DNA from: Oceanicaulis sp. | Lineage (GTDB): Bacteria; Pseudomonadota; Alphaproteobacteria; Caulobacterales; Maricaulaceae | Reading direction: 5' to 3' | DNA: 64,000 nucleotides | NCBI GenBank assembly: GCA_020832735.1 | Contig: JAFIEB010000009.1 | Location: forward strand, 19,456-83,455 | Position numbers and translations under genes: made by a program | Part shown: positions 1 through 64,000 of the stretch, in pieces | Numbering within the stretch: position 1 is the stretch's first letter | Layout of the letters: each line of letters begins with the position of its first letter | Notes under the pieces: model-generated | Told to the model about the DNA's origin: nothing | Databases searched by the model: none | Seen by the model: the letters and a program-made list of their open reading frames with translations, nothing else

Positions 1-2
1 GT

Positions 3-182
3 CACGAAGGCGGCTGGGCGGTGTTCGCGGTGGAGGAGGGGCGCGCCCGCCTGCGTGCGGTGGAGACCGGCCCCCATGACGGGCGCACGGCGCATATCGT
101 CTCGGGCCTGGCGCCGGGCCAGCGCGTGGTGCTCTACCCCTCCGACCGCATCAGCGACGGCGTGCGCGTGCGGGCGCGGTGA
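3..182 (+). CDS. C-terminal fragment of an RND efflux periplasmic adaptor (HlyD/MFP-type) protein, truncated by window start
   Basis: Reading frame 3 gives HEGGWAVFAVEEGRARLRAVETGPHDGRTAHIVSGLAPGQRVVLYPSDRISDGVRVRAR*, typical of the C-terminal barrel of MFP adaptors. Confidence 0.7.
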   Translation, partial: HEGGWAVFAVEEGRARLRAVETGPHDGRTAHIVSGLAPGQRVVLYPSDRISDGVRVRAR

Positions 183-195
183 GCGCCTTGAGCCC

Positions 196-1257
196 TTACT
201 CCAGCGCCAGCAGCGTGCGCGCGAACGCCGTGACGGCGCGCGGCGTCGTGGATTCCTGATTTGAATGATAGTTGAAGGTGGGGATTTGCAAGGTCGCGCC
301 ATTGCAGCGGCCTGAAGACAGGGCGGCGATGCGGCCGAGCTCGGTGAGGCCCATGGACTTGAGCGGCTGGCTGCGCCGGGCGCGGGCGTCGTTTTCGCGC
401 TCGATGAAGCTGTCCTTGAAGATGATCGGCGCGCGCGCCGCGCTGGCGGCCTGCTCCAGGCGCGCGACCATGCCGGGATTGAACGAGGCGGTTGCATCGC
501 GCCGGCGCAGGATCACAGCGCCTGCCAGCGCCGCCGCGCTGTCGTCGAACGGGGTGGTGTCCAGCACCACGATGTCGCGCCGCTCCTCGCCGCCGGCAGC
601 CAGCCAGCCCAGCACATGGGCCGCCGAGCGTCCAATCTCTTCCTCGGCGGTGAACACCACCGTGCCCTTGAGGCCCAGCTCGGCGGCCACGCGCAGCGCC
701 GCGGCGGAGACGGGATTGTCGAGCTGGCCGGAGACAAAGCCGGCCTCAACTGGACCAAGCGCGCGGGCGAAAGCCACCGGCGTGCCCGGCTCCAGCGCGA
801 TCATGCCCTCCAGCGTCAGCGCCAGCCGTCCCGTGGCGTCCAGCCCGGCGCCCTTGATGCGGCCATAGGCGATGCGCCCGCCGGTCTTGCGGTCATAGGC
901 GAACACGGTCTCGCCCGTATAGCGTCCGGAAACCGTCTCGGCGAAGGCGGCGGTGACTGTTTTGGCCTCGGCGTATTTCTCGTTCTTGACCGCGTGGGCG
1001 GCGTAGACCGGAACCCCGTCTTCGGCGGTGATGGCGCCGTGGCGGTCGATATGGGCCAGGAAGACCGGGCCCTCGCCCAGATGGGCGATGCACAGATTGC
1101 GCGGGCGCTCCACACGCGCGCCCAGCGCTGCAAAGTCGCGCGCCAGATGGTCGAGGAACGGCGTCTCGTGGCCGACCACAGACGGGAAATCGAGATACTC
1201 ATGCGTCTTCGCCAGCACTCGGGCGAACAGGGCTTGATCCGCGGGTATGGCGCTCAC
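196..1257 (-). CDS. M42/M20-like metallopeptidase family protein
   Basis: 353 aa ORF; motifs FLAHIDRHG, GQLDNPVSAAAL, FTAEEEIGRSAAHVLGW, TFNYHSNQE resemble M42-type aminopeptidases. Confidence 0.65.
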   Translation of the reverse strand: MSAIPADQALFARVLAKTHEYLDFPSVVGHETPFLDHLARDFAALGARVERPRNLCIAHLGEGPVFLAHIDRHGAITAEDGVPVYAAHAVKNEKYAEAKTVTAAFAETVSGRYTGETVFAYDRKTGGRIAYGRIKGAGLDATGRLALTLEGMIALEPGTPVAFARALGPVEAGFVSGQLDNPVSAAALRVAAELGLKGTVVFTAEEEIGRSAAHVLGWLAAGGEERRDIVVLDTTPFDDSAAALAGAVILRRRDATASFNPGMVARLEQAASAARAPIIFKDSFIERENDARARRSQPLKSMGLTELGRIAALSSGRCNGATLQIPTFNYHSNQESTTPRAVTAFARTLLALE

Positions 1258-1258
1258 G

Positions 1259-2404
1259 TCAGAGCTTCTCGATGAACACGGACCCGGCCGAATACCCCGC
1301 TCCGAACGAGCAGATCACGCCCTTGTCGCCGGATTTGAGATCGTCGCTGTGCAGGTGGAAGGCGATGATGGAGCCGGCCGAGGAGGTGTTGGCGTAGGTG
1401 TCCAGGATGGTCGGCGCGTCCTCGCCCCCGGCGTCGCGCCCGAACACTTTGCGCGCGATCATCAGATTCATGTTGATATTGGCCTGGTGCAGCCAGATCC
1501 GGCGCATCTCCTCAGGCTGCAGGCCCAGCTCCTCCATGTGATCGCGGATCATCTGGGAGACCATGGGCACGACTTCCTTGAACACCTTGCGCCCTTCCTG
1601 GACGAACAGCTTGTCGTCGTGCGGGGCGCCGTTCTGCTGCGGGGCGTTGTCGCCGTCCCGGCGCTCGGTGCGGTTCAGGAAGCCGAAATTATTGCGGATA
1701 TTGTTGGAGAATTTGGTGCGCAGGCGCGTGCCGATAATGCGCCAGCCCCCTTCGCCCAGATCGGCGCGCTCGAGCAGGATCGCGGTGGCCACGTCGCCGA
1801 AGATGAAATGGCTGTCGCGGTCGCGCCAGTTGAGATGGGCCGAGCAAATCTCCGGATTCACCACCAGCAGGGCGCGCGCATGGCCCTGGGCGATCATGTC
1901 GGCGGCGGCCTGCATGGCGAAAGTGGCCGAGGAGCAGGCCACGTTCATGTCAAAGCCGAAGCCCTCCTCGATGCCCAGCGCGTCCTGGATCTCGATGGCC
2001 ACGGCCGGGTAGGCGCGCTGCAGGTTGGAGGCGCCCACGATCACCCCGTCCACATCGGCCGCGGTGCGGCCCGCGCGGTCCAGCGCGTCGCGGCACGCCT
2101 TCACCCCGATTTCGGCCAGGATGGCGAGCTGGTCGTTGGGGCGCGCCGGAATGCGCGGCGCCATGCGCTTGATGTCGAGCACGCCGGACTTGTTGATGAC
2201 GTAGCGCGACTTGATGCCGGACGCTTTCTCCACGAACTCGGCCGAGGAGGGACTGAGCGCCTCCAGCTCGCCGCGCGCGATCTCGCCGGCATGGGCGGCG
2301 TTATAGGCTTCAACATAGGCGTTGAAGCTGGCCACCAGTTCTTCGTTCGAGATGGATTCCGCTGGCGTCCACAGACCTGTGGAACGGATGACGGCGGCTG
2401 TCAT
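1259..2404 (-). CDS. Beta-ketoacyl-ACP synthase III (FabH-type)
   Basis: 381 aa; thiolase-fold triad context: Cys in NVACSSATF, His in WLHQANINMN, Asn in YANTSSAGS. Confidence 0.85.
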   Translation of the reverse strand: MTAAVIRSTGLWTPAESISNEELVASFNAYVEAYNAAHAGEIARGELEALSPSSAEFVEKASGIKSRYVINKSGVLDIKRMAPRIPARPNDQLAILAEIGVKACRDALDRAGRTAADVDGVIVGASNLQRAYPAVAIEIQDALGIEEGFGFDMNVACSSATFAMQAAADMIAQGHARALLVVNPEICSAHLNWRDRDSHFIFGDVATAILLERADLGEGGWRIIGTRLRTKFSNNIRNNFGFLNRTERRDGDNAPQQNGAPHDDKLFVQEGRKVFKEVVPMVSQMIRDHMEELGLQPEEMRRIWLHQANINMNLMIARKVFGRDAGGEDAPTILDTYANTSSAGSIIAFHLHSDDLKSGDKGVICSFGAGYSAGSVFIEKL

Positions 2405-2483
2405 GTGCGGCTCCGGCGCGAGTGTGACTCTGCTTTGCTTAACCCAAACTAGCGAGCATTGCGGCTTGCGCCAACCAAAGCGT

Positions 2484-3068
2484 TCATCGCGCCATCGCCG
2501 CGACGGCGCTATGGCGCGGACAGGTCACCAGATGATCATTGACCATGCCGGTCGCCTGCATGAAGGCGTAGGTGATGACCGGCCCGCAGAACTTGAAGCC
2601 CGCGCCCTTGAGCGCCTTGGACATGGCCTGGCTGACAGGGGTCTGGGCGGGAACCTCGCTCATGGCGGCGAAACGGTTCTGCACCGGGCGCCCGTCCACG
2701 AAGTCCCACAGGAAGGCCGAGAGGCCCGGCCCGGACTCTTCCAGCCTGAGATAGGCCTGCGCATTGCCGATGGCGGCCAGAATTTTGGCGCGCGATCGGA
2801 TGACGCCGGGATCGGCCAGCAGGCGCGCCACGTCGGGCTCGCCATAGCGGGCGATGACGCCGGGATCGAACTGGTGGAACGCCGCGCGCAAGGTCTCGCG
2901 CTTTCTCAGTATGGTGATCCAGGCGAGTCCGGCCTGGAAGCCGTCCAGCACCAGCTTTTCGAACAATGCGCGCCCGTCATACTCGGGCACGCCCCACTCG
3001 GTGTCGTGATAGGCGATGTAGAGCGGGTCCTGTCCCGGCCATGGGCAGCGGTCGTGCATGGGCGTCAT
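2484..3068 (-). CDS. tag: DNA-3-methyladenine glycosylase I
   Basis: RCPWPGQDPLYIAYHDTEWGVPEYDGRALFEKLVLDGFQAGLAWITILRKRETLRAAF is the Tag signature; start trimmed from the ORF-track start. Confidence 0.92.
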   Translation of the reverse strand: MTPMHDRCPWPGQDPLYIAYHDTEWGVPEYDGRALFEKLVLDGFQAGLAWITILRKRETLRAAFHQFDPGVIARYGEPDVARLLADPGVIRSRAKILAAIGNAQAYLRLEESGPGLSAFLWDFVDGRPVQNRFAAMSEVPAQTPVSQAMSKALKGAGFKFCGPVITYAFMQATGMVNDHLVTCPRHSAVAAMAR

Positions 3069-3301
3069 CCTGTCAGCGCCTTGCACGCTTACCGGCTCGC
3101 GCGCCGCGGCGCCACCCGATTTGCGCGCTGGCGGGGGCGATTGATTGACAGGCGGGCGCGCCTGGCCCATAAGCCGCGCTCCCTCAGTGGCCGGGCGACC
3201 GGACCGCTCGTATCAACACGCACGGACGACGCGAGAACCGCCGTTTCCATCGTGCAGCGAAGAGGGCGCTGCGCCGGGCCGCGTCACAAGAAGAGAGATC
3301 C

Positions 3302-3919
3302 ATGTCGAAGCGTCATTCGCAGAAATACAAAATCGACCGCCGTATGGGCGAAAACATCTGGGGCCGCGCCAAGTCCCCGGTGAACAACCGCGCCTACGGC
3401 CCGGGCCAGCACGGCCAGCGCCGCGCCGGCAAATTGTCCGATTTCGGCCTGCAGCTGCGCGCCAAGCAGAAGCTGAAAGGCTATTACGGCAACATCACCG
3501 AGAAGCAGTTCAAGAAGCTCTTCACCGAGGCGATGCGCCGTAAGGGCAACACCGCCGAGAACCTGATCGGCCTTCTGGAAAGCCGCCTGGACGCGATCGT
3601 CTACCGCGCCAAGTACGTGCCGACCGTGTTCGCCGCGCGCCAGTTCGTCAATCACGGCCACGTCAAGGTGAACGGCCAGCGCGTCAACATCGCCTCGTTC
3701 CAGTGCAAGCCGGGCGACGTGATCGAGGTGCGCGAGAAGTCGCGCAACATGGCCCTGGTGCTCGAAGCGCTGGGCAGCCCCGAGCGCGACGTGCCCGAAT
3801 ATATCGACCTGGACCCCAAGGGGCTGAAAGCCACCTATGCGCGCGTCCCGGAATTCAGCGAGGTGCCCTATCCGGTGAAGATGGAGCCCAACCTGGTGGT
3901 CGAATTCTACTCCTCGTAA
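3302..3919 (+). CDS. rpsD: 30S ribosomal protein S4
   Basis: [22 protein letters not shown]...[38 protein letters not shown]. Confidence 0.97.
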
Positions 3920-3950
3920 CGCCTGGCGTTCCGGGTATCCGCCTGACATC

Positions 3951-3982
3951 AGGCCCGCCGGTGCGAACCGGCGGGCCTTTTT
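3951..3982 (+). terminator. Rho-independent terminator downstream of rpsD
   Basis: Perfect 12-bp stem aggcccgccggt / accggcgggcct with GNRA-type loop gcga, followed by tttt. Confidence 0.9.
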
Positions 3983-4053
3983 CTTGCCGCATGCGCGCTA
4001 TTGTCTCGCGCCCGGGTCGGGTATGCTGGCGTCTGGCTGGCAGGAGTGGCGCG

Positions 4054-4422
4054 ATGATCCGATTGAGCATGATATGCGCAGGCGCGGCCGCCCTGGCGCT
4101 GACCGCCTGCCAGAGCGCGCCGCCTGATTACGGCTACGGAGCTGAAGCGGTCTATGACTGGCGCCTCAATCGGGCCGGGGAGCTGGTGGTGCGCGTGCCG
4201 TCCAATGGCTGCACCACGCGCGACAGCTTCGTGACGGACGTGCGCGGCGCGGCCGGACAGGGCTGGAACTTCGACGTCACCCTGTTTCGCGTTCACCCCG
4301 ATCACTGCCGGGCGATGCTGCCCCAGGGCGTGGAGCTGGTGTGGGACCGCGACGAGCTGGGCCTGCCGCCCGGCGCGGGCCTGCGCGTGACCAATCCGCG
4401 CTCCGCCCCGCGGGCCGGGTGA
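4054..4422 (+). CDS. Hypothetical lipoprotein
   Basis: MIRLSMICAGAAALALTACQSAPP: signal peptide with lipobox LTAC. Confidence 0.65.
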   Translation: MIRLSMICAGAAALALTACQSAPPDYGYGAEAVYDWRLNRAGELVVRVPSNGCTTRDSFVTDVRGAAGQGWNFDVTLFRVHPDHCRAMLPQGVELVWDRDELGLPPGAGLRVTNPRSAPRAG

Positions 4423-4499
4423 GTACGGCGGAGACCATTCCTTAACGCGCCGGGCGCAATACTGACGGCCTTGCTTCAAGAGCCGTATCGGACCCTGGC

Positions 4500-5609
4500 A
4501 TGGCTGAAGACCTGCGATCCGCCCCCGCTCCGGCGTCGGCGCCGCCCCCTGCGCCCGCCGCCCGCGCCCGCGCGCTGCTGACGCGCCGGCTGGCCGATAT
4601 CGTCTGCCTGCCCTCCAGCCGCATGGCGCCCCAGGAGCGCTGGATGGTCGCCGACGTGCTCGACACCCTTTTGACATCCGCCGAGCCGGCCCTGCGCGCC
4701 AAGGTGGCTGCGCGTCTGGCCGAACAGGCCGAAGCCCCGCCGGCTCTGCTGCGGCGGCTGGGCATGGATGATTTCGAGATCGCCGAACCCATCGTGGCGC
4801 GCTCGCGCGCGCTCACCGATTTCGCCATGATGGAGATCGCGCGCAAGGGCGGCCATCATCCCCGCCTGGCCCTGGCCCGGCGCGACCGGGTGTCCGAAGT
4901 GGTGGCCGCCGCCCTGTGCGCCAGCGGCGATCCCAAGGTCATCGCGGCGCTGCTGCGCAATGAAGGCGCGCGCCTGGCGCAGGAGACCGTGGACTTTCTG
5001 GTGCGTGAAGCGGCCGAACAGGAGAGCATGGCGCTGTTGCTGATCCGGCGCCCCGAACTGCGCCCGGCCCAGGCGCTGACCCTGTTCTGGGCCTGCGGGC
5101 ATGACCAGCGGCGCATGATTCTGGAGCGCTTCGCCGCTTCGCGCGCCATTCTTCAGGAGGCGGCCAGTGATGTGTTTCCCCTGGCGTCCGGCCAGGGCGA
5201 ACGCGATCCGGCGGTTGACGCCGCGTTGGCCTATATCGACCGGCGCCAACGCGACCGGAAGGCGGCCGAGCTCTCGCCCTACGGCTCGCTGGAAGGCGTA
5301 GCCGAGCGCGCCGCGCGTGAGGGCTATTCCGAAGCGCTGCGCACCGAAATGGCTGCGCTGAGCAATGTCGGACGCGATCTGTCGGACCGGATGATCGAGG
5401 ATTTCGGCGGCGAGCCGCTGGCGGTGCTGGCCAAGGCCACCGGATTGTCGCGCGAGCACACGGTGATGCTGGTCGAGGCGGGAGGGCGCACCGACGCGCC
5501 GCTGCGCATCGCCCAGGCGGTGCATGTGTTCGACACCCTGTCGGTGGACAAGGCTCAGACCGTGCTGCGCTACTGGAACTGGATGATTGCGCGCCAGGCC
5601 GGCGCCTGA
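4500..5609 (+). CDS. DUF2336 domain-containing protein
   Basis: 369 aa alpha-helical protein with repeats typical of alphaproteobacterial DUF2336 proteins. Confidence 0.7.
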   Translation: MAEDLRSAPAPASAPPPAPAARARALLTRRLADIVCLPSSRMAPQERWMVADVLDTLLTSAEPALRAKVAARLAEQAEAPPALLRRLGMDDFEIAEPIVARSRALTDFAMMEIARKGGHHPRLALARRDRVSEVVAAALCASGDPKVIAALLRNEGARLAQETVDFLVREAAEQESMALLLIRRPELRPAQALTLFWACGHDQRRMILERFAASRAILQEAASDVFPLASGQGERDPAVDAALAYIDRRQRDRKAAELSPYGSLEGVAERAAREGYSEALRTEMAALSNVGRDLSDRMIEDFGGEPLAVLAKATGLSREHTVMLVEAGGRTDAPLRIAQAVHVFDTLSVDKAQTVLRYWNWMIARQAGA

Positions 5610-5660
5610 CGCGCCAAATCCGCTTGCGAGGACGGACCGGCTCGGCTAGCGCTTGGCCTC

Positions 5661-6641
5661 ATGAGCGACGCAATCGGCCTTGCCCTGATCAATCTGACCA
5701 CCCCGGCGGTGCTGTTCTTCGCGCTGGGCATTTTCGCCGGGCTGGCGCGGTCAGACCTTTCAATTCCCCAGGCCGTGGCCAAGGGGCTGGCGCTCTATCT
5801 TATGCTGGCGATCGGCTTCAAGGGCGGCGCCGCTGTGGCCGAGCTGGGCCTGACGTTCGACCTGTTGCTGGCGGCCGGGGCGGGGGTGCTGCTGAGCTTC
5901 TCCCTGCCGGTGATCGCGTTTGCGCTGCTGCGCCTGTTCACGAAAATCGACCGCGCCACGGCGGCGGCCAGCGCGGCCCATTACGGCTCCATCTCGGTGG
6001 TGACGTTTGTGGCCGGCTCCGAATTCCTGACCCTGACCGGCCTGATCTGGTCTGGCCACATGGTGGCGGTGCTGGCGATCATGGAGACGCCGGCCATCCT
6101 GACCGGATTGTGGCTGGCCGGGCGGGCGTCGAAGGGCCCTGATCCCGAAGCGCGCCCGGAGCTGATACGCGAAGTCCTGCTCAACGGCTCGGTGGTGCTG
6201 CTCATCGGCGCCTTCCTGATCGGCTGGGCGTCCGGCCCGTCGGGCATGGCGCGCCTGGACCTGTTCGTGAACGGGCTGTTCCAGGGCTTCTTGTGCCTGT
6301 TCCTGCTGGACATGGGGCTGGTGGCGGCGCGCCGGCTGGGCGGCGCGCGCAAGCTGGGCTGGGCCGGCGCCGCGTTCGGTGTCGTGATGCCGCTGATCGG
6401 CGCGTTCGCCGCGCTGCCGCTGGCCTGGCTGATCGGAATGACGCCGGGCGATGCGGCCGCGCTGATGATCCTGTCGGGCTCGGCCAGCTATATCGCGGTG
6501 CCCGCCGCCATGCGCATCGCGCTGCCGGAGGCCGATCCGTCAGTCTATCTGACCCTGTCTCTGGCCATCACCTTCCCCTTCAACCTGACCATCGGCATTC
6601 CGCTCTATGCAGCGGTCGCCGGTGCGCTTCTGGGAGGCTGA
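5661..6641 (+). CDS. sbtA: SbtA-like sodium-dependent bicarbonate transporter
   Basis: 326 aa multi-TM protein (NLTTPAVLFFALGIFAGLARSDLSIP...KGLALYLMLAIGFKGG...); followed 1 nt later by a PII-like gene. Confidence 0.8.
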   Translation: MSDAIGLALINLTTPAVLFFALGIFAGLARSDLSIPQAVAKGLALYLMLAIGFKGGAAVAELGLTFDLLLAAGAGVLLSFSLPVIAFALLRLFTKIDRATAAASAAHYGSISVVTFVAGSEFLTLTGLIWSGHMVAVLAIMETPAILTGLWLAGRASKGPDPEARPELIREVLLNGSVVLLIGAFLIGWASGPSGMARLDLFVNGLFQGFLCLFLLDMGLVAARRLGGARKLGWAGAAFGVVMPLIGAFAALPLAWLIGMTPGDAAALMILSGSASYIAVPAAMRIALPEADPSVYLTLSLAITFPFNLTIGIPLYAAVAGALLGG

Positions 6642-6642
6642 C

Positions 6643-6951
6643 ATGACCCGCCCTGTCCGCAAGAAGGTCATCGCCATCGTCGAGAGCGCGCATCTGCGCC
6701 GTCTGATCGATCTGATGCAGGGGTGCGGCGCCACCGGCCTGACCGTGATCGACGGGCGCGAGGGCTATGGCGTCAGCGGCGACTGGAGCCGCGATGGCGT
6801 GTTCGAGGCGGTGGAGATGAAAATCGTCCACACCGTGGTGACCGCCGAGACGGCGGAGAAGGTTTTCGAGAAGGCTGCGGTCTTTTTCGAGCGCTATCCG
6901 GGAATTATCTACGCCCATGACGTGGAAGTGGTTCGCGGCGAGCGGTTCTGA
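6643..6951 (+). CDS. PII-like signalling protein (SbtB-like)
   Basis: 102 aa; KKVIAIVESAHLRRLIDLMQGCGATGLTVIDGREGYGVSGDW... PII-like fold pattern; tightly coupled to sbtA. Confidence 0.75.
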   Translation: MTRPVRKKVIAIVESAHLRRLIDLMQGCGATGLTVIDGREGYGVSGDWSRDGVFEAVEMKIVHTVVTAETAEKVFEKAAVFFERYPGIIYAHDVEVVRGERF

Positions 6952-7100
6952 GCCTGTGCGCCGCGCCGCAGGCGGCCGCCATCTGAAGAATCTGTCATGA
7001 AGCGCACCGGTTTCTCTGGAAATCGCGCGGCGCCTTGCCTAGAACCCCGAACCAATCCGTTCGCCGTTTTCAGCTGTCACCTATCCAGGAGGACCGGGCA

Positions 7101-7595
7101 TTGACCCGCAAATGGCTCTATGGCGTCACCCTGACCCTCGTGCTCACGGCGTTGTGGGCGCTGCTCTCGGGTTATGGCCTCAAGCAGCCGCTGCTGTCGC
7201 TGGGGGTGTTCTCGATTGTGGTGACGGTCTGGATGACGATCCGGATGGGTCTGCTGGACGGCGAATCGACGCCGTATCTGCGCCTGCGCTATCTGGCCTA
7301 CTGGGGCTGGCTGGCGCGCGAGATCGTGAAAGCCAACATCGCGGTGCTGCGCATCGTCCTGGCGCCGGTGATCGAGATCAAGCCGGTGGTCACGCGCACG
7401 CCTGTGACGCTGACTGATGACGTGGCGCGCGCCACCCTGGCCAACTCCTACACCCTGACCCCGGGCACCGTGACCATGGAGATCGAGGAGGGCGGCTTCA
7501 TCCTGCACGGCCTGGACGAATCCTTCTGCGGGCAGGAGGGCTTCCGCACCTTCGAGCGCAAGGTGAAGGCCGCCACCGGGGAGCGCGGCGCATGA
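7101..7595 (+). CDS. mnhE: Na+/H+ antiporter subunit E (MnhE/MrpE)
   Basis: TRKWLYGVTLTLVLTALWALLSGY...YLAYWGWLAREIVKANIAVLRIVL...NSYTLTPGTVTMEI; TTG start with AGGAGG at 7087-7092 preferred over the ORF-track ATG at 7035. Confidence 0.85.
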   Translation: MTRKWLYGVTLTLVLTALWALLSGYGLKQPLLSLGVFSIVVTVWMTIRMGLLDGESTPYLRLRYLAYWGWLAREIVKANIAVLRIVLAPVIEIKPVVTRTPVTLTDDVARATLANSYTLTPGTVTMEIEEGGFILHGLDESFCGQEGFRTFERKVKAATGERGA

Positions 7596-7921
7596 CCTTC
7601 ACCGCAATAATCGATTTCACCGTCGGGCTGATGCTGGTGGGCGCCATGCTGTTGATGCTGGTGCGCCTGTTCATCGGACCGACCCTGTATGACCGGGTGC
7701 TGGCGGTGAACGCCTTCGGCGCCAAGATCGTCTTGTTCCTGGCGGTGTTCGCGCTGGCGGTTGGGCGCGCCGACAGCCTCGATATCGCGCTGCTCTACGC
7801 CCTGATCAATTTCGTGGCGACCATCGCGATCCTGAAATTCTTCAGCTACCGCTCGCTGGAAGTTGCTCTCGACGACATGAAGCCGGCCCGGCCGCGCGAT
7901 GATGCGGGGGAGGGCGTGTAA
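7592..7921 (+). CDS. mnhF: Monovalent cation/H+ antiporter subunit F (MrpF)
   Basis: 109 aa, RLFIGPTLYDRVLAVNAFGAKIVLFLAVFAL; ATGA overlap with subunit E. Confidence 0.88.
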   Translation: MTFTAIIDFTVGLMLVGAMLLMLVRLFIGPTLYDRVLAVNAFGAKIVLFLAVFALAVGRADSLDIALLYALINFVATIAILKFFSYRSLEVALDDMKPARPRDDAGEGV

Positions 7922-8277
7922 TGGACTGGATGAGCGTTCTCCAATTCGCCGTGCATCTGGTGTCGGCGGCGCTGATGCTGACCGGGGCGGGCATCGTGCT
8001 GGCCGGGGCGGTCGGCGTGATCCGGCTGCCCGATTTCTACACCCGCATGCATGCGGCAGGCATGACCGACACGCTGGGCGCCGAGCTGATCATTCTCGGA
8101 CTGATCCTGCAGGCCGGCTTCACGCTGGTCAGCGTCAAGCTGGCGCTGCTGGGCCTGATCATCTTCCTGACCAGCCCGACTGCGACCCATGCGGTGGCCA
8201 ACGCCGCCTACCGCTCGGGCCTCAAGCCACTGCTGCGCCGCTGGCGTTCGGACGAGAACCGGGAGGATGCGGCATGA
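7921..8277 (+). CDS. mnhG: Monovalent cation/H+ antiporter subunit G (MrpG)
   Basis: GAGIVLAGAVGVIRLPDFYTRMHAAGMTDTLGAELIILGL is the MnhG signature. Confidence 0.92.
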   Translation: MDWMSVLQFAVHLVSAALMLTGAGIVLAGAVGVIRLPDFYTRMHAAGMTDTLGAELIILGLILQAGFTLVSVKLALLGLIIFLTSPTATHAVANAAYRSGLKPLLRRWRSDENREDAA

Positions 8278-8840
8278 CCGGCGCGGACATCACCCAGTAT
8301 TTCGACTACCTGTTCATGGTCATGCTGCTGTTCATCGGCCTGACCATCATCCGGCTGCAGAACCTGTTCGCCGTGGTGATGCTGACCGGGGTGTATTCGC
8401 TGATCGCGGCGGCCTGGTTCGTGTCGCTGGGCGCCGCTGATGTGGCCATCACCGAGGCGGCGGTGGGCGCGGGCATCTCCACCGTGCTGCTGCTGGCGGC
8501 CATGCTGCTGACCGCGGGCGAGGCCAAGCCCACCTCCGCCTTCCGTCACTGGGCGGCGCTGGTGGTGATGGCGGCGGCGGGCGTGGCGGTGTTCTACGCG
8601 CTGGGCGACCTGCCGGTCTACGGCGCGGCCGACACGCCGGCCAATACCGGGCCGGGCATGGCCTATATCGAGCGCACCCCGGACGAGATCAATATTCCAA
8701 ACGTGGTCACCGCCGTGCTGGCCAGCTATCGCGGCTTTGACACCATGGGCGAGGTGTTCGTGGTGTTCGCCGCCGGGGTGGGGGTGGCGCTGCTGTTGAA
8801 CCTGTCCGGGCGCGGACGCCGCGAGGAGGACGGCGAATGA
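8274..8840 (+). CDS. DUF4040/MbhD-like antiporter subunit
   Basis: MTGADITQYFDYLFMVMLLFIGLTIIRLQNLFAVVMLTGVYSLIAAAWFVSLGAADVAITEAAVGAGISTVLLLAAM. Confidence 0.8.
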   Translation: MTGADITQYFDYLFMVMLLFIGLTIIRLQNLFAVVMLTGVYSLIAAAWFVSLGAADVAITEAAVGAGISTVLLLAAMLLTAGEAKPTSAFRHWAALVVMAAAGVAVFYALGDLPVYGAADTPANTGPGMAYIERTPDEINIPNVVTAVLASYRGFDTMGEVFVVFAAGVGVALLLNLSGRGRREEDGE

Positions 8841-9277
8841 GCCCGTACGTTGTTCTCAGGGTCGTCTCCAAGCTTCTGATCCCGCTCATCTTCCTGTTCG
8901 GGTTCTATGTGCATTTCCACGGCGAATACTCGCCCGGCGGCGGGTTTGCGGCCGGCGTGGTGGTGGGCGTGGGCGTGATCCTGTACGCGTTGATCTTCGG
9001 CATGGAGGCCGCGCGCAAGGCGGCGCCGCCCTACTGGGCGCGCGTGGGCATGGCGCTGGGCGCGCTGATCTTCGCCGGGGTGGGCTTCGTCTCGCTGTTC
9101 ATGGGCGGCAATTATCTCGACTACACCGTCCTGGACCCCAACCACACCTATCTGGGCCAGCATATCGGCATCGTGGCGGTGGAGTTCGGCGTGCTGGTCA
9201 GCGTCACCGCGGTGATCATCGCCATCTTCTACGGCTTCGCCGGGCGCGAGCGCACGGGCGACGGGGCGGAGGACTGA
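8837..9277 (+). CDS. mnhB: Na+/H+ antiporter subunit B (MnhB/MrpB)
   Basis: LRVVSKLLIPLIFLFGFYVHFHGEYSPGGGFAAGVVVG signature. Confidence 0.9.
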   Translation: MSPYVVLRVVSKLLIPLIFLFGFYVHFHGEYSPGGGFAAGVVVGVGVILYALIFGMEAARKAAPPYWARVGMALGALIFAGVGFVSLFMGGNYLDYTVLDPNHTYLGQHIGIVAVEFGVLVSVTAVIIAIFYGFAGRERTGDGAED

Positions 9278-9280
9278 TCC

Positions 9281-9685
9281 ATGGTCGAGATTGTCGCTGA
9301 ACGCTTCACCTACGCGGTGATCCTGGTTCTGATGATGGTCGGCCTGTACGCCGTCATCGCCACCGGCAACCTGGTCAAGCGCATGGTGGGCCTGTCCATC
9401 TTCCAGACCTCGGTGTTCCTGCTCTACATCGCCACCGCCAAGGTGTTCGGCGGCGGGCCGGCGATCTTCGATTACGACGATCTGGCCTACGGCACGATCC
9501 CCGAGGACGCCATCTACGCCAACCCGCTGCCGCACGTGCTGATCCTGACCGCGATCGTGGTCGGCGTGGCGACGCTGGCCATGGGCCTGGCCCTGGTGGT
9601 GCGCATCCGCGAGATCTACGGGACCATCGAGGATGACGAGCTGTCCGAGATCGATCACGACGACGAACTGAAGAAGGGCGTGTAG
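9281..9685 (+). CDS. mnhC: Antiporter subunit C (MnhC/NuoK-like)
   Basis: VKRMVGLSIFQTSVFLLYIA...YANPLPHVLILTAIVVGVATLAMGLALVVRI. Confidence 0.9.
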   Translation: MVEIVAERFTYAVILVLMMVGLYAVIATGNLVKRMVGLSIFQTSVFLLYIATAKVFGGGPAIFDYDDLAYGTIPEDAIYANPLPHVLILTAIVVGVATLAMGLALVVRIREIYGTIEDDELSEIDHDDELKKGV

Positions 9686-9689
9686 GGCG

Positions 9690-11213
9690 ATGGAGCCGCA
9701 AGTTCTCCCGGCCGCGCTCGCGGCCCATGCGCCAGCCTTGCTAGTGATGATCCCGCTGATCATGTCGGCGCCAGCCGCCATGATCAAAAACGGGCGCGTT
9801 GCCTGGGTGATCGCGGTGCTGAGCGTCGGCGCCGCCCTGGCCATGGCGCTGGAGGTATTCCTGGCCACCCGCGCCGACGGCGCGATCTGGTCCTACGCCA
9901 TGGGCGGCTGGGAGCCGCCGTTCGGCATCGAGTACCGCATTGACGCGCTCAACGCCGCGCTGCTCCTGCTGCTGGGAACGACCGGCTTCCTGGCGCTTCT
10001 GTTCGCCGGGCCGAGCGTGGCCGACGAGATTTCACGCGGCAAGCGCTCGCTGTTCTACTCGGCCTTCCTGATCTGCTTTGCCGGCCTGTCGGGCGTGGCC
10101 AGCACGGGCGATGCGTTCAACCTGTTCGTCTTCCTGGAAATCTCCTCTATCGCCACCTACGCCATCATCGCCATGGGCTGGCGCAATGACCGCCAGGCGC
10201 TGACCGCCTCGTTCAACTATCTGGTGATGGGCACGATCGGCGCGACCTTCTTCGTGATCGGGGTCGGCTTCATCTACATGACCACCGGCACGCTCAACAT
10301 GGCCGACCAGGCCCAGGCCATCGCCGCCATGAACGGCAACCGGGCCGTCGAGGTGGGCTTCGCCTTCATCCTGGTGGGGATCGGGCTGAAAGCCGCGCTG
10401 TTCCCGCTGCACCAGTGGCTGCCCAACGCCTACGCCTACGCGCCCAATTTCGTGACCACCTTCCTGGCCACCACCGCCACCAAAGTCGCGTTCTACGTCA
10501 TCATCCGCTACAGCTATGACGTGTTCTCGGTCCATACCGGGTTCGTCTCCAACGCCATGATCTGGGTGATCACGCCGCTGGCCATCGCGGGCATGCTGGT
10601 GGCCTCCACCCAGGCGTTGTTCCAGAACAATGTGCGCCGGCTGTTCGCCTACTCGTCGGTGGCGCAGGTGGGCTACATGATGCTGGGCCTGGGGATGGCG
10701 ACCTCGCTGGGCCTGACGGCGGGCATGATCCACCTGATCAATCACGCCATGATGAAAGGCGCCCTGTTCATGGCGCTGGGCGCGTTCGCGCTGTCCTACG
10801 GCATCCGCCGGATCGATGACTTCAAGGGGCTGGGCCAGGTCATGCCGGTCACCTCGGCGGCCTTCACCGTGGGCGCGCTGTCGCTGGTGGGCGTGCCGTT
10901 CACGGTGGGCTTCATCTCCAAATTCTACCTCATCCAGGCCGCGCTGGACGCGGGCTGGTGGTGGGCGGTGGCCGCCATCCTGATCTCGTCTGTGATCGCG
11001 GTGTTCTACGTCTACCGCATTCTGGTGGCGATCTGGGTGACGCCCCCGGGCGAGAGCGACAAGGCCGCGCCCAAGCGCGTGCCGCTGGCCATCGCCGTCC
11101 CACTGTGCGTGCTCGTGCTCGCCAATCTGGTGTTCGGCGTCTACGCCGAGCCCATCGTCTCCATCGCCCGGGCGGCGGCTGATGCGGCAGTGTACGGAGG
11201 GGTGACGCCGTGA
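9690..11213 (+). CDS. mnhD: Proton-conducting transporter, MnhD-type subunit (first paralog)
   Basis: 507 aa, GLKAALFPLHQWLPNAYAYAPNFVTTFLATTATKVAFY, NDH-1/Mrp antiporter family. Confidence 0.9.
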   Translation: MEPQVLPAALAAHAPALLVMIPLIMSAPAAMIKNGRVAWVIAVLSVGAALAMALEVFLATRADGAIWSYAMGGWEPPFGIEYRIDALNAALLLLLGTTGFLALLFAGPSVADEISRGKRSLFYSAFLICFAGLSGVASTGDAFNLFVFLEISSIATYAIIAMGWRNDRQALTASFNYLVMGTIGATFFVIGVGFIYMTTGTLNMADQAQAIAAMNGNRAVEVGFAFILVGIGLKAALFPLHQWLPNAYAYAPNFVTTFLATTATKVAFYVIIRYSYDVFSVHTGFVSNAMIWVITPLAIAGMLVASTQALFQNNVRRLFAYSSVAQVGYMMLGLGMATSLGLTAGMIHLINHAMMKGALFMALGAFALSYGIRRIDDFKGLGQVMPVTSAAFTVGALSLVGVPFTVGFISKFYLIQAALDAGWWWAVAAILISSVIAVFYVYRILVAIWVTPPGESDKAAPKRVPLAIAVPLCVLVLANLVFGVYAEPIVSIARAAADAAVYGGVTP

Positions 11214-12679
11214 GCTGGACACCTGAACTCGCTCTGGCGCTGGCGCTGATCCTGCCGCTTCTGGGCGGCGCGGGCGTGGTGCTGCTGGGCCGCTGGCCGA
11301 ACCTGCGCGAGGCGGTGACGCTGGTGACCGCCGTCGCCCTGGCCTTCGTGGTCGCCTATCTGGTCGAGGCGGCCGGCGCCCGGCCGGAGATCACCCTGGT
11401 GGAGATCGCGCCGGGCCTGTCGCTGAAATTCTCGCTGGAGCCGCTGGGCGCGGTGTTCGCGATGGTGGCCAGCGGGCTGTGGATCGTGAACTCGCTCTAC
11501 TCCATCGCCTACATGCGCGGGAACAAGGAGAAGGACCAGACCCGGTTCTATTTCTGCTTCACCATCTCGATCGCCGCGGCCATGGGCATCGCCCTGTCGG
11601 GCAATCTGATCACCATGTTCTTCTTCTACGAGGCGCTGAGCCTGGCCACCTATCCGCTGGTGGCCCACAAGGGCGACGCCAAAGCGCGCAAGGGCGCCTC
11701 GATCTATCTGGGGGTCTTGCTGGCCACCTCCATCGGCCTGTTCCTGCCGGCCATCTTCGCCACCTACGCCCTGACCGGCACCACCGACTTCACCGCCGGA
11801 GGCGTCATGGGCGGTGTGGGGCCGGTTGCGGGTTCGATCATTCTGGTGTTGTTCGCCTTCGGCATTGGCAAGGCGGCGCTGATGCCCACCCATCCCTGGC
11901 TGCCCAACGCCATGGTCGCGCCCACCCCGGTGTCGGCCCTCTTGCACGCCGTGGCGGTGGTGAAGGCGGGCGTGTTCTCCATCCTGAAGGTGGCGGTCTA
12001 TATCTTCGGCCCGCAATATATCGAGACGCTGCCCGCCGCCCCGGTGCTGGCCTGGATCGCTGGCGCGTCCATCGTGATCGCCTCGGTGATCGCCATGAGC
12101 AAGGACAATCTCAAAGCCCGGCTCGCCTTCTCCACGGTCAGCCAGCTGTCCTACGTCACGCTGGGCGCCATGCTGGCCAGCCCGCTGGCGCTGCTGGGCG
12201 CGGCCTTGCAGATCATCATGCACGCCTACGGCAAGATCACCCTCTTCATGGCGGCCGGCGCCATCTATACCGGCGCGAAGAAGACCGAGATCTCCCAGCT
12301 TGACGGTCTCGGCCGGCTGATGCCGGTGACGTTCGCCGTGTTCCTGATCGGCGCGTTGTCGATCATCGGCATGCCGCTGTTCGGGGGCATGTGGCCCAAG
12401 CTGTTCCTGATGGAGGGCGCGGTCGTGGCCGGCCAGCCCTGGCTGATCGTGGTGCTGATCGCTTCGACCCTGCTCAATATCGGCTATCTCCTGCCGATCG
12501 TGATCCGCGGCTTCATGCGGCCCGCGCCGTCGCCCAGCCCGATGAAGCCCGGCCAGCCGCCAGTGCTGGCCTGGGCAGCGCCCCTGATCACCGCCATCGG
12601 CACGGTGGCGCTGTTCTTCGCCATCGGCCCGCTGATCGACTATCTCACCCCGGTCTTCATGACGGAGATGACGCCATGA
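11210..12679 (+). CDS. Proton-conducting transporter, MnhD-type subunit (second paralog)
   Basis: 489 aa, GIGKAALMPTHPWLPNAMVAPTPVSALLHAVAVVKAGVF; GTGA overlap with upstream gene. Confidence 0.9.
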   Translation: MSWTPELALALALILPLLGGAGVVLLGRWPNLREAVTLVTAVALAFVVAYLVEAAGARPEITLVEIAPGLSLKFSLEPLGAVFAMVASGLWIVNSLYSIAYMRGNKEKDQTRFYFCFTISIAAAMGIALSGNLITMFFFYEALSLATYPLVAHKGDAKARKGASIYLGVLLATSIGLFLPAIFATYALTGTTDFTAGGVMGGVGPVAGSIILVLFAFGIGKAALMPTHPWLPNAMVAPTPVSALLHAVAVVKAGVFSILKVAVYIFGPQYIETLPAAPVLAWIAGASIVIASVIAMSKDNLKARLAFSTVSQLSYVTLGAMLASPLALLGAALQIIMHAYGKITLFMAAGAIYTGAKKTEISQLDGLGRLMPVTFAVFLIGALSIIGMPLFGGMWPKLFLMEGAVVAGQPWLIVVLIASTLLNIGYLLPIVIRGFMRPAPSPSPMKPGQPPVLAWAAPLITAIGTVALFFAIGPLIDYLTPVFMTEMTP

Positions 12680-12996
12680 GCGCCCCGAAGGACACCCATT
12701 CGCCCGGCGCCGGGCTTTTGTCGCGCCTGGGCGGGCGCACGGGGCTGGTGATCGTGCTGGCGCTGGCCGCGATCAATCTGGCCGGCTACGCGCTTGAATT
12801 TGTCCTGACCGAGGACGGTTTTGCGAAATACCGCACTGTGACCGGCCCTTATGAGTTCGTGCTGATCCCGCTCACCGCCGGCGCCATTCTGGCGGCCTGG
12901 GGCGTGCGCTGGCTGCTGGGCCGCAGCGCAGATTACTACGAGCGCGCGGCGGGCGATGTGACCGGCCCGGGCGCAGGGGAGGGGCGTGATGACTGA
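12676..12996 (+). CDS. Small membrane protein embedded in the Mrp operon
   Basis: ATGA overlap with upstream mnhD paralog; two predicted TM segments (TGLVIVLALAAINLAGYALEFVL; YEFVLIPLTAGAILAAWGVRWLL). Confidence 0.75.
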   Translation: MSAPKDTHSPGAGLLSRLGGRTGLVIVLALAAINLAGYALEFVLTEDGFAKYRTVTGPYEFVLIPLTAGAILAAWGVRWLLGRSADYYERAAGDVTGPGAGEGRDD

Positions 12997-14713
12997 CGCG
13001 TTCGATCTCCTGCACGGGATCAACCCGGCCCTGTTCCTGATCGCGGGCGGCGTGATCGCGCTGGCCCTGCCTTGGGCGATGGCGCGCAAGGCAGTGATGC
13101 TGGCCGCGCCGCTGCTGGGCCTGGCGGCCTGGTTCGCCACGCGCGAGCCGGGCGTGTACGCCATTGTCGAGCTGGGACCGCTGACGCTGGAGACCTTCCG
13201 CTATGACGCGCTGTCGCGCATCTGGGCGCTGGTCTTCCTGCTGGCCGCCTTCCTCAACGGCATCTACGCCCTGCACGAGCGCAGCCGGATCTCCGACGGC
13301 TCGGCGCTGATCTATGCCGGCGCCGCGGTGGGCGCGGTGTTCGCGGGCGATTTCATCACCCTGTTCGTGTTCTGGGAGCTGACCGCGCTGTTCTCCGCGC
13401 CGCTGATCTTCGCCGCCGGCGCCCCGGCGGCCCAGCGCGCGGGCCTGCGCTATCTGGCGATCCAGGTGTTGTCGGGCGTGCTGTTGCTGGGCGGTGCGGC
13501 GGTGTGGGCGAGCCAGACCGGCTCCTGGACGTTTGACGCCATCGGGGCGGACGATCCCGCCGGCCTCGTCCTGCTCATTGCATTCGGCATCAAGGCGGCC
13601 TTCCCGCTCATGCACATGTGGATGCAGGACGCCTATCCCAAGGCCACCGGCGTGGGCGCGGTGGTGTTGTCGGCCTTCACCACCAAGCTGGCCATTTACG
13701 CGCTGGCGCGCGGGTTCGCCGGGACCGAGATCCTGATCACCATCGGGGTGATCATGGCCGCCTTCCCGATCCTGTTCGTGATTGTGGAGAACGATCTGCG
13801 CCGCACGCTCGCCTATGCGCTCAACAACCAGCTGGGCTTCATGGTGGTGGGCGTGGGCGTGGGCACGCCGCTGGGCCTTAACGCCGCGGCGGCCAACGCC
13901 TTTGTCGGCGTGTTCTACATGGCCTTGATGTTCATGGTGATGGGCGCGGTGATGCACCGCACCGGCACGGCCAAGGCCAGCGAGCTGGGCGGATTGTTCC
14001 GCTCCATGCCCATCACCGGCGCGCTGAGCATTGTCGGCGCGCTGGCGATTGTCGGGGCGCCCCTGTTCTCCGGCTTCGTGACCAAGACGCTGGTGCTGTC
14101 TGCGGTGTCCTATCACGGCGACGTCATCGCCTATGCGATCCTGGTGATCGCGGCGGCGGGCGTGATGGAGCTGAGCGCGCTGAAGGTTCCGTACTTCGCC
14201 TTCTTCGGTCAGGACCGCGGCCACCGGGTCAAGGAAGCGCCGCTGAACATGCTGCTGGCCATGGGGCTGGCGGCTTTCCTGTGCATCTATCTCGGCATCC
14301 ACTGGCAGGCGCTCTACGGCCTGTTGCCGTTCGCCATCGATTATCAGCCCTACACCCTGGATAACGTGATCGGGCAGGTGCAGATCCTGATGGCCGGGGC
14401 GTTCGCCTTCGCGCTTCTGGTCTGGCTCAAACTGTTCCCGCTGCGCGGCGACCGCACCATTCTGGATGTGGACTGGCTCTACCGCCGGGTCGGAGACGGC
14501 GTGGTGCGCTGGGGCGGGGCGATGGGCCAGCTCATGGCCGGCGCCAGCGAGCGCGGGCTGGGCGTGGTGATCGGGCGCTGGACCAACCGGCTGTTCAACC
14601 TGTTCAGCCCCGCCGGCTCCCTGTCGCGCATTTTCCCTTCCGGGCTGATGGCGATCTGGACCGGCGTGCTGCTGGCCGGGGTGCTTCTGGTCGCATACTT
14701 CTCCCCGTTGTAG
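12986..14713 (+). CDS. Proton-conducting transporter, MnhD/NuoL-type subunit (third paralog)
   Basis: 575 aa, AFGIKAAFPLMHMWMQDAYPKATGVGAVVLSAFTTKLAIYAL. Confidence 0.88.
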   Translation: MMTDAFDLLHGINPALFLIAGGVIALALPWAMARKAVMLAAPLLGLAAWFATREPGVYAIVELGPLTLETFRYDALSRIWALVFLLAAFLNGIYALHERSRISDGSALIYAGAAVGAVFAGDFITLFVFWELTALFSAPLIFAAGAPAAQRAGLRYLAIQVLSGVLLLGGAAVWASQTGSWTFDAIGADDPAGLVLLIAFGIKAAFPLMHMWMQDAYPKATGVGAVVLSAFTTKLAIYALARGFAGTEILITIGVIMAAFPILFVIVENDLRRTLAYALNNQLGFMVVGVGVGTPLGLNAAAANAFVGVFYMALMFMVMGAVMHRTGTAKASELGGLFRSMPITGALSIVGALAIVGAPLFSGFVTKTLVLSAVSYHGDVIAYAILVIAAAGVMELSALKVPYFAFFGQDRGHRVKEAPLNMLLAMGLAAFLCIYLGIHWQALYGLLPFAIDYQPYTLDNVIGQVQILMAGAFAFALLVWLKLFPLRGDRTILDVDWLYRRVGDGVVRWGGAMGQLMAGASERGLGVVIGRWTNRLFNLFSPAGSLSRIFPSGLMAIWTGVLLAGVLLVAYFSPL

Positions 14714-14846
14714 CCAACGCCCCTCAGGATGGAAAATATAGCGTGATATGAGAATCGTGCTTGGTGTATAGGAAATTTATCCTCACCTTTGCCCTCCGTT
14801 CTTATAGTTCTCCGTTCGCGGATCGCTTCAGGACGGAGGAGATGAC

Positions 14847-15197
14847 ATGCCCGCCCAACCCCGAGCGTTTGATCTGGCGCGCGCCCGCCTGGCCAAGCAG
14901 GCTGTGTCCTACGCCTTTGACATCCCCGTCGAGGAGATGACCGGGCCGACGCGCGGGTCGGCGCGGGCGGCGCTGGCGCGGCAGATCGCCATCTATCTGA
15001 CCCATGTCGCCTTCGAGATCAGCCTTGCGCGCACGGCCGAGGCGTTCGGCCGCGACCGGTCCACGGCGGCCCATGCCTGTCACAAGGTGGAGGACCGGCG
15101 CGATGATTCCGCCTTCGACCAGTGCCTGGACGAGCTGGAAGCCTGCCTGCGCAGCGTTCCAGGGCCGGGCTGCGCGCGCCTGGGGCATGCCGCATGA
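14847..15197 (+). CDS. hdaB: DnaA domain IV-like helix-turn-helix protein (HdaB-like)
   Basis: ARAALARQIAIYLTHVAFEISLARTAEAFGRDRSTAAHACHKVEDRRDD resembles the DnaA C-terminal DNA-binding domain without an AAA+ domain. Confidence 0.7.
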   Translation: MPAQPRAFDLARARLAKQAVSYAFDIPVEEMTGPTRGSARAALARQIAIYLTHVAFEISLARTAEAFGRDRSTAAHACHKVEDRRDDSAFDQCLDELEACLRSVPGPGCARLGHAA

Positions 15198-15970
15198 GCG
15201 CCCCGTCCTGGATGAAGCGGCTGGATGGTCCGGGCCGCGTCCTGGCGCCGCTGCCGGCGGGACGGCGCGGTTACGGCGTCTTCCCCGGTCCGGACCGGCG
15301 CCGGCGTCCGCTGGCCCTGGCGCGCGAGAGCGAGGTGCGTGAGGCGTTGTCCTCGGGCGTTCTGGAGGCGGACCCGGCGGGCTGGCGCCTGACCGCGGCC
15401 GGCCGCGCCCGCCTGGCCCGGGCCGAAGCGGCGGGCGATTTCGCCGCCCAGCACCGCCGAACCGGCCCGCGCACCGTCATGGATCGAGACGGGAAGGAGC
15501 GCGTGGCGGCAGCCGATCTTGACGCCGGATCGCCGCTGGCGCGCTATGCCCGGCCTCAAGGCGGACGTCCGGCGCTGATCGAGCCGGTCCATGCGGCCGC
15601 CGCCGCCATTCTGCGTCAGGATTATGAGCGCTCGGCGCTGATGTCGCGTGTCACCATGGACTGGAGCGGTCAGCCCGGCGCGGGGGCCAGGCGCGCTCCG
15701 TGTGACCGGGCCGATGCGCCCTCAAGCCGTCTGGACGCACAGAGACGGGTGCTGGACGCCCTGGCGGCGGCCGGTCCGGGGCTGGACCGCCTGCTCACCG
15801 CCCTGGTGCTGCGCGATGCGCCCATGGGCGAGGCCGAGCGTGATCTGGGCTGGCCTGCGCGCAGCGGCGCTCCGGCGCTGCGCCTGGCGCTGGAGCGGCT
15901 GGCCGCACACTACCGGCTGACGCCGCCTGCGCCGGCGTTCAACCCTTTTTCGGCGGCTGGGGACGGGTGA
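15194..15970 (+). CDS. DUF6456 domain-containing protein
   Basis: ATGA overlap with the HdaB-like gene; C-terminal helical domain (AQRRVLDALAAAGPGLDRLLTALVLRDAPMGEAERDLGWPARSGAPALRLALERLAAHY). Confidence 0.65.
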   Translation: MSAPSWMKRLDGPGRVLAPLPAGRRGYGVFPGPDRRRRPLALARESEVREALSSGVLEADPAGWRLTAAGRARLARAEAAGDFAAQHRRTGPRTVMDRDGKERVAAADLDAGSPLARYARPQGGRPALIEPVHAAAAAILRQDYERSALMSRVTMDWSGQPGAGARRAPCDRADAPSSRLDAQRRVLDALAAAGPGLDRLLTALVLRDAPMGEAERDLGWPARSGAPALRLALERLAAHYRLTPPAPAFNPFSAAGDG

Positions 15971-16715
15971 ACAAGAGCCGGTCCGGGCTGGAGCCGCTGG
16001 CGTCGTAGCGGTAGCCGTCGGCGTTGAAGCGGGTGAGCGCGCCGGGGTCTTCGATCCGGTTTTCGATGATCCAGCGGGCCATCATGCCGCGCGCCTTCTT
16101 GGCGAAGACCATCAGCGCGCGCAGCCGCCCGTCCTTTTCTTCCTTGAAGTCGGCGCTGATCACCCGCGCGCCCAGCGATTTGAGACGTGCGGCCTTGGCG
16201 TATTCCTGGGAGGCCAGATTGACCACCACCGGCGCCGCCTGGGCGGCGAGATCGCGTTTCAGCGATTTGGCGATGTCATCGCCCCAGAAATCATAGAGCG
16301 TCGCGCCCGAACGGGTTTTCAGCCGCGTGCCCATCTCCAGCCGGTAGGGGTGGATGGCGTCGAGCGGGCGCAGTACCACGTAGAGGCCTGACAGGATGCG
16401 CAGACGGTCCTGCGCCCATTCGAGGTCGGCGGGTTTGAGCGAGCGCGCGTCGAGGCCGCGATAGACCTCGCCGGCGAATGCGAAGGCGGCGGGCTGGCCG
16501 CCGGGCGCCTCGGGGTCAAAGGCCTGGAAGCGTTCGCGGTTCAAATGCGCCAGATCATCCGACAGGTCCATCAGCGCCTTGAGCTTGCCCGCGCTCAGCT
16601 GGCGCGTGGTGCGCGACAGAATGCGGGTGCGGTCAATGAGCTTGGGCTCGGTCACGCGCGGCGCCGGGGCCGGCTCGAAATCCAGTTGCTTGGCGGGCGA
16701 AAGCAGAATCAGCAT
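15939..16715 (-). CDS. yaaA: Peroxide stress protein YaaA
   Basis: MLILLSPAKQLDFE...LYVVLRPLDAIHPYRLEMGTRL...NLASQEYAKAA. Confidence 0.92.
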   Translation of the reverse strand: MLILLSPAKQLDFEPAPAPRVTEPKLIDRTRILSRTTRQLSAGKLKALMDLSDDLAHLNRERFQAFDPEAPGGQPAAFAFAGEVYRGLDARSLKPADLEWAQDRLRILSGLYVVLRPLDAIHPYRLEMGTRLKTRSGATLYDFWGDDIAKSLKRDLAAQAAPVVVNLASQEYAKAARLKSLGARVISADFKEEKDGRLRALMVFAKKARGMMARWIIENRIEDPGALTRFNADGYRYDASGSSPDRLLFTRPQPPKKG

Positions 16716-16781
16716 CAGGCGTCCTCGTCAGGCTATGCCAGTGAGATAAGGCCTGAAGTGCTCCGGTCAAAGCCCCGGCCG

Positions 16782-18179
16782 TCAGCCCAGCAGAACCCGG
16801 GGGTTCATGATCGCGTGCGGATCGATCACGGCCTTGATCGCGCGCATGATGTCAGCTTCGTCCGGTTTGCGCTGCAGGAACTCGGCCTGCTTGATCGTGC
16901 CGATGCCGTGTTCGGCCGAGATCGATCCGTGATGGCGGTCCACCAGATCGTAAAGCTGCGCGGTCACCGGCGCGGCGCGGGCCAGGAACTCATCGCCAGC
17001 TCCGGGTTCTCGGCGCGCGATATTGAAGTGCACATTGCCGTCCCCGACATGGCCGAACGCGATCACCAGAGCATCCTCCAGCGCGGCTTCAGCCAGCGCG
17101 GAGGCCTCTTCCATGAAGGCCGCCATGCGCGAGACCGGCACAGACACGTCGTGCTTGGCCGCCTTGCCGTGGGCCTTCTCACCCTCGGGGATGGATTCGC
17201 GCAGGCGCCAGAATTCCGCCGCCTGGGCTTCGGACTGGGCGATCACGGCGTCGGAGACGAGGCCGCGCTCGAACGCAGCCTCCAGCGCCCGCTCCATCAG
17301 GCTCGCCGCCCGGTCCGGTTCGCCGCTGGTCACCTCGATCAGCACGCACCAGGCCGGCTGCCCGCTCAAGGGATGGCGGGCTCCGGGCACGTGGGAGACG
17401 ACCAGATCCAGCCCGATGCGCGGCATCAGCTCGAACGCACACACCGCGCCGCCGGTGGATTCTTTCACCAGTGACAGGAGGTCCACCGCGCCCGCCGGAT
17501 CTTTGACGGCGGCGATGGCCACGGATGTCGAGGCTGGGCGGGCGAAGAGCTTCAGCGTGGCGGCCGTGACCACGCCCAGCGTGCCCTCCGCGCCGATGAA
17601 GAGCTGTTTGAGGTCGTAACCGGTATTGTCCTTGCGCAGGCCCGCCAGGTCCGACAGCACGCGCCCGCCGGGTAGCACCGCTTCCAGCCCCAGCACCAGA
17701 TCGCGCATCATGCCGTAGCGCAGCACATGCACGCCGCCGGCATTGGTGGAGATGAGCCCGCCGATCATGGCCGAGCCTTGCGCCCCCAATGACAGGGGAA
17801 ACAGCCGCCCGGCCTCGCGCGCGGCGCCCTGGACGGTCTCCAATATGGCCCCGGCCTCACAGGTCAGGGAGTCGTTGGCGGGGTCGACTGCGCGCACGGC
17901 GTTCATGCGCTTCATCGAGATCACCACCTCGCCCTGCGGCGTGGAGCCGCCCACCAGCCCGGTATTGCCGCCCTGGGGCAGGACCGCGACGCGGCGTTCA
18001 TGACAGATCTGGAGGATGCGCGACACCTCGGCGGTATCGGCGGGTTTGAGGAGCAGCGGCGTCTCGCCCTGCAGCCGGCCGCGCCAGTCGCGCGCATGGG
18101 GCGCGATCTCGCCGGGATCGCGGCTCCAGGAGGCGGGCGGCAGGGCGGAGGTGAGGGCGTTGAGGGCGTCGGGGTTCAT
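16782..18179 (-). CDS. FAD-binding oxidoreductase (D-2-hydroxyacid dehydrogenase type)
   Basis: VAVLPQGGNTGLVGGSTPQGEVVISMKRMN...GGLISTNAGGVHVLRYGMMRDLVLGLEAVLPGG...SAEHGIGTIKQAEF. Confidence 0.9.
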   Translation of the reverse strand: MNPDALNALTSALPPASWSRDPGEIAPHARDWRGRLQGETPLLLKPADTAEVSRILQICHERRVAVLPQGGNTGLVGGSTPQGEVVISMKRMNAVRAVDPANDSLTCEAGAILETVQGAAREAGRLFPLSLGAQGSAMIGGLISTNAGGVHVLRYGMMRDLVLGLEAVLPGGRVLSDLAGLRKDNTGYDLKQLFIGAEGTLGVVTAATLKLFARPASTSVAIAAVKDPAGAVDLLSLVKESTGGAVCAFELMPRIGLDLVVSHVPGARHPLSGQPAWCVLIEVTSGEPDRAASLMERALEAAFERGLVSDAVIAQSEAQAAEFWRLRESIPEGEKAHGKAAKHDVSVPVSRMAAFMEEASALAEAALEDALVIAFGHVGDGNVHFNIARREPGAGDEFLARAAPVTAQLYDLVDRHHGSISAEHGIGTIKQAEFLQRKPDEADIMRAIKAVIDPHAIMNPRVLLG

Positions 18180-18224
18180 GTGCGCATTGATGCAGATCGC
18201 GCGCGCCCTGAACAGGCCCCGCAA

Positions 18225-19118
18225 TCAGGCGAGGGCGTAGAGGCTGTCGAGTCCGGGCTCGCCCTGGCAGGCCGCCTTGCCCTGTTCGACCAGATGAATC
18301 ATGTGCGCCAGCACCGAATGGGCCGCCGCCGGATGCAGGCGCTTGTCCACATGGGCGTACATGACCGGCACCAGATCGCGAATCCGCTGCTGCCCGCCGG
18401 CCAGCAGCGCCAGTATTTGCCGCTCGCGCGTGCGCCGGTGGCCGATATAGGCCGACAGGAAAGAGCGCGGCTTGTCGATAGCCGGTCCATGGGTGGGGCG
18501 GATCAGGTTGAAACCGGCGGCGCGCACCCGCTCCAGGCTAGCCATATAGTCGCCCATGCGCCCGTCAGGCGGGCTGACCACGGAGGTCGACCAGCCCATC
18601 ACGTGATCGCCGGAGAACAGGGTGTTCTCCTCGATCAGGGCGAAGCACACGTGATTGGAGGTGTGGCCGGGCGTATGCAGCGCGCGCAGCGTCCAGCCCG
18701 GCCCCGAGACCGTATCGCCGTCTGCAATCTCCACATCGGGGCGGAACCCGGCGTCGTCGCCGGCCTCCAGGCGCACCTCGGTCTCCGGCGCGGGCAAGCC
18801 GCGCGGGCTCATGGCGTGGACCTGGCACCCATGCTTGCGCGCCAGCGGATGGGCCAGGGGCGAATGGTCGGCATGGTGATGGGTCACCAGAACATGGGTG
18901 ACGCGCTCGCCGGACAGCGCCGCATCCAGCGCGGCCTCATGCCCGGGCAGATGCGGGCCGGGATCGATCACCGCCACCTCGCCCGATCCGATAATGAACA
19001 CGCCTGTGCCGGTATAGGTGAACGGGCCGGGATTGCGCGCCGTCACCCGGCGCACCAGCGGCGACAGGCGCTCGCACTGGCCATAGGGCACGTCGGGCTG
19101 TTGCAGGAAATCGATCAT
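18225..19118 (-). CDS. MBL-fold metallo-hydrolase
   Basis: VLVTHHHADHSPLAHPLARKHGCQVHA: HxHxDH motif; HTPGHTSNHVCF. Confidence 0.9.
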   Translation of the reverse strand: MIDFLQQPDVPYGQCERLSPLVRRVTARNPGPFTYTGTGVFIIGSGEVAVIDPGPHLPGHEAALDAALSGERVTHVLVTHHHADHSPLAHPLARKHGCQVHAMSPRGLPAPETEVRLEAGDDAGFRPDVEIADGDTVSGPGWTLRALHTPGHTSNHVCFALIEENTLFSGDHVMGWSTSVVSPPDGRMGDYMASLERVRAAGFNLIRPTHGPAIDKPRSFLSAYIGHRRTRERQILALLAGGQQRIRDLVPVMYAHVDKRLHPAAAHSVLAHMIHLVEQGKAACQGEPGLDSLYALA

Positions 19119-20047
19119 GCCGCGCTCCGTTCCGCTGCAAGGGTCTCGCAATGGCGGCGCAGGGCGCGCGCCAGGCGCCCGGCCGCCTCCAGCCGTTGTT
19201 TCAGCGGCAGGGCCACGGGCGGCCCCATATCGGTCTTGTTGGCGTCCACGATCCAGATGTCCGCGCTGGCCCGGTCGCGCAGCACGTCCAGCCCGCCCCA
19301 GTCGAGTTTCAGGGCCTGGCAGAAGCGGGCGATCTGGCGGCGCTCTTCAGGACTGAAGGCGTCTTCAGGCGCGGCGAGGCGCACCTCGGCGTTATGATTT
19401 TCAAATCTGCGCGAGGCGGGGCGGCGCTTGATATAGAGCGCCGCGATCTCGCCGCCGATCACCACGCAGCGCAGATCCTCCACCAGCCCGTCGGGCGATT
19501 CGGCGTCGATCAGGCGCTGATAGCAGCGGCCCGGTTCGCGCGGGCAGGGCGCGGTGCGCACCCGCCCGTCATGGGCGCCGTTGGTTTCCGACTTGTCCAC
19601 AAACGGCGCCGTGCAGGACTCGGGATCAACCATCAGCGCGCGCCCGGTCACGGCTTCGAACACGCGCGCCACATGGGTTTTGGAGATATCGGCGCAATCG
19701 AGATTGAGGCCGGGGCCGCGCCATTCGCGCGGGCGCGGGCTCAGCGTGGAGTCGCTGAAGTGAATGAGGATGTCGGCCTTGATCGGGTCTGCGCTCACAC
19801 GCAGGCCGGCGAGCTGGACGGCCGCCCAGAGCTGGTACCAGGGGCGGGGCGCGTACGGCGTGAAGGCGACCGCCGGACCGTCTTTCGCAATGCGCCGGCG
19901 CCGCCATTCGACCGCCAGGTAGAACGGCAGCCAGTGCAGCACATCGCCGATCACGGCGCGCGACAGCTTCACCCGGGCGCCGGTGGCGCGCACGCGCACC
20001 GCGCCGCCGTCGAAATCAAAATCGCGCCACCAGGCTTGCGCGTGCAT
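19115..20047 (-). CDS. Hypothetical protein, possible ATP-grasp-like
   Basis: 310 aa; DWGGLDVLRDRASADIWIVDANKTDMGPP resembles the C-terminal metal-binding region of ATP-grasp proteins. Confidence 0.5.
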   Translation of the reverse strand: MHAQAWWRDFDFDGGAVRVRATGARVKLSRAVIGDVLHWLPFYLAVEWRRRRIAKDGPAVAFTPYAPRPWYQLWAAVQLAGLRVSADPIKADILIHFSDSTLSPRPREWRGPGLNLDCADISKTHVARVFEAVTGRALMVDPESCTAPFVDKSETNGAHDGRVRTAPCPREPGRCYQRLIDAESPDGLVEDLRCVVIGGEIAALYIKRRPASRRFENHNAEVRLAAPEDAFSPEERRQIARFCQALKLDWGGLDVLRDRASADIWIVDANKTDMGPPVALPLKQRLEAAGRLARALRRHCETLAAERSAA

Positions 20048-20172
20048 GCGTGTCGCTCCCTCGGATGCAGCGCACTGTATGCACTTTCAATTCAACTGCA
20101 ATTCACGCCCCGGTGACAGCTGGGATGGCCCGGCCCTTGCTTGGCCGCAGGGCATCAGGACAGGAGGCGCCC

Positions 20173-20397
20173 ATGGGCGAGAGACTTGCCGCCGCCGCGA
20201 TCTGGACCAGCGCCCGGCTGCGCCTGGCGGCGCTGCTGATTCTGGCTGTGACAGCCTTGCGCGTCATCGCCGAGCTGTCCGCAGCCCCGGACGCTGCTGC
20301 GCCTGCTCCGGCGGCTTCATCGGCCATTCAGGGACCGTCAGATACGTCCCGCGGCAGTTCGCTTGCAACCACACGATCCTTGACGCCTGCACTGTGA
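20173..20397 (+). CDS. Possible small single-TM protein
   Basis: 74 aa ORF MGERLAAAAIWTSARLRLAALLILAVTALRVIAELSAAPD, preceded by aggaggcgcc; no homology claimed. Confidence 0.35.
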   Translation: MGERLAAAAIWTSARLRLAALLILAVTALRVIAELSAAPDAAAPAPAASSAIQGPSDTSRGSSLATTRSLTPAL

Positions 20398-20488
20398 TCC
20401 CGCCTGACTGCGGGCTGTTCTTGATCGGACGGCGCGCAGCGCCCACAAAACCGCCTCCCGCAGACCCTGAAGGCAGAACGCGCGCCAC

Positions 20489-21421
20489 ATGATCGGATAT
20501 ATCGCCCGCCGCCTGCTCGTCGCCATACCGACGATTCTCGTCATCATCACGGTGGCGTTCTTCATGATGCGTATTGCGCCGGGCGGGCCGTTCGACATGG
20601 AACAGCCCATGCCCGAACAGATCCGCCAGAACATCCTGGCGCATTTCGGCATGGATCAGCCGCTGTGGAAGCAATACGTCGATTATCTCGCCGGCCTGTT
20701 GCGCGGCGATCTGGGGCCGTCGCTGAAATTCCGCGACAAGACCGTCGCCGACATCATCTCTGAAGGTTTCCCGGTCTCGGCCACGATCGGCCTGTTGTCG
20801 ATCTCGCTGGCGCTGATGATCGGCGGCGTTCTGGGCTCGCTGGCGGCGCTGCGCCAGAACACCTCGACCGATTTCGGCGTTGTGGGTTTCGCCACAGTGG
20901 GTATCGTCATCCCGCCCTTCGTCGTGGGTCCGGTGCTGTCGCTGGTGGTGGGCATTTATCTGGGATGGCTTCCATCGGGCGGGCTTGATCCGCGCCACGG
21001 CATGACGGTTGAACGCCTGATCCTGCCGGTGATCACGCTGGCCCTGCCGCAGATCGCCATCATATCGCGCCTGATGCGCGCCTCGATGATCGAGGTGATC
21101 CGGTCCAACTATATCCGCACCGCGCGCGCCAAGGGCCTGTCGGCCGGCACGGTCATCGTGCGCCACGCCATGCGCAGCGCGATTCTGCCGCTGGTGAGCT
21201 ATCTGGGACCGGCTGCGGCGGCGCTGCTGACCGGCTCCATCGTGATCGAACAGGTCTTCTCCCTGCCCGGCATCGGGCGCCAGTTCGTGTTCGCCGCCTT
21301 GCAGCGCGACTACACTGTGGTGATGGGGGTGGTCATACTTTACGCCAGCCTGATCATCATGCTGAACCTGATCGCGGACCTGCTCTACGCGGCGCTGAAC
21401 CCGAAAGTGAAGTACGACTGA
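20489..21421 (+). CDS. oppB: Oligopeptide ABC transporter permease (OppB/DppB)
   Basis: MIGYIARRLLVAIPTILVIITVAFFMMRIAPGGPFD...RTARAKGLSAGTVIVRHAMRSAILPLV EAA-type loop. Confidence 0.93.
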   Translation: MIGYIARRLLVAIPTILVIITVAFFMMRIAPGGPFDMEQPMPEQIRQNILAHFGMDQPLWKQYVDYLAGLLRGDLGPSLKFRDKTVADIISEGFPVSATIGLLSISLALMIGGVLGSLAALRQNTSTDFGVVGFATVGIVIPPFVVGPVLSLVVGIYLGWLPSGGLDPRHGMTVERLILPVITLALPQIAIISRLMRASMIEVIRSNYIRTARAKGLSAGTVIVRHAMRSAILPLVSYLGPAAAALLTGSIVIEQVFSLPGIGRQFVFAALQRDYTVVMGVVILYASLIIMLNLIADLLYAALNPKVKYD

Positions 21422-22326
21422 TGGTTCTCACCTCCACCCCGTCGGAAAAGGCCGGGCTTCTGGAAAAGAGCGCGGTGCAGGGGCGCTCCCTGTGGGACGA
21501 CGCGCGCGTGCGCATGATGCGCAACAAGGCGGCCGTCGCCAGCATGATCCTGCTGGCCGTGCTGGTGTTCCTGGCGTTCTTCGGGCCGCTTTTGTGGGTG
21601 CACGAGGCCACCGAGATCTATCGCGACCGGGTGCAGATCCCGCCCACGCTCGACAACTGGCACATCTTCGGCACCGACGCCCAGGGCCGAGACCTGTTCG
21701 CGCGAACGCTTGTGGGTTTGCGCATGTCGCTGCTGGTCGGCGTGGTGGCCACGGCGGTCTCGCTGGTGATCGGGGTGTTCTGGGGCGCCACGGCCGGCTT
21801 CCTGGGCGGGCGCGTGGACCAGGTCATGATGCGGATCGTGGACGTGCTGTATTCGATCCCCTTCATCTTCTTCGTGATCATCCTGATGGTCGTGTTCGGG
21901 CGCAATATCATCCTGATCTTCGTGGCCATCGGGGCTGTGGAGTGGCTGACCATGGCGCGCATCGTGCGCGGCCAGACCATTTCGCTGAGAGCCATGGAGT
22001 TCGTGGAAGCGGCCAAGGCCGCAGGCGTGAGCCAGTTCTCCATCATCCGGCGCCATATCGTGCCCAACGTGCTGGGCCCGGTGGTGGTCTATGTCACGCT
22101 GACGATCCCCGCCGTGATCCTGGCCGAAAGCTTCCTGAGCTTCCTGGGGCTGGGCGTGCAGGAGCCGCTCACCTCGCTGGGCAATCTGATCGCCAACGGC
22201 GCGCGGGATATGGAGATCGCCAATTGGACGCTGTTCTTCCCGGCCGCGACCATGATGATCACGCTGTTCTGCTTCAACTTCATCGGCGACGGCCTGCGCG
22301 ACGCGATCGATCCGAAGGATCGCTAA
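21421..22326 (+). CDS. oppC: Oligopeptide ABC transporter permease (OppC/DppC)
   Basis: FGTDAQGRDLFARTLVGLRMSLLVGVVAT...EAAKAAGVSQFSIIRRHIVPNVLGPV...NFIGDGLRDAIDPKDR. Confidence 0.93.
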   Translation: MVLTSTPSEKAGLLEKSAVQGRSLWDDARVRMMRNKAAVASMILLAVLVFLAFFGPLLWVHEATEIYRDRVQIPPTLDNWHIFGTDAQGRDLFARTLVGLRMSLLVGVVATAVSLVIGVFWGATAGFLGGRVDQVMMRIVDVLYSIPFIFFVIILMVVFGRNIILIFVAIGAVEWLTMARIVRGQTISLRAMEFVEAAKAAGVSQFSIIRRHIVPNVLGPVVVYVTLTIPAVILAESFLSFLGLGVQEPLTSLGNLIANGARDMEIANWTLFFPAATMMITLFCFNFIGDGLRDAIDPKDR

Positions 22327-22444
22327 CGGCGCGCAAGTCGTGAGGATTCCGGGCGACGCGATCGATCCGAAGGATCGCTAACGGCGCGCAAGTCGTGAGG
22401 ATTCCGGGCGACGCGATCGATCCGAAGGATCGCTAGCGGCGCGC
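22298..22444. repeat. 55-bp tandem repeat, ~2.7 copies, spanning the oppC 3' end
   Basis: gcgacgcgatcgatccgaaggatcgctaacggcgcgcaagtcgtgaggattccgg recurs with period 55 (acgcgatcgatccgaaggatcgcta at 22301, 22356, 22411); one substitution (taa to tag) in the last copy. Confidence 0.97.
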
Positions 22445-23059
22445 CTATTCGGAGCGGCGCGCCCGGAAGCGGCGCGGATGGTGGCTGAGCGCCATGAAGT
22501 AGGAGCCCAGGGCTCCGGGAATGAGATCGGCGGTCAGTCCTTCCTCCAGACGGCTCCGGCTGACCCGGCCGAACTGGGTGGAATCGGTTTGCACCCAGAC
22601 CTGGCCGTTGGCCAGCGTCACGATGGCGCGTCCGGTGCGGTCATAATTCACGGTGCGCACGGGCAGGGCGCGCATCTCCTCCACACCGCCGTCGGCGCGG
22701 TAGATGATCTGGCTGCCGTCTTGGAGGGTCTCGGTTTCAGCTTCGGCTGATTCGCCGCCGCCCCGGCGCAACAGGCCGGTCAGGCGCTGGACGCCGGGCA
22801 TGGCGATTCCGAAGCTCTCGCGCTCCAGCGCGCGCACCGCCTCGCGCTCGATCACCACCACGTGTCCGGTCTCGACGGCCCGGGCGAACGCCGCCAGCTC
22901 CCGGTCCATGCAGGCCATGCGCTCAGTGTCCGGCTCGACGGCCCGGCACGCCATCAGAGCTGTATAGGCCGGCGATGCGGGTTCGTCCTGGTGGGCAAGT
23001 GCGGCCGGAGCGGCCAGCGCGCTGGCGAGAAGAACGGAGGCGAAGCGGGCGAGGGTCAT
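22445..23059 (-). CDS. Hypothetical exported protein
   Basis: MTLARFASVLLASALAAPAALAHQDEPASPAYTALMACRAVEPDTERMACMDRELA: signal peptide. Confidence 0.6.
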   Translation of the reverse strand: MTLARFASVLLASALAAPAALAHQDEPASPAYTALMACRAVEPDTERMACMDRELAAFARAVETGHVVVIEREAVRALERESFGIAMPGVQRLTGLLRRGGGESAEAETETLQDGSQIIYRADGGVEEMRALPVRTVNYDRTGRAIVTLANGQVWVQTDSTQFGRVSRSRLEEGLTADLIPGALGSYFMALSHHPRRFRARRSE

Positions 23060-23307
23060 GGGATCACCGGTTTTGCTTGCATTCAGATACAGTTCTCTAG
23101 GACATTAAACGCGCGTCAAGAGTTGAGCGTCCATATGAGCGCCACATCGCACGGTCACGGCTTCGGACGGTTCCGGAGCGGTGCGCTTTGCTGCATGATG
23201 ACGCCATGTGGAGCCCGGCTGCAAGAACCGGGCGCGGAGATTCGCATCCGCGTGCAAGCGGATCCGGCGCGGCTTGCACCGGGACGGCAGTTGAGGAGAG
23301 ATACACG

Positions 23308-24942
23308 ATGACCCTGACCCGACGCCTTATTCTAACGGCGGCCGCCGCCGCGGCGGCCGTGACGATGACCGCCTGCGGCGAGCGTGATGACGGAGATGCC
23401 GGTTCGGTTGTCCTGCACCGAGGCAACGGCGCCGAGCCGCTGTCGCTGGACCCGCACCGGGCCCAGGGCGTCTGGGAGAACAATATTATCGGGGACATGT
23501 TCATCGGCCTGTTCACCGATGCGCCCGACGGCTCGCCTACGCCGGGCATGGCCGAAAGCTGGGAAATGGCCGAGGACGGTCTGAGCTGGACATTCGTCCT
23601 GAGGGAGGCGAACTGGAGCGATGGCCAGCCGGTCACGGCGCACGATTTCGTGTTCGCCTTCCGCCGCATCCTCAACCCGCTGACCCTGTCGGAATACTCC
23701 AAGGTCCTCTACCCGATCCGCAATGCGCGTCCGGTCAATCTGGACCCTGAAAACAATCCGTCAGAAACCCTGGGCGTGACGGCGCTGGATGACCGCACGC
23801 TGCGCATCGATCTGGAGTACCCCGCGCCCTACCTGCCCGGGCTCCTGACCCACTACACCACCTTCCCGCTGCCCGCCCATGTGGTGGAGCGCCATGGCGA
23901 CGCCTGGATCCAGCCCCAGAACATCGTCACCAACGGCCCCTACATGCTGGTGCGCTGGCGGGCCAATGACTTCATCCACCTGCAGCGCAATCCCGAGTTC
24001 TGGGACAATGAGAATGTGTGCATCGACGAGGTGTTCTATTACCCGACCGTCGACAATCCGGCCGCCGAACGCCGGGTGCGCAATGGCGAGCTGGATGTGA
24101 ACGCCGACTTCGCGGGCCAGAACCTCCAGTTCCTGCGCCAGCAGATTCCCGACTATGTGCGCGTCCACCCCTATATGGGCCTGACCTATTTCTCCTTTAA
24201 TACGAGCGTGGCCCCGTTCGACGACGCGCGCGTGCGCAACGCCTTGTCGATGGCGATCAACCGCGAGTTCATCGTCGATGAGATCCGCCGTTCGGGCGAA
24301 GATGCGGCCTACAGCTTCGTGCCGCCGACCATCTCCAACTATCCCGGCACGGCGCGCATCAGCTGGGCTGACCAGTCCATGGACGAGCGCCGCGAGCGGG
24401 CGCGCGAGCTTCTGGAGGAGGCCGGGTTCGGACCGGACAATCCGCTGCGCTTCACCTTCTCCCACCGCACGTCGGGCGATAATCCGCGCGTGGCGCCAGT
24501 GGTGCAGCGCGACTGGGCCGAGATTGCGCCCTGGGTGCGCGTCGAGCTGCTCGGCGGCGAGGCGCAGATACATTACGCCAATCTGCGCGCCAGCGACTTC
24601 CAGGTCGGTGATGGCGGCTGGATCGCGGACTATAACGACGCCTACAATTTCCTCTTCCTGGGCGAGAGCGCATCGATCCCGATGAACTATTCGCGCTTCC
24701 AGAACGAGGAATTCGACCGCCTGGTGGCCGAGGCCAACCAGCAGCTGGACCTGGAAACCCGTGGGCGGATGATGGCTGAAGCCGAGCAGATCCTGCTCGA
24801 CGAGCAACCCATCATGCCGATCCACTATCTGGTCAACCGGGCGCTGGTGAATCCGAACGTGACCGGCTGGGTCGATAACGCCAACCATATCCACCGCACG
24901 CGCTATCTGTGCTTTGCGGACCTGGAGCGCGAAGCGCCGTAA
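23308..24942 (+). CDS. oppA: Oligopeptide ABC transporter substrate-binding protein (OppA, SBP family 5)
   Basis: MTLTRRLILTAAAAAAAVTMTACGE lipobox; EPLSLDPHRAQGVWENNIIGDMFIGLFT...WSDGQPVTAHDFVFAFRRILNP. Confidence 0.93.
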   Translation: MTLTRRLILTAAAAAAAVTMTACGERDDGDAGSVVLHRGNGAEPLSLDPHRAQGVWENNIIGDMFIGLFTDAPDGSPTPGMAESWEMAEDGLSWTFVLREANWSDGQPVTAHDFVFAFRRILNPLTLSEYSKVLYPIRNARPVNLDPENNPSETLGVTALDDRTLRIDLEYPAPYLPGLLTHYTTFPLPAHVVERHGDAWIQPQNIVTNGPYMLVRWRANDFIHLQRNPEFWDNENVCIDEVFYYPTVDNPAAERRVRNGELDVNADFAGQNLQFLRQQIPDYVRVHPYMGLTYFSFNTSVAPFDDARVRNALSMAINREFIVDEIRRSGEDAAYSFVPPTISNYPGTARISWADQSMDERRERARELLEEAGFGPDNPLRFTFSHRTSGDNPRVAPVVQRDWAEIAPWVRVELLGGEAQIHYANLRASDFQVGDGGWIADYNDAYNFLFLGESASIPMNYSRFQNEEFDRLVAEANQQLDLETRGRMMAEAEQILLDEQPIMPIHYLVNRALVNPNVTGWVDNANHIHRTRYLCFADLEREAP

Positions 24943-24973
24943 GGCGCACTAACGGCTGGGGGCGGCTTTCAGG

Positions 24974-26233
24974 ATGACCGAACCGGATCTGGAAGCCGCC
25001 GCCCGGACCGCTGCCGAGCACGTTGCTGCGGCCGCCGCCGCCAGCGCCGGGCGCCGCCCCCGGGTGCGCCCGTCCCGGCCAGGGGCGCTGCGTCCGGATA
25101 CGCCAGAGGGCGTCTGCGCCAATTGCGGAGCCCAGCTGATGGGGCCGGTCTGCCACGCCTGCGGCCAGCACGCTGATCTGTATAAGCGACCGGTGTGGCG
25201 CCTGATCGCCGACGGCGTCTCCGACCTGTTCGCACTCGACGGACGCGCAGCGCGCACGGTGTGGGAGATGATGGCCTTTCCTGGCCGGGTCACGCGCGCC
25301 TATCTCAAGGGACAGCGCGGGCGCTTCATTCCTCCCTTCCGGCTCTATCTGATCGCATCGCTGGCGTTTTTCCTGATCCTGCCGCTGGTCAATACGGCCG
25401 GCCCGATGACCGGTTATGATCCTGAGGGCGGCCAGATCGCGCGCGAACGCCTCGACGAGGCGCTGGCCGCGGGAGACATGACCCCCGAGGGTCATCGCGC
25501 CGCCACACAGGCGATCGACGCCTTGGGCGTGTTCGATCCGCGCAACCGGACGGTCACGCCGGCCGGGCCGGCCGCCGGGGAGGAAAGCGGAGCGGCGGAC
25601 GCGCAGGACGCTGCTCCAGAGCCGTCAGATGAGGCGCCAGCGCCAGGCCGGCCATCCACGCCCGAGCCCGATAACAGGACTGTCTTCACCTTCAACATGG
25701 ATGAGGGCCTGAACCCGGCCGCAATCGAGGCGCTGCGCCGGACCTTTGTGCCTGAAGAGTTCGGACTGCCAACGGATTCAGTCACCGGTTCGCGCGCTGC
25801 GCGCACCTTCATCGCCAACCGGCTCGAGCGCTTGGCCAGCCGGCCGGATCGATGGGCGGCGGAAAGCCTGGCCTGGGCGCCGCGCATCATGTTCGTCATG
25901 GTGCCGCTGTTCGCGGTGCTGCTGGGCCTGGCCTATGCCTGGCGGCGCGGGTTTTTGTATTTCGACCATCTGATCACGGCGTTGCATTTTCACGCCGCGA
26001 TCTTCATGGCCATGCTGGCGGCCATGGTGATCAGCCTGGCCACGGGGCCGGGCTGGGCGATGCTGGCCTTCTTCATGTACGCCCACATCTATCTCTACCG
26101 CCTGTTGCGCGTGGTCTATTCCACAGGCCGGGTGCAGGCGGTGATGCGCGTGGCGGCGCTGGACGCGGCCTATGGCTTCCTGATCCTGTTGGGCATGGCC
26201 GCCATTGTGCTTCTGGGCGCCGTCAGCGTCTGA
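24974..26233 (+). CDS. DUF3667 domain-containing membrane protein
   Basis: N-terminal zinc ribbon CANCGAQLMGPVCHACGQ, then TM segments and RGRFIPPFRLYLIASLAFFLILP. Confidence 0.8.
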   Translation: MTEPDLEAAARTAAEHVAAAAAASAGRRPRVRPSRPGALRPDTPEGVCANCGAQLMGPVCHACGQHADLYKRPVWRLIADGVSDLFALDGRAARTVWEMMAFPGRVTRAYLKGQRGRFIPPFRLYLIASLAFFLILPLVNTAGPMTGYDPEGGQIARERLDEALAAGDMTPEGHRAATQAIDALGVFDPRNRTVTPAGPAAGEESGAADAQDAAPEPSDEAPAPGRPSTPEPDNRTVFTFNMDEGLNPAAIEALRRTFVPEEFGLPTDSVTGSRAARTFIANRLERLASRPDRWAAESLAWAPRIMFVMVPLFAVLLGLAYAWRRGFLYFDHLITALHFHAAIFMAMLAAMVISLATGPGWAMLAFFMYAHIYLYRLLRVVYSTGRVQAVMRVAALDAAYGFLILLGMAAIVLLGAVSV

Positions 26234-26303
26234 GCGGCCTTGACGCGGCGCGCGCGCGCCGGAATGTTCGGCGCTCATCCCACACGAGGGCCGGGGCCAG
26301 ATC

Positions 26304-26834
26304 ATGCAGTCGCTCAAAGACGCCATCCGCACCATTGCGGACTATCCCAAGCCGGGCATTCAGTTCCGCGACGTCACGACCCTGCTGGGCGATGCGCGCG
26401 CGTTTCGCCAGGCGGTGGATGCGATGGTCCAGCCCCATGCCGGCGCCAAGATCGACAAGGTGGCCGGCATCGAGGCGCGCGGCTTCATCCTGGGCGGGGC
26501 CGTGGCGCACCAGCTCTCGGTCGGCTTCGTGCCGGTGCGCAAGAAGGGCAAGCTGCCCCACAAGACGCTGAGCCAGTCCTATGAGCTGGAATACGGGGTG
26601 GACGAGGTGGAGATCCACGCCGACGCCGTGGCTCCCGGCGAAACCGTCCTTCTGGTGGACGATCTGATCGCCACCGGCGGCACGGCGGAGGCCGCGATCC
26701 GGCTTCTGCGCCAGGCCGGCGCCAAGGTGATCGGCGCCAGCTTTGTAGTCGATTTGCCCGAGCTGGGCGGCGCGGCGCGCATCGAGGCGATGGACGTGCC
26801 CTGCGTCTCGCTGGTCGCCTATGAGGGCCATTAG
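26304..26834 (+). CDS. apt: Adenine phosphoribosyltransferase
   Basis: [27 protein letters not shown]...[24 protein letters not shown]. Confidence 0.96.
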
Positions 26835-26843
26835 CGCTGGAGC

Positions 26844-28832
26844 TCAGCGTTCAGGCCCGCCCGGATCGAAGCGTTCCAGCTCGGCGCTGACGATGACGCT
26901 GGCCACCTGGGCGGCGTAGGTTTCGCCGCTGGCGGCGTAGGGGGCCACATGGGGCGCCAGCGCCAGCCCCGTCAGCATCTCGCCTTCAGCGCGCAGCCGG
27001 GCGCGTTCGGTCCTGAGCGGCTCGAAATCGTCATGGGTGTTGAGCAGATCCACATAATCGCCCGCCGAGGCCAGCAGGTTGGAGAAGCGCTCCTGCCCGG
27101 ACGGGAAGCGTCCGAACAGCGCGTTGCGCGCCAGCGCCGCCTCGTTCGAGCCCCAGCCTGTGGCCAGCGCCGCCTGGGCTACGCCCAGCGAAGGCGGGAT
27201 GATGTCGACGCGTTCGATCAGCGCATCCAGGTCCTCGTAGCGCACCCCGTAGCGCCGGGCGAGGGTGTCGCGGCGCGCCTGCTGGGGCAGGGGCAGGGAC
27301 TCGCCCGCCTCGATGCGTGCGCGCATGGACAATAGCGCGGCGCGGTCATCCAGGATGCGTGCGTTCTGGGCGGAGATCAGCCCGGCGGCCACCCGTGCGA
27401 AGGTGTCCCGGCGTTCCTCGGGCGCCAGCTCGGCCCAGTCGGAAGGAAAGGATTCAAGGCGCACCGCCGCGCCGGCGCCCTGCAGGGGGCCAAGCGCGGA
27501 TCGCAATTCCTCCATAGTGGCGGCGGCGAACACCCGTTCAGGCTGGGTCTCGCGCGTCACCGCCCATGACACGGCGAAGCTGAGCAGCGAGAAGCCGGCC
27601 ACCACGCCCGCCACCATGCCGGCGCTGGCCAGGCGCCCGCTGTGCTTGAGGGTCGGAGCGACGCCGAACAGGCGCGCCACCGGCCCGGCGGTCCAGCCCT
27701 GGATCACCAGCGAGGCGATGACCACGGCGAAGGCGGCGGAGAAATACAGGTTGGCGTTCTCCACCCCGGCGATCACCGGATAGGCGCCCAGAAAGATCGG
27801 CACCGCCCCGCGCAGCCCCATCCAGGCGATGAAGGCGCGCTCATTGAGGCGGAAGCGCTCCGGCGCCAGGCAGATCAGCACCGCCAGCGGGCGCGCCAGA
27901 AGGATCAGGATCAGCGCCACGCCGAGCGCGGGCAGGGCGACCTCGGCGGCGTGGCTGGGCGTGATCAGCAGGCCCAGCATCAGGAACAGGCCGATCTGGG
28001 ACAGCCAGGCCAGCCCGTCTGAGAAGCGCTCGGTGGCCTCGGCGGCCCGGCGCTGGGAGGCCGCCAGCGCCACCCCGGCCAGATACGCCGCCAGGAAGCC
28101 CGAGGCGCCGATCACCTGGGCGAAGGCGAACAGGAACACCGCCGAGGCGGCGGCGAAGATCGGATACAGCCCGATGGGCAGGCCCACCTTGCGCTCCAGC
28201 CAGCCGATCAGGCGCCCGCCGAACCAGCCGATCACCCCGCCGGCGGCCAGCGCCCAGACTATGGACACAGCCGCCCCGAACGGTTCGGGCGCGCCGCCCT
28301 GTGACAGCCAGGTCACGGCGGTCACCACCAGAATCACCGCCATGGGATCATTGAAGCCGGATTCAGCCTCCAGCGTCGTGGCCACGCGCGGACGCGCCTT
28401 CAGGTCGCGCCCTGCAATCAGCATCAGCACGGCAGCTGCGTCTGTGGACGATACGATGGCGCCCAGAAGCAAGGCCTCGATCCAGCCCAGATCGAACAGG
28501 TATTTGGCGCCCACCGCCGTCACGCCCGCGGTGATGATCACACCCAGCGTGGCCAGGCTGATCGCCGGGCGCAGCACGCCTTTCAGCCGGCGCAGGCGCG
28601 TGCCGAGCCCGCCGTCGAACAGGATCAGCGCCAGCGCCAGCGAGCCCAGCAGATAGGCGGTGTCATGATCATGGAACTCGAACCCGCCCGGACCCTCCTC
28701 GCCCGCCAGCATGCCCAGCGCCAGGAAGATCAATAGCAGGGGCGCGCCGGCGCGGCGCGTTGCGGCCACGCCCGCAATCGCCAGCAGCACCAGTCCGGCG
28801 GCGGCCAGAAGGATGAGTTCCGTCGTCTGCAT
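26844..28832 (-). CDS. CPA-type cation/proton antiporter (CvrA/NhaP2-like) with a C-terminal Bax/glucosaminidase-like domain
   Basis: N-terminal ~400 aa antiporter (ESGFNDPMAVILVV, SSTDAAAVLMLI), then an extra TM segment (GMVAGVVAGFSLLSFAVSWAVT) and RVDIIPPSLGVAQAALATGWGSNEAALARNALFGRF...LNTHDDFEPLR, which resembles E. coli Bax. Confidence 0.8.
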   Translation of the reverse strand: MQTTELILLAAAGLVLLAIAGVAATRRAGAPLLLIFLALGMLAGEEGPGGFEFHDHDTAYLLGSLALALILFDGGLGTRLRRLKGVLRPAISLATLGVIITAGVTAVGAKYLFDLGWIEALLLGAIVSSTDAAAVLMLIAGRDLKARPRVATTLEAESGFNDPMAVILVVTAVTWLSQGGAPEPFGAAVSIVWALAAGGVIGWFGGRLIGWLERKVGLPIGLYPIFAAASAVFLFAFAQVIGASGFLAAYLAGVALAASQRRAAEATERFSDGLAWLSQIGLFLMLGLLITPSHAAEVALPALGVALILILLARPLAVLICLAPERFRLNERAFIAWMGLRGAVPIFLGAYPVIAGVENANLYFSAAFAVVIASLVIQGWTAGPVARLFGVAPTLKHSGRLASAGMVAGVVAGFSLLSFAVSWAVTRETQPERVFAAATMEELRSALGPLQGAGAAVRLESFPSDWAELAPEERRDTFARVAAGLISAQNARILDDRAALLSMRARIEAGESLPLPQQARRDTLARRYGVRYEDLDALIERVDIIPPSLGVAQAALATGWGSNEAALARNALFGRFPSGQERFSNLLASAGDYVDLLNTHDDFEPLRTERARLRAEGEMLTGLALAPHVAPYAASGETYAAQVASVIVSAELERFDPGGPER

Positions 28833-28984
28833 GATCCTTCCGGATATAGGCGCGCGCGCTGCGCAACGGAAGCGCGAAACCGGCCCAAAATGCTGTCGTG
28901 CAGCGACCGGGCGTGCATTTGGCTTCGGCGCCGGGCAGAATCCCGTCATGACTGCTGTCCGGTATAGCGGACGAAGGTGCGCCG

Positions 28985-29248
28985 ATGACGCCCGGCGAAG
29001 TGCTCGACATTGCGACCCAGGCGATCTGGACCCTTCTGGGCATGGCCGCGCCGATCATGCTGATCGGGCTGGCCGTGGGCCTGATGATCGCCCTGTTCCA
29101 GGCGCTGACCCAGGTGCAGGAGATGACGCTGGTCTTCGTCCCGAAGATCGTGGCCATCTTCCTGGCGCTGATCGTCTTTCTGCCTCTGATGGGCGCGCTG
29201 CTGGGCGGGTTCATGGAGACGATCACCGACCGCATCGTGGCGGGGTGA
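28985..29248 (+). CDS. fliQ: Flagellar export apparatus protein FliQ
   Basis: 87 aa; GLMIALFQALTQVQEMTLVFVPKIVAIFLALIVFLP. Confidence 0.95.
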   Translation: MTPGEVLDIATQAIWTLLGMAAPIMLIGLAVGLMIALFQALTQVQEMTLVFVPKIVAIFLALIVFLPLMGALLGGFMETITDRIVAG

Positions 29249-29252
29249 GGCG

Positions 29253-30011
29253 GTGATCGCCGGGCTCGACATCGGCATGAGCCTGTTCGCCGCGGTGCTG
29301 GTGTTCGCCCGTCTGGGCGCCATCCTGATGCTGCTGCCGGGCATTGGCGAGCCGTCGATCCCCGGGCGCATCCGCCTGTCCTTCGCGCTCGCTTTCGCCT
29401 TGGCCGCCGGGCCGATGATCGCGCCGGAGCTACCGGGCCTGCCCGAAACGCTGGCCGGACTGGCCGGGTTGATCATGGTGGAGGTGGTGATCGGGCTGAT
29501 GATCGGGGCGGGCGCGCGCCTCCTGATGGCGGCGGCCGCGGTGGCCGGCCAGATCATCGCCTATCAGACGGGTCTGGCGATGGCCCAGGCCTTCGACCCC
29601 ATGCAGGGCCAGTCCGGCGCGCTCCCGGCGCAGTTCTTCAACCTTCTGTTCCTGCTGCTGATCTTCACCACGAACATCCATCACCTGCTGCTGCAGGCGG
29701 CGGCGGGGTCCTACGCGCTCATGCCCGCCGGCCAGGCGCCGATCTGGGGCGATGCGGCGCAATGGGCGCTGGGCCTGTTCATCGACAGCTTCGTGATTGC
29801 GGTGCGCATCGCCTCGCCGCTGATCGCCTTTGGCCTGATCTTCTATCTGGGCCTGGGGGTGTTGTCCCGGCTGATGCCCCAGGCGCAGATTTTCTTCATC
29901 GCCATGCCGCTGAACATCATGATCGGGTTCGCCATTCTGGCGATCTCGCTGGGTACGATGGCGATGATCTGGGCCGAACGCCTGGAAGAATTCGCCGTGA
30001 CCCTGGGCTAG
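29253..30011 (+). CDS. fliR: Flagellar export apparatus protein FliR
   Basis: 252 aa; FARLGAILMLLPGIGEPSIPGRIRLSFALAFALAAGP; GTG start. Confidence 0.94.
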   Translation: MIAGLDIGMSLFAAVLVFARLGAILMLLPGIGEPSIPGRIRLSFALAFALAAGPMIAPELPGLPETLAGLAGLIMVEVVIGLMIGAGARLLMAAAAVAGQIIAYQTGLAMAQAFDPMQGQSGALPAQFFNLLFLLLIFTTNIHHLLLQAAAGSYALMPAGQAPIWGDAAQWALGLFIDSFVIAVRIASPLIAFGLIFYLGLGVLSRLMPQAQIFFIAMPLNIMIGFAILAISLGTMAMIWAERLEEFAVTLG

Positions 30012-30020
30012 GAGCGCGCG

Positions 30021-31094
30021 ATGGCCGAAGGCGAAGACAAGTCTGAAAAGACCGAGCAGCCGACCGAGCGCAAGCTGAAGAAGGCGCGCGATGAGGGCGA
30101 TGTCGCCAAGTCCCAGGAGATTTCCGGCTGGTTCACCCTGGCGGCGGGCCTGGCGGTGATCGCCTTCATGGCGCCGGGCTTCACCCGCGAGCTGGCGCGC
30201 GCCATGAGCGTGTTCCTGGAGCGCCCCCATCAGCTCAGCCTGGACGGCGGCGCGGCGCTGGGGCTGGTGATGCAGTCCCTGACCATGCTGGCGCTGATCC
30301 TGGGGCTGGCCTACGCCCTGCTGATGGTGGCGGCGGCGGCGGGCAATCTGGTCCAGCACGGCCTGTTGTGGACGCCCAAGAAGATCGCGCCCAAGCTCAA
30401 CAAGCTGAACCCGGTCGAGGGTTTGAAGCGCATGTTCGGGCCGCAGGGCTGGGTCAATTTCCTCAAGGGCGTGGGCAAGATCACCCTGGTGGGCGCCGCG
30501 ATCGCGCTGGTGCTCTGGCCGCGCCGGGACGATCTGGCGAGCTTCCCGATGATCAGCCCGGCGCGCATGCTGTCCGAAGTGCACGGCGCGGCTGTGATGC
30601 TGCTGATCGCGGCGCTGATCGCTTACGCCGCCATCGCCGCGCTCGACTGGGTGTTCCAGCGCCATCAGTTCATCGAGCGCAACAAGATGAGCCGCAAGGA
30701 GCTGCGCGACGAGTTCAAGGAGACCGAGGGCGATCCGCTGGTGCGCGCCAAGCTGCGCCAGATACGCCAGGAGCGCGCCCAGAAACGCATGATGAGCCGG
30801 GTGCCCGACGCCGCGGTGGTGATCACCAACCCGACCCACTACGCCGTGGCGCTGGAATACGAGCAGGGCCGCACGGCCGCCCCGATCTGCATCGCCAAGG
30901 GCGTGGACGTGGTCGCCCTGCGCATCCGCGAACGCGCCGAAGAGCTCGACATTCCCATCGTCGAGGACCCGCCGCTGGCGCGCGCGCTCTACGCCACCAC
31001 CGATCTGGACGACCCCATCGATCCTGAACACTACGCCGCCGTGGCCAAGGTGATCGGCTATGTGCTCAGCCTGTCGGAGCGCCGGCGGCGCTGA
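30021..31094 (+). CDS. flhB: Flagellar export protein FlhB
   Basis: EDKSEKTEQPTERKLKKARDEGDVAKSQEI; autocleavage motif NPTH (VVITNPTHYAVAL). Confidence 0.97.
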   Translation: MAEGEDKSEKTEQPTERKLKKARDEGDVAKSQEISGWFTLAAGLAVIAFMAPGFTRELARAMSVFLERPHQLSLDGGAALGLVMQSLTMLALILGLAYALLMVAAAAGNLVQHGLLWTPKKIAPKLNKLNPVEGLKRMFGPQGWVNFLKGVGKITLVGAAIALVLWPRRDDLASFPMISPARMLSEVHGAAVMLLIAALIAYAAIAALDWVFQRHQFIERNKMSRKELRDEFKETEGDPLVRAKLRQIRQERAQKRMMSRVPDAAVVITNPTHYAVALEYEQGRTAAPICIAKGVDVVALRIRERAEELDIPIVEDPPLARALYATTDLDDPIDPEHYAAVAKVIGYVLSLSERRRR

Positions 31095-31098
31095 GGCG

Positions 31099-31593
31099 TC
31101 AGGCTGATTGCGGCGTGTCAGCCACTTTCGCGTGGCCCTGTCCGGCGGCATAGCTCACCACCTCGTACTCCACGCCGTCCTCGTCCATGAAATAGAAGCG
31201 GCGGCCGGGCGCATAGTCGCCATGACCATAGGGGCGCAGGCCCAGCTGGCGCACGCGGACTTCGCACGCCTCGAGATCGGCCACCTCGACGCCGAGATGA
31301 TTGAAGGGTCGGCTTTTGGGCCACAGGTGCGCCTTTGCGGGCGGGCGCGGCGGGTAGAGGGAGACATAGCTGTCCGCCCCGCCGACATGTATGCCGATGC
31401 GTCCGTCGCTCTCGCGGCCGCGCCAGCGCTCCCGCCACCCGAATACCGCCTGCAGCATCCCGCTGGTGTGCTCGGGATCGGCGACGGTCAGGTTGACGTG
31501 CTCGATCACAGGCTCTGCAGAGCGCACAGGGGCGGCGGTTTCGCGGCCGGTATCGGACGTGCTCCGGGTCATATTCAGCTCCTTCATCTCCAT
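31099..31593 (-). CDS. VOC (glyoxalase/bleomycin resistance) family protein
   Basis: IEHVNLTVADPEHTSGMLQAVFGWRE...NHLGVEVADLEACEVRVRQLG...RFYFMDEDGVEYEVVSY. Confidence 0.85.
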   Translation of the reverse strand: MEMKELNMTRSTSDTGRETAAPVRSAEPVIEHVNLTVADPEHTSGMLQAVFGWRERWRGRESDGRIGIHVGGADSYVSLYPPRPPAKAHLWPKSRPFNHLGVEVADLEACEVRVRQLGLRPYGHGDYAPGRRFYFMDEDGVEYEVVSYAAGQGHAKVADTPQSA

Positions 31594-31806
31594 GGGGTTC
31601 GCAATGAACCGGCGCTCTGGCTACAATCTCAACCAAGCTTGAGGTCAAGGCGTGATCATGCGCCAGGCTCAATGACCTGCGATCACGATTGGCGAACGGG
31701 CGGCCGGCGCCGCGAGCGCAATCGATATCGCCCGCGCTGAAACGTGGTTAACCTTGAGCACGGATGATTGAGGGCCGAATCGCTTGTGACCGCCACGGAG
31801 CCCGCC

Positions 31807-34395
31807 ATGACAGACGCCCCCGCCGCCGAGACCGCGCGCGCCGACGAATCTGCAACCGCGCCTGAAGACCAGCCGGCTGCGCCCGCGCCTGAGCCGCGCG
31901 CCGGATCCCTGGCGCGCCCGCTGACCCGGATCGTGCTGTGGGCCGCCAGCCTGGGCGCGCTGGCGGCGGCGGGCGTGGCGGTGATCGCCGGGGCGGCGGC
32001 GGGCTGGCATGGCGTGGTGCTTTTATGCGGCATCGCGGCGGCGGCGCTGCTGGTGCTCTACGCCCTGGCCGCCGGCGAGGCGGCCGGACGCGCCCTGCGC
32101 GGGGGCGAGGCCTCCCGGCCGAGCCTGGCTGAAGCCGCGCTGGAGGCGGCGCCCGATCCCATGCTGATCAGCGCGCGCGGTGGGCGCACCTTGTGGGCCA
32201 ACGCCGCCTACCGGGGGCTGGCGCGCGCCAGCGGCCTGTCGGCCGGGTTTGGCGCGCCGGGGCCTGAACGCCTGTTTTCCGGCGAGAGCGCGGCCGGCGT
32301 GTACCGCCTGGCGCGGGCGGGTGCGCGCGGCGAGGCGGCGAGCGAGATTCTCACCGCTGCGAACCCGGGCGGCGAAGGCGCGGCGGTGTACGCCGCCGAT
32401 GTCAGCGCCATGAGCACCGGCGCGGTGCTGTGGCGCTTCGCCCTGATGCGCGAGAGCGACGCGCTGGCCGGCCCCGCTGCGCCTGAATGGGCCGAGCACG
32501 CGCCGGTGGGCCTGTGCCTGGCCGATGCGGAGGGCCGGGTGCTGGGCGCCAACGGCACCTTGCGCGGCTGGCTCGGCGCGCCGCCGGACAAGGCGCTGAA
32601 AATTCGTGATTTTCTGGCCGGCGATACGGCCGAGGCTTTCCTGCGCTCGCGCGGACGGGAGGGTGTGATCCGCATGGACGCCCGGCTCAAGGGCCGCGGC
32701 GGGGTGGAGAGCCCGATCGTGATGGCGCTGGAATGGACTGGCGGCGCGCCGCCCTGCGCGCGCATCGTGATCTACGGCCTGTCGGCGGCGGGCGCGCCTC
32801 CGGGCATCGCCCAGCTGGCCGAGGCCGCCGGTCCGGCCAGCGCCGGGCGCACGTTTGACGACATGTTCGCCACCGCGCCCTTCGGCGTGGCGCGCCTGGA
32901 CGGCTGCGAACCCGAAGATGCGGTGATCGAGGACGCCAATCCGGCGCTGGTCCAGCTGTCGGGCGGGCAGGCTGTGCCGGGGCGGCGCTTCGCCGAGCTG
33001 TTCCGCTTGGCCGAAGACGAGACCGCGCAAATGGCCTTCGCCCGCGCCATGTCGGGCCGGGGCGAGCCGAGCGAGGCGCGCCTGGCCTGCGGGGACGGCG
33101 AACGCCTGGTGCACGTCTTCCTGGCGCCGGCGCGCGGGGGCAAGCGCGCGGCCTATGTGATGGACGTGACCAGCTGGAAAGAGCTGGAGCAGCAGGTCGA
33201 CCAGGCCGGCAAGATGCAGGCTATCGGCCAGCTCGCCAGCGGCGTGGCGCACGACTTCAACAACATGCTCACCGTGGTCAAATTCCATCTTGGCGAGCTC
33301 CTGGCCCGCCACCCGGTCGGCGATCCCAGCTATCAGGACCTGCAGCAGATCCGCTCGGTCAGCGCCCGCCAGGCCGGGCTGGTGCGCAAGCTGCTGGCGT
33401 TCTCGCGCAAGCAGACCTTCCGCATGACCGTGTTCGATCTGTCCGACGTGTTGTCTGACTGCAGCCACATGCTCAACCAGATCCTGGAAGAGACCGTGCG
33501 CCTGGAGATCCGCCACGGGCGCGATCTGCCGCTGGTGCGTGCCGACCGGGTGCAGATCGACAATATCCTGGTCAATCTGGCCACCAATGCGCGCGACGCC
33601 ATGAAGGCGCAGGGCGGGGGCGTGCTGACCATCACCACCGAAGCGGTCGATGCGGGCGCCGTGCGCAAGGCCGGCGCGCCCGAACCGGCCGACGGCCCGT
33701 GGGCCGCGATCCATGTCTCCGACACCGGATGCGGCATGGACGAGGCGACCCAGGCCAAGATTTTCGAGCCGTTCTTCACCACGCGGGCCGCCCAGGGCGG
33801 GTCGGGCCTGGGCCTGTCGACGGTGTACGGCATCATCAAGCAGTCGGGCGGTTTCCTGTTCGTGGATTCCAAACCGGGCAAGGGCACGACCTTCCACATC
33901 TATCTGCCCGGCCATACGCCCAGCGCGCGCGAGGTGGAGGAGATCACCGCCGAGCGCGCCGCCGCCGAGACCCGGCCCGAACCGCGCGATCAGGCCGGCC
34001 ATGGCCGCATCCTGTTCGTCGAGGACGAGGAGATGGTGCGCACCGTGGCGGCCAAGACCCTGCGCCGCAAAGGCTATGAGGTGGTCGAGGCGTGCGACGG
34101 GGAGGAGGCCCTGGAAATCCTCGAGGCCGAGCCCGAGAGCTTCGACCTTTTGCTGTCGGACGTGGTCATGCCCGGCCTGACCGGCCCGAAACTGCTTGAG
34201 AAGGCCCGCCATCTGCTGGGCGGGGCGCGGGTCGTGTTCATCTCCGGCTATGCCGAGGAGGAATTCTCCGACACGCTGTCGTCCGATCTCAATATTTCCT
34301 TCCTGCCCAAGCCGTTCGAGATCCAGGATCTGGCCGAACGCGTCAAGCAGGAGCTGGCCGCGGGCCGGGCTGAATCAGAGACTGGGGCGGGATAG
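31807..34395 (+). CDS. cckA: Hybrid sensor histidine kinase CckA (cell-cycle kinase)
   Basis: N-terminal TMs, PAS regions, H-box GVAHDFNNMLTVVKFHLGELL, HATPase, C-terminal receiver (LLLSDVVMPGLTGPKL); between flhB and recA. Confidence 0.88.
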   Translation: MTDAPAAETARADESATAPEDQPAAPAPEPRAGSLARPLTRIVLWAASLGALAAAGVAVIAGAAAGWHGVVLLCGIAAAALLVLYALAAGEAAGRALRGGEASRPSLAEAALEAAPDPMLISARGGRTLWANAAYRGLARASGLSAGFGAPGPERLFSGESAAGVYRLARAGARGEAASEILTAANPGGEGAAVYAADVSAMSTGAVLWRFALMRESDALAGPAAPEWAEHAPVGLCLADAEGRVLGANGTLRGWLGAPPDKALKIRDFLAGDTAEAFLRSRGREGVIRMDARLKGRGGVESPIVMALEWTGGAPPCARIVIYGLSAAGAPPGIAQLAEAAGPASAGRTFDDMFATAPFGVARLDGCEPEDAVIEDANPALVQLSGGQAVPGRRFAELFRLAEDETAQMAFARAMSGRGEPSEARLACGDGERLVHVFLAPARGGKRAAYVMDVTSWKELEQQVDQAGKMQAIGQLASGVAHDFNNMLTVVKFHLGELLARHPVGDPSYQDLQQIRSVSARQAGLVRKLLAFSRKQTFRMTVFDLSDVLSDCSHMLNQILEETVRLEIRHGRDLPLVRADRVQIDNILVNLATNARDAMKAQGGGVLTITTEAVDAGAVRKAGAPEPADGPWAAIHVSDTGCGMDEATQAKIFEPFFTTRAAQGGSGLGLSTVYGIIKQSGGFLFVDSKPGKGTTFHIYLPGHTPSAREVEEITAERAAAETRPEPRDQAGHGRILFVEDEEMVRTVAAKTLRRKGYEVVEACDGEEALEILEAEPESFDLLLSDVVMPGLTGPKLLEKARHLLGGARVVFISGYAEEEFSDTLSSDLNISFLPKPFEIQDLAERVKQELAAGRAESETGAG

Positions 34396-34419
34396 GCGCG
34401 TCAAAAATCGCACGCAAAT

Positions 34420-34434
34420 GTTCTACTTGCGTTC
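34420..34434 (+). promoter_or_regulatory. LexA (SOS) box upstream of recA
   Basis: GTTC tacttgc GTTC: exact alphaproteobacterial GTTC-N7-GTTC SOS box. Confidence 0.88.
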
Positions 34435-34514
34435 TCGGAACAAAATAAGTACTTTTCTGGTCATGAGCCCTGCATTGCCCGACTCGGGCGGGCATGCCAG
34501 AAGGAGACAGAGAC

Positions 34515-35600
34515 ATGGCCGAGGCCAAGCTGCGCGTTGTGAAGGTAGACAATATGGACAAGCAGAAGGCGCTCGACGCCGCCCTTTCCCAGATTGACCG
34601 CGCCTTCGGCAAGGGCTCGGTGATGAAGCTCGGCTCGCGCCCGTCCCAGAATATCGAGGCCATCTCCACCGGTTCGCTGGGCCTGGACATCGCGCTGGGC
34701 GTGGGCGGCCTGCCCAAGGGACGCATTGTCGAGATTTACGGCCCGGAAAGCTCGGGCAAGACCACGCTGGCCCTGCACACTGTGGCCGAGGCCCAGAAGG
34801 CTGGCGGCGTGGCGGCCTTCATCGACGCCGAGCACGCGCTGGACCCGATCTATGCGCGCAAGCTGGGCGTGGATGTGGGCGAGCTTCTGGTGTCCCAGCC
34901 CGATACCGGCGAGCAGGCGCTGGAAATCGCCGACACGCTGGTGCGCTCGGGCGCGGTGGACGTGCTGGTGATCGATTCGGTCGCCGCGCTCACCCCGCGC
35001 GCGGAACTGGAAGGCGAGATGGGCGATTCGCTGCCCGGCCTTCAGGCGCGCCTGATGAGCCAGGCCCTGCGCAAGCTGACCGGCTCGATCTCCAAATCCA
35101 ACTGCCTGGTCGTCTTCATCAACCAGATACGCATGAAGATCGGGGTGATGTTCGGCAGCCCGGAGACCACCACGGGCGGCAATGCGCTGAAATTCTATTC
35201 GACCGTGCGCCTTGATATCCGCCGCATCGGCTCGATCAAGGACCGCGACGAGGTGATCGGCAACCAGACCCGGGTCAAGGTGGTCAAGAACAAGGTGGCC
35301 CCGCCCTTCCGCGAGGTGGAGTTCGACATCCTGTTCGGCGAGGGCATTTCAAAGACCGGCGAGCTGCTCGATCTGGGCGTGAAGGGCAATATCATCGAGA
35401 AATCCGGCTCCTGGTATTCCTATGAGTCCGACCGCATCGGCCAGGGCCGCGAGAATGCGCGCAAATTCCTGCTGGACAATCCCGACATGGCCGAGCGCAT
35501 CGAGGCCAAGGTGCGCGCCAATGCCGGCCTGATCGCCGAGGAGTTGCTGGTCGGCCCGGGCGAGGTGGATGATGACGGCGATGAAGAGGCTGTCGGCTGA
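34515..35600 (+). CDS. recA: Recombinase RecA
   Basis: [15 protein letters not shown]...[17 protein letters not shown]. Confidence 0.98.
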
Positions 35601-35646
35601 ACACTGAGGGACCTCGCATCGCCCTAACCGGACTGCACAATCTACA

Positions 35647-35675
35647 GCGGGCGCTTGGCTAAGCCGGGCGCCCGC
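35647..35675 (+). terminator. Stem-loop between recA and alaS (possible terminator, no U-tract)
   Basis: gcgggcgc / gcgcccgc 8-bp perfect arms with a 13-nt loop. Confidence 0.45.
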
Positions 35676-35758
35676 ACGTATATGGGCGCTGGACTGGCTG
35701 ACGCATCCGGCGCCGGCCGCATTTTGCGCTATGGCGCGCCGCGCGCCCGGAGTGACTG

Positions 35759-38422
<2,664 letters not shown>

Positions 38423-38504
38423 TCTTTCTGAACACGCGCGACACGGGAAAAATGCGTGTATAATGCGGCGCTGGTTACGGTGCTTGTCTTGAGGGGAGCG
38501 CGCC

Positions 38505-39395
38505 ATGACGCCTGATCATCCTATGCGCCATGCGCGCCTGATCGCTATTGCGGCGCTGGCCGGGCTGGCGAGCGCCTGCGTCACTGCGCCGGATCTGACC
38601 CCGGCCGGCTTGACCACGCGTCCTGACGCGCCCGCGCATGAGCCTGCGCGCCGGGCGGGTCCGGCCGATGCGGCCGGGTTCGAGATCGAGGGCGATGAGT
38701 TTCACGCGCGCATCGTGTTCCGCGAGGCGGGCGGGCGCGCCCTGGCCCTGTTCGACGGTTCAGGCTTCGCCGCCGGGTCCGTGGACGCCGAGTTTGATCT
38801 GGACCGCCCCTGGATACGCTCCGGCGCGCAGGTCTATGACAGCCAGGCCGAGCCTCACCGGGTCAGCGTGACGCTCAACGCGCAGCCCTGTCAGGGCTAT
38901 GACGGGGTCTGGCCGCGCACAGCCTCTGTAATGATCGGGCGCCTGGTCTATCAGGGCTGCGCGCGCGAGACCGGACCCCATCCCAGATGGTCGGAAGATC
39001 TGCCCGCCCTGGCGCCGGCCATCAGCCAGTGCCTGGCCTCGGCGCGCAACTCCTCCATGGCCTTCGTGCGCGGCAGCGGCAGCGCCCATGTCCTGCACGC
39101 AGCCCGCGACGAGGGCGGCGAGACCCGCGTGCGCCTGCGCGTGGGCGAAAGCGGGCGCTGGGACTGCGTGGTGCGCGGCGGCCGGGCTGAATTCGCCGTG
39201 GTCTCCGAACGCGCGGGCGAGGCGCCGGGCGAGGGCGATCCGGTGTTCATCCCCGGCCTGGCGCCTGAGGACGGGGAGGGGTGTTATCTCTATGAGACGG
39301 TGCGCGACGCCGCGGGCGCCGTGACCGGCGCGCTCGCCCATGACGCCTGCGGTCCGGGCGAGATCACGCTGTCGGGGCTCGACCGGGTCAACTGA
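38505..39395 (+). CDS. Hypothetical lipoprotein/secreted protein
   Basis: RLIAIAALAGLASACVTAPDLTPAG: lipobox; COG3650-like C-terminal region plausible. Confidence 0.6.
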   Translation: MTPDHPMRHARLIAIAALAGLASACVTAPDLTPAGLTTRPDAPAHEPARRAGPADAAGFEIEGDEFHARIVFREAGGRALALFDGSGFAAGSVDAEFDLDRPWIRSGAQVYDSQAEPHRVSVTLNAQPCQGYDGVWPRTASVMIGRLVYQGCARETGPHPRWSEDLPALAPAISQCLASARNSSMAFVRGSGSAHVLHAARDEGGETRVRLRVGESGRWDCVVRGGRAEFAVVSERAGEAPGEGDPVFIPGLAPEDGEGCYLYETVRDAAGAVTGALAHDACGPGEITLSGLDRVN

Positions 39396-40614
39396 CGGCG
39401 AGCTGGCGCGCGCCCGGATCCAGCTGATCGAGCGCTTCGAGGATCGCGGCGGCGTGCATGGGTTGTCCGGTGGCGTCCGCGCGCGCGCTGACGCGGTCAG
39501 CGGCGCCGTCCATCACATGCGCCCATGCGCGCTCCAGTTCGGCGCCGTCCGGCGCGTGAGCTTGCGCGAAAGCGCGCCATTCAAAATAGGATGCGGCCAC
39601 TCCGCCAGCATTGGCCAGGATGTCGGGCAGGCTGTCGATCCCACGCGCGTCCAGCGCCTCATAGCCCTTGCGGGTGACCGGCGCATTGGCCAGCTCGATC
39701 AGGCGCTCAGCCTTCAGTTTGCGCGCGGCGCCCGCATCTATGACATCGCCGGACGCGGCCAGCGCCAGCACGTCGCACCCGGCTTCAAGGATCGCGCCCG
39801 GATCGCCGCTTTCGCTCACCTTGCCGGTCTCGCGCTTGCGCGCCGCCACAGCGCCCAGGTCCAGCCCGTCCGGATCGGCGGCCAGGGAGCGCGAATCGGA
39901 AACCGCGACGATCACGGCGCCGTCTGCAGCGGCGGCGCGGGCGAAGGCGGCGCCGGCGCTGCCGAACCCCTGGACCGCGATGCGCGGGCGCGCCTTGCAG
40001 TGTCCGCTTTCGCACAGGCGCTGATAGACCCGCCAGGCGCCCTTGCCGGTGGCGTCCTCGCGCAGGGCGATGCCGCCCTGGCCGGGCGGCAGGCCGGTGA
40101 CCGGGGCGCGTCCGGCGCCTTTCTTCGCGCCCAGCGCGCGGCGCATGGCGTCCATCTCGGCTGGACCGGTGGCGATGTCTGGCGCGGGCACGTCGCTGTC
40201 CGGTCCGATCACATCACGGAACACGCCGGCATAGGCGCGTGCGATCTCCTCGCTCTGGCTGCCGGCCAGCGCGCCGGCGTCCACGCGCACTGCGCCCTTG
40301 GCGCCCCCGAAGGGCAGGCCGGCCAGCGCGCATTTGAGGGCCATCAGGAGCGCCAACCGCTCGGCCTCCTCCAGGCTGGCGTCAGGGGCGAAGCGTATTC
40401 CGCCCTTGGTCGGCTCGCCGCCCTGGGCGAAGCGCACCCGGAAGGCGGGCAGATCGCCCAGTCCGTCGATCTTGAGCGTGCGTTCAATGCGGTGGCTGGG
40501 GCGCGCCAGCCTGTCGGCGGCCAGCACGCACGCGCGCCCGCCATCTGCCTGGGCCAGGCGCGTCATGCGTCTGCGCACGTCATCGGCAGGGGCGGTTTTG
40601 AACCAGTCGAACAT
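39388..40614 (-). CDS. Glu/Leu/Phe/Val dehydrogenase family protein
   Basis: GGEPTKGGIRFAPDASLEEAERLALLMALKCALAGLPFGGAKGAVRVD...IAVQGFGSAGAAFARAA. Confidence 0.88.
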   Translation of the reverse strand: MFDWFKTAPADDVRRRMTRLAQADGGRACVLAADRLARPSHRIERTLKIDGLGDLPAFRVRFAQGGEPTKGGIRFAPDASLEEAERLALLMALKCALAGLPFGGAKGAVRVDAGALAGSQSEEIARAYAGVFRDVIGPDSDVPAPDIATGPAEMDAMRRALGAKKGAGRAPVTGLPPGQGGIALREDATGKGAWRVYQRLCESGHCKARPRIAVQGFGSAGAAFARAAAADGAVIVAVSDSRSLAADPDGLDLGAVAARKRETGKVSESGDPGAILEAGCDVLALAASGDVIDAGAARKLKAERLIELANAPVTRKGYEALDARGIDSLPDILANAGGVAASYFEWRAFAQAHAPDGAELERAWAHVMDGAADRVSARADATGQPMHAAAILEALDQLDPGARQLAVS

Positions 40615-40672
40615 GGCGGCTCCACTATGGCTGGACACCTGTTCAGGTGGGGCCATCCGGAGCGATGTCAAA

Positions 40673-41269
40673 TCAGGCGCTGTCCGGGGCGGGCGCCAGA
40701 TGGGTGACGCGGGTCTGGAAGGCGTCGTCGCCGCCCGGCTGCAGGAGCAGGGGCGCCGAGCGCGCGATGGCGTCCATCAGGGCGTTAAACCAGTCCCGGT
40801 CGGCTTTGGGCACGTCGGACAGAACCCAGTTGGTCACCTGCGACTTGTCGCCGGGATGGCCGATGCCGATGCGTCCGCGCCGGAAATCGCCCGGCACATG
40901 GGACATGATCGAGCGCAGCCCGTTATTGCCGGCATGCCCGCCGCCGCGCTTCAGGCGGAACTTGCCCGGCGCCAGGTCGAGTTCGTCGTGAAAAACGGTC
41001 AGATCATTGGCGTCGAGGCGGAAAAAGCGCATCGCCTCGGCCACCGCGCGCCCGGCTTCGTTGTAATAGGTCTGGGGTTTGAGCAGCAGCACCCGCGCCG
41101 GGCCGTCCGCCATCTGGATCACGCCTTCGCACGCCTCGCCCTGGAAGCGCTTGCGCCACGGGCCCAGCGACCAGTGCGCGGCGATAGCCTCGACGGCCAT
41201 GAAGCCTGCGTTATGGCGATTGGCGGCGTATTTCGCGCCGGGATTGCCCAGACCCGCAATCAGGTGCAT
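40673..41269 (-). CDS. pth: Peptidyl-tRNA hydrolase
   Basis: MHLIAGLGNPGAKYAANRHNAGFMAVEAIA...LKPQTYYNEAGRAVAEA...GGGHAGNNGLRSI. Confidence 0.97.
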   Translation of the reverse strand: MHLIAGLGNPGAKYAANRHNAGFMAVEAIAAHWSLGPWRKRFQGEACEGVIQMADGPARVLLLKPQTYYNEAGRAVAEAMRFFRLDANDLTVFHDELDLAPGKFRLKRGGGHAGNNGLRSIMSHVPGDFRRGRIGIGHPGDKSQVTNWVLSDVPKADRDWFNALMDAIARSAPLLLQPGGDDAFQTRVTHLAPAPDSA

Positions 41270-41286
41270 GGCGCGCTCCGCACATG

Positions 41287-41326
41287 AAAAGGGCGGCGGC
41301 TGGAGCCGAACTCCCGCGCGCCGCCC
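41287..41326 (-). terminator. Rho-independent terminator downstream of rplY (minus strand)
   Basis: Minus strand: GGGCGGCG...CGCCGCCC stem (inner GGAG-TTCGG-CTCC) followed by TTTT. Confidence 0.8.
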
Positions 41327-41366
41327 CGCAATGGTTCAGGACCGGACAGGCCGGCCAGCGAACGGG

Positions 41367-42020
41367 TCAGTCTTCGCTGTCCTCGTCGGCGTCTTCTTCG
41401 GCCTCAGCGTCCGCTTCAGCGGTCTCTTCGTCGGTCTCGGCCTCGTCCTCGATCACAGCGCGCGAGCCCTGCATCGTGGCGATGGTGAAGTCGCGGTCGG
41501 TGATGGTCGGGACCACGCCTTCAGGCAGGGTGACCTCGGAGATGTGGAGGGAGTCCCCGATATTCATGTGCGAGATATCGACCTCGATGGATTCGGGAAT
41601 GCTGCCGGCCGGGCAGTGGACCTCGATGGCGTGACGCACCACGTTGACCACGCCGCCGCGCTTGATGCCGGGCGCAATGTCTTCGTTGAGGAAGTGCACC
41701 GGCACCTCCACCGAGATCACCGAGTCCGCGTCCACGCGCTGGAAATCCACATGCTGCGGGAAATCGCGCACCGGATCGAACTGGACGTCGCGCGCCAGTA
41801 CGGTCTGTTTCTCGCCCTTGTGATCAATGGTGATCATGTTGGACAGGAACTTGCCCGAATTGATCGCCTTGATCAGTTCGTTGTTTTTCAGGGAGATGGC
41901 GACCGGGCCGCGATCGCCGCCATACAGCACGCCCGGCACAAGGCCGCTGCGGCGCGCTTCGCGGGCGCCGCCCTTGCCGGTGCGCTCGCGCACCTCAACG
42001 GAGAGAACAATATCGCTCAT
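41367..42020 (-). CDS. rplY: 50S ribosomal protein L25/Ctc
   Basis: VEVRERTGKGGAREARRSGLVPGVLYGGDRGPVAISL; acidic C-terminal tail. Confidence 0.94.
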   Translation of the reverse strand: MSDIVLSVEVRERTGKGGAREARRSGLVPGVLYGGDRGPVAISLKNNELIKAINSGKFLSNMITIDHKGEKQTVLARDVQFDPVRDFPQHVDFQRVDADSVISVEVPVHFLNEDIAPGIKRGGVVNVVRHAIEVHCPAGSIPESIEVDISHMNIGDSLHISEVTLPEGVVPTITDRDFTIATMQGSRAVIEDEAETDEETAEADAEAEEDADEDSED

Positions 42021-42174
42021 CGGTCCGGTCCTCAGGGTTTCAAATGCAAGCGCCGCCCTGCGGCGGCGCCGGCGGGCGGCGTCGCGCCGTCAGCGCAGCG
42101 CCGTATTTCGAGCCGCGGGCTATAGCTGATCCCTGCAGGGCGCGCAAGGCGCGCGGTGTGCGCTGCGCTGCAGC

Positions 42175-42396
42175 TCAGACCAGTCCGGCGCTCCAGGCCA
42201 GGATGCCCGCGCCGCAGATCAGGAACATGAGGCCGGCGATCAGCGAGGCGCCGGCCGCGAACGGGTCGCCGGTCAGCTCCAGGCGCCGGCGCGCCCTGGC
42301 GACAACACCGCCTGAAAGCGGCAGGACCGGCGTCAGCAAGAAAACAAGGCCGGCGGCGGTGAGAAACGCGCCAATGGCCGCCACCAGTATGATCAT
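42175..42396 (-). CDS. Small hypothetical membrane protein
   Basis: 73 aa with two TM segments, MIILVAAIGAFLTAAGLVFLLTPVLPL...AGASLIAGLMFLICGAGILAW. Confidence 0.55.
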   Translation of the reverse strand: MIILVAAIGAFLTAAGLVFLLTPVLPLSGGVVARARRRLELTGDPFAAGASLIAGLMFLICGAGILAWSAGLV

Positions 42397-42436
42397 AGGG
42401 GGTCTCCTGGCCGCTCTGAAGGGCGCATGCACCCTA

Positions 42437-43450
42437 TCAGGGCGCCTCATCGTGTGTCGAGCCGGGTTCGGCCACCACGCTGGCGCCGACCCCGCCGCCC
42501 TCGGAGGGCGGCTGCAGCACCGTCTCCATCATGTCCTCGATCAGGCGGAACTCGGCGTGCAGGCGGGCAATGCGCGCGCGGTCATCAAGCGGGGCGAACA
42601 TGGAGCCGGGCTCGAACTTGTTGCCCGTCTCGGCCGCGATCAGAAGCTCTCCGCGACCGGATTCGGGCACAAGGTCCTCGTCAAACACGCAGCGCACATT
42701 CTTGCCCTTCAAGATCTCCTCCAGGCGCAGCAGGCGCTCCATGAAGGAGGGGGTGAGCAGATAGCGCGCCATCACCTGGTCGGTGCCGTACACCTCGAAC
42801 AGGCGGTTGAAACGCAGGTCCACCAGACCGATGCGCTGCAGATTGCGGCCGGAGAAATGCCGGCGCGAGAACGCCTCCAGCCCGTTGAACAGGCCCTTGT
42901 CGCGGGTCACCAGTGTGACGCCCTCGACCGTGCGCGGAAAGGTGATGCGGATCAGCACGCCGCGAAACACCGTCACGTAATAGGTGCGCCGCTTGTTGCG
43001 GCGGCGCTGCTGGAGATGGGCCTCGTAGAGCTCGAAATCGGCGCCGTGGGCCTCGCCGGAGAAGTGATCCTCGAAATCGCGCTTGTCCGCATGCGGGATC
43101 AGGCCGTGGGACCGGAAGGCGTCAAAGCGCACCGGGCTGGCGGGCTTGGGCGAATAGGACAGGCCGAACGCCTCGGCCATACGGGTGTTGAGGCCCAGCT
43201 TGACGTCCTTGTGCAATTGCTGGAGCGGGTAGCCGGCCCAGGCGAGAATGGCCAGCGCGGCGGCGACGGCGGCGATGCCGGCCACCGGGGCGGGCAGGCC
43301 GGCCAGGCCCAGGGCCGCGCCGATCACGATCGCGGCGGCCAGCGCGCCGCCCGCGCCCTTTGCAAATCGCGACACCGCCGCCTTGCGCCGCGCCTCCTTC
43401 TCGCCGAGCCAGGGGCCGAGTTCGGCCAGCGCGCTGTCGAGATCCTTCAT
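42437..43450 (-). CDS. DUF3137 domain-containing protein
   Basis: FSGEAHGADFELYEAHLQQRRRNKRRTYYVTVFRGVLIRITFPR. Confidence 0.8.
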   Translation of the reverse strand: MKDLDSALAELGPWLGEKEARRKAAVSRFAKGAGGALAAAIVIGAALGLAGLPAPVAGIAAVAAALAILAWAGYPLQQLHKDVKLGLNTRMAEAFGLSYSPKPASPVRFDAFRSHGLIPHADKRDFEDHFSGEAHGADFELYEAHLQQRRRNKRRTYYVTVFRGVLIRITFPRTVEGVTLVTRDKGLFNGLEAFSRRHFSGRNLQRIGLVDLRFNRLFEVYGTDQVMARYLLTPSFMERLLRLEEILKGKNVRCVFDEDLVPESGRGELLIAAETGNKFEPGSMFAPLDDRARIARLHAEFRLIEDMMETVLQPPSEGGGVGASVVAEPGSTHDEAP

Positions 43451-43657
43451 GATGCTCCCCCTTGATGCCGGCCCGTGCGCCTTCAGGCGCAAACCTGCCG
43501 CGCCGCGCAGCCCGCGTCCAGTTCGCACGGTCTTTTCCTTTGACGGCGCAGCGGGATTCGCCGCAAACAATGGCGTATATATCTAAAGCAAGTAAGCCGG
43601 ACTTTCGGCGCGCGATGATGCGCCCCGATGATGCGGGGCAGATGCGGGCGGGCGGCC

Positions 43658-45388
43658 ATGAATGACCTGATTTCCCAGTCGATCTTCTACGAGATCGCCA
43701 TATTGCTGAGCGTCGCCGCCGCCATCGGCCTGGTGGGCCATATCCTGCGCCAGCCCCTGATCGTCAGTTTCATCGTGGTGGGCATCATCGCCGGCCCGTC
43801 CGTGCTGGACCTGATCCGGTCCGATGACAGCGTGGGCGTTCTGGCCCAGCTGGGCATCGCGCTGCTGCTGTTTCTGGTCGGCATCAAGCTGGACCTCAAA
43901 CTGATCCAGTCGCTGGGTCCGGTCTCGCTGCTGACCGGGCTGGGGCAGGTGGCCTTCACCTCCTTCTTCGGCTTCTTCATCGCGCTGGGCCTGGGCTTTG
44001 ACGCCATCACCAGCGTCTATATCGCGGTGGCGCTGACCTTCTCGTCCACGATCATCATCGTGAAGCTGCTCAGCGATAAACGCGAGATCGACTCCCTGCA
44101 CGGGCGCATCGCGCTGGGCTTCCTGATCGTCCAGGATATCGTGGTGGTGTTCGCCATGATCGCGCTGAGCGCGCTGGGCGTGGGCGGTCAGGAAGACGCC
44201 GGGGTCCAGGACGTCCTGATGGTGCTGGGCGCGGGCGTGGTCATGGTGATCCTGGTCGTGCTGTTCATCCGCTACGCCGCCACGCCGCTGACTTCCAGGC
44301 TGGCCGGATCGCCCGAGCTCCTGATCACCTTCTCCATCGCCATGGCGGCGGCCTTTGCGGCGATCGGCGATATATTCGGGGTCGGCAAGGAGCTGGGCGG
44401 CCTGCTGGCGGGCGTGGCGCTGGCCTCCACGCCCTATCGCGACGCGATCTCGGCCCGGCTGGCCTCCTTGCGCGATTTCCTCTTGCTGTTCTTCTTCGTC
44501 GCGCTGGGCTCCCAGCTCGATCTGTCGCTTATCGGCGAGAATATTCCCGCCGCGGTGGTGTTCTCCCTCTTCGTGCTGATCGGCAATCCGCTCATCGTCA
44601 TGGTGATCATGGGGGTGATGGGTTACCGCAAACGCACCGGGTTCCTGGCCGGTCTCACCGTGGCGCAGATTTCAGAGTTTTCGCTGATCTTCATGGCCAT
44701 GGGGCTGGCCATCGGCCATGTGAACGAGCAGGCGCTGGGCCTGGTCACGCTGGTGGGCCTGATCACGATCGGCGCCTCGACCTACATGATCACCTATTCC
44801 CACCGGCTCTACCCCTTGCTGGAGCCGGTGCTGGGCGTGTTCGAGCGCAAGGCGCTCCAGCCTGCCGAGAACGGCGAGGCGGACGCCGCCAAAGGGCGCC
44901 ATGACGTGATCCTGCTGGGGCTGGGGCGCTATGGCGGCGCCATCGCCCAGCGTCTGATCAAGAACGACATCTCGGCGCTGGGGGCGGACTTCAACCCGTC
45001 CGCCGTGCGCACCTGGCGCGAGCGCGGGCTGGACGCCATCTATGGTGATCTGTCCGATCAGGAATTTCTCACCCATTTGCCGCTCAAGGGCGTCCAGTGG
45101 GTGATTTCCACGGCCACCGACCGCGAGACCGGCGTCGCGCAGGAAGACAGCCGGATCGCCATGATCAAGACGCTGCGCAAGTTCGGCTACCGGGGCAAGA
45201 TCGCGGTGACCAGTCAGCACGGCACGCGCATTGACGAGCTGATAGAGGCGGGCGCCGATCTGGTGCTGCAGCCCTTCCAGGACGCCGCCGACCGGGCGGT
45301 GGACCTGATCAGCGGGCGCTCTGATCTCAATATCGAGCGCCTCGATCCGGTCGAGGACGCCGAGGACCAGAAAGACATTCCCGAGTAA
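43658..45388 (+). CDS. KefB-like cation:proton antiporter with C-terminal TrkA-N (RCK) domain
   Basis: GHILRQPLIVSFIVVGIIAGPSVLDL...VALTFSSTIIIVKLLSDKREIDSLHGRIALGFLIVQDIVVVFAM...VILLGLGRYGGAIAQRLI. Confidence 0.9.
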   Translation: MNDLISQSIFYEIAILLSVAAAIGLVGHILRQPLIVSFIVVGIIAGPSVLDLIRSDDSVGVLAQLGIALLLFLVGIKLDLKLIQSLGPVSLLTGLGQVAFTSFFGFFIALGLGFDAITSVYIAVALTFSSTIIIVKLLSDKREIDSLHGRIALGFLIVQDIVVVFAMIALSALGVGGQEDAGVQDVLMVLGAGVVMVILVVLFIRYAATPLTSRLAGSPELLITFSIAMAAAFAAIGDIFGVGKELGGLLAGVALASTPYRDAISARLASLRDFLLLFFFVALGSQLDLSLIGENIPAAVVFSLFVLIGNPLIVMVIMGVMGYRKRTGFLAGLTVAQISEFSLIFMAMGLAIGHVNEQALGLVTLVGLITIGASTYMITYSHRLYPLLEPVLGVFERKALQPAENGEADAAKGRHDVILLGLGRYGGAIAQRLIKNDISALGADFNPSAVRTWRERGLDAIYGDLSDQEFLTHLPLKGVQWVISTATDRETGVAQEDSRIAMIKTLRKFGYRGKIAVTSQHGTRIDELIEAGADLVLQPFQDAADRAVDLISGRSDLNIERLDPVEDAEDQKDIPE

Positions 45389-45401
45389 ATCCGGGCCGTC
45401 C

Positions 45402-46334
<933 letters not shown>

Positions 46335-46437
46335 GACGCATCACCCTCGCTAGACCCCGAGCGCCTGATAGCAGAGCCAGCCCGGCGCGCAAAGGCTGGT
46401 GCGCGCGGATTGTCAGCAGGCGGACGGGTTGGGGGCC

Positions 46438-48726
46438 TCAAACGCCTTCCACAAACCCCGCCACCACCTTCTTCGTGCCGGCTTTTTCAAACGCCACGGT
46501 GAGCTTGTCGCCGTCGGCCTCGATCACCTGGCCATAGCCGAATTTCTGGTGGAAGACGCGCTGGCCGCGGGTGAATTTGCTGGCCTTGCCGCTGGCGATG
46601 AGCGTGGCCTGACCCTCGATCACGTTGGTGTTGGTGCGCCGGCCCGAGGCCTGGTTTTCCTGATAGCGCCGCCAACCGGGGCTTTCATAGGAGGAGCGGA
46701 AGGCGTCCGTAGATCCGGCGCTGTCCTCAAAGCCCGGCCCGGCGTCGTAATAGCCGGTTTCCGATTTGGCCTCGCAATGCTCGGGCGGCAATTCGTCGAT
46801 GAAGCGCGAGGGCAGGACCGATTGCCAGCGCCCGAAAATCATCCGGTTGGCGGTGAAGCTGATCACCGCGCGCTCGCGCGCCCGGGTCAGGCCCACATAG
46901 GCCAGGCGCCGCTCCTCCTCCAGCGCCGCCGTCCCGCCTTCGTCCAGCGAGCGCTGGGAGGGGAACACGGTCTCCTCCCAGCCCGGCAGGAAAACGAGGG
47001 GAAACTCCAGCCCCTTGGCCGCGTGCAGCGTCATCAGCGAGACCTCGTCGCCATCCCCGGCGCGGTCCACATCGGAGACCAGGGCGATATGCTCCAGGAA
47101 GGCGTCGAGGCTGTCGAACTCGCCCATGGAGCGCACCAGCTCCTTGAGGTTATCGAGCCGGCCGGCCGCCTGCGGGCTCTTGTCCTCACGCCACATGGAC
47201 GTATAGCCGCTTTCATCGAGCACGATCTCGGCCAGCTCGTCATGGCGCATGCCTTCGGCCTGGCCCGCCCAGCGGTCGATATCGCGCAAAAACACCTGCA
47301 GCGCCGTGCGCGCCTTGCCGCGGATTTCATCGGTCTGGACCATCAGGCGCGCGGCTTCGGCGATGGAGGTGCGCGCGCCGCGGGCGGCGGCGGCGAGTTT
47401 TTGCACGGTCGTATCGCCAATGCCGCGCTTGGGCGTGTTGACCACGCGTTCAAACGCCAGATCGTCATCGATGGAGCGCACCAGGCGCATATAGGCCAGC
47501 GCATCGCGGATCTCGGCGCGCTCGAAGAAGCGTGGGCCTCCCACCACCTTGTAGGGCAGGCCCAGCATGATGAAGCGCTCTTCAAACGCGCGCATCTGCC
47601 AGGAGGCGCGCACCAGGATGGCGATATCGCTGTGCTTGCCGTCGCCGCGGACATGGGCTTCCACCGCGTCGGCGACGAAGCGGGCCTCGGACTCGCCGTC
47701 CCACAGCCCGCTGACCTGGACCTTGTCGCCGCTCGCATCCTGCGTCCACAGCGTCTTGCCCAGGCGCGCCTTGTTGGCGGCGATGAGCCCCGCCGCCGCG
47801 CCCAGAATATGGCCTGTGGAGCGGTAATTGCGCTCCAGCCGGATCACCTTCGCGCCGGGAAAATCGGTTTCGAAGCGCAATATGTTGTCCACCTCGGCGC
47901 CGCGCCAGCCATAGATGGACTGGTCGTCATCGCCCACGCAGCACAGATTGCCCGACCCGCGCGCCAGGAGGCGCAGCCACAGATACTGGGCGATATTGGT
48001 GTCTTGATACTCGTCCACCAGCACATAGCGGAAGCGCCGGTGGAACTCGGCCAGCACGTCCGGGTGGGCCTGGAAAATATTGATCACGTGCAGGAGCAAG
48101 TCGCCGAAATCGCAGGCGTTGAGAACCGACAGGCGCTCCTGATACAGCCGGTAGAGCGATCCCGCGCGCCCGTCGGCGAAGCTCCACTTGTCCTCTTCAG
48201 GGATGCGCTCCGGGGTGAGGGCGCGGTTCTTCCACCCGTCCACCAGGCTGGCGAAATAGCGCGGCGTCCAGCGCTTGATATCGACGCCCTCGGCTTCAAG
48301 TATCTGCTTGATCAGGCGCAGCTGGTCGTCGGTGTCGAGAATGGTGAAACTGGATTTCAGGCCCGCCAGCTCGGCATGACGGCGCAATATCTGGGCGGCG
48401 ACCGAGTGGAAGGTGCCCAGCCACGGCAAGCCCTCCACATGCTCGCCCATGATCGCGCCGACGCGGTGCTTCATCTCGCGCGCGGCCTTGTTGGTGAAGG
48501 TCACCGCCAGAATCTGGGAGGGCCAGGCCTTGCCGGTGGCCAATATGTGCGCCAGGCGCGTGGTCAGCACCCGTGTCTTGCCCGTGCCCGCGCCCGCCAG
48601 CACCAGAACCGGGCCTTCCGTGGCCTCCACCGCGGCGCGCTGATCCGCGTTCAGCCCGTCCAGATAGGCCGCTTCAGCACGCGGCGGCCGCGCCGCGGCC
48701 TGCTGGGACAGGGGAAGGGTGGACAT
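46438..48726 (-). CDS. UvrD/PcrA-type DNA helicase
   Basis: LNADQRAAVEATEGPVLVLAGAGTGKTRVLTTRLAHIL; VDEYQDTNIAQYLWLRLLA; DDDQSIYGWRGAE; C-terminal GQRVFHQKFGYGQVIE. Confidence 0.95.
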   Translation of the reverse strand: MSTLPLSQQAAARPPRAEAAYLDGLNADQRAAVEATEGPVLVLAGAGTGKTRVLTTRLAHILATGKAWPSQILAVTFTNKAAREMKHRVGAIMGEHVEGLPWLGTFHSVAAQILRRHAELAGLKSSFTILDTDDQLRLIKQILEAEGVDIKRWTPRYFASLVDGWKNRALTPERIPEEDKWSFADGRAGSLYRLYQERLSVLNACDFGDLLLHVINIFQAHPDVLAEFHRRFRYVLVDEYQDTNIAQYLWLRLLARGSGNLCCVGDDDQSIYGWRGAEVDNILRFETDFPGAKVIRLERNYRSTGHILGAAAGLIAANKARLGKTLWTQDASGDKVQVSGLWDGESEARFVADAVEAHVRGDGKHSDIAILVRASWQMRAFEERFIMLGLPYKVVGGPRFFERAEIRDALAYMRLVRSIDDDLAFERVVNTPKRGIGDTTVQKLAAAARGARTSIAEAARLMVQTDEIRGKARTALQVFLRDIDRWAGQAEGMRHDELAEIVLDESGYTSMWREDKSPQAAGRLDNLKELVRSMGEFDSLDAFLEHIALVSDVDRAGDGDEVSLMTLHAAKGLEFPLVFLPGWEETVFPSQRSLDEGGTAALEEERRLAYVGLTRARERAVISFTANRMIFGRWQSVLPSRFIDELPPEHCEAKSETGYYDAGPGFEDSAGSTDAFRSSYESPGWRRYQENQASGRRTNTNVIEGQATLIASGKASKFTRGQRVFHQKFGYGQVIEADGDKLTVAFEKAGTKKVVAGFVEGV

Positions 48727-48851
48727 GGACGCACCTGAGGCAAGCGGCGATTCGAACAGGAGAACGAAACTAGCACGCGGACGCGATGAAGGCAGGGGGC
48801 GGGGTGCGGCTGGGGTGCGGGGATGGTGGGGTTTGCGGAGTGCGCCAAAGG

Positions 48852-49721
48852 TCAATCAGGATACAAATCTCGCACACGCAAGAACGGTGTGCCTGTTTCG
48901 GCTGCGCGGCGAACTTTGAGCGCCACCACGTCGGCGAGCGAAAGGCTGCGGTTGATGGTGTCGTAGATATCTAGTCCGTCCATACAGATAAGGCGCTTTC
49001 CTTTTCCAAAGGCGTCAATACCTTCCGAGGTGAATCCGGATTGGCTAATGAACAAACCACGAGTCCATGCAGCTTTGCCTTCAACCTTTCCGTTGAAGGC
49101 ATGCAGATCGGCAACGCCGCAGGGAGCATTTTGCCACTTTGCCTCCAACAGGTATGTTTCACCAGCTAACTGGAAGCTCCCGTCGATTTGCTCGCCACGC
49201 AATCTGAATGGATCACGCGCCTCCATTCCGTACGCATCAAAAGCACGCTTTAGAAATTTCTCAAAAGCGTAGCCGCGTGGATGTGGCGCCAGTTTCGTCA
49301 AATCTATCAGTTCTTGATTCAGACCGGACCGAACTTGCTCATCAAGCGAAGATGAGGAAGGCTCGTTAGGAGTGAGGTTTTTCCGACCTTGTAGTCGTTC
49401 GATGAGTGCCTGAAATCGAGATTTGGCGACGGGTGATTGGTTTTCATTCTTAGCATCAAACTGTACAGCCTCTCGGTATTCCCAAAGAGCCTGAAGCGCC
49501 TGAGCTACAAGTTGTCTTTCAGATTTTTGCAGGAAGCACCTCAGGCGATTCATTTTAGAATTGCCCAAATCTGAATATGTGTTGCTATAAATTTCAACAC
49601 CAATCTCTTGCTGGAAAAATAATTCAAATGTTCTGTTGCTAAAATCAAGAACATATCCAGGTGAATTTTTACATTCAAATAGTTCTTCGACTAGGCGCAT
49701 TTCAACTAATTTCAGACTCAT
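48852..49721 (-). CDS. PD-(D/E)XK (Mrr-like) restriction endonuclease-family protein with an extra N-terminal domain
   Basis: RGYAFEKFLKRAFDAYGMEARDPFRLRGEQIDGSFQLAGETYLLEAKWQ: D...ExK core; N-terminal ~100 aa (SNRTFELFFQQEIGVEIYSNTYSDLGNSKMNRLRCFLQKSE) resembles AbiJ-type N-terminal domains. Confidence 0.8.
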   Translation of the reverse strand: MSLKLVEMRLVEELFECKNSPGYVLDFSNRTFELFFQQEIGVEIYSNTYSDLGNSKMNRLRCFLQKSERQLVAQALQALWEYREAVQFDAKNENQSPVAKSRFQALIERLQGRKNLTPNEPSSSSLDEQVRSGLNQELIDLTKLAPHPRGYAFEKFLKRAFDAYGMEARDPFRLRGEQIDGSFQLAGETYLLEAKWQNAPCGVADLHAFNGKVEGKAAWTRGLFISQSGFTSEGIDAFGKGKRLICMDGLDIYDTINRSLSLADVVALKVRRAAETGTPFLRVRDLYPD

Positions 49722-50836
49722 TATGACTGTCCTCCCGGTTGCGCCAGCAAATAGCTGGTGCTGCGCCCGCCAGCCTCGTCCTTTACGAGCATGCCGCGCG
49801 CGATGAGGTCGTTGATATCACGCAGGGCCGTATCCGGGGACGTCCGGGTGAGCCTGGCCCATTTCGACGTGGTGAGCTTGCCCTCGTCCCCGTCGAGCAA
49901 GCGGTTGATGACGCTTCGCTGGCGCTCGCTCAGCGGCTGGCCGGTGAACGCTTCCCAGAACCGGGCCTTGCGCATGACGCTGGCCAGGATGGTTTCAGCA
50001 TCATCAAAGGCGCGGTCCATGCAGCCGAGAAACCAGATGAGCCAGGCGGTGATGTCAAGATCGCCCTTCTGTGTGCGCTCCAATATGGCGTAGTAGCCCT
50101 TGCGCTCCTTCCGGATTTGCGAAGACAGGCTGTAAAAGCGCTGCGGGCTGCCTTCCGAGCGGGCCAGCACCATATCGGCGACTGCCCGCGCGATCCGTCC
50201 GTTGCCATCGTCAAACGGGTGAAGTGTGACGAACCAGAGATGGGCGACCGCCGCCCGGATCACCGGGTCGAGGGGTGCGTCTGCATTGAACCAGTCGAGG
50301 AAGGCCGCCATGTCCCCCGGCAAACGCGCGGCGGGCGGCGCTTCATAGTGGACGGTTTCGCGGCCCACCGGGCCGGACACCACCTGCATTGGCCCCGTCT
50401 CATCGGCGCGCCAGGCGCCGACCGTGATCTTGGTGATGCCGCTGCGCCCCGTGGGGAACAACGCCGCATGCCAGCCGAACAGACGGTCTTCGCTGAGCGG
50501 CGCCAGACAGTTCTGCGTGGCGTCGAGCATCATGTCGACCACGCCCTCGACATGCCGCTCCGCCGGCCTCAGGCCGCCAATATCGAGGCCCAGCCTGCGG
50601 GCGATGGACGAGCGCACCTGCTCTCGGTCGAGATGCTCTCCCTCGATCTCGCTGGATTTGATGACGTCTTCGGTGAGCGTGGCCAGGCTCGCCTCGCTGC
50701 GCAGATCAAAGCCCAGTGCGTCCATTCGGCCGAGCAGGCGTCCTTGCCGGTGGCGCACGGCGGCAAGCGGTTCGGCTAGCGCGTCCCGGCTCCATTTGAA
50801 GTCAGGCCATTGCTCCAGCTGATGGATGTAGCGCAT
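49721..50836 (-). CDS. Fic family protein (DUF4172-type N-terminus, C-terminal winged-helix)
   Basis: Fic motif HPFDDGNGRIAR; inhibitory-type motif SSEIEG near the N-terminus; C-terminal DGDEGKLTTSKWARLTRTSPDTALRDINDLIARGML. Confidence 0.92.
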   Translation of the reverse strand: MRYIHQLEQWPDFKWSRDALAEPLAAVRHRQGRLLGRMDALGFDLRSEASLATLTEDVIKSSEIEGEHLDREQVRSSIARRLGLDIGGLRPAERHVEGVVDMMLDATQNCLAPLSEDRLFGWHAALFPTGRSGITKITVGAWRADETGPMQVVSGPVGRETVHYEAPPAARLPGDMAAFLDWFNADAPLDPVIRAAVAHLWFVTLHPFDDGNGRIARAVADMVLARSEGSPQRFYSLSSQIRKERKGYYAILERTQKGDLDITAWLIWFLGCMDRAFDDAETILASVMRKARFWEAFTGQPLSERQRSVINRLLDGDEGKLTTSKWARLTRTSPDTALRDINDLIARGMLVKDEAGGRSTSYLLAQPGGQS

Positions 50837-50842
50837 AATTCC

Positions 50843-50857
50843 CCGCAAAGTTTGCGG
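50843..50857. promoter_or_regulatory. Operator-like palindrome 1 immediately upstream of the fic start
   Basis: ccgca-aagtt-tgcgg within ccccgcaaagtttgcggagaa. Confidence 0.55.
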
Positions 50858-50882
50858 AGAATATAGCAGATAATCGCCGCAT

Positions 50883-50925
50883 CGCAATGGCTTTCCCCGC
50901 AATTCATGCGGAGAAAGCCATTGCG
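50883..50925. promoter_or_regulatory. Operator-like palindrome 2 / 19-bp inverted repeat
   Basis: cgcaatggctttccccgca attca tgcggagaaagccattgcg (one mismatch); its core ccccgca-N5-tgcggagaa matches palindrome 1. Confidence 0.7.
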
Positions 50926-50949
50926 AAACGCCGCAGGCAGGCCCGCCGC

Positions 50950-51756
50950 CTACTCCCTCCGCCCCGGCGCCGCTTCAGCCCCGGCCAGTATTCCGCCGTC
51001 GAGATCGAGGCCGGTTCCGGTCATGTAGCTGGAGGCGTCGCTGGCCAGGAACACCGCCGCATCGGCGACTTCCTCGGGGGTTCCGAACCGGCCCATGGGC
51101 ACGCCGGCGGCGATCTCTTTCAGGACCGCGTCGCGCTGCGGGCCGGCGCCCAGCATGGCGTCCCACATGGGGGTGAGGATGGCGGCGGGCAGCAGCGCGT
51201 TGCAGCGTATGGGATAGCCTTGCTGCGCGCAGTAAAGCGCCACGGTGCGGGTATGGTTGCGCACCGCCGCCTTGGACGAGGCGTAGGCCGCGGCGCCCGG
51301 GATGCCCACAACGCCGGAGCGCGAGGACAAATTGATGATGGACCCGGCGGGCCGGCGCCTCATCAGGGCGATGGCGGTGCGGCAGCCCAGCGCCAGTCCG
51401 TCCAGATTCACCCGGTGCACCGCCCGCCAGCTGGCGAGATGGAAGTGCTCGGGATCATGCGGGCCTTCGGTCTCCAGAAAGCCGGTGATGCCGGCATTAT
51501 TGACCAGAATGTCGAGCCCGTCATGGCGGTCGAGAATGTGGGCTTCAGCCGCACGCCAGTCCTCTTCCTCGCCCACATCAAGGCGCATAGCCTCGGCCTG
51601 TTCGCCAAGCTCTGCGGCGAGCGTTTGCGCGCTCTCAAGATCGATATCGGTGATGAGGACATGGGCACCCTCGCGGTGGAAAGCGCGGGCGATGGCCGCG
51701 CCAATGCCCTGGCCGGCGCCGGTGATCAGCGCGGCGCGATTCTTCAATGATGGCAT
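50950..51756 (-). CDS. SDR family oxidoreductase
   Basis: NRAALITGAGQGIGAAIARAFHREGAHVLITDID...NNAGITG...AYASSKAAVRNHTRTVALYCAQQGYPIRCNALLPA. Confidence 0.9.
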   Translation of the reverse strand: MPSLKNRAALITGAGQGIGAAIARAFHREGAHVLITDIDLESAQTLAAELGEQAEAMRLDVGEEEDWRAAEAHILDRHDGLDILVNNAGITGFLETEGPHDPEHFHLASWRAVHRVNLDGLALGCRTAIALMRRRPAGSIINLSSRSGVVGIPGAAAYASSKAAVRNHTRTVALYCAQQGYPIRCNALLPAAILTPMWDAMLGAGPQRDAVLKEIAAGVPMGRFGTPEEVADAAVFLASDASSYMTGTGLDLDGGILAGAEAAPGRRE

Positions 51757-51901
51757 GATGACAATCCCTGCAGACAGCGCCGGAGATTCCGACGCAAACA
51801 GGCCGCCCTCTGCGGGCGGCGGCGCAATGAACTTTAGCGCTGCAGGGTCATTGTCAGGGTCCTCCTCAAGGGCGGGTGGGCGCGCAGATAGCGCGGCTTT
51901 A

Positions 51902-51919
51902 TCCGGCTTGCAAGCCGGA
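51902..51919. promoter_or_regulatory. Perfect 18-bp palindrome in the divergent SDR-SDR intergenic region
   Basis: tccggcttgcaagccgga is identical to its reverse complement. Confidence 0.6.
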
Positions 51920-51977
51920 CCTTGGCAAAGGCGACGCGGCGGCCCACCCTTGGCGCACATCATAAGGAGAGCACCCC

Positions 51978-52928
51978 ATGTCACTTGACAACCAGCGCCG
52001 CGTCGACAGCCCGTTCGGCGCCCGCTCCACCGCTGCTGAGGTGATCAATGGTCACGATCTGACAGGGCGCGCCGCGCTGGTCACGGGCGGTTATTCCGGG
52101 ATCGGGCTGGAGACGGTGCGGGTGCTGGCCGGCGCCGGGGCGCAGGTGCTGGTTCCCGCCCGCGATCCGGCGCGCGCCAAGGCGGCGCTGGACGGCCTCG
52201 GCCAGGTGGAAGTGCTGGCCTTGGACCTGGCCGACCCGGCCAGCGCCGCCGCGTGTGCGGCGGATGTGCGCGACCGCACGCCCATGCTGGACCTTCTGAT
52301 CTGCAATGCCGGCATCATGGCCTGCCCAGAACAGCGCACCCCTTCGGGGCGCGAATTACAATTCGCCACCAATCATCTGGGCCATTTTGCGCTGGCCAAT
52401 GCGCTCAGCGATCTGATGGCGGGGCGCCCCGGCGCGCGCCTCGTCATGCTGTCCTCGGTGGCGCACATGGTGGCGGCGGTCGATCTCGATGACCCGGACT
52501 TTCGCGCCGCCCCTTACGACAAATGGCAGGCTTATGGCCGCTCCAAGACGGCCAACGCCCTGTTCGCGCTGGGCTTCAACGACCGCCACGCGGGGCAGGG
52601 GGTGGAGGCGTTTTCGGTCCACCCCGGCGGCATCATGACCGCCTTGCAGCGCGACATGGACGAGGCGGAAATGCGCGCGCTGGGCTGGATCGAAGCGGAC
52701 GGTTCGGTCAATGCGCGCTTCAAGTCCGTGGAGCAGGGCGCCGCCACCACCGTGTGGGCCGCGGTTTCGCCGCTGCTGACCGGGCGCGGCGGCGCCTATT
52801 GCGAGGACTGCAATATCGCCGAGCCGGCGCAGGAACGCGGCTGGTCAGGCGTGCGCCCCTACGCCGTCGATCCTGAGATATCCGAACGGCTCTGGACCCT
52901 GAGCGAGGGGCTGCTGGCGCAGGGCTGA
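51978..52928 (+). CDS. SDR family oxidoreductase (retinol dehydrogenase-like)
   Basis: DLTGRAALVTGGYSGIGLETVRVLAGAGAQVLVPARDPARAKAAL...LICNAGIMACPEQRT...YGRSKTANALFALGF. Confidence 0.9.
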   Translation: MSLDNQRRVDSPFGARSTAAEVINGHDLTGRAALVTGGYSGIGLETVRVLAGAGAQVLVPARDPARAKAALDGLGQVEVLALDLADPASAAACAADVRDRTPMLDLLICNAGIMACPEQRTPSGRELQFATNHLGHFALANALSDLMAGRPGARLVMLSSVAHMVAAVDLDDPDFRAAPYDKWQAYGRSKTANALFALGFNDRHAGQGVEAFSVHPGGIMTALQRDMDEAEMRALGWIEADGSVNARFKSVEQGAATTVWAAVSPLLTGRGGAYCEDCNIAEPAQERGWSGVRPYAVDPEISERLWTLSEGLLAQG

Positions 52929-52932
52929 CGCC

Positions 52933-54930
52933 TTACGGCGCGCCCAGATGCGCCGTCAGGAACATGCCCAGCTCCTCAAGCATGGCGATGCGGGTTTCAG
53001 GCAGGCTAAGCCAGTGATCCTCGCCGTCCAGCCGCACCAGCCGCACGTCCTTCCCGGCATTGGTCAGGGCGCGCTGCATCAGCTCGCTCTGGCTGATCGG
53101 CACCACCGTGTCCTCCACCGGATGGATCAGCAGCACCGGCGCCTGAACCTGCGCGGCGTGGCGCGCCGGCGAGCGGGCTTCCAGCATGGCGCGCTGGCGT
53201 GTGGGATCGCCGATGGAGCGGCGCCAGTAATCGCGCTCGCGGCTGCGGCGGCTGCTGCGCGCGCCGATATCACCGGCGAACACCCACAAATCGGTCACCG
53301 GCGCGATGGCCGCCGCGCAGCGGTAGAGGTCGGGCGTAAACGCCGCGCCGGCCAGCGCCGCATACCCGCCATAGCTGGCGCCTGCGATGCACACGCGCGC
53401 CGGGTCGGCAGCGCCTTCCGCGATCAGATGGGTCAGCACGTCGGTGACGTCGTCCTGCATCTTTCCGCCCCATTCGCCCCAGCCCGCGCGCTCGAACGCC
53501 CGGCCATAGCCCGTGGAGCCGCGGAAATTGGGCTGGGCCACGCGATAGCCCAGCGCGGCGATGAAGCCCGCGATATAGTCTTCGCCCAGATGGTCCTGGC
53601 TGGCCGGGCCGCCATGGGGAAGGACCACCAGCGGACGCACCTCGCCGGGCGCGGCGCCGGGCGGATCAGTGATGATCGCCTCCAGCGTGGCGCCGTCGCG
53701 TGTGGAATAGGTGATCAGGCGGCGCGTGCTGACCAGGCCCGCATCGGTGATCGCGGGGCGCACCTCGCCGATCGGCGCAATCTCGCCGCTGGGCCGGTCC
53801 ACAAGCAGGAAACTCCCGGCTTCGCCGGGCGCCGCGATATGGACCAGCGCGCGCGTGCGCGCCGCGTTCCAGCTGCTCACATTGACGATCAGGCCCGGCG
53901 CGCGCGCCGCCACCATGTCATGAAGGGCGGCCAGATCGGCGTCGAGGAAGACCTGGCGCGGCGCGCCGTCGACATAGGTTGCGCCAACCGGCGTGCGCGT
54001 CACCGGATCAATGATCACGCCCGACACGTCCCGGCCCGGCGGGGCGCTCAGCACGCCATGGGGTTCGCCGCCGTCGGCGGGAAAGCGCGCCACAGTGCGA
54101 AAGCCCCCCGACCAGCGAAGGGCGTAGAAGCCGGATCCGTCAGCATCCACCCCGCTCACGCCACCGGCAGGGGACATGTTGTCCCAATGGGGGTGCGCGC
54201 GCCAGTTGCCACCCCGGCGCAGCTCCAGCGTGGAGCGGTCATTGGCGTTGTCAAACCTCAGCCGCGCGACCGCATTGCCCTGGGCGTCGACAAACCAGCG
54301 CGTGATCGGAACTTCAGCCGAGCGCAGGCGCGCGGTTTCGAGAACCCGGCCCGTGCCGCTGGCCGGGTCCACGCCAAACAGGGTGGATTCCAGCATCGGC
54401 CGTCCGCCGCCGCCGCCCAGGCGGTATGCCGGCATCAGCACCCGCCCATCGCGCACGCCCGCAAAACTCGCCAGCGAGCTTTGCGGCAGAAGCGACGGTT
54501 CGCGCCCCAGCATCTGCACGGTTTCCATGGTCGCTGTGTCCAGCGCGAACAGGGCGAAGTATTCGGTATCCGACAGCCATTGCTCGAACAGGTTCCGGCC
54601 CGGCCCGCCGACCTGGACGTTGGCCGAGAACGTGCTGACCGTGGTCATGACAAACCGGTCGTCCAGCCAGAACAGACCGCGGATCTTGTGGCCCGTTATG
54701 TCGACCGAGCGCGTGCCCGGATCGCCCTCCAGCGCCATGACAACCAGCAAAGAGCGTCCCTCATTGCGGGTGATGAAAGCGATGCGCGCGCCGTCCGCCG
54801 ACAGGGCGGGGTAGGTCAGGTCCGCGTCCTGTCCGAACAGGGCGGCCAGGCGTGAGACAGACTCAGATGCGCTGCCCGCAGCGGTCAGGGTGATCGCAGC
54901 GGCAAAGGCGGTCAGAAGGCGGATCAGCAT
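52933..54930 (-). CDS. S9 family (prolyl oligopeptidase-like) serine peptidase
   Basis: Signal peptide; VVLPHGGPASQDHLGEDYIAGFIAALGYRVAQPNFRGSTGYGRAF; GASYGGYAAL nucleophile. Confidence 0.92.
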   Translation of the reverse strand: MLIRLLTAFAAAITLTAAGSASESVSRLAALFGQDADLTYPALSADGARIAFITRNEGRSLLVVMALEGDPGTRSVDITGHKIRGLFWLDDRFVMTTVSTFSANVQVGGPGRNLFEQWLSDTEYFALFALDTATMETVQMLGREPSLLPQSSLASFAGVRDGRVLMPAYRLGGGGGRPMLESTLFGVDPASGTGRVLETARLRSAEVPITRWFVDAQGNAVARLRFDNANDRSTLELRRGGNWRAHPHWDNMSPAGGVSGVDADGSGFYALRWSGGFRTVARFPADGGEPHGVLSAPPGRDVSGVIIDPVTRTPVGATYVDGAPRQVFLDADLAALHDMVAARAPGLIVNVSSWNAARTRALVHIAAPGEAGSFLLVDRPSGEIAPIGEVRPAITDAGLVSTRRLITYSTRDGATLEAIITDPPGAAPGEVRPLVVLPHGGPASQDHLGEDYIAGFIAALGYRVAQPNFRGSTGYGRAFERAGWGEWGGKMQDDVTDVLTHLIAEGAADPARVCIAGASYGGYAALAGAAFTPDLYRCAAAIAPVTDLWVFAGDIGARSSRRSRERDYWRRSIGDPTRQRAMLEARSPARHAAQVQAPVLLIHPVEDTVVPISQSELMQRALTNAGKDVRLVRLDGEDHWLSLPETRIAMLEELGMFLTAHLGAP

Positions 54931-55123
54931 GAGGGAAAAGCTTTCGTTGTGGATTCGCCCCGCGACTATCGCCGTCGGGGAATGATCGGGCAATTGCAAT
55001 CTTTACGCAGGGCTGTTGTGCCATGGTTCTATGACGGTTTTCACCCTGGCCGCCGCGGCGCTGGTGATCCGGGCGAAGCGCGGTTGCGTACAAGGGTCTG
55101 CAAAGAGAATAGAGACGGACCCC

Positions 55124-55780
55124 ATGCTGATGCCCACGCCCATGCTTGATGATGGCTGGATGCTCGATTGCGCGTCCGGTGCGGCGCCCGAAGCGGTGCG
55201 CGTGCTCGCGGCCTGTCACGGCGCCATGCAGCCGGAAGCCGCGCGCCGCATGGCGGGCGTGGAGGCGGCGTTCGGCGCGCTGCTGGATGATCAGGACGGC
55301 GCGGCGCTGAACCCGGACGCGCTGGCGGACATGATGGCCCGCCTCAGCGATGGCGGTGAGCCGGCCGCGCCCTTCGCCGCGCCGGGCCTGTTGCCCGCGC
55401 CGCTGGCGCGCGCGCTGGAGACCCAGCCGGACCGGCGCTGGCGCCGCCGGCTGGGCGGATATAGCGAGATTGTGGTAGAACAGCTGTGCGAGCCGGGCGT
55501 GGAGGCGCGTCTGATCTCCATCCCGCCCGGCAAGGGCGCTCCCGAGCATGACCATGCCGGCGAAGAGCTGACCCTGGTGTTGACCGGGTCCCTGCATGAC
55601 GGCCGCGCCGAATTCGGGCGCGGGGATGTGTGCGCCGCCGCGCCGGGCGACATCCACCAGCCGCGCGTCAACAGCGCCGGAACTTGCGTGTGTTTTGTCA
55701 TTGAGCTGGGCGGCGTGCGCCTGACCAACCCGGTCTATGCCGGCATTGACCGGCTGAACCGGCTGGCGCGCCGCCTGTGA
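55124..55780 (+). CDS. ChrR-like anti-sigma family cupin protein
   Basis: C-terminal cupin PEHDHAGEELTLVLTGSLHDGRAEFGRGDVCAAAPGDIHQP; N-terminal helical region like ChrR ASD. Confidence 0.75.
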   Translation: MLMPTPMLDDGWMLDCASGAAPEAVRVLAACHGAMQPEAARRMAGVEAAFGALLDDQDGAALNPDALADMMARLSDGGEPAAPFAAPGLLPAPLARALETQPDRRWRRRLGGYSEIVVEQLCEPGVEARLISIPPGKGAPEHDHAGEELTLVLTGSLHDGRAEFGRGDVCAAAPGDIHQPRVNSAGTCVCFVIELGGVRLTNPVYAGIDRLNRLARRL

Positions 55781-55825
55781 TGCTTCGCTTCTGTGAAACT
55801 TCGTTTCAAGCCCAAGGACGCTGAC

Positions 55826-56509
55826 ATGATCCGCATCGCCGCCCTTGCCTCCGCCCTGATTTTTGCGCCTGCGCCGCTGGCTCTGGCTTCGGTTGATGTG
55901 GACGCGCGCCCCGGCGAGACCATCATTTTCGATGTGTTCCGGGGCCGAAACACGTCTTTTGGCGTGCACGAGGTGCGCTTCAGCCAAGACGGGGACACGC
56001 TGGTGGCCGAGGTCTCTGTGCGCCTGCGCGCCGGGCTCGGGCCAGTAACGGTGTTCCGCTACGAGCATGATTCCACCGAGCGCTGGGAAGAGGGCCGGCT
56101 GGTCGCGTTTGAGGGCCGCACTCTGAAGGATGGCGGCACGTTCGAGGTGACGGCCCGCGCCAATGGCGGCGGTCTGGATGTCACCGGGCGCGATCCCGAC
56201 GGTCAGGCGGTGGAGGCGGTGCTGGACCTTGGCGTCCTGCCGTCCTCGCACTGGCATCGCTATCCGGCGGGCGATGAGGCGATCCTCAACACCGAGCACG
56301 GCACGCTGATGGAGGCCGAGGTCGAGTTCCTCGGCGAGGAAGAGATTGAGGCTGATGGCGGGCGTATCGAGGCGCGCCGCTACCGTCTGACCAGCTCTCT
56401 CACCCTGGACCTCTGGTATGACGCCAACGGACGCTGGGCGCGCACCGAGTTCGAGGCCCGCGGCCAGCGCGTCACCTATGTCCGGCGCGCCAATCCCGTG
56501 ACCGGCTGA
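55826..56509 (+). CDS. Secreted protein, DUF6134-like
   Basis: Signal peptide MIRIAALASALIFAPAPLALA; IIFDVFRGRNTSFGVHEVRFSQDGDTLVAEVSVRL. Confidence 0.65.
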   Translation: MIRIAALASALIFAPAPLALASVDVDARPGETIIFDVFRGRNTSFGVHEVRFSQDGDTLVAEVSVRLRAGLGPVTVFRYEHDSTERWEEGRLVAFEGRTLKDGGTFEVTARANGGGLDVTGRDPDGQAVEAVLDLGVLPSSHWHRYPAGDEAILNTEHGTLMEAEVEFLGEEEIEADGGRIEARRYRLTSSLTLDLWYDANGRWARTEFEARGQRVTYVRRANPVTG

Positions 56510-56519
56510 TGAAAAGCGC

Positions 56520-57305
56520 ATGACCCGCCCCGCAACCAAAGCCGACGGCCTTGTCTGGATCACCGGCGCCAGTTCCGGCATTGGCGCGGCGCTGGCCCGC
56601 CGCCTGGCGCGGGAAGGCTGGACCGTCGCCGTGTCGGCGCGCGGCGAAGACGCGCTCAAGGCGCTCGCCGCCGAGCATGAGGGCCGCATCATCCCGGTCC
56701 CGCTGGACATCAGCGATGCAGACGCCGTCGCTCAGACTGTGGACCGGATCGAGGCTGAACACGGCCCCATCGCCTGCGCCGTGCTCAATGCCGGCATCTA
56801 CATCCCGGTGCACGCCGAGAATCCCGACTATCAGGCTTATGCGAAAACCTTTGCGGTCAACCTCAATGGAACCGCGGCGTGCGTCAGCGCGCTGACCGGG
56901 CGCATGGCCAAACGCCGCAAGGGCCAGATCGCCATCGTGTCGTCCGCCACCGGGTTTGGCGGCATGCCCACCGCCTCGGCCTATGGCGCCTCCAAGGCGG
57001 CGTTGATCAACATGGCCGAATGCCTGGCCATCGAGCTGCACCGCTATGGCGTGCACATCCAGGTGATCACGCCGGGCTTTGTCGAAACCCCCGCTCAGGA
57101 CGACAATGAATTTCCCAAACCCTTCATGATCAGCGCTGAAGAGGCCGCCAGACGCATCGCTTCGGGCCTCGCATCAAGCCGTTTCGAAATTACCTTCCCG
57201 CGCCGCTTCACGCTCATCCTCAAGGCTCTCTACGCCCTGCCGCGCGCCTGGCACATCGCCCTGGTGCGCCGCCAGACCGGCTGGAACAAACCGCCGGAAG
57301 CTTAA
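56520..57305 (+). CDS. SDR family NAD(P)-dependent oxidoreductase
   Basis: VWITGASSGIGAALARRLAREGWTVAVSAR...NAGIYIP...AYGASKAALINMAECLAIELHRYGVHIQVITPGFVETPA. Confidence 0.92.
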   Translation: MTRPATKADGLVWITGASSGIGAALARRLAREGWTVAVSARGEDALKALAAEHEGRIIPVPLDISDADAVAQTVDRIEAEHGPIACAVLNAGIYIPVHAENPDYQAYAKTFAVNLNGTAACVSALTGRMAKRRKGQIAIVSSATGFGGMPTASAYGASKAALINMAECLAIELHRYGVHIQVITPGFVETPAQDDNEFPKPFMISAEEAARRIASGLASSRFEITFPRRFTLILKALYALPRAWHIALVRRQTGWNKPPEA

Positions 57306-57309
57306 AGGC

Positions 57310-58182
57310 TCAGTCCCCGGACGAGGCCGCGTTCAGCCGGGCGATCAGGCTGGAGGTGTCCCAGCGGGCGCCGCCCATGGCCTGAACCTCGCCATAGAAC
57401 TGGTCGACCAGGGCGGTGACGGGCAGGCGGGCGCCATTGGCGCGCGCTTCGTCGAGCGCGATGCGCAAATCCTTGCGCATCCAGTCCACGGCGAAACCGA
57501 ACTCGAACTCGCCCGCGGCCATGGTCTTCCAGCGATTGTCCATCTGCCAGCTCTGGGCGGCGCCCTTGGAGATCGCGCTGATGACGGTTTCGGCGTCCAG
57601 ACCGGCGGCTCCGGCGAAGTGCAGCCCTTCGGCCAGGCCCTGCACCAGTCCGGCGATGCAGATCTGGTTGACCATCTTGACCAGCTGGCCCGCCCCGGCC
57701 GGCCCGGCATGAGTGATGGCCTTGGCGTAGGCGTCCATCACCGGACGGGCGGCGGCGAAGGCTGCGTCTGATCCGCCGCACATGATGGAGAGCTGGCCGT
57801 TTTCAGCCCCCGCCTGGCCGCCGGACACCGGCGCGTCCAGCCACAAAGCGCCGTGTTTCGAGCAGGCTTCGTCCAGCTCGCGCGCCAGCGCCGCCGAGGC
57901 GGTGGTGTGATCGACCAGCGCAGCGCCGTCTTTAAGGTGAGCGATCACCTGACCGGCCACGGCGCGCACATCGGGATCATCGCCCAGGCACAAGAACACG
58001 ATATCGGCGTCCCTGACCGCCTCTTCGGGCGAGGGCGCGGCGGCGCCGTCATGGTCTCCGGCCCAGCGCGCGGCCTTCGCAGCGGTGCGGTTCCACACCG
58101 TCACCTGATGGCCGGCGCGCGCCAGATGGCCCGCCATCGGATAGCCCATCACGCCCAGTCCCAGAAACGCCGTGCGCGCCAT
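57310..58182 (-). CDS. NAD(P)-dependent oxidoreductase, 3-hydroxyisobutyrate dehydrogenase family
   Basis: TAFLGLGVMGYPMAGHLARAGHQVTVWNRT...DAPVSGGQAGAENGQLSIMCGG. Confidence 0.92.
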   Translation of the reverse strand: MARTAFLGLGVMGYPMAGHLARAGHQVTVWNRTAAKAARWAGDHDGAAAPSPEEAVRDADIVFLCLGDDPDVRAVAGQVIAHLKDGAALVDHTTASAALARELDEACSKHGALWLDAPVSGGQAGAENGQLSIMCGGSDAAFAAARPVMDAYAKAITHAGPAGAGQLVKMVNQICIAGLVQGLAEGLHFAGAAGLDAETVISAISKGAAQSWQMDNRWKTMAAGEFEFGFAVDWMRKDLRIALDEARANGARLPVTALVDQFYGEVQAMGGARWDTSSLIARLNAASSGD

Positions 58183-58186
58183 CGTC

Positions 58187-58657
58187 CTATCCCGCCTTTG
58201 CATACGCTGATCTGTGGAACACCAGGGCGGGCGCGTCGCGCGGCGCGTCAAAAGCCGTGACCTCGCCCAGAATGAGCATGTGGTCGCCGCCGGGATGCAC
58301 CGCGGCGCGCGTGCATTCAAAGCGCGCAATGGCGCCCTCCACCAGCGGCGCGCCATGGGCGCCGGGGGTCCAGCGCGCGCCGGCCGCGTCAAGATCGTCA
58401 TCAATCGCGCAGGCCGCCGACACATCGTCCTGATCGGCGCCCAGCACGTTGATCGCATAATGCTGCGCGGCCAGGAACGGGCCGTAACGCAGGCTGTCGC
58501 GCGCCAATGACCACAACACCAGGCGCGGCTCCAGCGAGACGCTGATGAAGGAATTGATGGTCATCGCCCGGGCGCGCCCGTCCGCCATGCGGGTGACCAG
58601 CGCCACCCCGGTGGGATAGCGGCCAAGCGCGTCGCGATAGGCTCGTTCACTGCTCAC
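58187..58657 (-). CDS. Flavin reductase family protein
   Basis: YRDALGRYPTGVALVTRMADGRARAMTINSFISVSLEPRLVLWSLARDS. Confidence 0.9.
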   Translation of the reverse strand: MSSERAYRDALGRYPTGVALVTRMADGRARAMTINSFISVSLEPRLVLWSLARDSLRYGPFLAAQHYAINVLGADQDDVSAACAIDDDLDAAGARWTPGAHGAPLVEGAIARFECTRAAVHPGGDHMLILGEVTAFDAPRDAPALVFHRSAYAKAG

Positions 58658-58742
58658 ATGCGGCTCCTTGCCGGGAGAAACCCCGCCTTAACCCTGACAG
58701 GTCATTATCGGCTCAAACATAAGACGCGCCGGGTGGGTTGGA

Positions 58743-59648
58743 ATGACGTCTAACAGACCGATCATCATAAAGAAGATCAAGAAGGCTGCTCACGCCCACC
58801 ATGGCGGCGCGTGGAAAGTGGCGTACGCCGACTTCGTGACCGCGATGATGGCGTTCTTCCTGATGCTCTGGCTGATCAATAACACCGAACCTGAACAGCG
58901 CCAGGGCATCGCAGACTATTTCGCCCCCGCCAGCGTCAGCCAGTCCATGTCGGGCTCCGGCGGGGTGCTGGGCGGCACCAGTTTCGGCCAGGAAGGCCCG
59001 CGCTCGTCGGGCACGGCGGCGATCGTGGACCGTCTGGCGCCGCGTCCGGCCGAGGAGCAGCTGCGCGAGCAGGAGACCTCCTCCAGCGGGTCGCGCGGCG
59101 ATGATCCTGAAGTGACCGTGGACGCGCTGGCCGGCGCCATCGCGCGGCGCGAGTCGGTGGAATTCGCCAGCGCCGAGCAGTCCCTGCGCCAGGCGCTGCA
59201 GGAAATGCCCGAACTGGCCGAGCTGTCCAATCACGTGCTGATCGAGGACACGCCTGAAGGCCTGCGCATCCAGCTGATCGACCAGGAAGGGCGCCCGATG
59301 TTCAATCCGGGCTCCATCGAGCCGAACGAGCGCGCGCGCGTGCTGCTGGCCGCCGTGGGCGAGATCGCCCAGCGCCTGCCCAACCGCATCACCGTTTCGG
59401 GCCATACCGACGCCAGCCCCAGCCCGCCAGAGGCGCCGACCAACTGGAAGCTGTCGTCTGACCGGGCCAACGCCGCGCTGCGCGTGCTGGCCGGGACCGG
59501 CATCCCCGATCACCGCATCGCGGAGGTGCGCGGACGCGCCGGCGCCGAGCCGCTCTATCCCGACGATCCCTATCTGCCGGGCAACCGGCGCCTGTCGATC
59601 ACGCTTCTGCGCGAAGCGCCTGTGATCCCGCCCGAGCATATGCGTTAG
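58743..59648 (+). CDS. motB: Flagellar motor protein MotB
   Basis: IIIKKIKKAAHAHHGGAWKVAYADFVTAMMAFFLMLWLIN plug/TM with Asp; C-terminal OmpA-like ITVSGHTDASPSP. Confidence 0.95.
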   Translation: MTSNRPIIIKKIKKAAHAHHGGAWKVAYADFVTAMMAFFLMLWLINNTEPEQRQGIADYFAPASVSQSMSGSGGVLGGTSFGQEGPRSSGTAAIVDRLAPRPAEEQLREQETSSSGSRGDDPEVTVDALAGAIARRESVEFASAEQSLRQALQEMPELAELSNHVLIEDTPEGLRIQLIDQEGRPMFNPGSIEPNERARVLLAAVGEIAQRLPNRITVSGHTDASPSPPEAPTNWKLSSDRANAALRVLAGTGIPDHRIAEVRGRAGAEPLYPDDPYLPGNRRLSITLLREAPVIPPEHMR

Positions 59649-59653
59649 GCGTG

Positions 59654-60562
59654 TCAGGACGGCGCGCCCGCCTCCAGGCGGGCTGCAAGGGCGCTCACGC
59701 TGACCAGCTCCACGCCATGGGCCGCAGCGCGCGCCTCCAGCGTTTCGAGCACGGCGAGCGTCTCGCGATAGGGATGGCCGATGGCGATGGCGTGACCGCG
59801 CGCGGCGGCGAGCGCCAGCGCCTCCTCCAGCTTCTCAGAGATGGCGTCTTCATCGCGCACCACATCCAGAAACACGTCCCGGCGCAGCGCGCTGAAGCCC
59901 GCTTCACCGGCGGCGCGGGCGGCGATGGAGCGCGGGCCGGTGAGCGAGTCCACAAACACCAGCCGGTCGTGATGGCCGGCCAGGGCGGCGAACACCCGGT
60001 CCATGGCGGCGCGGTCGGCGGTGAAACCGCTGCCCATGTGATTATTGAAGCCCGCCGCCCCGGGCACGCGCGCGAACGCCCAGCGCACCCGGGCCTCCAC
60101 AGCGTGCGCGTCATGGCTGCGGCTGAGCGCCCAGGGTCCGGGATCATCCAGCCCGCCCGGCTCCATGGGCAGGTGCACGAACACCTCGCGCCCCGCCTCG
60201 CCGGCCGCGCGCGCCAGCTCCGGCGCGCCCAGCGCATAGGGGAGGATGGCCAGCGTCACCGGGCGGTCCATGAGCCGCTCCGCCGCCGCGCGGTCAATCC
60301 CCACATCATCAATGATCACCGCCAGCATGGCGCGCGCCGGCGCAAGCGTTGTGGCCGGCGGTTCGGCTGGTTCACTCAGCGCATCATGGGCGGGCGCGGC
60401 GGACTGTGCAGTCTGCAAGGGCTCGATCGGCGGGGCAGGGGGCGGCGCTTCGTGTGCAGGCGCAGCGCGTTCACCGGCGCTGAACGCCAGCAAAGCCGCC
60501 GCCATCAGGGCCGCGCCAATCGCGGCGCCCAGATGCGGCGCATAGGCTGAACACCGGATCAT
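59654..60562 (-). CDS. Divergent polysaccharide deacetylase family protein
   Basis: LAVIIDDVGIDRAAAERLMDRPVTLAILPYA...NNHMGSGFTADRAAMDRVFAAL...AIAIGHPYRETLAVLE. Confidence 0.88.
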   Translation of the reverse strand: MIRCSAYAPHLGAAIGAALMAAALLAFSAGERAAPAHEAPPPAPPIEPLQTAQSAAPAHDALSEPAEPPATTLAPARAMLAVIIDDVGIDRAAAERLMDRPVTLAILPYALGAPELARAAGEAGREVFVHLPMEPGGLDDPGPWALSRSHDAHAVEARVRWAFARVPGAAGFNNHMGSGFTADRAAMDRVFAALAGHHDRLVFVDSLTGPRSIAARAAGEAGFSALRRDVFLDVVRDEDAISEKLEEALALAAARGHAIAIGHPYRETLAVLETLEARAAAHGVELVSVSALAARLEAGAPS

Positions 60563-60648
60563 GACTGAGCTCTACAGCGAGTCGCGGTTGGCGCACGGCG
60601 CGCGCTTGCCTAAGTTCCACCTCGCACCGGGGAGAGGATTGCGCCGCC

Positions 60649-61233
60649 ATGCTGCTGATCATCGACAATTACGACAGCTTCACCTTCAACCTGGTGCACT
60701 ATTTCGAGGAGCTGGGCGCGCGCACCCATGTCATCCGCAATGACGTGATGAGCGCCGCCGACGCGCTGGCGCTGGGGCCGCGCGCCGTGGTGCTGAGTCC
60801 CGGCCCGTGCGATCCAGATAAGGCGGGCATTTGTCTCGAACTTATCGCGTCTGCGCCCGCCGATCTGCCGATCCTGGGCGTTTGCCTTGGCCATCAGGCC
60901 ATCGGCCAGGTGTTTGGCGGCAAGGTCGTCCAGGCGCGCGCCATCATGCACGGCAAGACCAGCGCGATCAGCCATGACGGCACAGGCGTGTTCGCCGGGC
61001 TGCCTTCGCCCTTCACCGCCACGCGCTATCACTCGCTGGCGGTGGCCCTGCCTGAGACCAGCCCCTTGAAAATCACCGCGCGCACAGCCGATGGCGAGAT
61101 CATGGGCCTGGCCCATGAGACGCGCCCCGTCCACGGCGTGCAATTCCACCCTGAAAGCATCGCCTCCCAGCACGGTCATGATTTGCTGGCCAATTTCCTG
61201 GCGCTGGCGGGCCTGCGCGCGGTGGCGGCCTGA
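60649..61233 (+). CDS. trpG: Anthranilate/aminodeoxychorismate synthase glutamine amidotransferase subunit
   Basis: [32 protein letters not shown]...[15 protein letters not shown]...[11 protein letters not shown]. Confidence 0.95.
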
Positions 61234-62255
61234 TGGCTGGCATGCGCGCCGCCATCGCCGCGCTGGCCGCCGGGCGGGAGCCGGACGCGGACGCAATGCG
61301 CGCGGCGTTCGACGCCCTGATGGACGGCCAGGCCGATCCGGTGGAGACCGGCGGTTTCCTGCTGGCGCTGGCGGCGGTGGGCGAAAGCCCGCAGACCCTG
61401 CGCATCGGGGCTGAAGCCATGCGCGCGCGCATGACCGGCGTGCGCGCGCCGGCCGGCGCCGTTGACACCTGCGGCACGGGCGGGGATGCGCGCGGCACCT
61501 GGAATATCTCCACCGCCGCGGCGCTGGTGGCGGCCGGGGCAGGCGCGGTCGTGGCCAAGCACGGCAATAAGGCCGCGTCCTCCAAATCGGGCTCCGCCGA
61601 GGTGCTGGCCGCGCTGGGCGTGGACCTGGCCGCCGGCCCGGCCCTGGTGGAGCGCGCGCTTGAACAGGCGGGCGTCGGCTTTCTGTTTGCGCCCGCCCAT
61701 CACGGCGCGGTGCGTCATGTGGGACCGGCGCGCAAAGTTCTGGGCGTGCGCACGGTGTTCAACCTGCTGGGGCCGTTGTCGAACCCGGCCGGCGCGCGCC
61801 GCCAGCTTCTGGGCGTGTTTGACCGTGCCTGGCTCATGCCCATGGCAGAAGCGCTGCGCGATCTGGGCGCGGAGGCTGCGCTGGTGGTCCATGGGGCGGA
61901 CGGGCTGGACGAGATCACCACCACGGGCGAAACCCATGTGGCCGAGCTCCATCCTGACGGCTCGATCTCAGAGTACGTCATCACGCCTGAAGAGGCCGGC
62001 CTGCCACGCGCGCGGCTGGAGGATCTCAAGGGCGGGGAGCCGGCTGAAAACGCCGCCGCCATCCGCACTCTGCTGGACGGCGCGCCGGGGCCATACCGCG
62101 ACATCGTGCTGATCAACGCCGCCGCCGCCCTGCGCCTGGCCGGGCTGGCCGGCGACCTGCGCGAGGGCGTGGCGCTGGCCGCCGCCACCATTGATGACGG
62201 GCGCGCGCGCAAGGCGCTGGAGCGCCTGGCCGCCATCAGCCGGGGAGAGCCATGA
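61233..62255 (+). CDS. trpD: Anthranilate phosphoribosyltransferase
   Basis: [54 protein letters not shown]. Confidence 0.96.
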
Positions 62256-63043
62256 GCGACGCTCTCAAGCGTATCGAGGCCTACAAGCGCGAGGAGATCG
62301 CCGCGCGAAAATCCGCCTTGCCCGCGGCCGAGCTGGACGCGCGCGTGCGCGCTGCGCCAGCCCCGCGCGGATTCCTGGCGCAGCTGGAAAGCGTCAGCGC
62401 GCGCGACGGTCTGGCGCTGATCGCCGAGGTGAAGAAGGCGAGCCCCTCCAAAGGCCTGATCCGCGCCGATTTCGATCCGCCCGCCCTGGCGCGCGCCTAT
62501 CAGGAGGGCGGCGCGGCGTGCCTGTCCGTGCTCACCGACGCGCCGAGCTTTCAGGGCCATGAGGATTATCTCGTCGCCGCGCGCGCGGCGGTCGACCTGC
62601 CCGTCCTGCGTAAGGATTTTCTCTACGATCCCTGGCAGGCCGCCGAATCGCGCGCCCTGGGCGCCGACGCTGTTCTGGTGATTCTCGCCGCAGTGGACGA
62701 TTCGCTCGCCCGCGAGCTGATCGAGGCGGCGTTCGCGCTGGGCATGGACGCGCTGGTGGAGGTCCATGATGCAGACGAGATGGCGCGCGCCCTGGCCCTG
62801 CCGTCGCGCCTGATCGGGGTCAATAACCGCAATCTGCGCACATTCGAGACCGCGCTGGACACCTTCGAATCCCTCGCCCCCATGGCCGGTCCGGAGATAG
62901 TGCTGGTGGCCGAAAGCGGGATATTCACCCGCGCCGACGCCCAGCGCATGCAGGACGCGCGCGCCCGCGCTCTCCTGGTAGGCGAAAGCCTGATGCGCCG
63001 GAACGATGTCGCCGCCGCTGCCCGCGCCCTGATGGGGGCGTGA
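62252..63043 (+). CDS. trpC: Indole-3-glycerol phosphate synthase
   Basis: [53 protein letters not shown]. Confidence 0.96.
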
Positions 63044-63053
63044 GCGTCTTCAC

Positions 63054-63082
63054 TTGACGTTAATCTGGAACAGGCATAGAAC
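63054..63082 (+). promoter_or_regulatory. lexA promoter with overlapping SOS box
   Basis: TTGACG (63054-63059), 17-nt spacer, TAGAAC (63077-63082); GAAC aggcata GAAC at 63068-63082 overlaps spacer and -10. Confidence 0.85.
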
Positions 63083-63125
63083 ATCATCAGGTTTTCCGGT
63101 TTTGTTCTGGCCTTGCGAGGGCGCG

Positions 63126-63791
63126 ATGCTCACCAAGAAACAACACGAGCTTTTGCTCTTCATCCACAAGCGTCTGAGCGAGGACGGCGTGTCGCCGTCA
63201 TTCGACGAGATGAAGGATGCGCTCAATCTGGCGTCCAAGTCGGGCGTGCACCGCCTGGTCAGCGCGCTGGAGGAGCGCGGCTTCATCCGCCGCCTGGCGC
63301 ACCGCGCCCGGGCGCTGGAAGTGCTCAAAATGCCCGGCAGCGCCGCGCCCCAGCCTGCGGGCAATGTGGTCGAGGCCGATTTCAGCCGCAGCCGGGATGA
63401 CCGGTCCGGCGTCGAGGTGCCGGTGCTCGGCCGCATCGCGGCGGGCGTGCCCATCGAGGCGATCCAGCACGAGGTGGACCGGCTGATCGTGCCCGCCGCC
63501 ATGATGTCCGGCGGCGAGCATTTCGCCCTCGAGGTGCGCGGCGATTCCATGATCGACGCGGGCATTCTTGAAGGCGATCTGGTGATCATCAGGCGCGCCG
63601 ACACCGCCGACACCGGCGATATCGTGGTGGCGCTGGTCCATGATCAGGAAGCCACCTTGAAGAAGCTGCGCAAGAAGGGCGGCTCGATCGCCCTGGAAGC
63701 GGCCAACCCGGCCTACGAAACCCGCATTTTCGGCCCCGGCGAGGTCAAGGTCCAGGGCCGCCTCATCGGCCTCATCCGCCGGTATCACTAG
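63126..63791 (+). CDS. lexA: SOS repressor LexA
   Basis: [66 protein letters not shown]...[16 protein letters not shown]. Confidence 0.97.
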
Positions 63792-63887
63792 GCGCTGCTT
63801 CTTTCTCTCTCCCGAAGTGGGGGTGGGGCGCTGCTGTCAGGCGGCTGCTTAAAACTTTCAAAGCGCTCCACCATCACCCCACCCGAC

Positions 63888-63904
63888 CCGGGGCTGCGCC
63901 CCGG
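63888..63904. repeat. GC-rich palindromic element in the terminal noncoding stretch
   Basis: ccggggc-tgc-gccccgg perfect 7-bp stem, flanked by cacccgac / cccacc. Confidence 0.5.
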
Positions 63905-64000
63905 CCCACCCCCCCCCCCAAGGGGGGGGGAAGACGGGGCGGCCGTTTTTACACCCCCATGTGGGGGGGGGGGGGGGGGGGGCGCGCAGCCCGGGGGGGG
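63905..64000. other. Low-complexity poly-C/poly-G terminal sequence, probable contig-end artefact
   Basis: Runs of 11 C, 9 G and about 20 G in the last 100 nt, unlike anything else in the window. Confidence 0.7.

Follow-up and report, generated by a model that had tools for sequence, protein, structure and literature searches.

An NhaP2-like cation/proton antiporter fused to a predicted periplasmic, apparently disarmed Bax/GH73 domain in Oceanicaulis and related bacteria

Introduction

The NhaP2/CvrA K+/H+ antiporters (PRK05326) share the membrane core of the protein described here, and relatives in the same order have cores that are 40–48% identical to it. The unfused relatives in the order have either no tail, with a total length of about 400 amino acids, or a hydrophilic tail, with a total length of about 600–700 amino acids. 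This hydrophilic tail (around 215–228 residues) gives a weak match to CorC_HlyC and is placed in the cytosol by the same topology analysis that is used below.

The carboxy-terminal part of our protein is homologous to protein Bax of E. coli (PRK10356) and its alphaproteobacterial homologues, which are standalone proteins, and shares its fold and profile matches with the GH73 catalytic domains of FlgJ, Auto and AtlA. In the GH73 family, the strictly conserved proton donor is a glutamate (E212 in AtlA, E184 in FlgJ; PMC9108991). In AtlA, a beta-hairpin shapes the active site, and residues of this hairpin contact the docked glycan (PMC9108991).

Two further systems are comparable in their way of working only. 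The flagellar stator B subunit, as in MotB-type stators, has a periplasmic region with a peptidoglycan-binding domain that positions the ion-conducting membrane complex (PMC9093738); these proteins are unrelated to the fusion, for which we infer wall binding. The catalytically inactive LytM regulators EnvC, NlpD and DipM contain a dead wall-enzyme domain that is under selection as a regulator (PMC10336132), although they differ from the fusion tail in fold and have no transporter part.

Results

The fusion gene and its surroundings

The window, a 64,000-nucleotide stretch of an Oceanicaulis sp. contig (JAFIEB010000009.1), contains the fusion gene on the minus strand (26844..28832). It codes for 662 amino acids plus a stop, with the start codon at 28832, a position common to the homologues, the stop codon at 26844–26846 and no internal stops. 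The initial annotation had described a single uninterrupted frame, and this description is correct, including coordinates. Full-length, unbroken relatives of the fusion, at 42–89% identity, are present in many independent assemblies; several of these are single-contig genomes, and the gene contexts differ between assemblies. Two genes merged by a frame, assembly or annotation error, a reading for which no supporting evidence was found, are therefore ruled out for all practical purposes.

The gene is located between apt (26304–26834) and fliQ-fliR-flhB (28985–31094), all of which are on the plus strand, opposite to it. This arrangement is conserved within the genus and not beyond; elsewhere the gene is found in unrelated places, so a flagellar role deduced from gene context is unsupported. 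The gene context does not indicate a wall pathway among the neighbours either.

The antiporter core

The amino-terminal part (residues 1–386; 27675..28832, minus strand) is a CPA1/NhaP2-like cation/proton antiporter core with 13 trans-membrane helices. Residues 15–386 match the Pfam family Na_H_Exchanger (PF00999) with an E-value of 2.6e-53, and residues 1–393 match the NCBIfam potassium/proton antiporter models with an E-value of 3e-143, scoring 478 bits against NF003715 (cut-off 309). These matches agree with the CvrA/NhaP2-like identity proposed earlier. The AlphaFold model of the full-length protein has a pLDDT of 80.9 and a pTM of 0.73, and the fold of its core is closest to PaNhaP and MjNhaP1 (Foldseek E-values of about 1e-13 to 1e-12). 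The ND pair that binds the ion in CPA1 antiporters, N161-D162, is encoded at 28347..28352 (minus strand). Together with T130, D131 and R341, it is invariant across 29 fused proteins, covering the TDA, ND and R elements of the ion site; transport is therefore probably intact. Judged by these matches, the gene product would be an NhaP2/CvrA-type cation/proton antiporter, with K+ as the most likely cation. The PRK05326-type family model (length 595) is matched up to position 393 only. Where the longer NhaP2/CvrA members have a cytosolic regulatory tail, our protein has a Bax-like one that is predicted to be periplasmic.

There are three PF00999 matches in the genome in all. A second cation/proton antiporter-type protein of 586 amino acids, with a Kef-like membrane domain, is encoded elsewhere in the window (43628–45388, plus strand); by eye, it ends in a nucleotide-binding (KTN-like) stretch.

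The fourteenth helix and the topology

The extra hydrophobic segment noticed after the antiporter is confirmed as a helix in the model (residues 400–428; 27549..27635, minus strand), with a hydropathy peak at residues 410–419, and is assigned as a 14th trans-membrane helix (TM14) on these grounds and from the positive-inside pattern. The mean numbers of lysines plus arginines in successive loops of 18 homologues are 0.0, 1.2, 0.2, 4.5, 0.1, 3.1, 0.1, 2.1, 0.0, 2.7, 0.0, 2.6, and then 0.0 and 3.1, a clean alternation. The predicted arrangement is thus one in which the first 13 helices start outside and end inside, with the tail placed outside again after helix 400–428. The topology check called for in the initial annotation points, as a prediction, to a periplasmic tail; the extracytoplasmic location expected of a GH73/Bax domain is likewise a positive-inside prediction only. 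Few parts of the protein are less conserved than the linker and TM14.

Compared with the unfused relatives, the fusion differs in having TM14 and the predicted periplasmic pseudo-Bax domain. It would represent a third kind of tail in the subfamily, lying across the membrane from the cytosolic one.

The Bax/GH73-like domain

The predicted periplasmic pseudoenzyme domain is made up of residues 441–662 (26847..27512, minus strand), identified by profile, AlphaFold and PDB matches. Residues 473–642 match the NCBIfam model "protein bax" with an E-value of 2.5e-18 (9e-20 for the tail alone), aligning to profile positions 75–258 of 274, and all 18 tails scanned match this profile. Residues 541–650 match the Glucosaminidase family PF01832 with an E-value of 1.1e-6 and 29.8 bits, slightly below the gathering score of 30.2. 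Profile matches to AtlA (E-value 3.6e-6) and FlgJ (2e-5) are also found; a plain phmmer search of the tail against the PDB gave nothing convincing, only the profile search being successful. The AlphaFold model of the tail alone (pLDDT 91.1, pTM 0.87) is all helical, and its best PDB matches are the GH73 enzymes Auto (3fi7) and AtlA (7qfu), with a Foldseek probability of 1.00 and E-values of just 0.01–0.05. Profile homology and model fold together bear out the resemblance to E. coli Bax and the GH73 fold that had been noticed by eye, and the tail is homologous to this group in both sequence and fold.

The former catalytic motif, ESGWG in active enzymes, aligns with ATGWG in our protein (residues 557–561; 27150..27164, minus strand). 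Ala557, with its codon at 27162–27164, occupies the position of the catalytic glutamate, just as was read from the stretch AQAALATGWG; FlgJ, Auto and AtlA have a glutamate where the fusion tail has alanine. The proton donor that characterises GH73/Bax enzymes is lacking in the whole fused clade, which extends the original observation from one protein to many: in a joint alignment, this column contains alanine in 28, serine in one and threonine in one of 30 distinct fused tails, while it is glutamate in all 63 standalone Bax proteins. The profile aligns the tail motif to ALETGWG in FlgJ entry 3vwo and to ALATGWG in FlgJ entry 3k3t, the latter being letter for letter the natural motif of the tail. 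Entry 3k3t is an engineered E185A mutant of FlgJ.

The active-site beta-hairpin, which lies over the groove in active GH73 enzymes, is mostly deleted as well. Its site corresponds, by alignment, to residues 575–592 (27057..27110, minus strand). The segment has a median length of 17 residues in the fused tails versus 35 in standalone Bax, where the hairpin is usually longer, and hairpin columns are gapped in 27–30 of the 30 fused tails. Consistently, there is no strand in the tail model. Since the hairpin contacts the substrate in AtlA and is largely absent here, one should not presume that the tail binds glycan; its affinity for glycan may be gone too. Other positions conserved in standalone Bax have been lost in the fused tails, namely S558 (to threonine), T562, R564, N596, Y603 (to phenylalanine) and S633 (to alanine). 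Positions F478, N490, R497, P546, Q553, the GWG triplet, N570, G574, R607, R610, Y632 and Y639, which belong to the fold, are retained.

Distribution

Full-length fusions, each in one frame, are present in 17 of 99 relatives and in 25 of 299 genomes of the order. When both samples are pooled, the fusion is found in at least 29 distinct genomes of the order, so the domain pair that was to be sought in related families does recur there. The named carriers belong to the Maricaulaceae and Parvularculaceae, with one from the Hyphomonadaceae, and are mostly marine bacteria. A separate collection contains 17 genome records with the fusion, among them Alkalicaulis satelles, Oceanicaulis, Glycocaulis albus, Maricaulis sp., Marinicauda pacifica, Euryhalocaulis caribicus, Aquisalinus flavus and A. 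luteolus, one Parvularculaceae and one Hyphomonadaceae bacterium. This patchy distribution (25/299) implies that the function of the fusion is dispensable in many relatives. About half of the same genus (G002–G007, G009, G014) has neither the fusion nor a close antiporter relative.

No fusion was seen outside the order in samples, not complete surveys, of 385 genomes of the class and 399 of the phylum. Tail homologues occur in 170 of the 385 and 131 of the 399, and the ones examined are standalone Bax. Long class-level frames (L093–L100), considered as candidate fusions, turned out to be standalone Bax with amino-terminal extensions and no antiporter, and the other listed open frames from class and phylum genomes show no sign of one. 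Four alphaproteobacterial genomes (G462, G179, G293 and G385) have two adjacent standalone Bax genes.

Replacement of an ordinary antiporter by the fusion was also considered. In the 299 genomes, 25 have the fusion, 38 an unfused relative and one has both, where about three would be expected by chance, a difference that is not significant and is confounded by kinship. One genome (G592, L170) contains the fusion plus a relative with the cytosolic tail.

Selection and origin

The dN/dS ratios over 13 pairs are 0.06–0.27 for the tail and 0.01–0.10 for the core; these are simple pairwise estimates, and some dS values are high. The tails evolve faster than the cores, and the ratios show them to be under purifying selection. 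Within the tail, the stretch 557–562 is the best conserved, at 0.90 versus 0.47–0.80 elsewhere.

The fused tails fall on one side of a branch with the 63 standalone Bax proteins on the other (SH-aLRT 100), and the fused cores are likewise separated from 22 unfused relatives (SH-aLRT 99); both trees were made with a quick method without bootstrap and with midpoint rooting only, and long branches were flagged in the core tree. As tails and cores each form one clade, the two halves have stayed together. The simplest reading of these trees is a single fusion event, with the glutamate lost before the known members split. Standalone Bax was found in none of the 299 sampled genomes of the order, and among the 99 relatives PF01832 is present only in fused copies and in one genome, G053. 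It follows that any active donor was outside the order or has been lost. The G053 match (G053:C257:372-737, L021), the sole unfused one, comes from a fragmented genome with 5% contamination and is possibly foreign.

Discussion

The likeliest role of the tail, we infer, is to anchor to the wall or sense it and in this way to gate ion flux. In its general form, that the dead periplasmic Bax/GH73 domain binds the wall and anchors the antiporter or reports on wall state or envelope spacing, we propose this tentatively and with slightly less than even confidence. TM14 and a catalytically dead domain stand where some relatives have a cytosolic regulatory tail. This domain would not cut; its ligand would be a strand of glycan or a piece of the wall, accommodated on the groove floor that the conserved ATGWG forms. 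Attached in this way, the domain would anchor the antiporter or signal wall state or envelope spacing through TM14, and K+/H+ exchange, hence turgor or pH, would be adjusted to the wall. A narrower version, in which binding of the tail to peptidoglycan that is nascent or under strain would switch K+/H+ exchange and so couple turgor and cytoplasmic pH to wall state, we consider unlikely. In favour of this role, the architecture recurs across the order with both halves kept together, ATGWG is conserved, the tail is under purifying selection, the ion site is intact and the tail is predicted to be outside; the stator B subunit and the inactive LytM domains are precedents. Counting against it are the loss of most of the hairpin, the faster evolution of the tails, a gene context that is conserved within the genus only and points to no wall pathway, and the patchy distribution.

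The main rival is a protein-partner role, in which the tail would bind and regulate an envelope protein, for example a wall enzyme of the periplasm, and the antiporter would be its membrane anchor or the regulated partner. An active-site groove that is mostly stripped while the fold is retained would suit such a module, as in the inactive LytM regulators EnvC and DipM, with DipM of Caulobacter as precedent (PMC10336132); however, no recurrent neighbour gene offers itself as the partner, and it is the motif of the former substrate site that is conserved, which leaves this explanation doubtful, if a serious one. The poor conservation of the linker and TM14 and the fast evolution of the tail would also fit a purely structural part, which senses nothing and serves to stabilise the dimer, to support biogenesis of the antiporter or to hold it in place. 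This is rather improbable, given that ATGWG is near-invariant and that fold residues are kept across three families of the order. That the tail still hydrolyses the wall, using another carboxylate or substrate-assisted chemistry, has a parallel in some GH73 enzymes, which appear to lack a second carboxylate (PMC4752226), but what is missing in 30 of 30 tails is the strictly conserved proton donor itself (E212 of AtlA; PMC9108991), and most of the hairpin has gone with it, making residual hydrolysis very improbable indeed.

As to precedence, no paper describing the architecture was found in a partial coverage of the literature, in keeping with the initial annotation, which knew of none; an automatic listing of the domain pair may exist somewhere. 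An antiporter with a periplasmic pseudo-glucosaminidase is apparently a conserved architecture that has not been described. It is also a clear example from nature of an enzyme whose active site was lost in the very lineage where it became joined to a transporter.

It is still debated how bacteria keep turgor in step with the growth of their walls. In the fusion described here, a single gene encodes both an ion antiporter and a wall enzyme that has been disarmed. Selection maintains this combination in lineages with cultured members, where removal of one domain would be enough to test whether ion flux and wall state are physically linked. That evolution has kept a disarmed wall-enzyme tail suggests that the pump may hold on to the cell wall or sense it; a wall-gated antiporter, if true, would build a direct link between ion flux and wall state into one protein chain.
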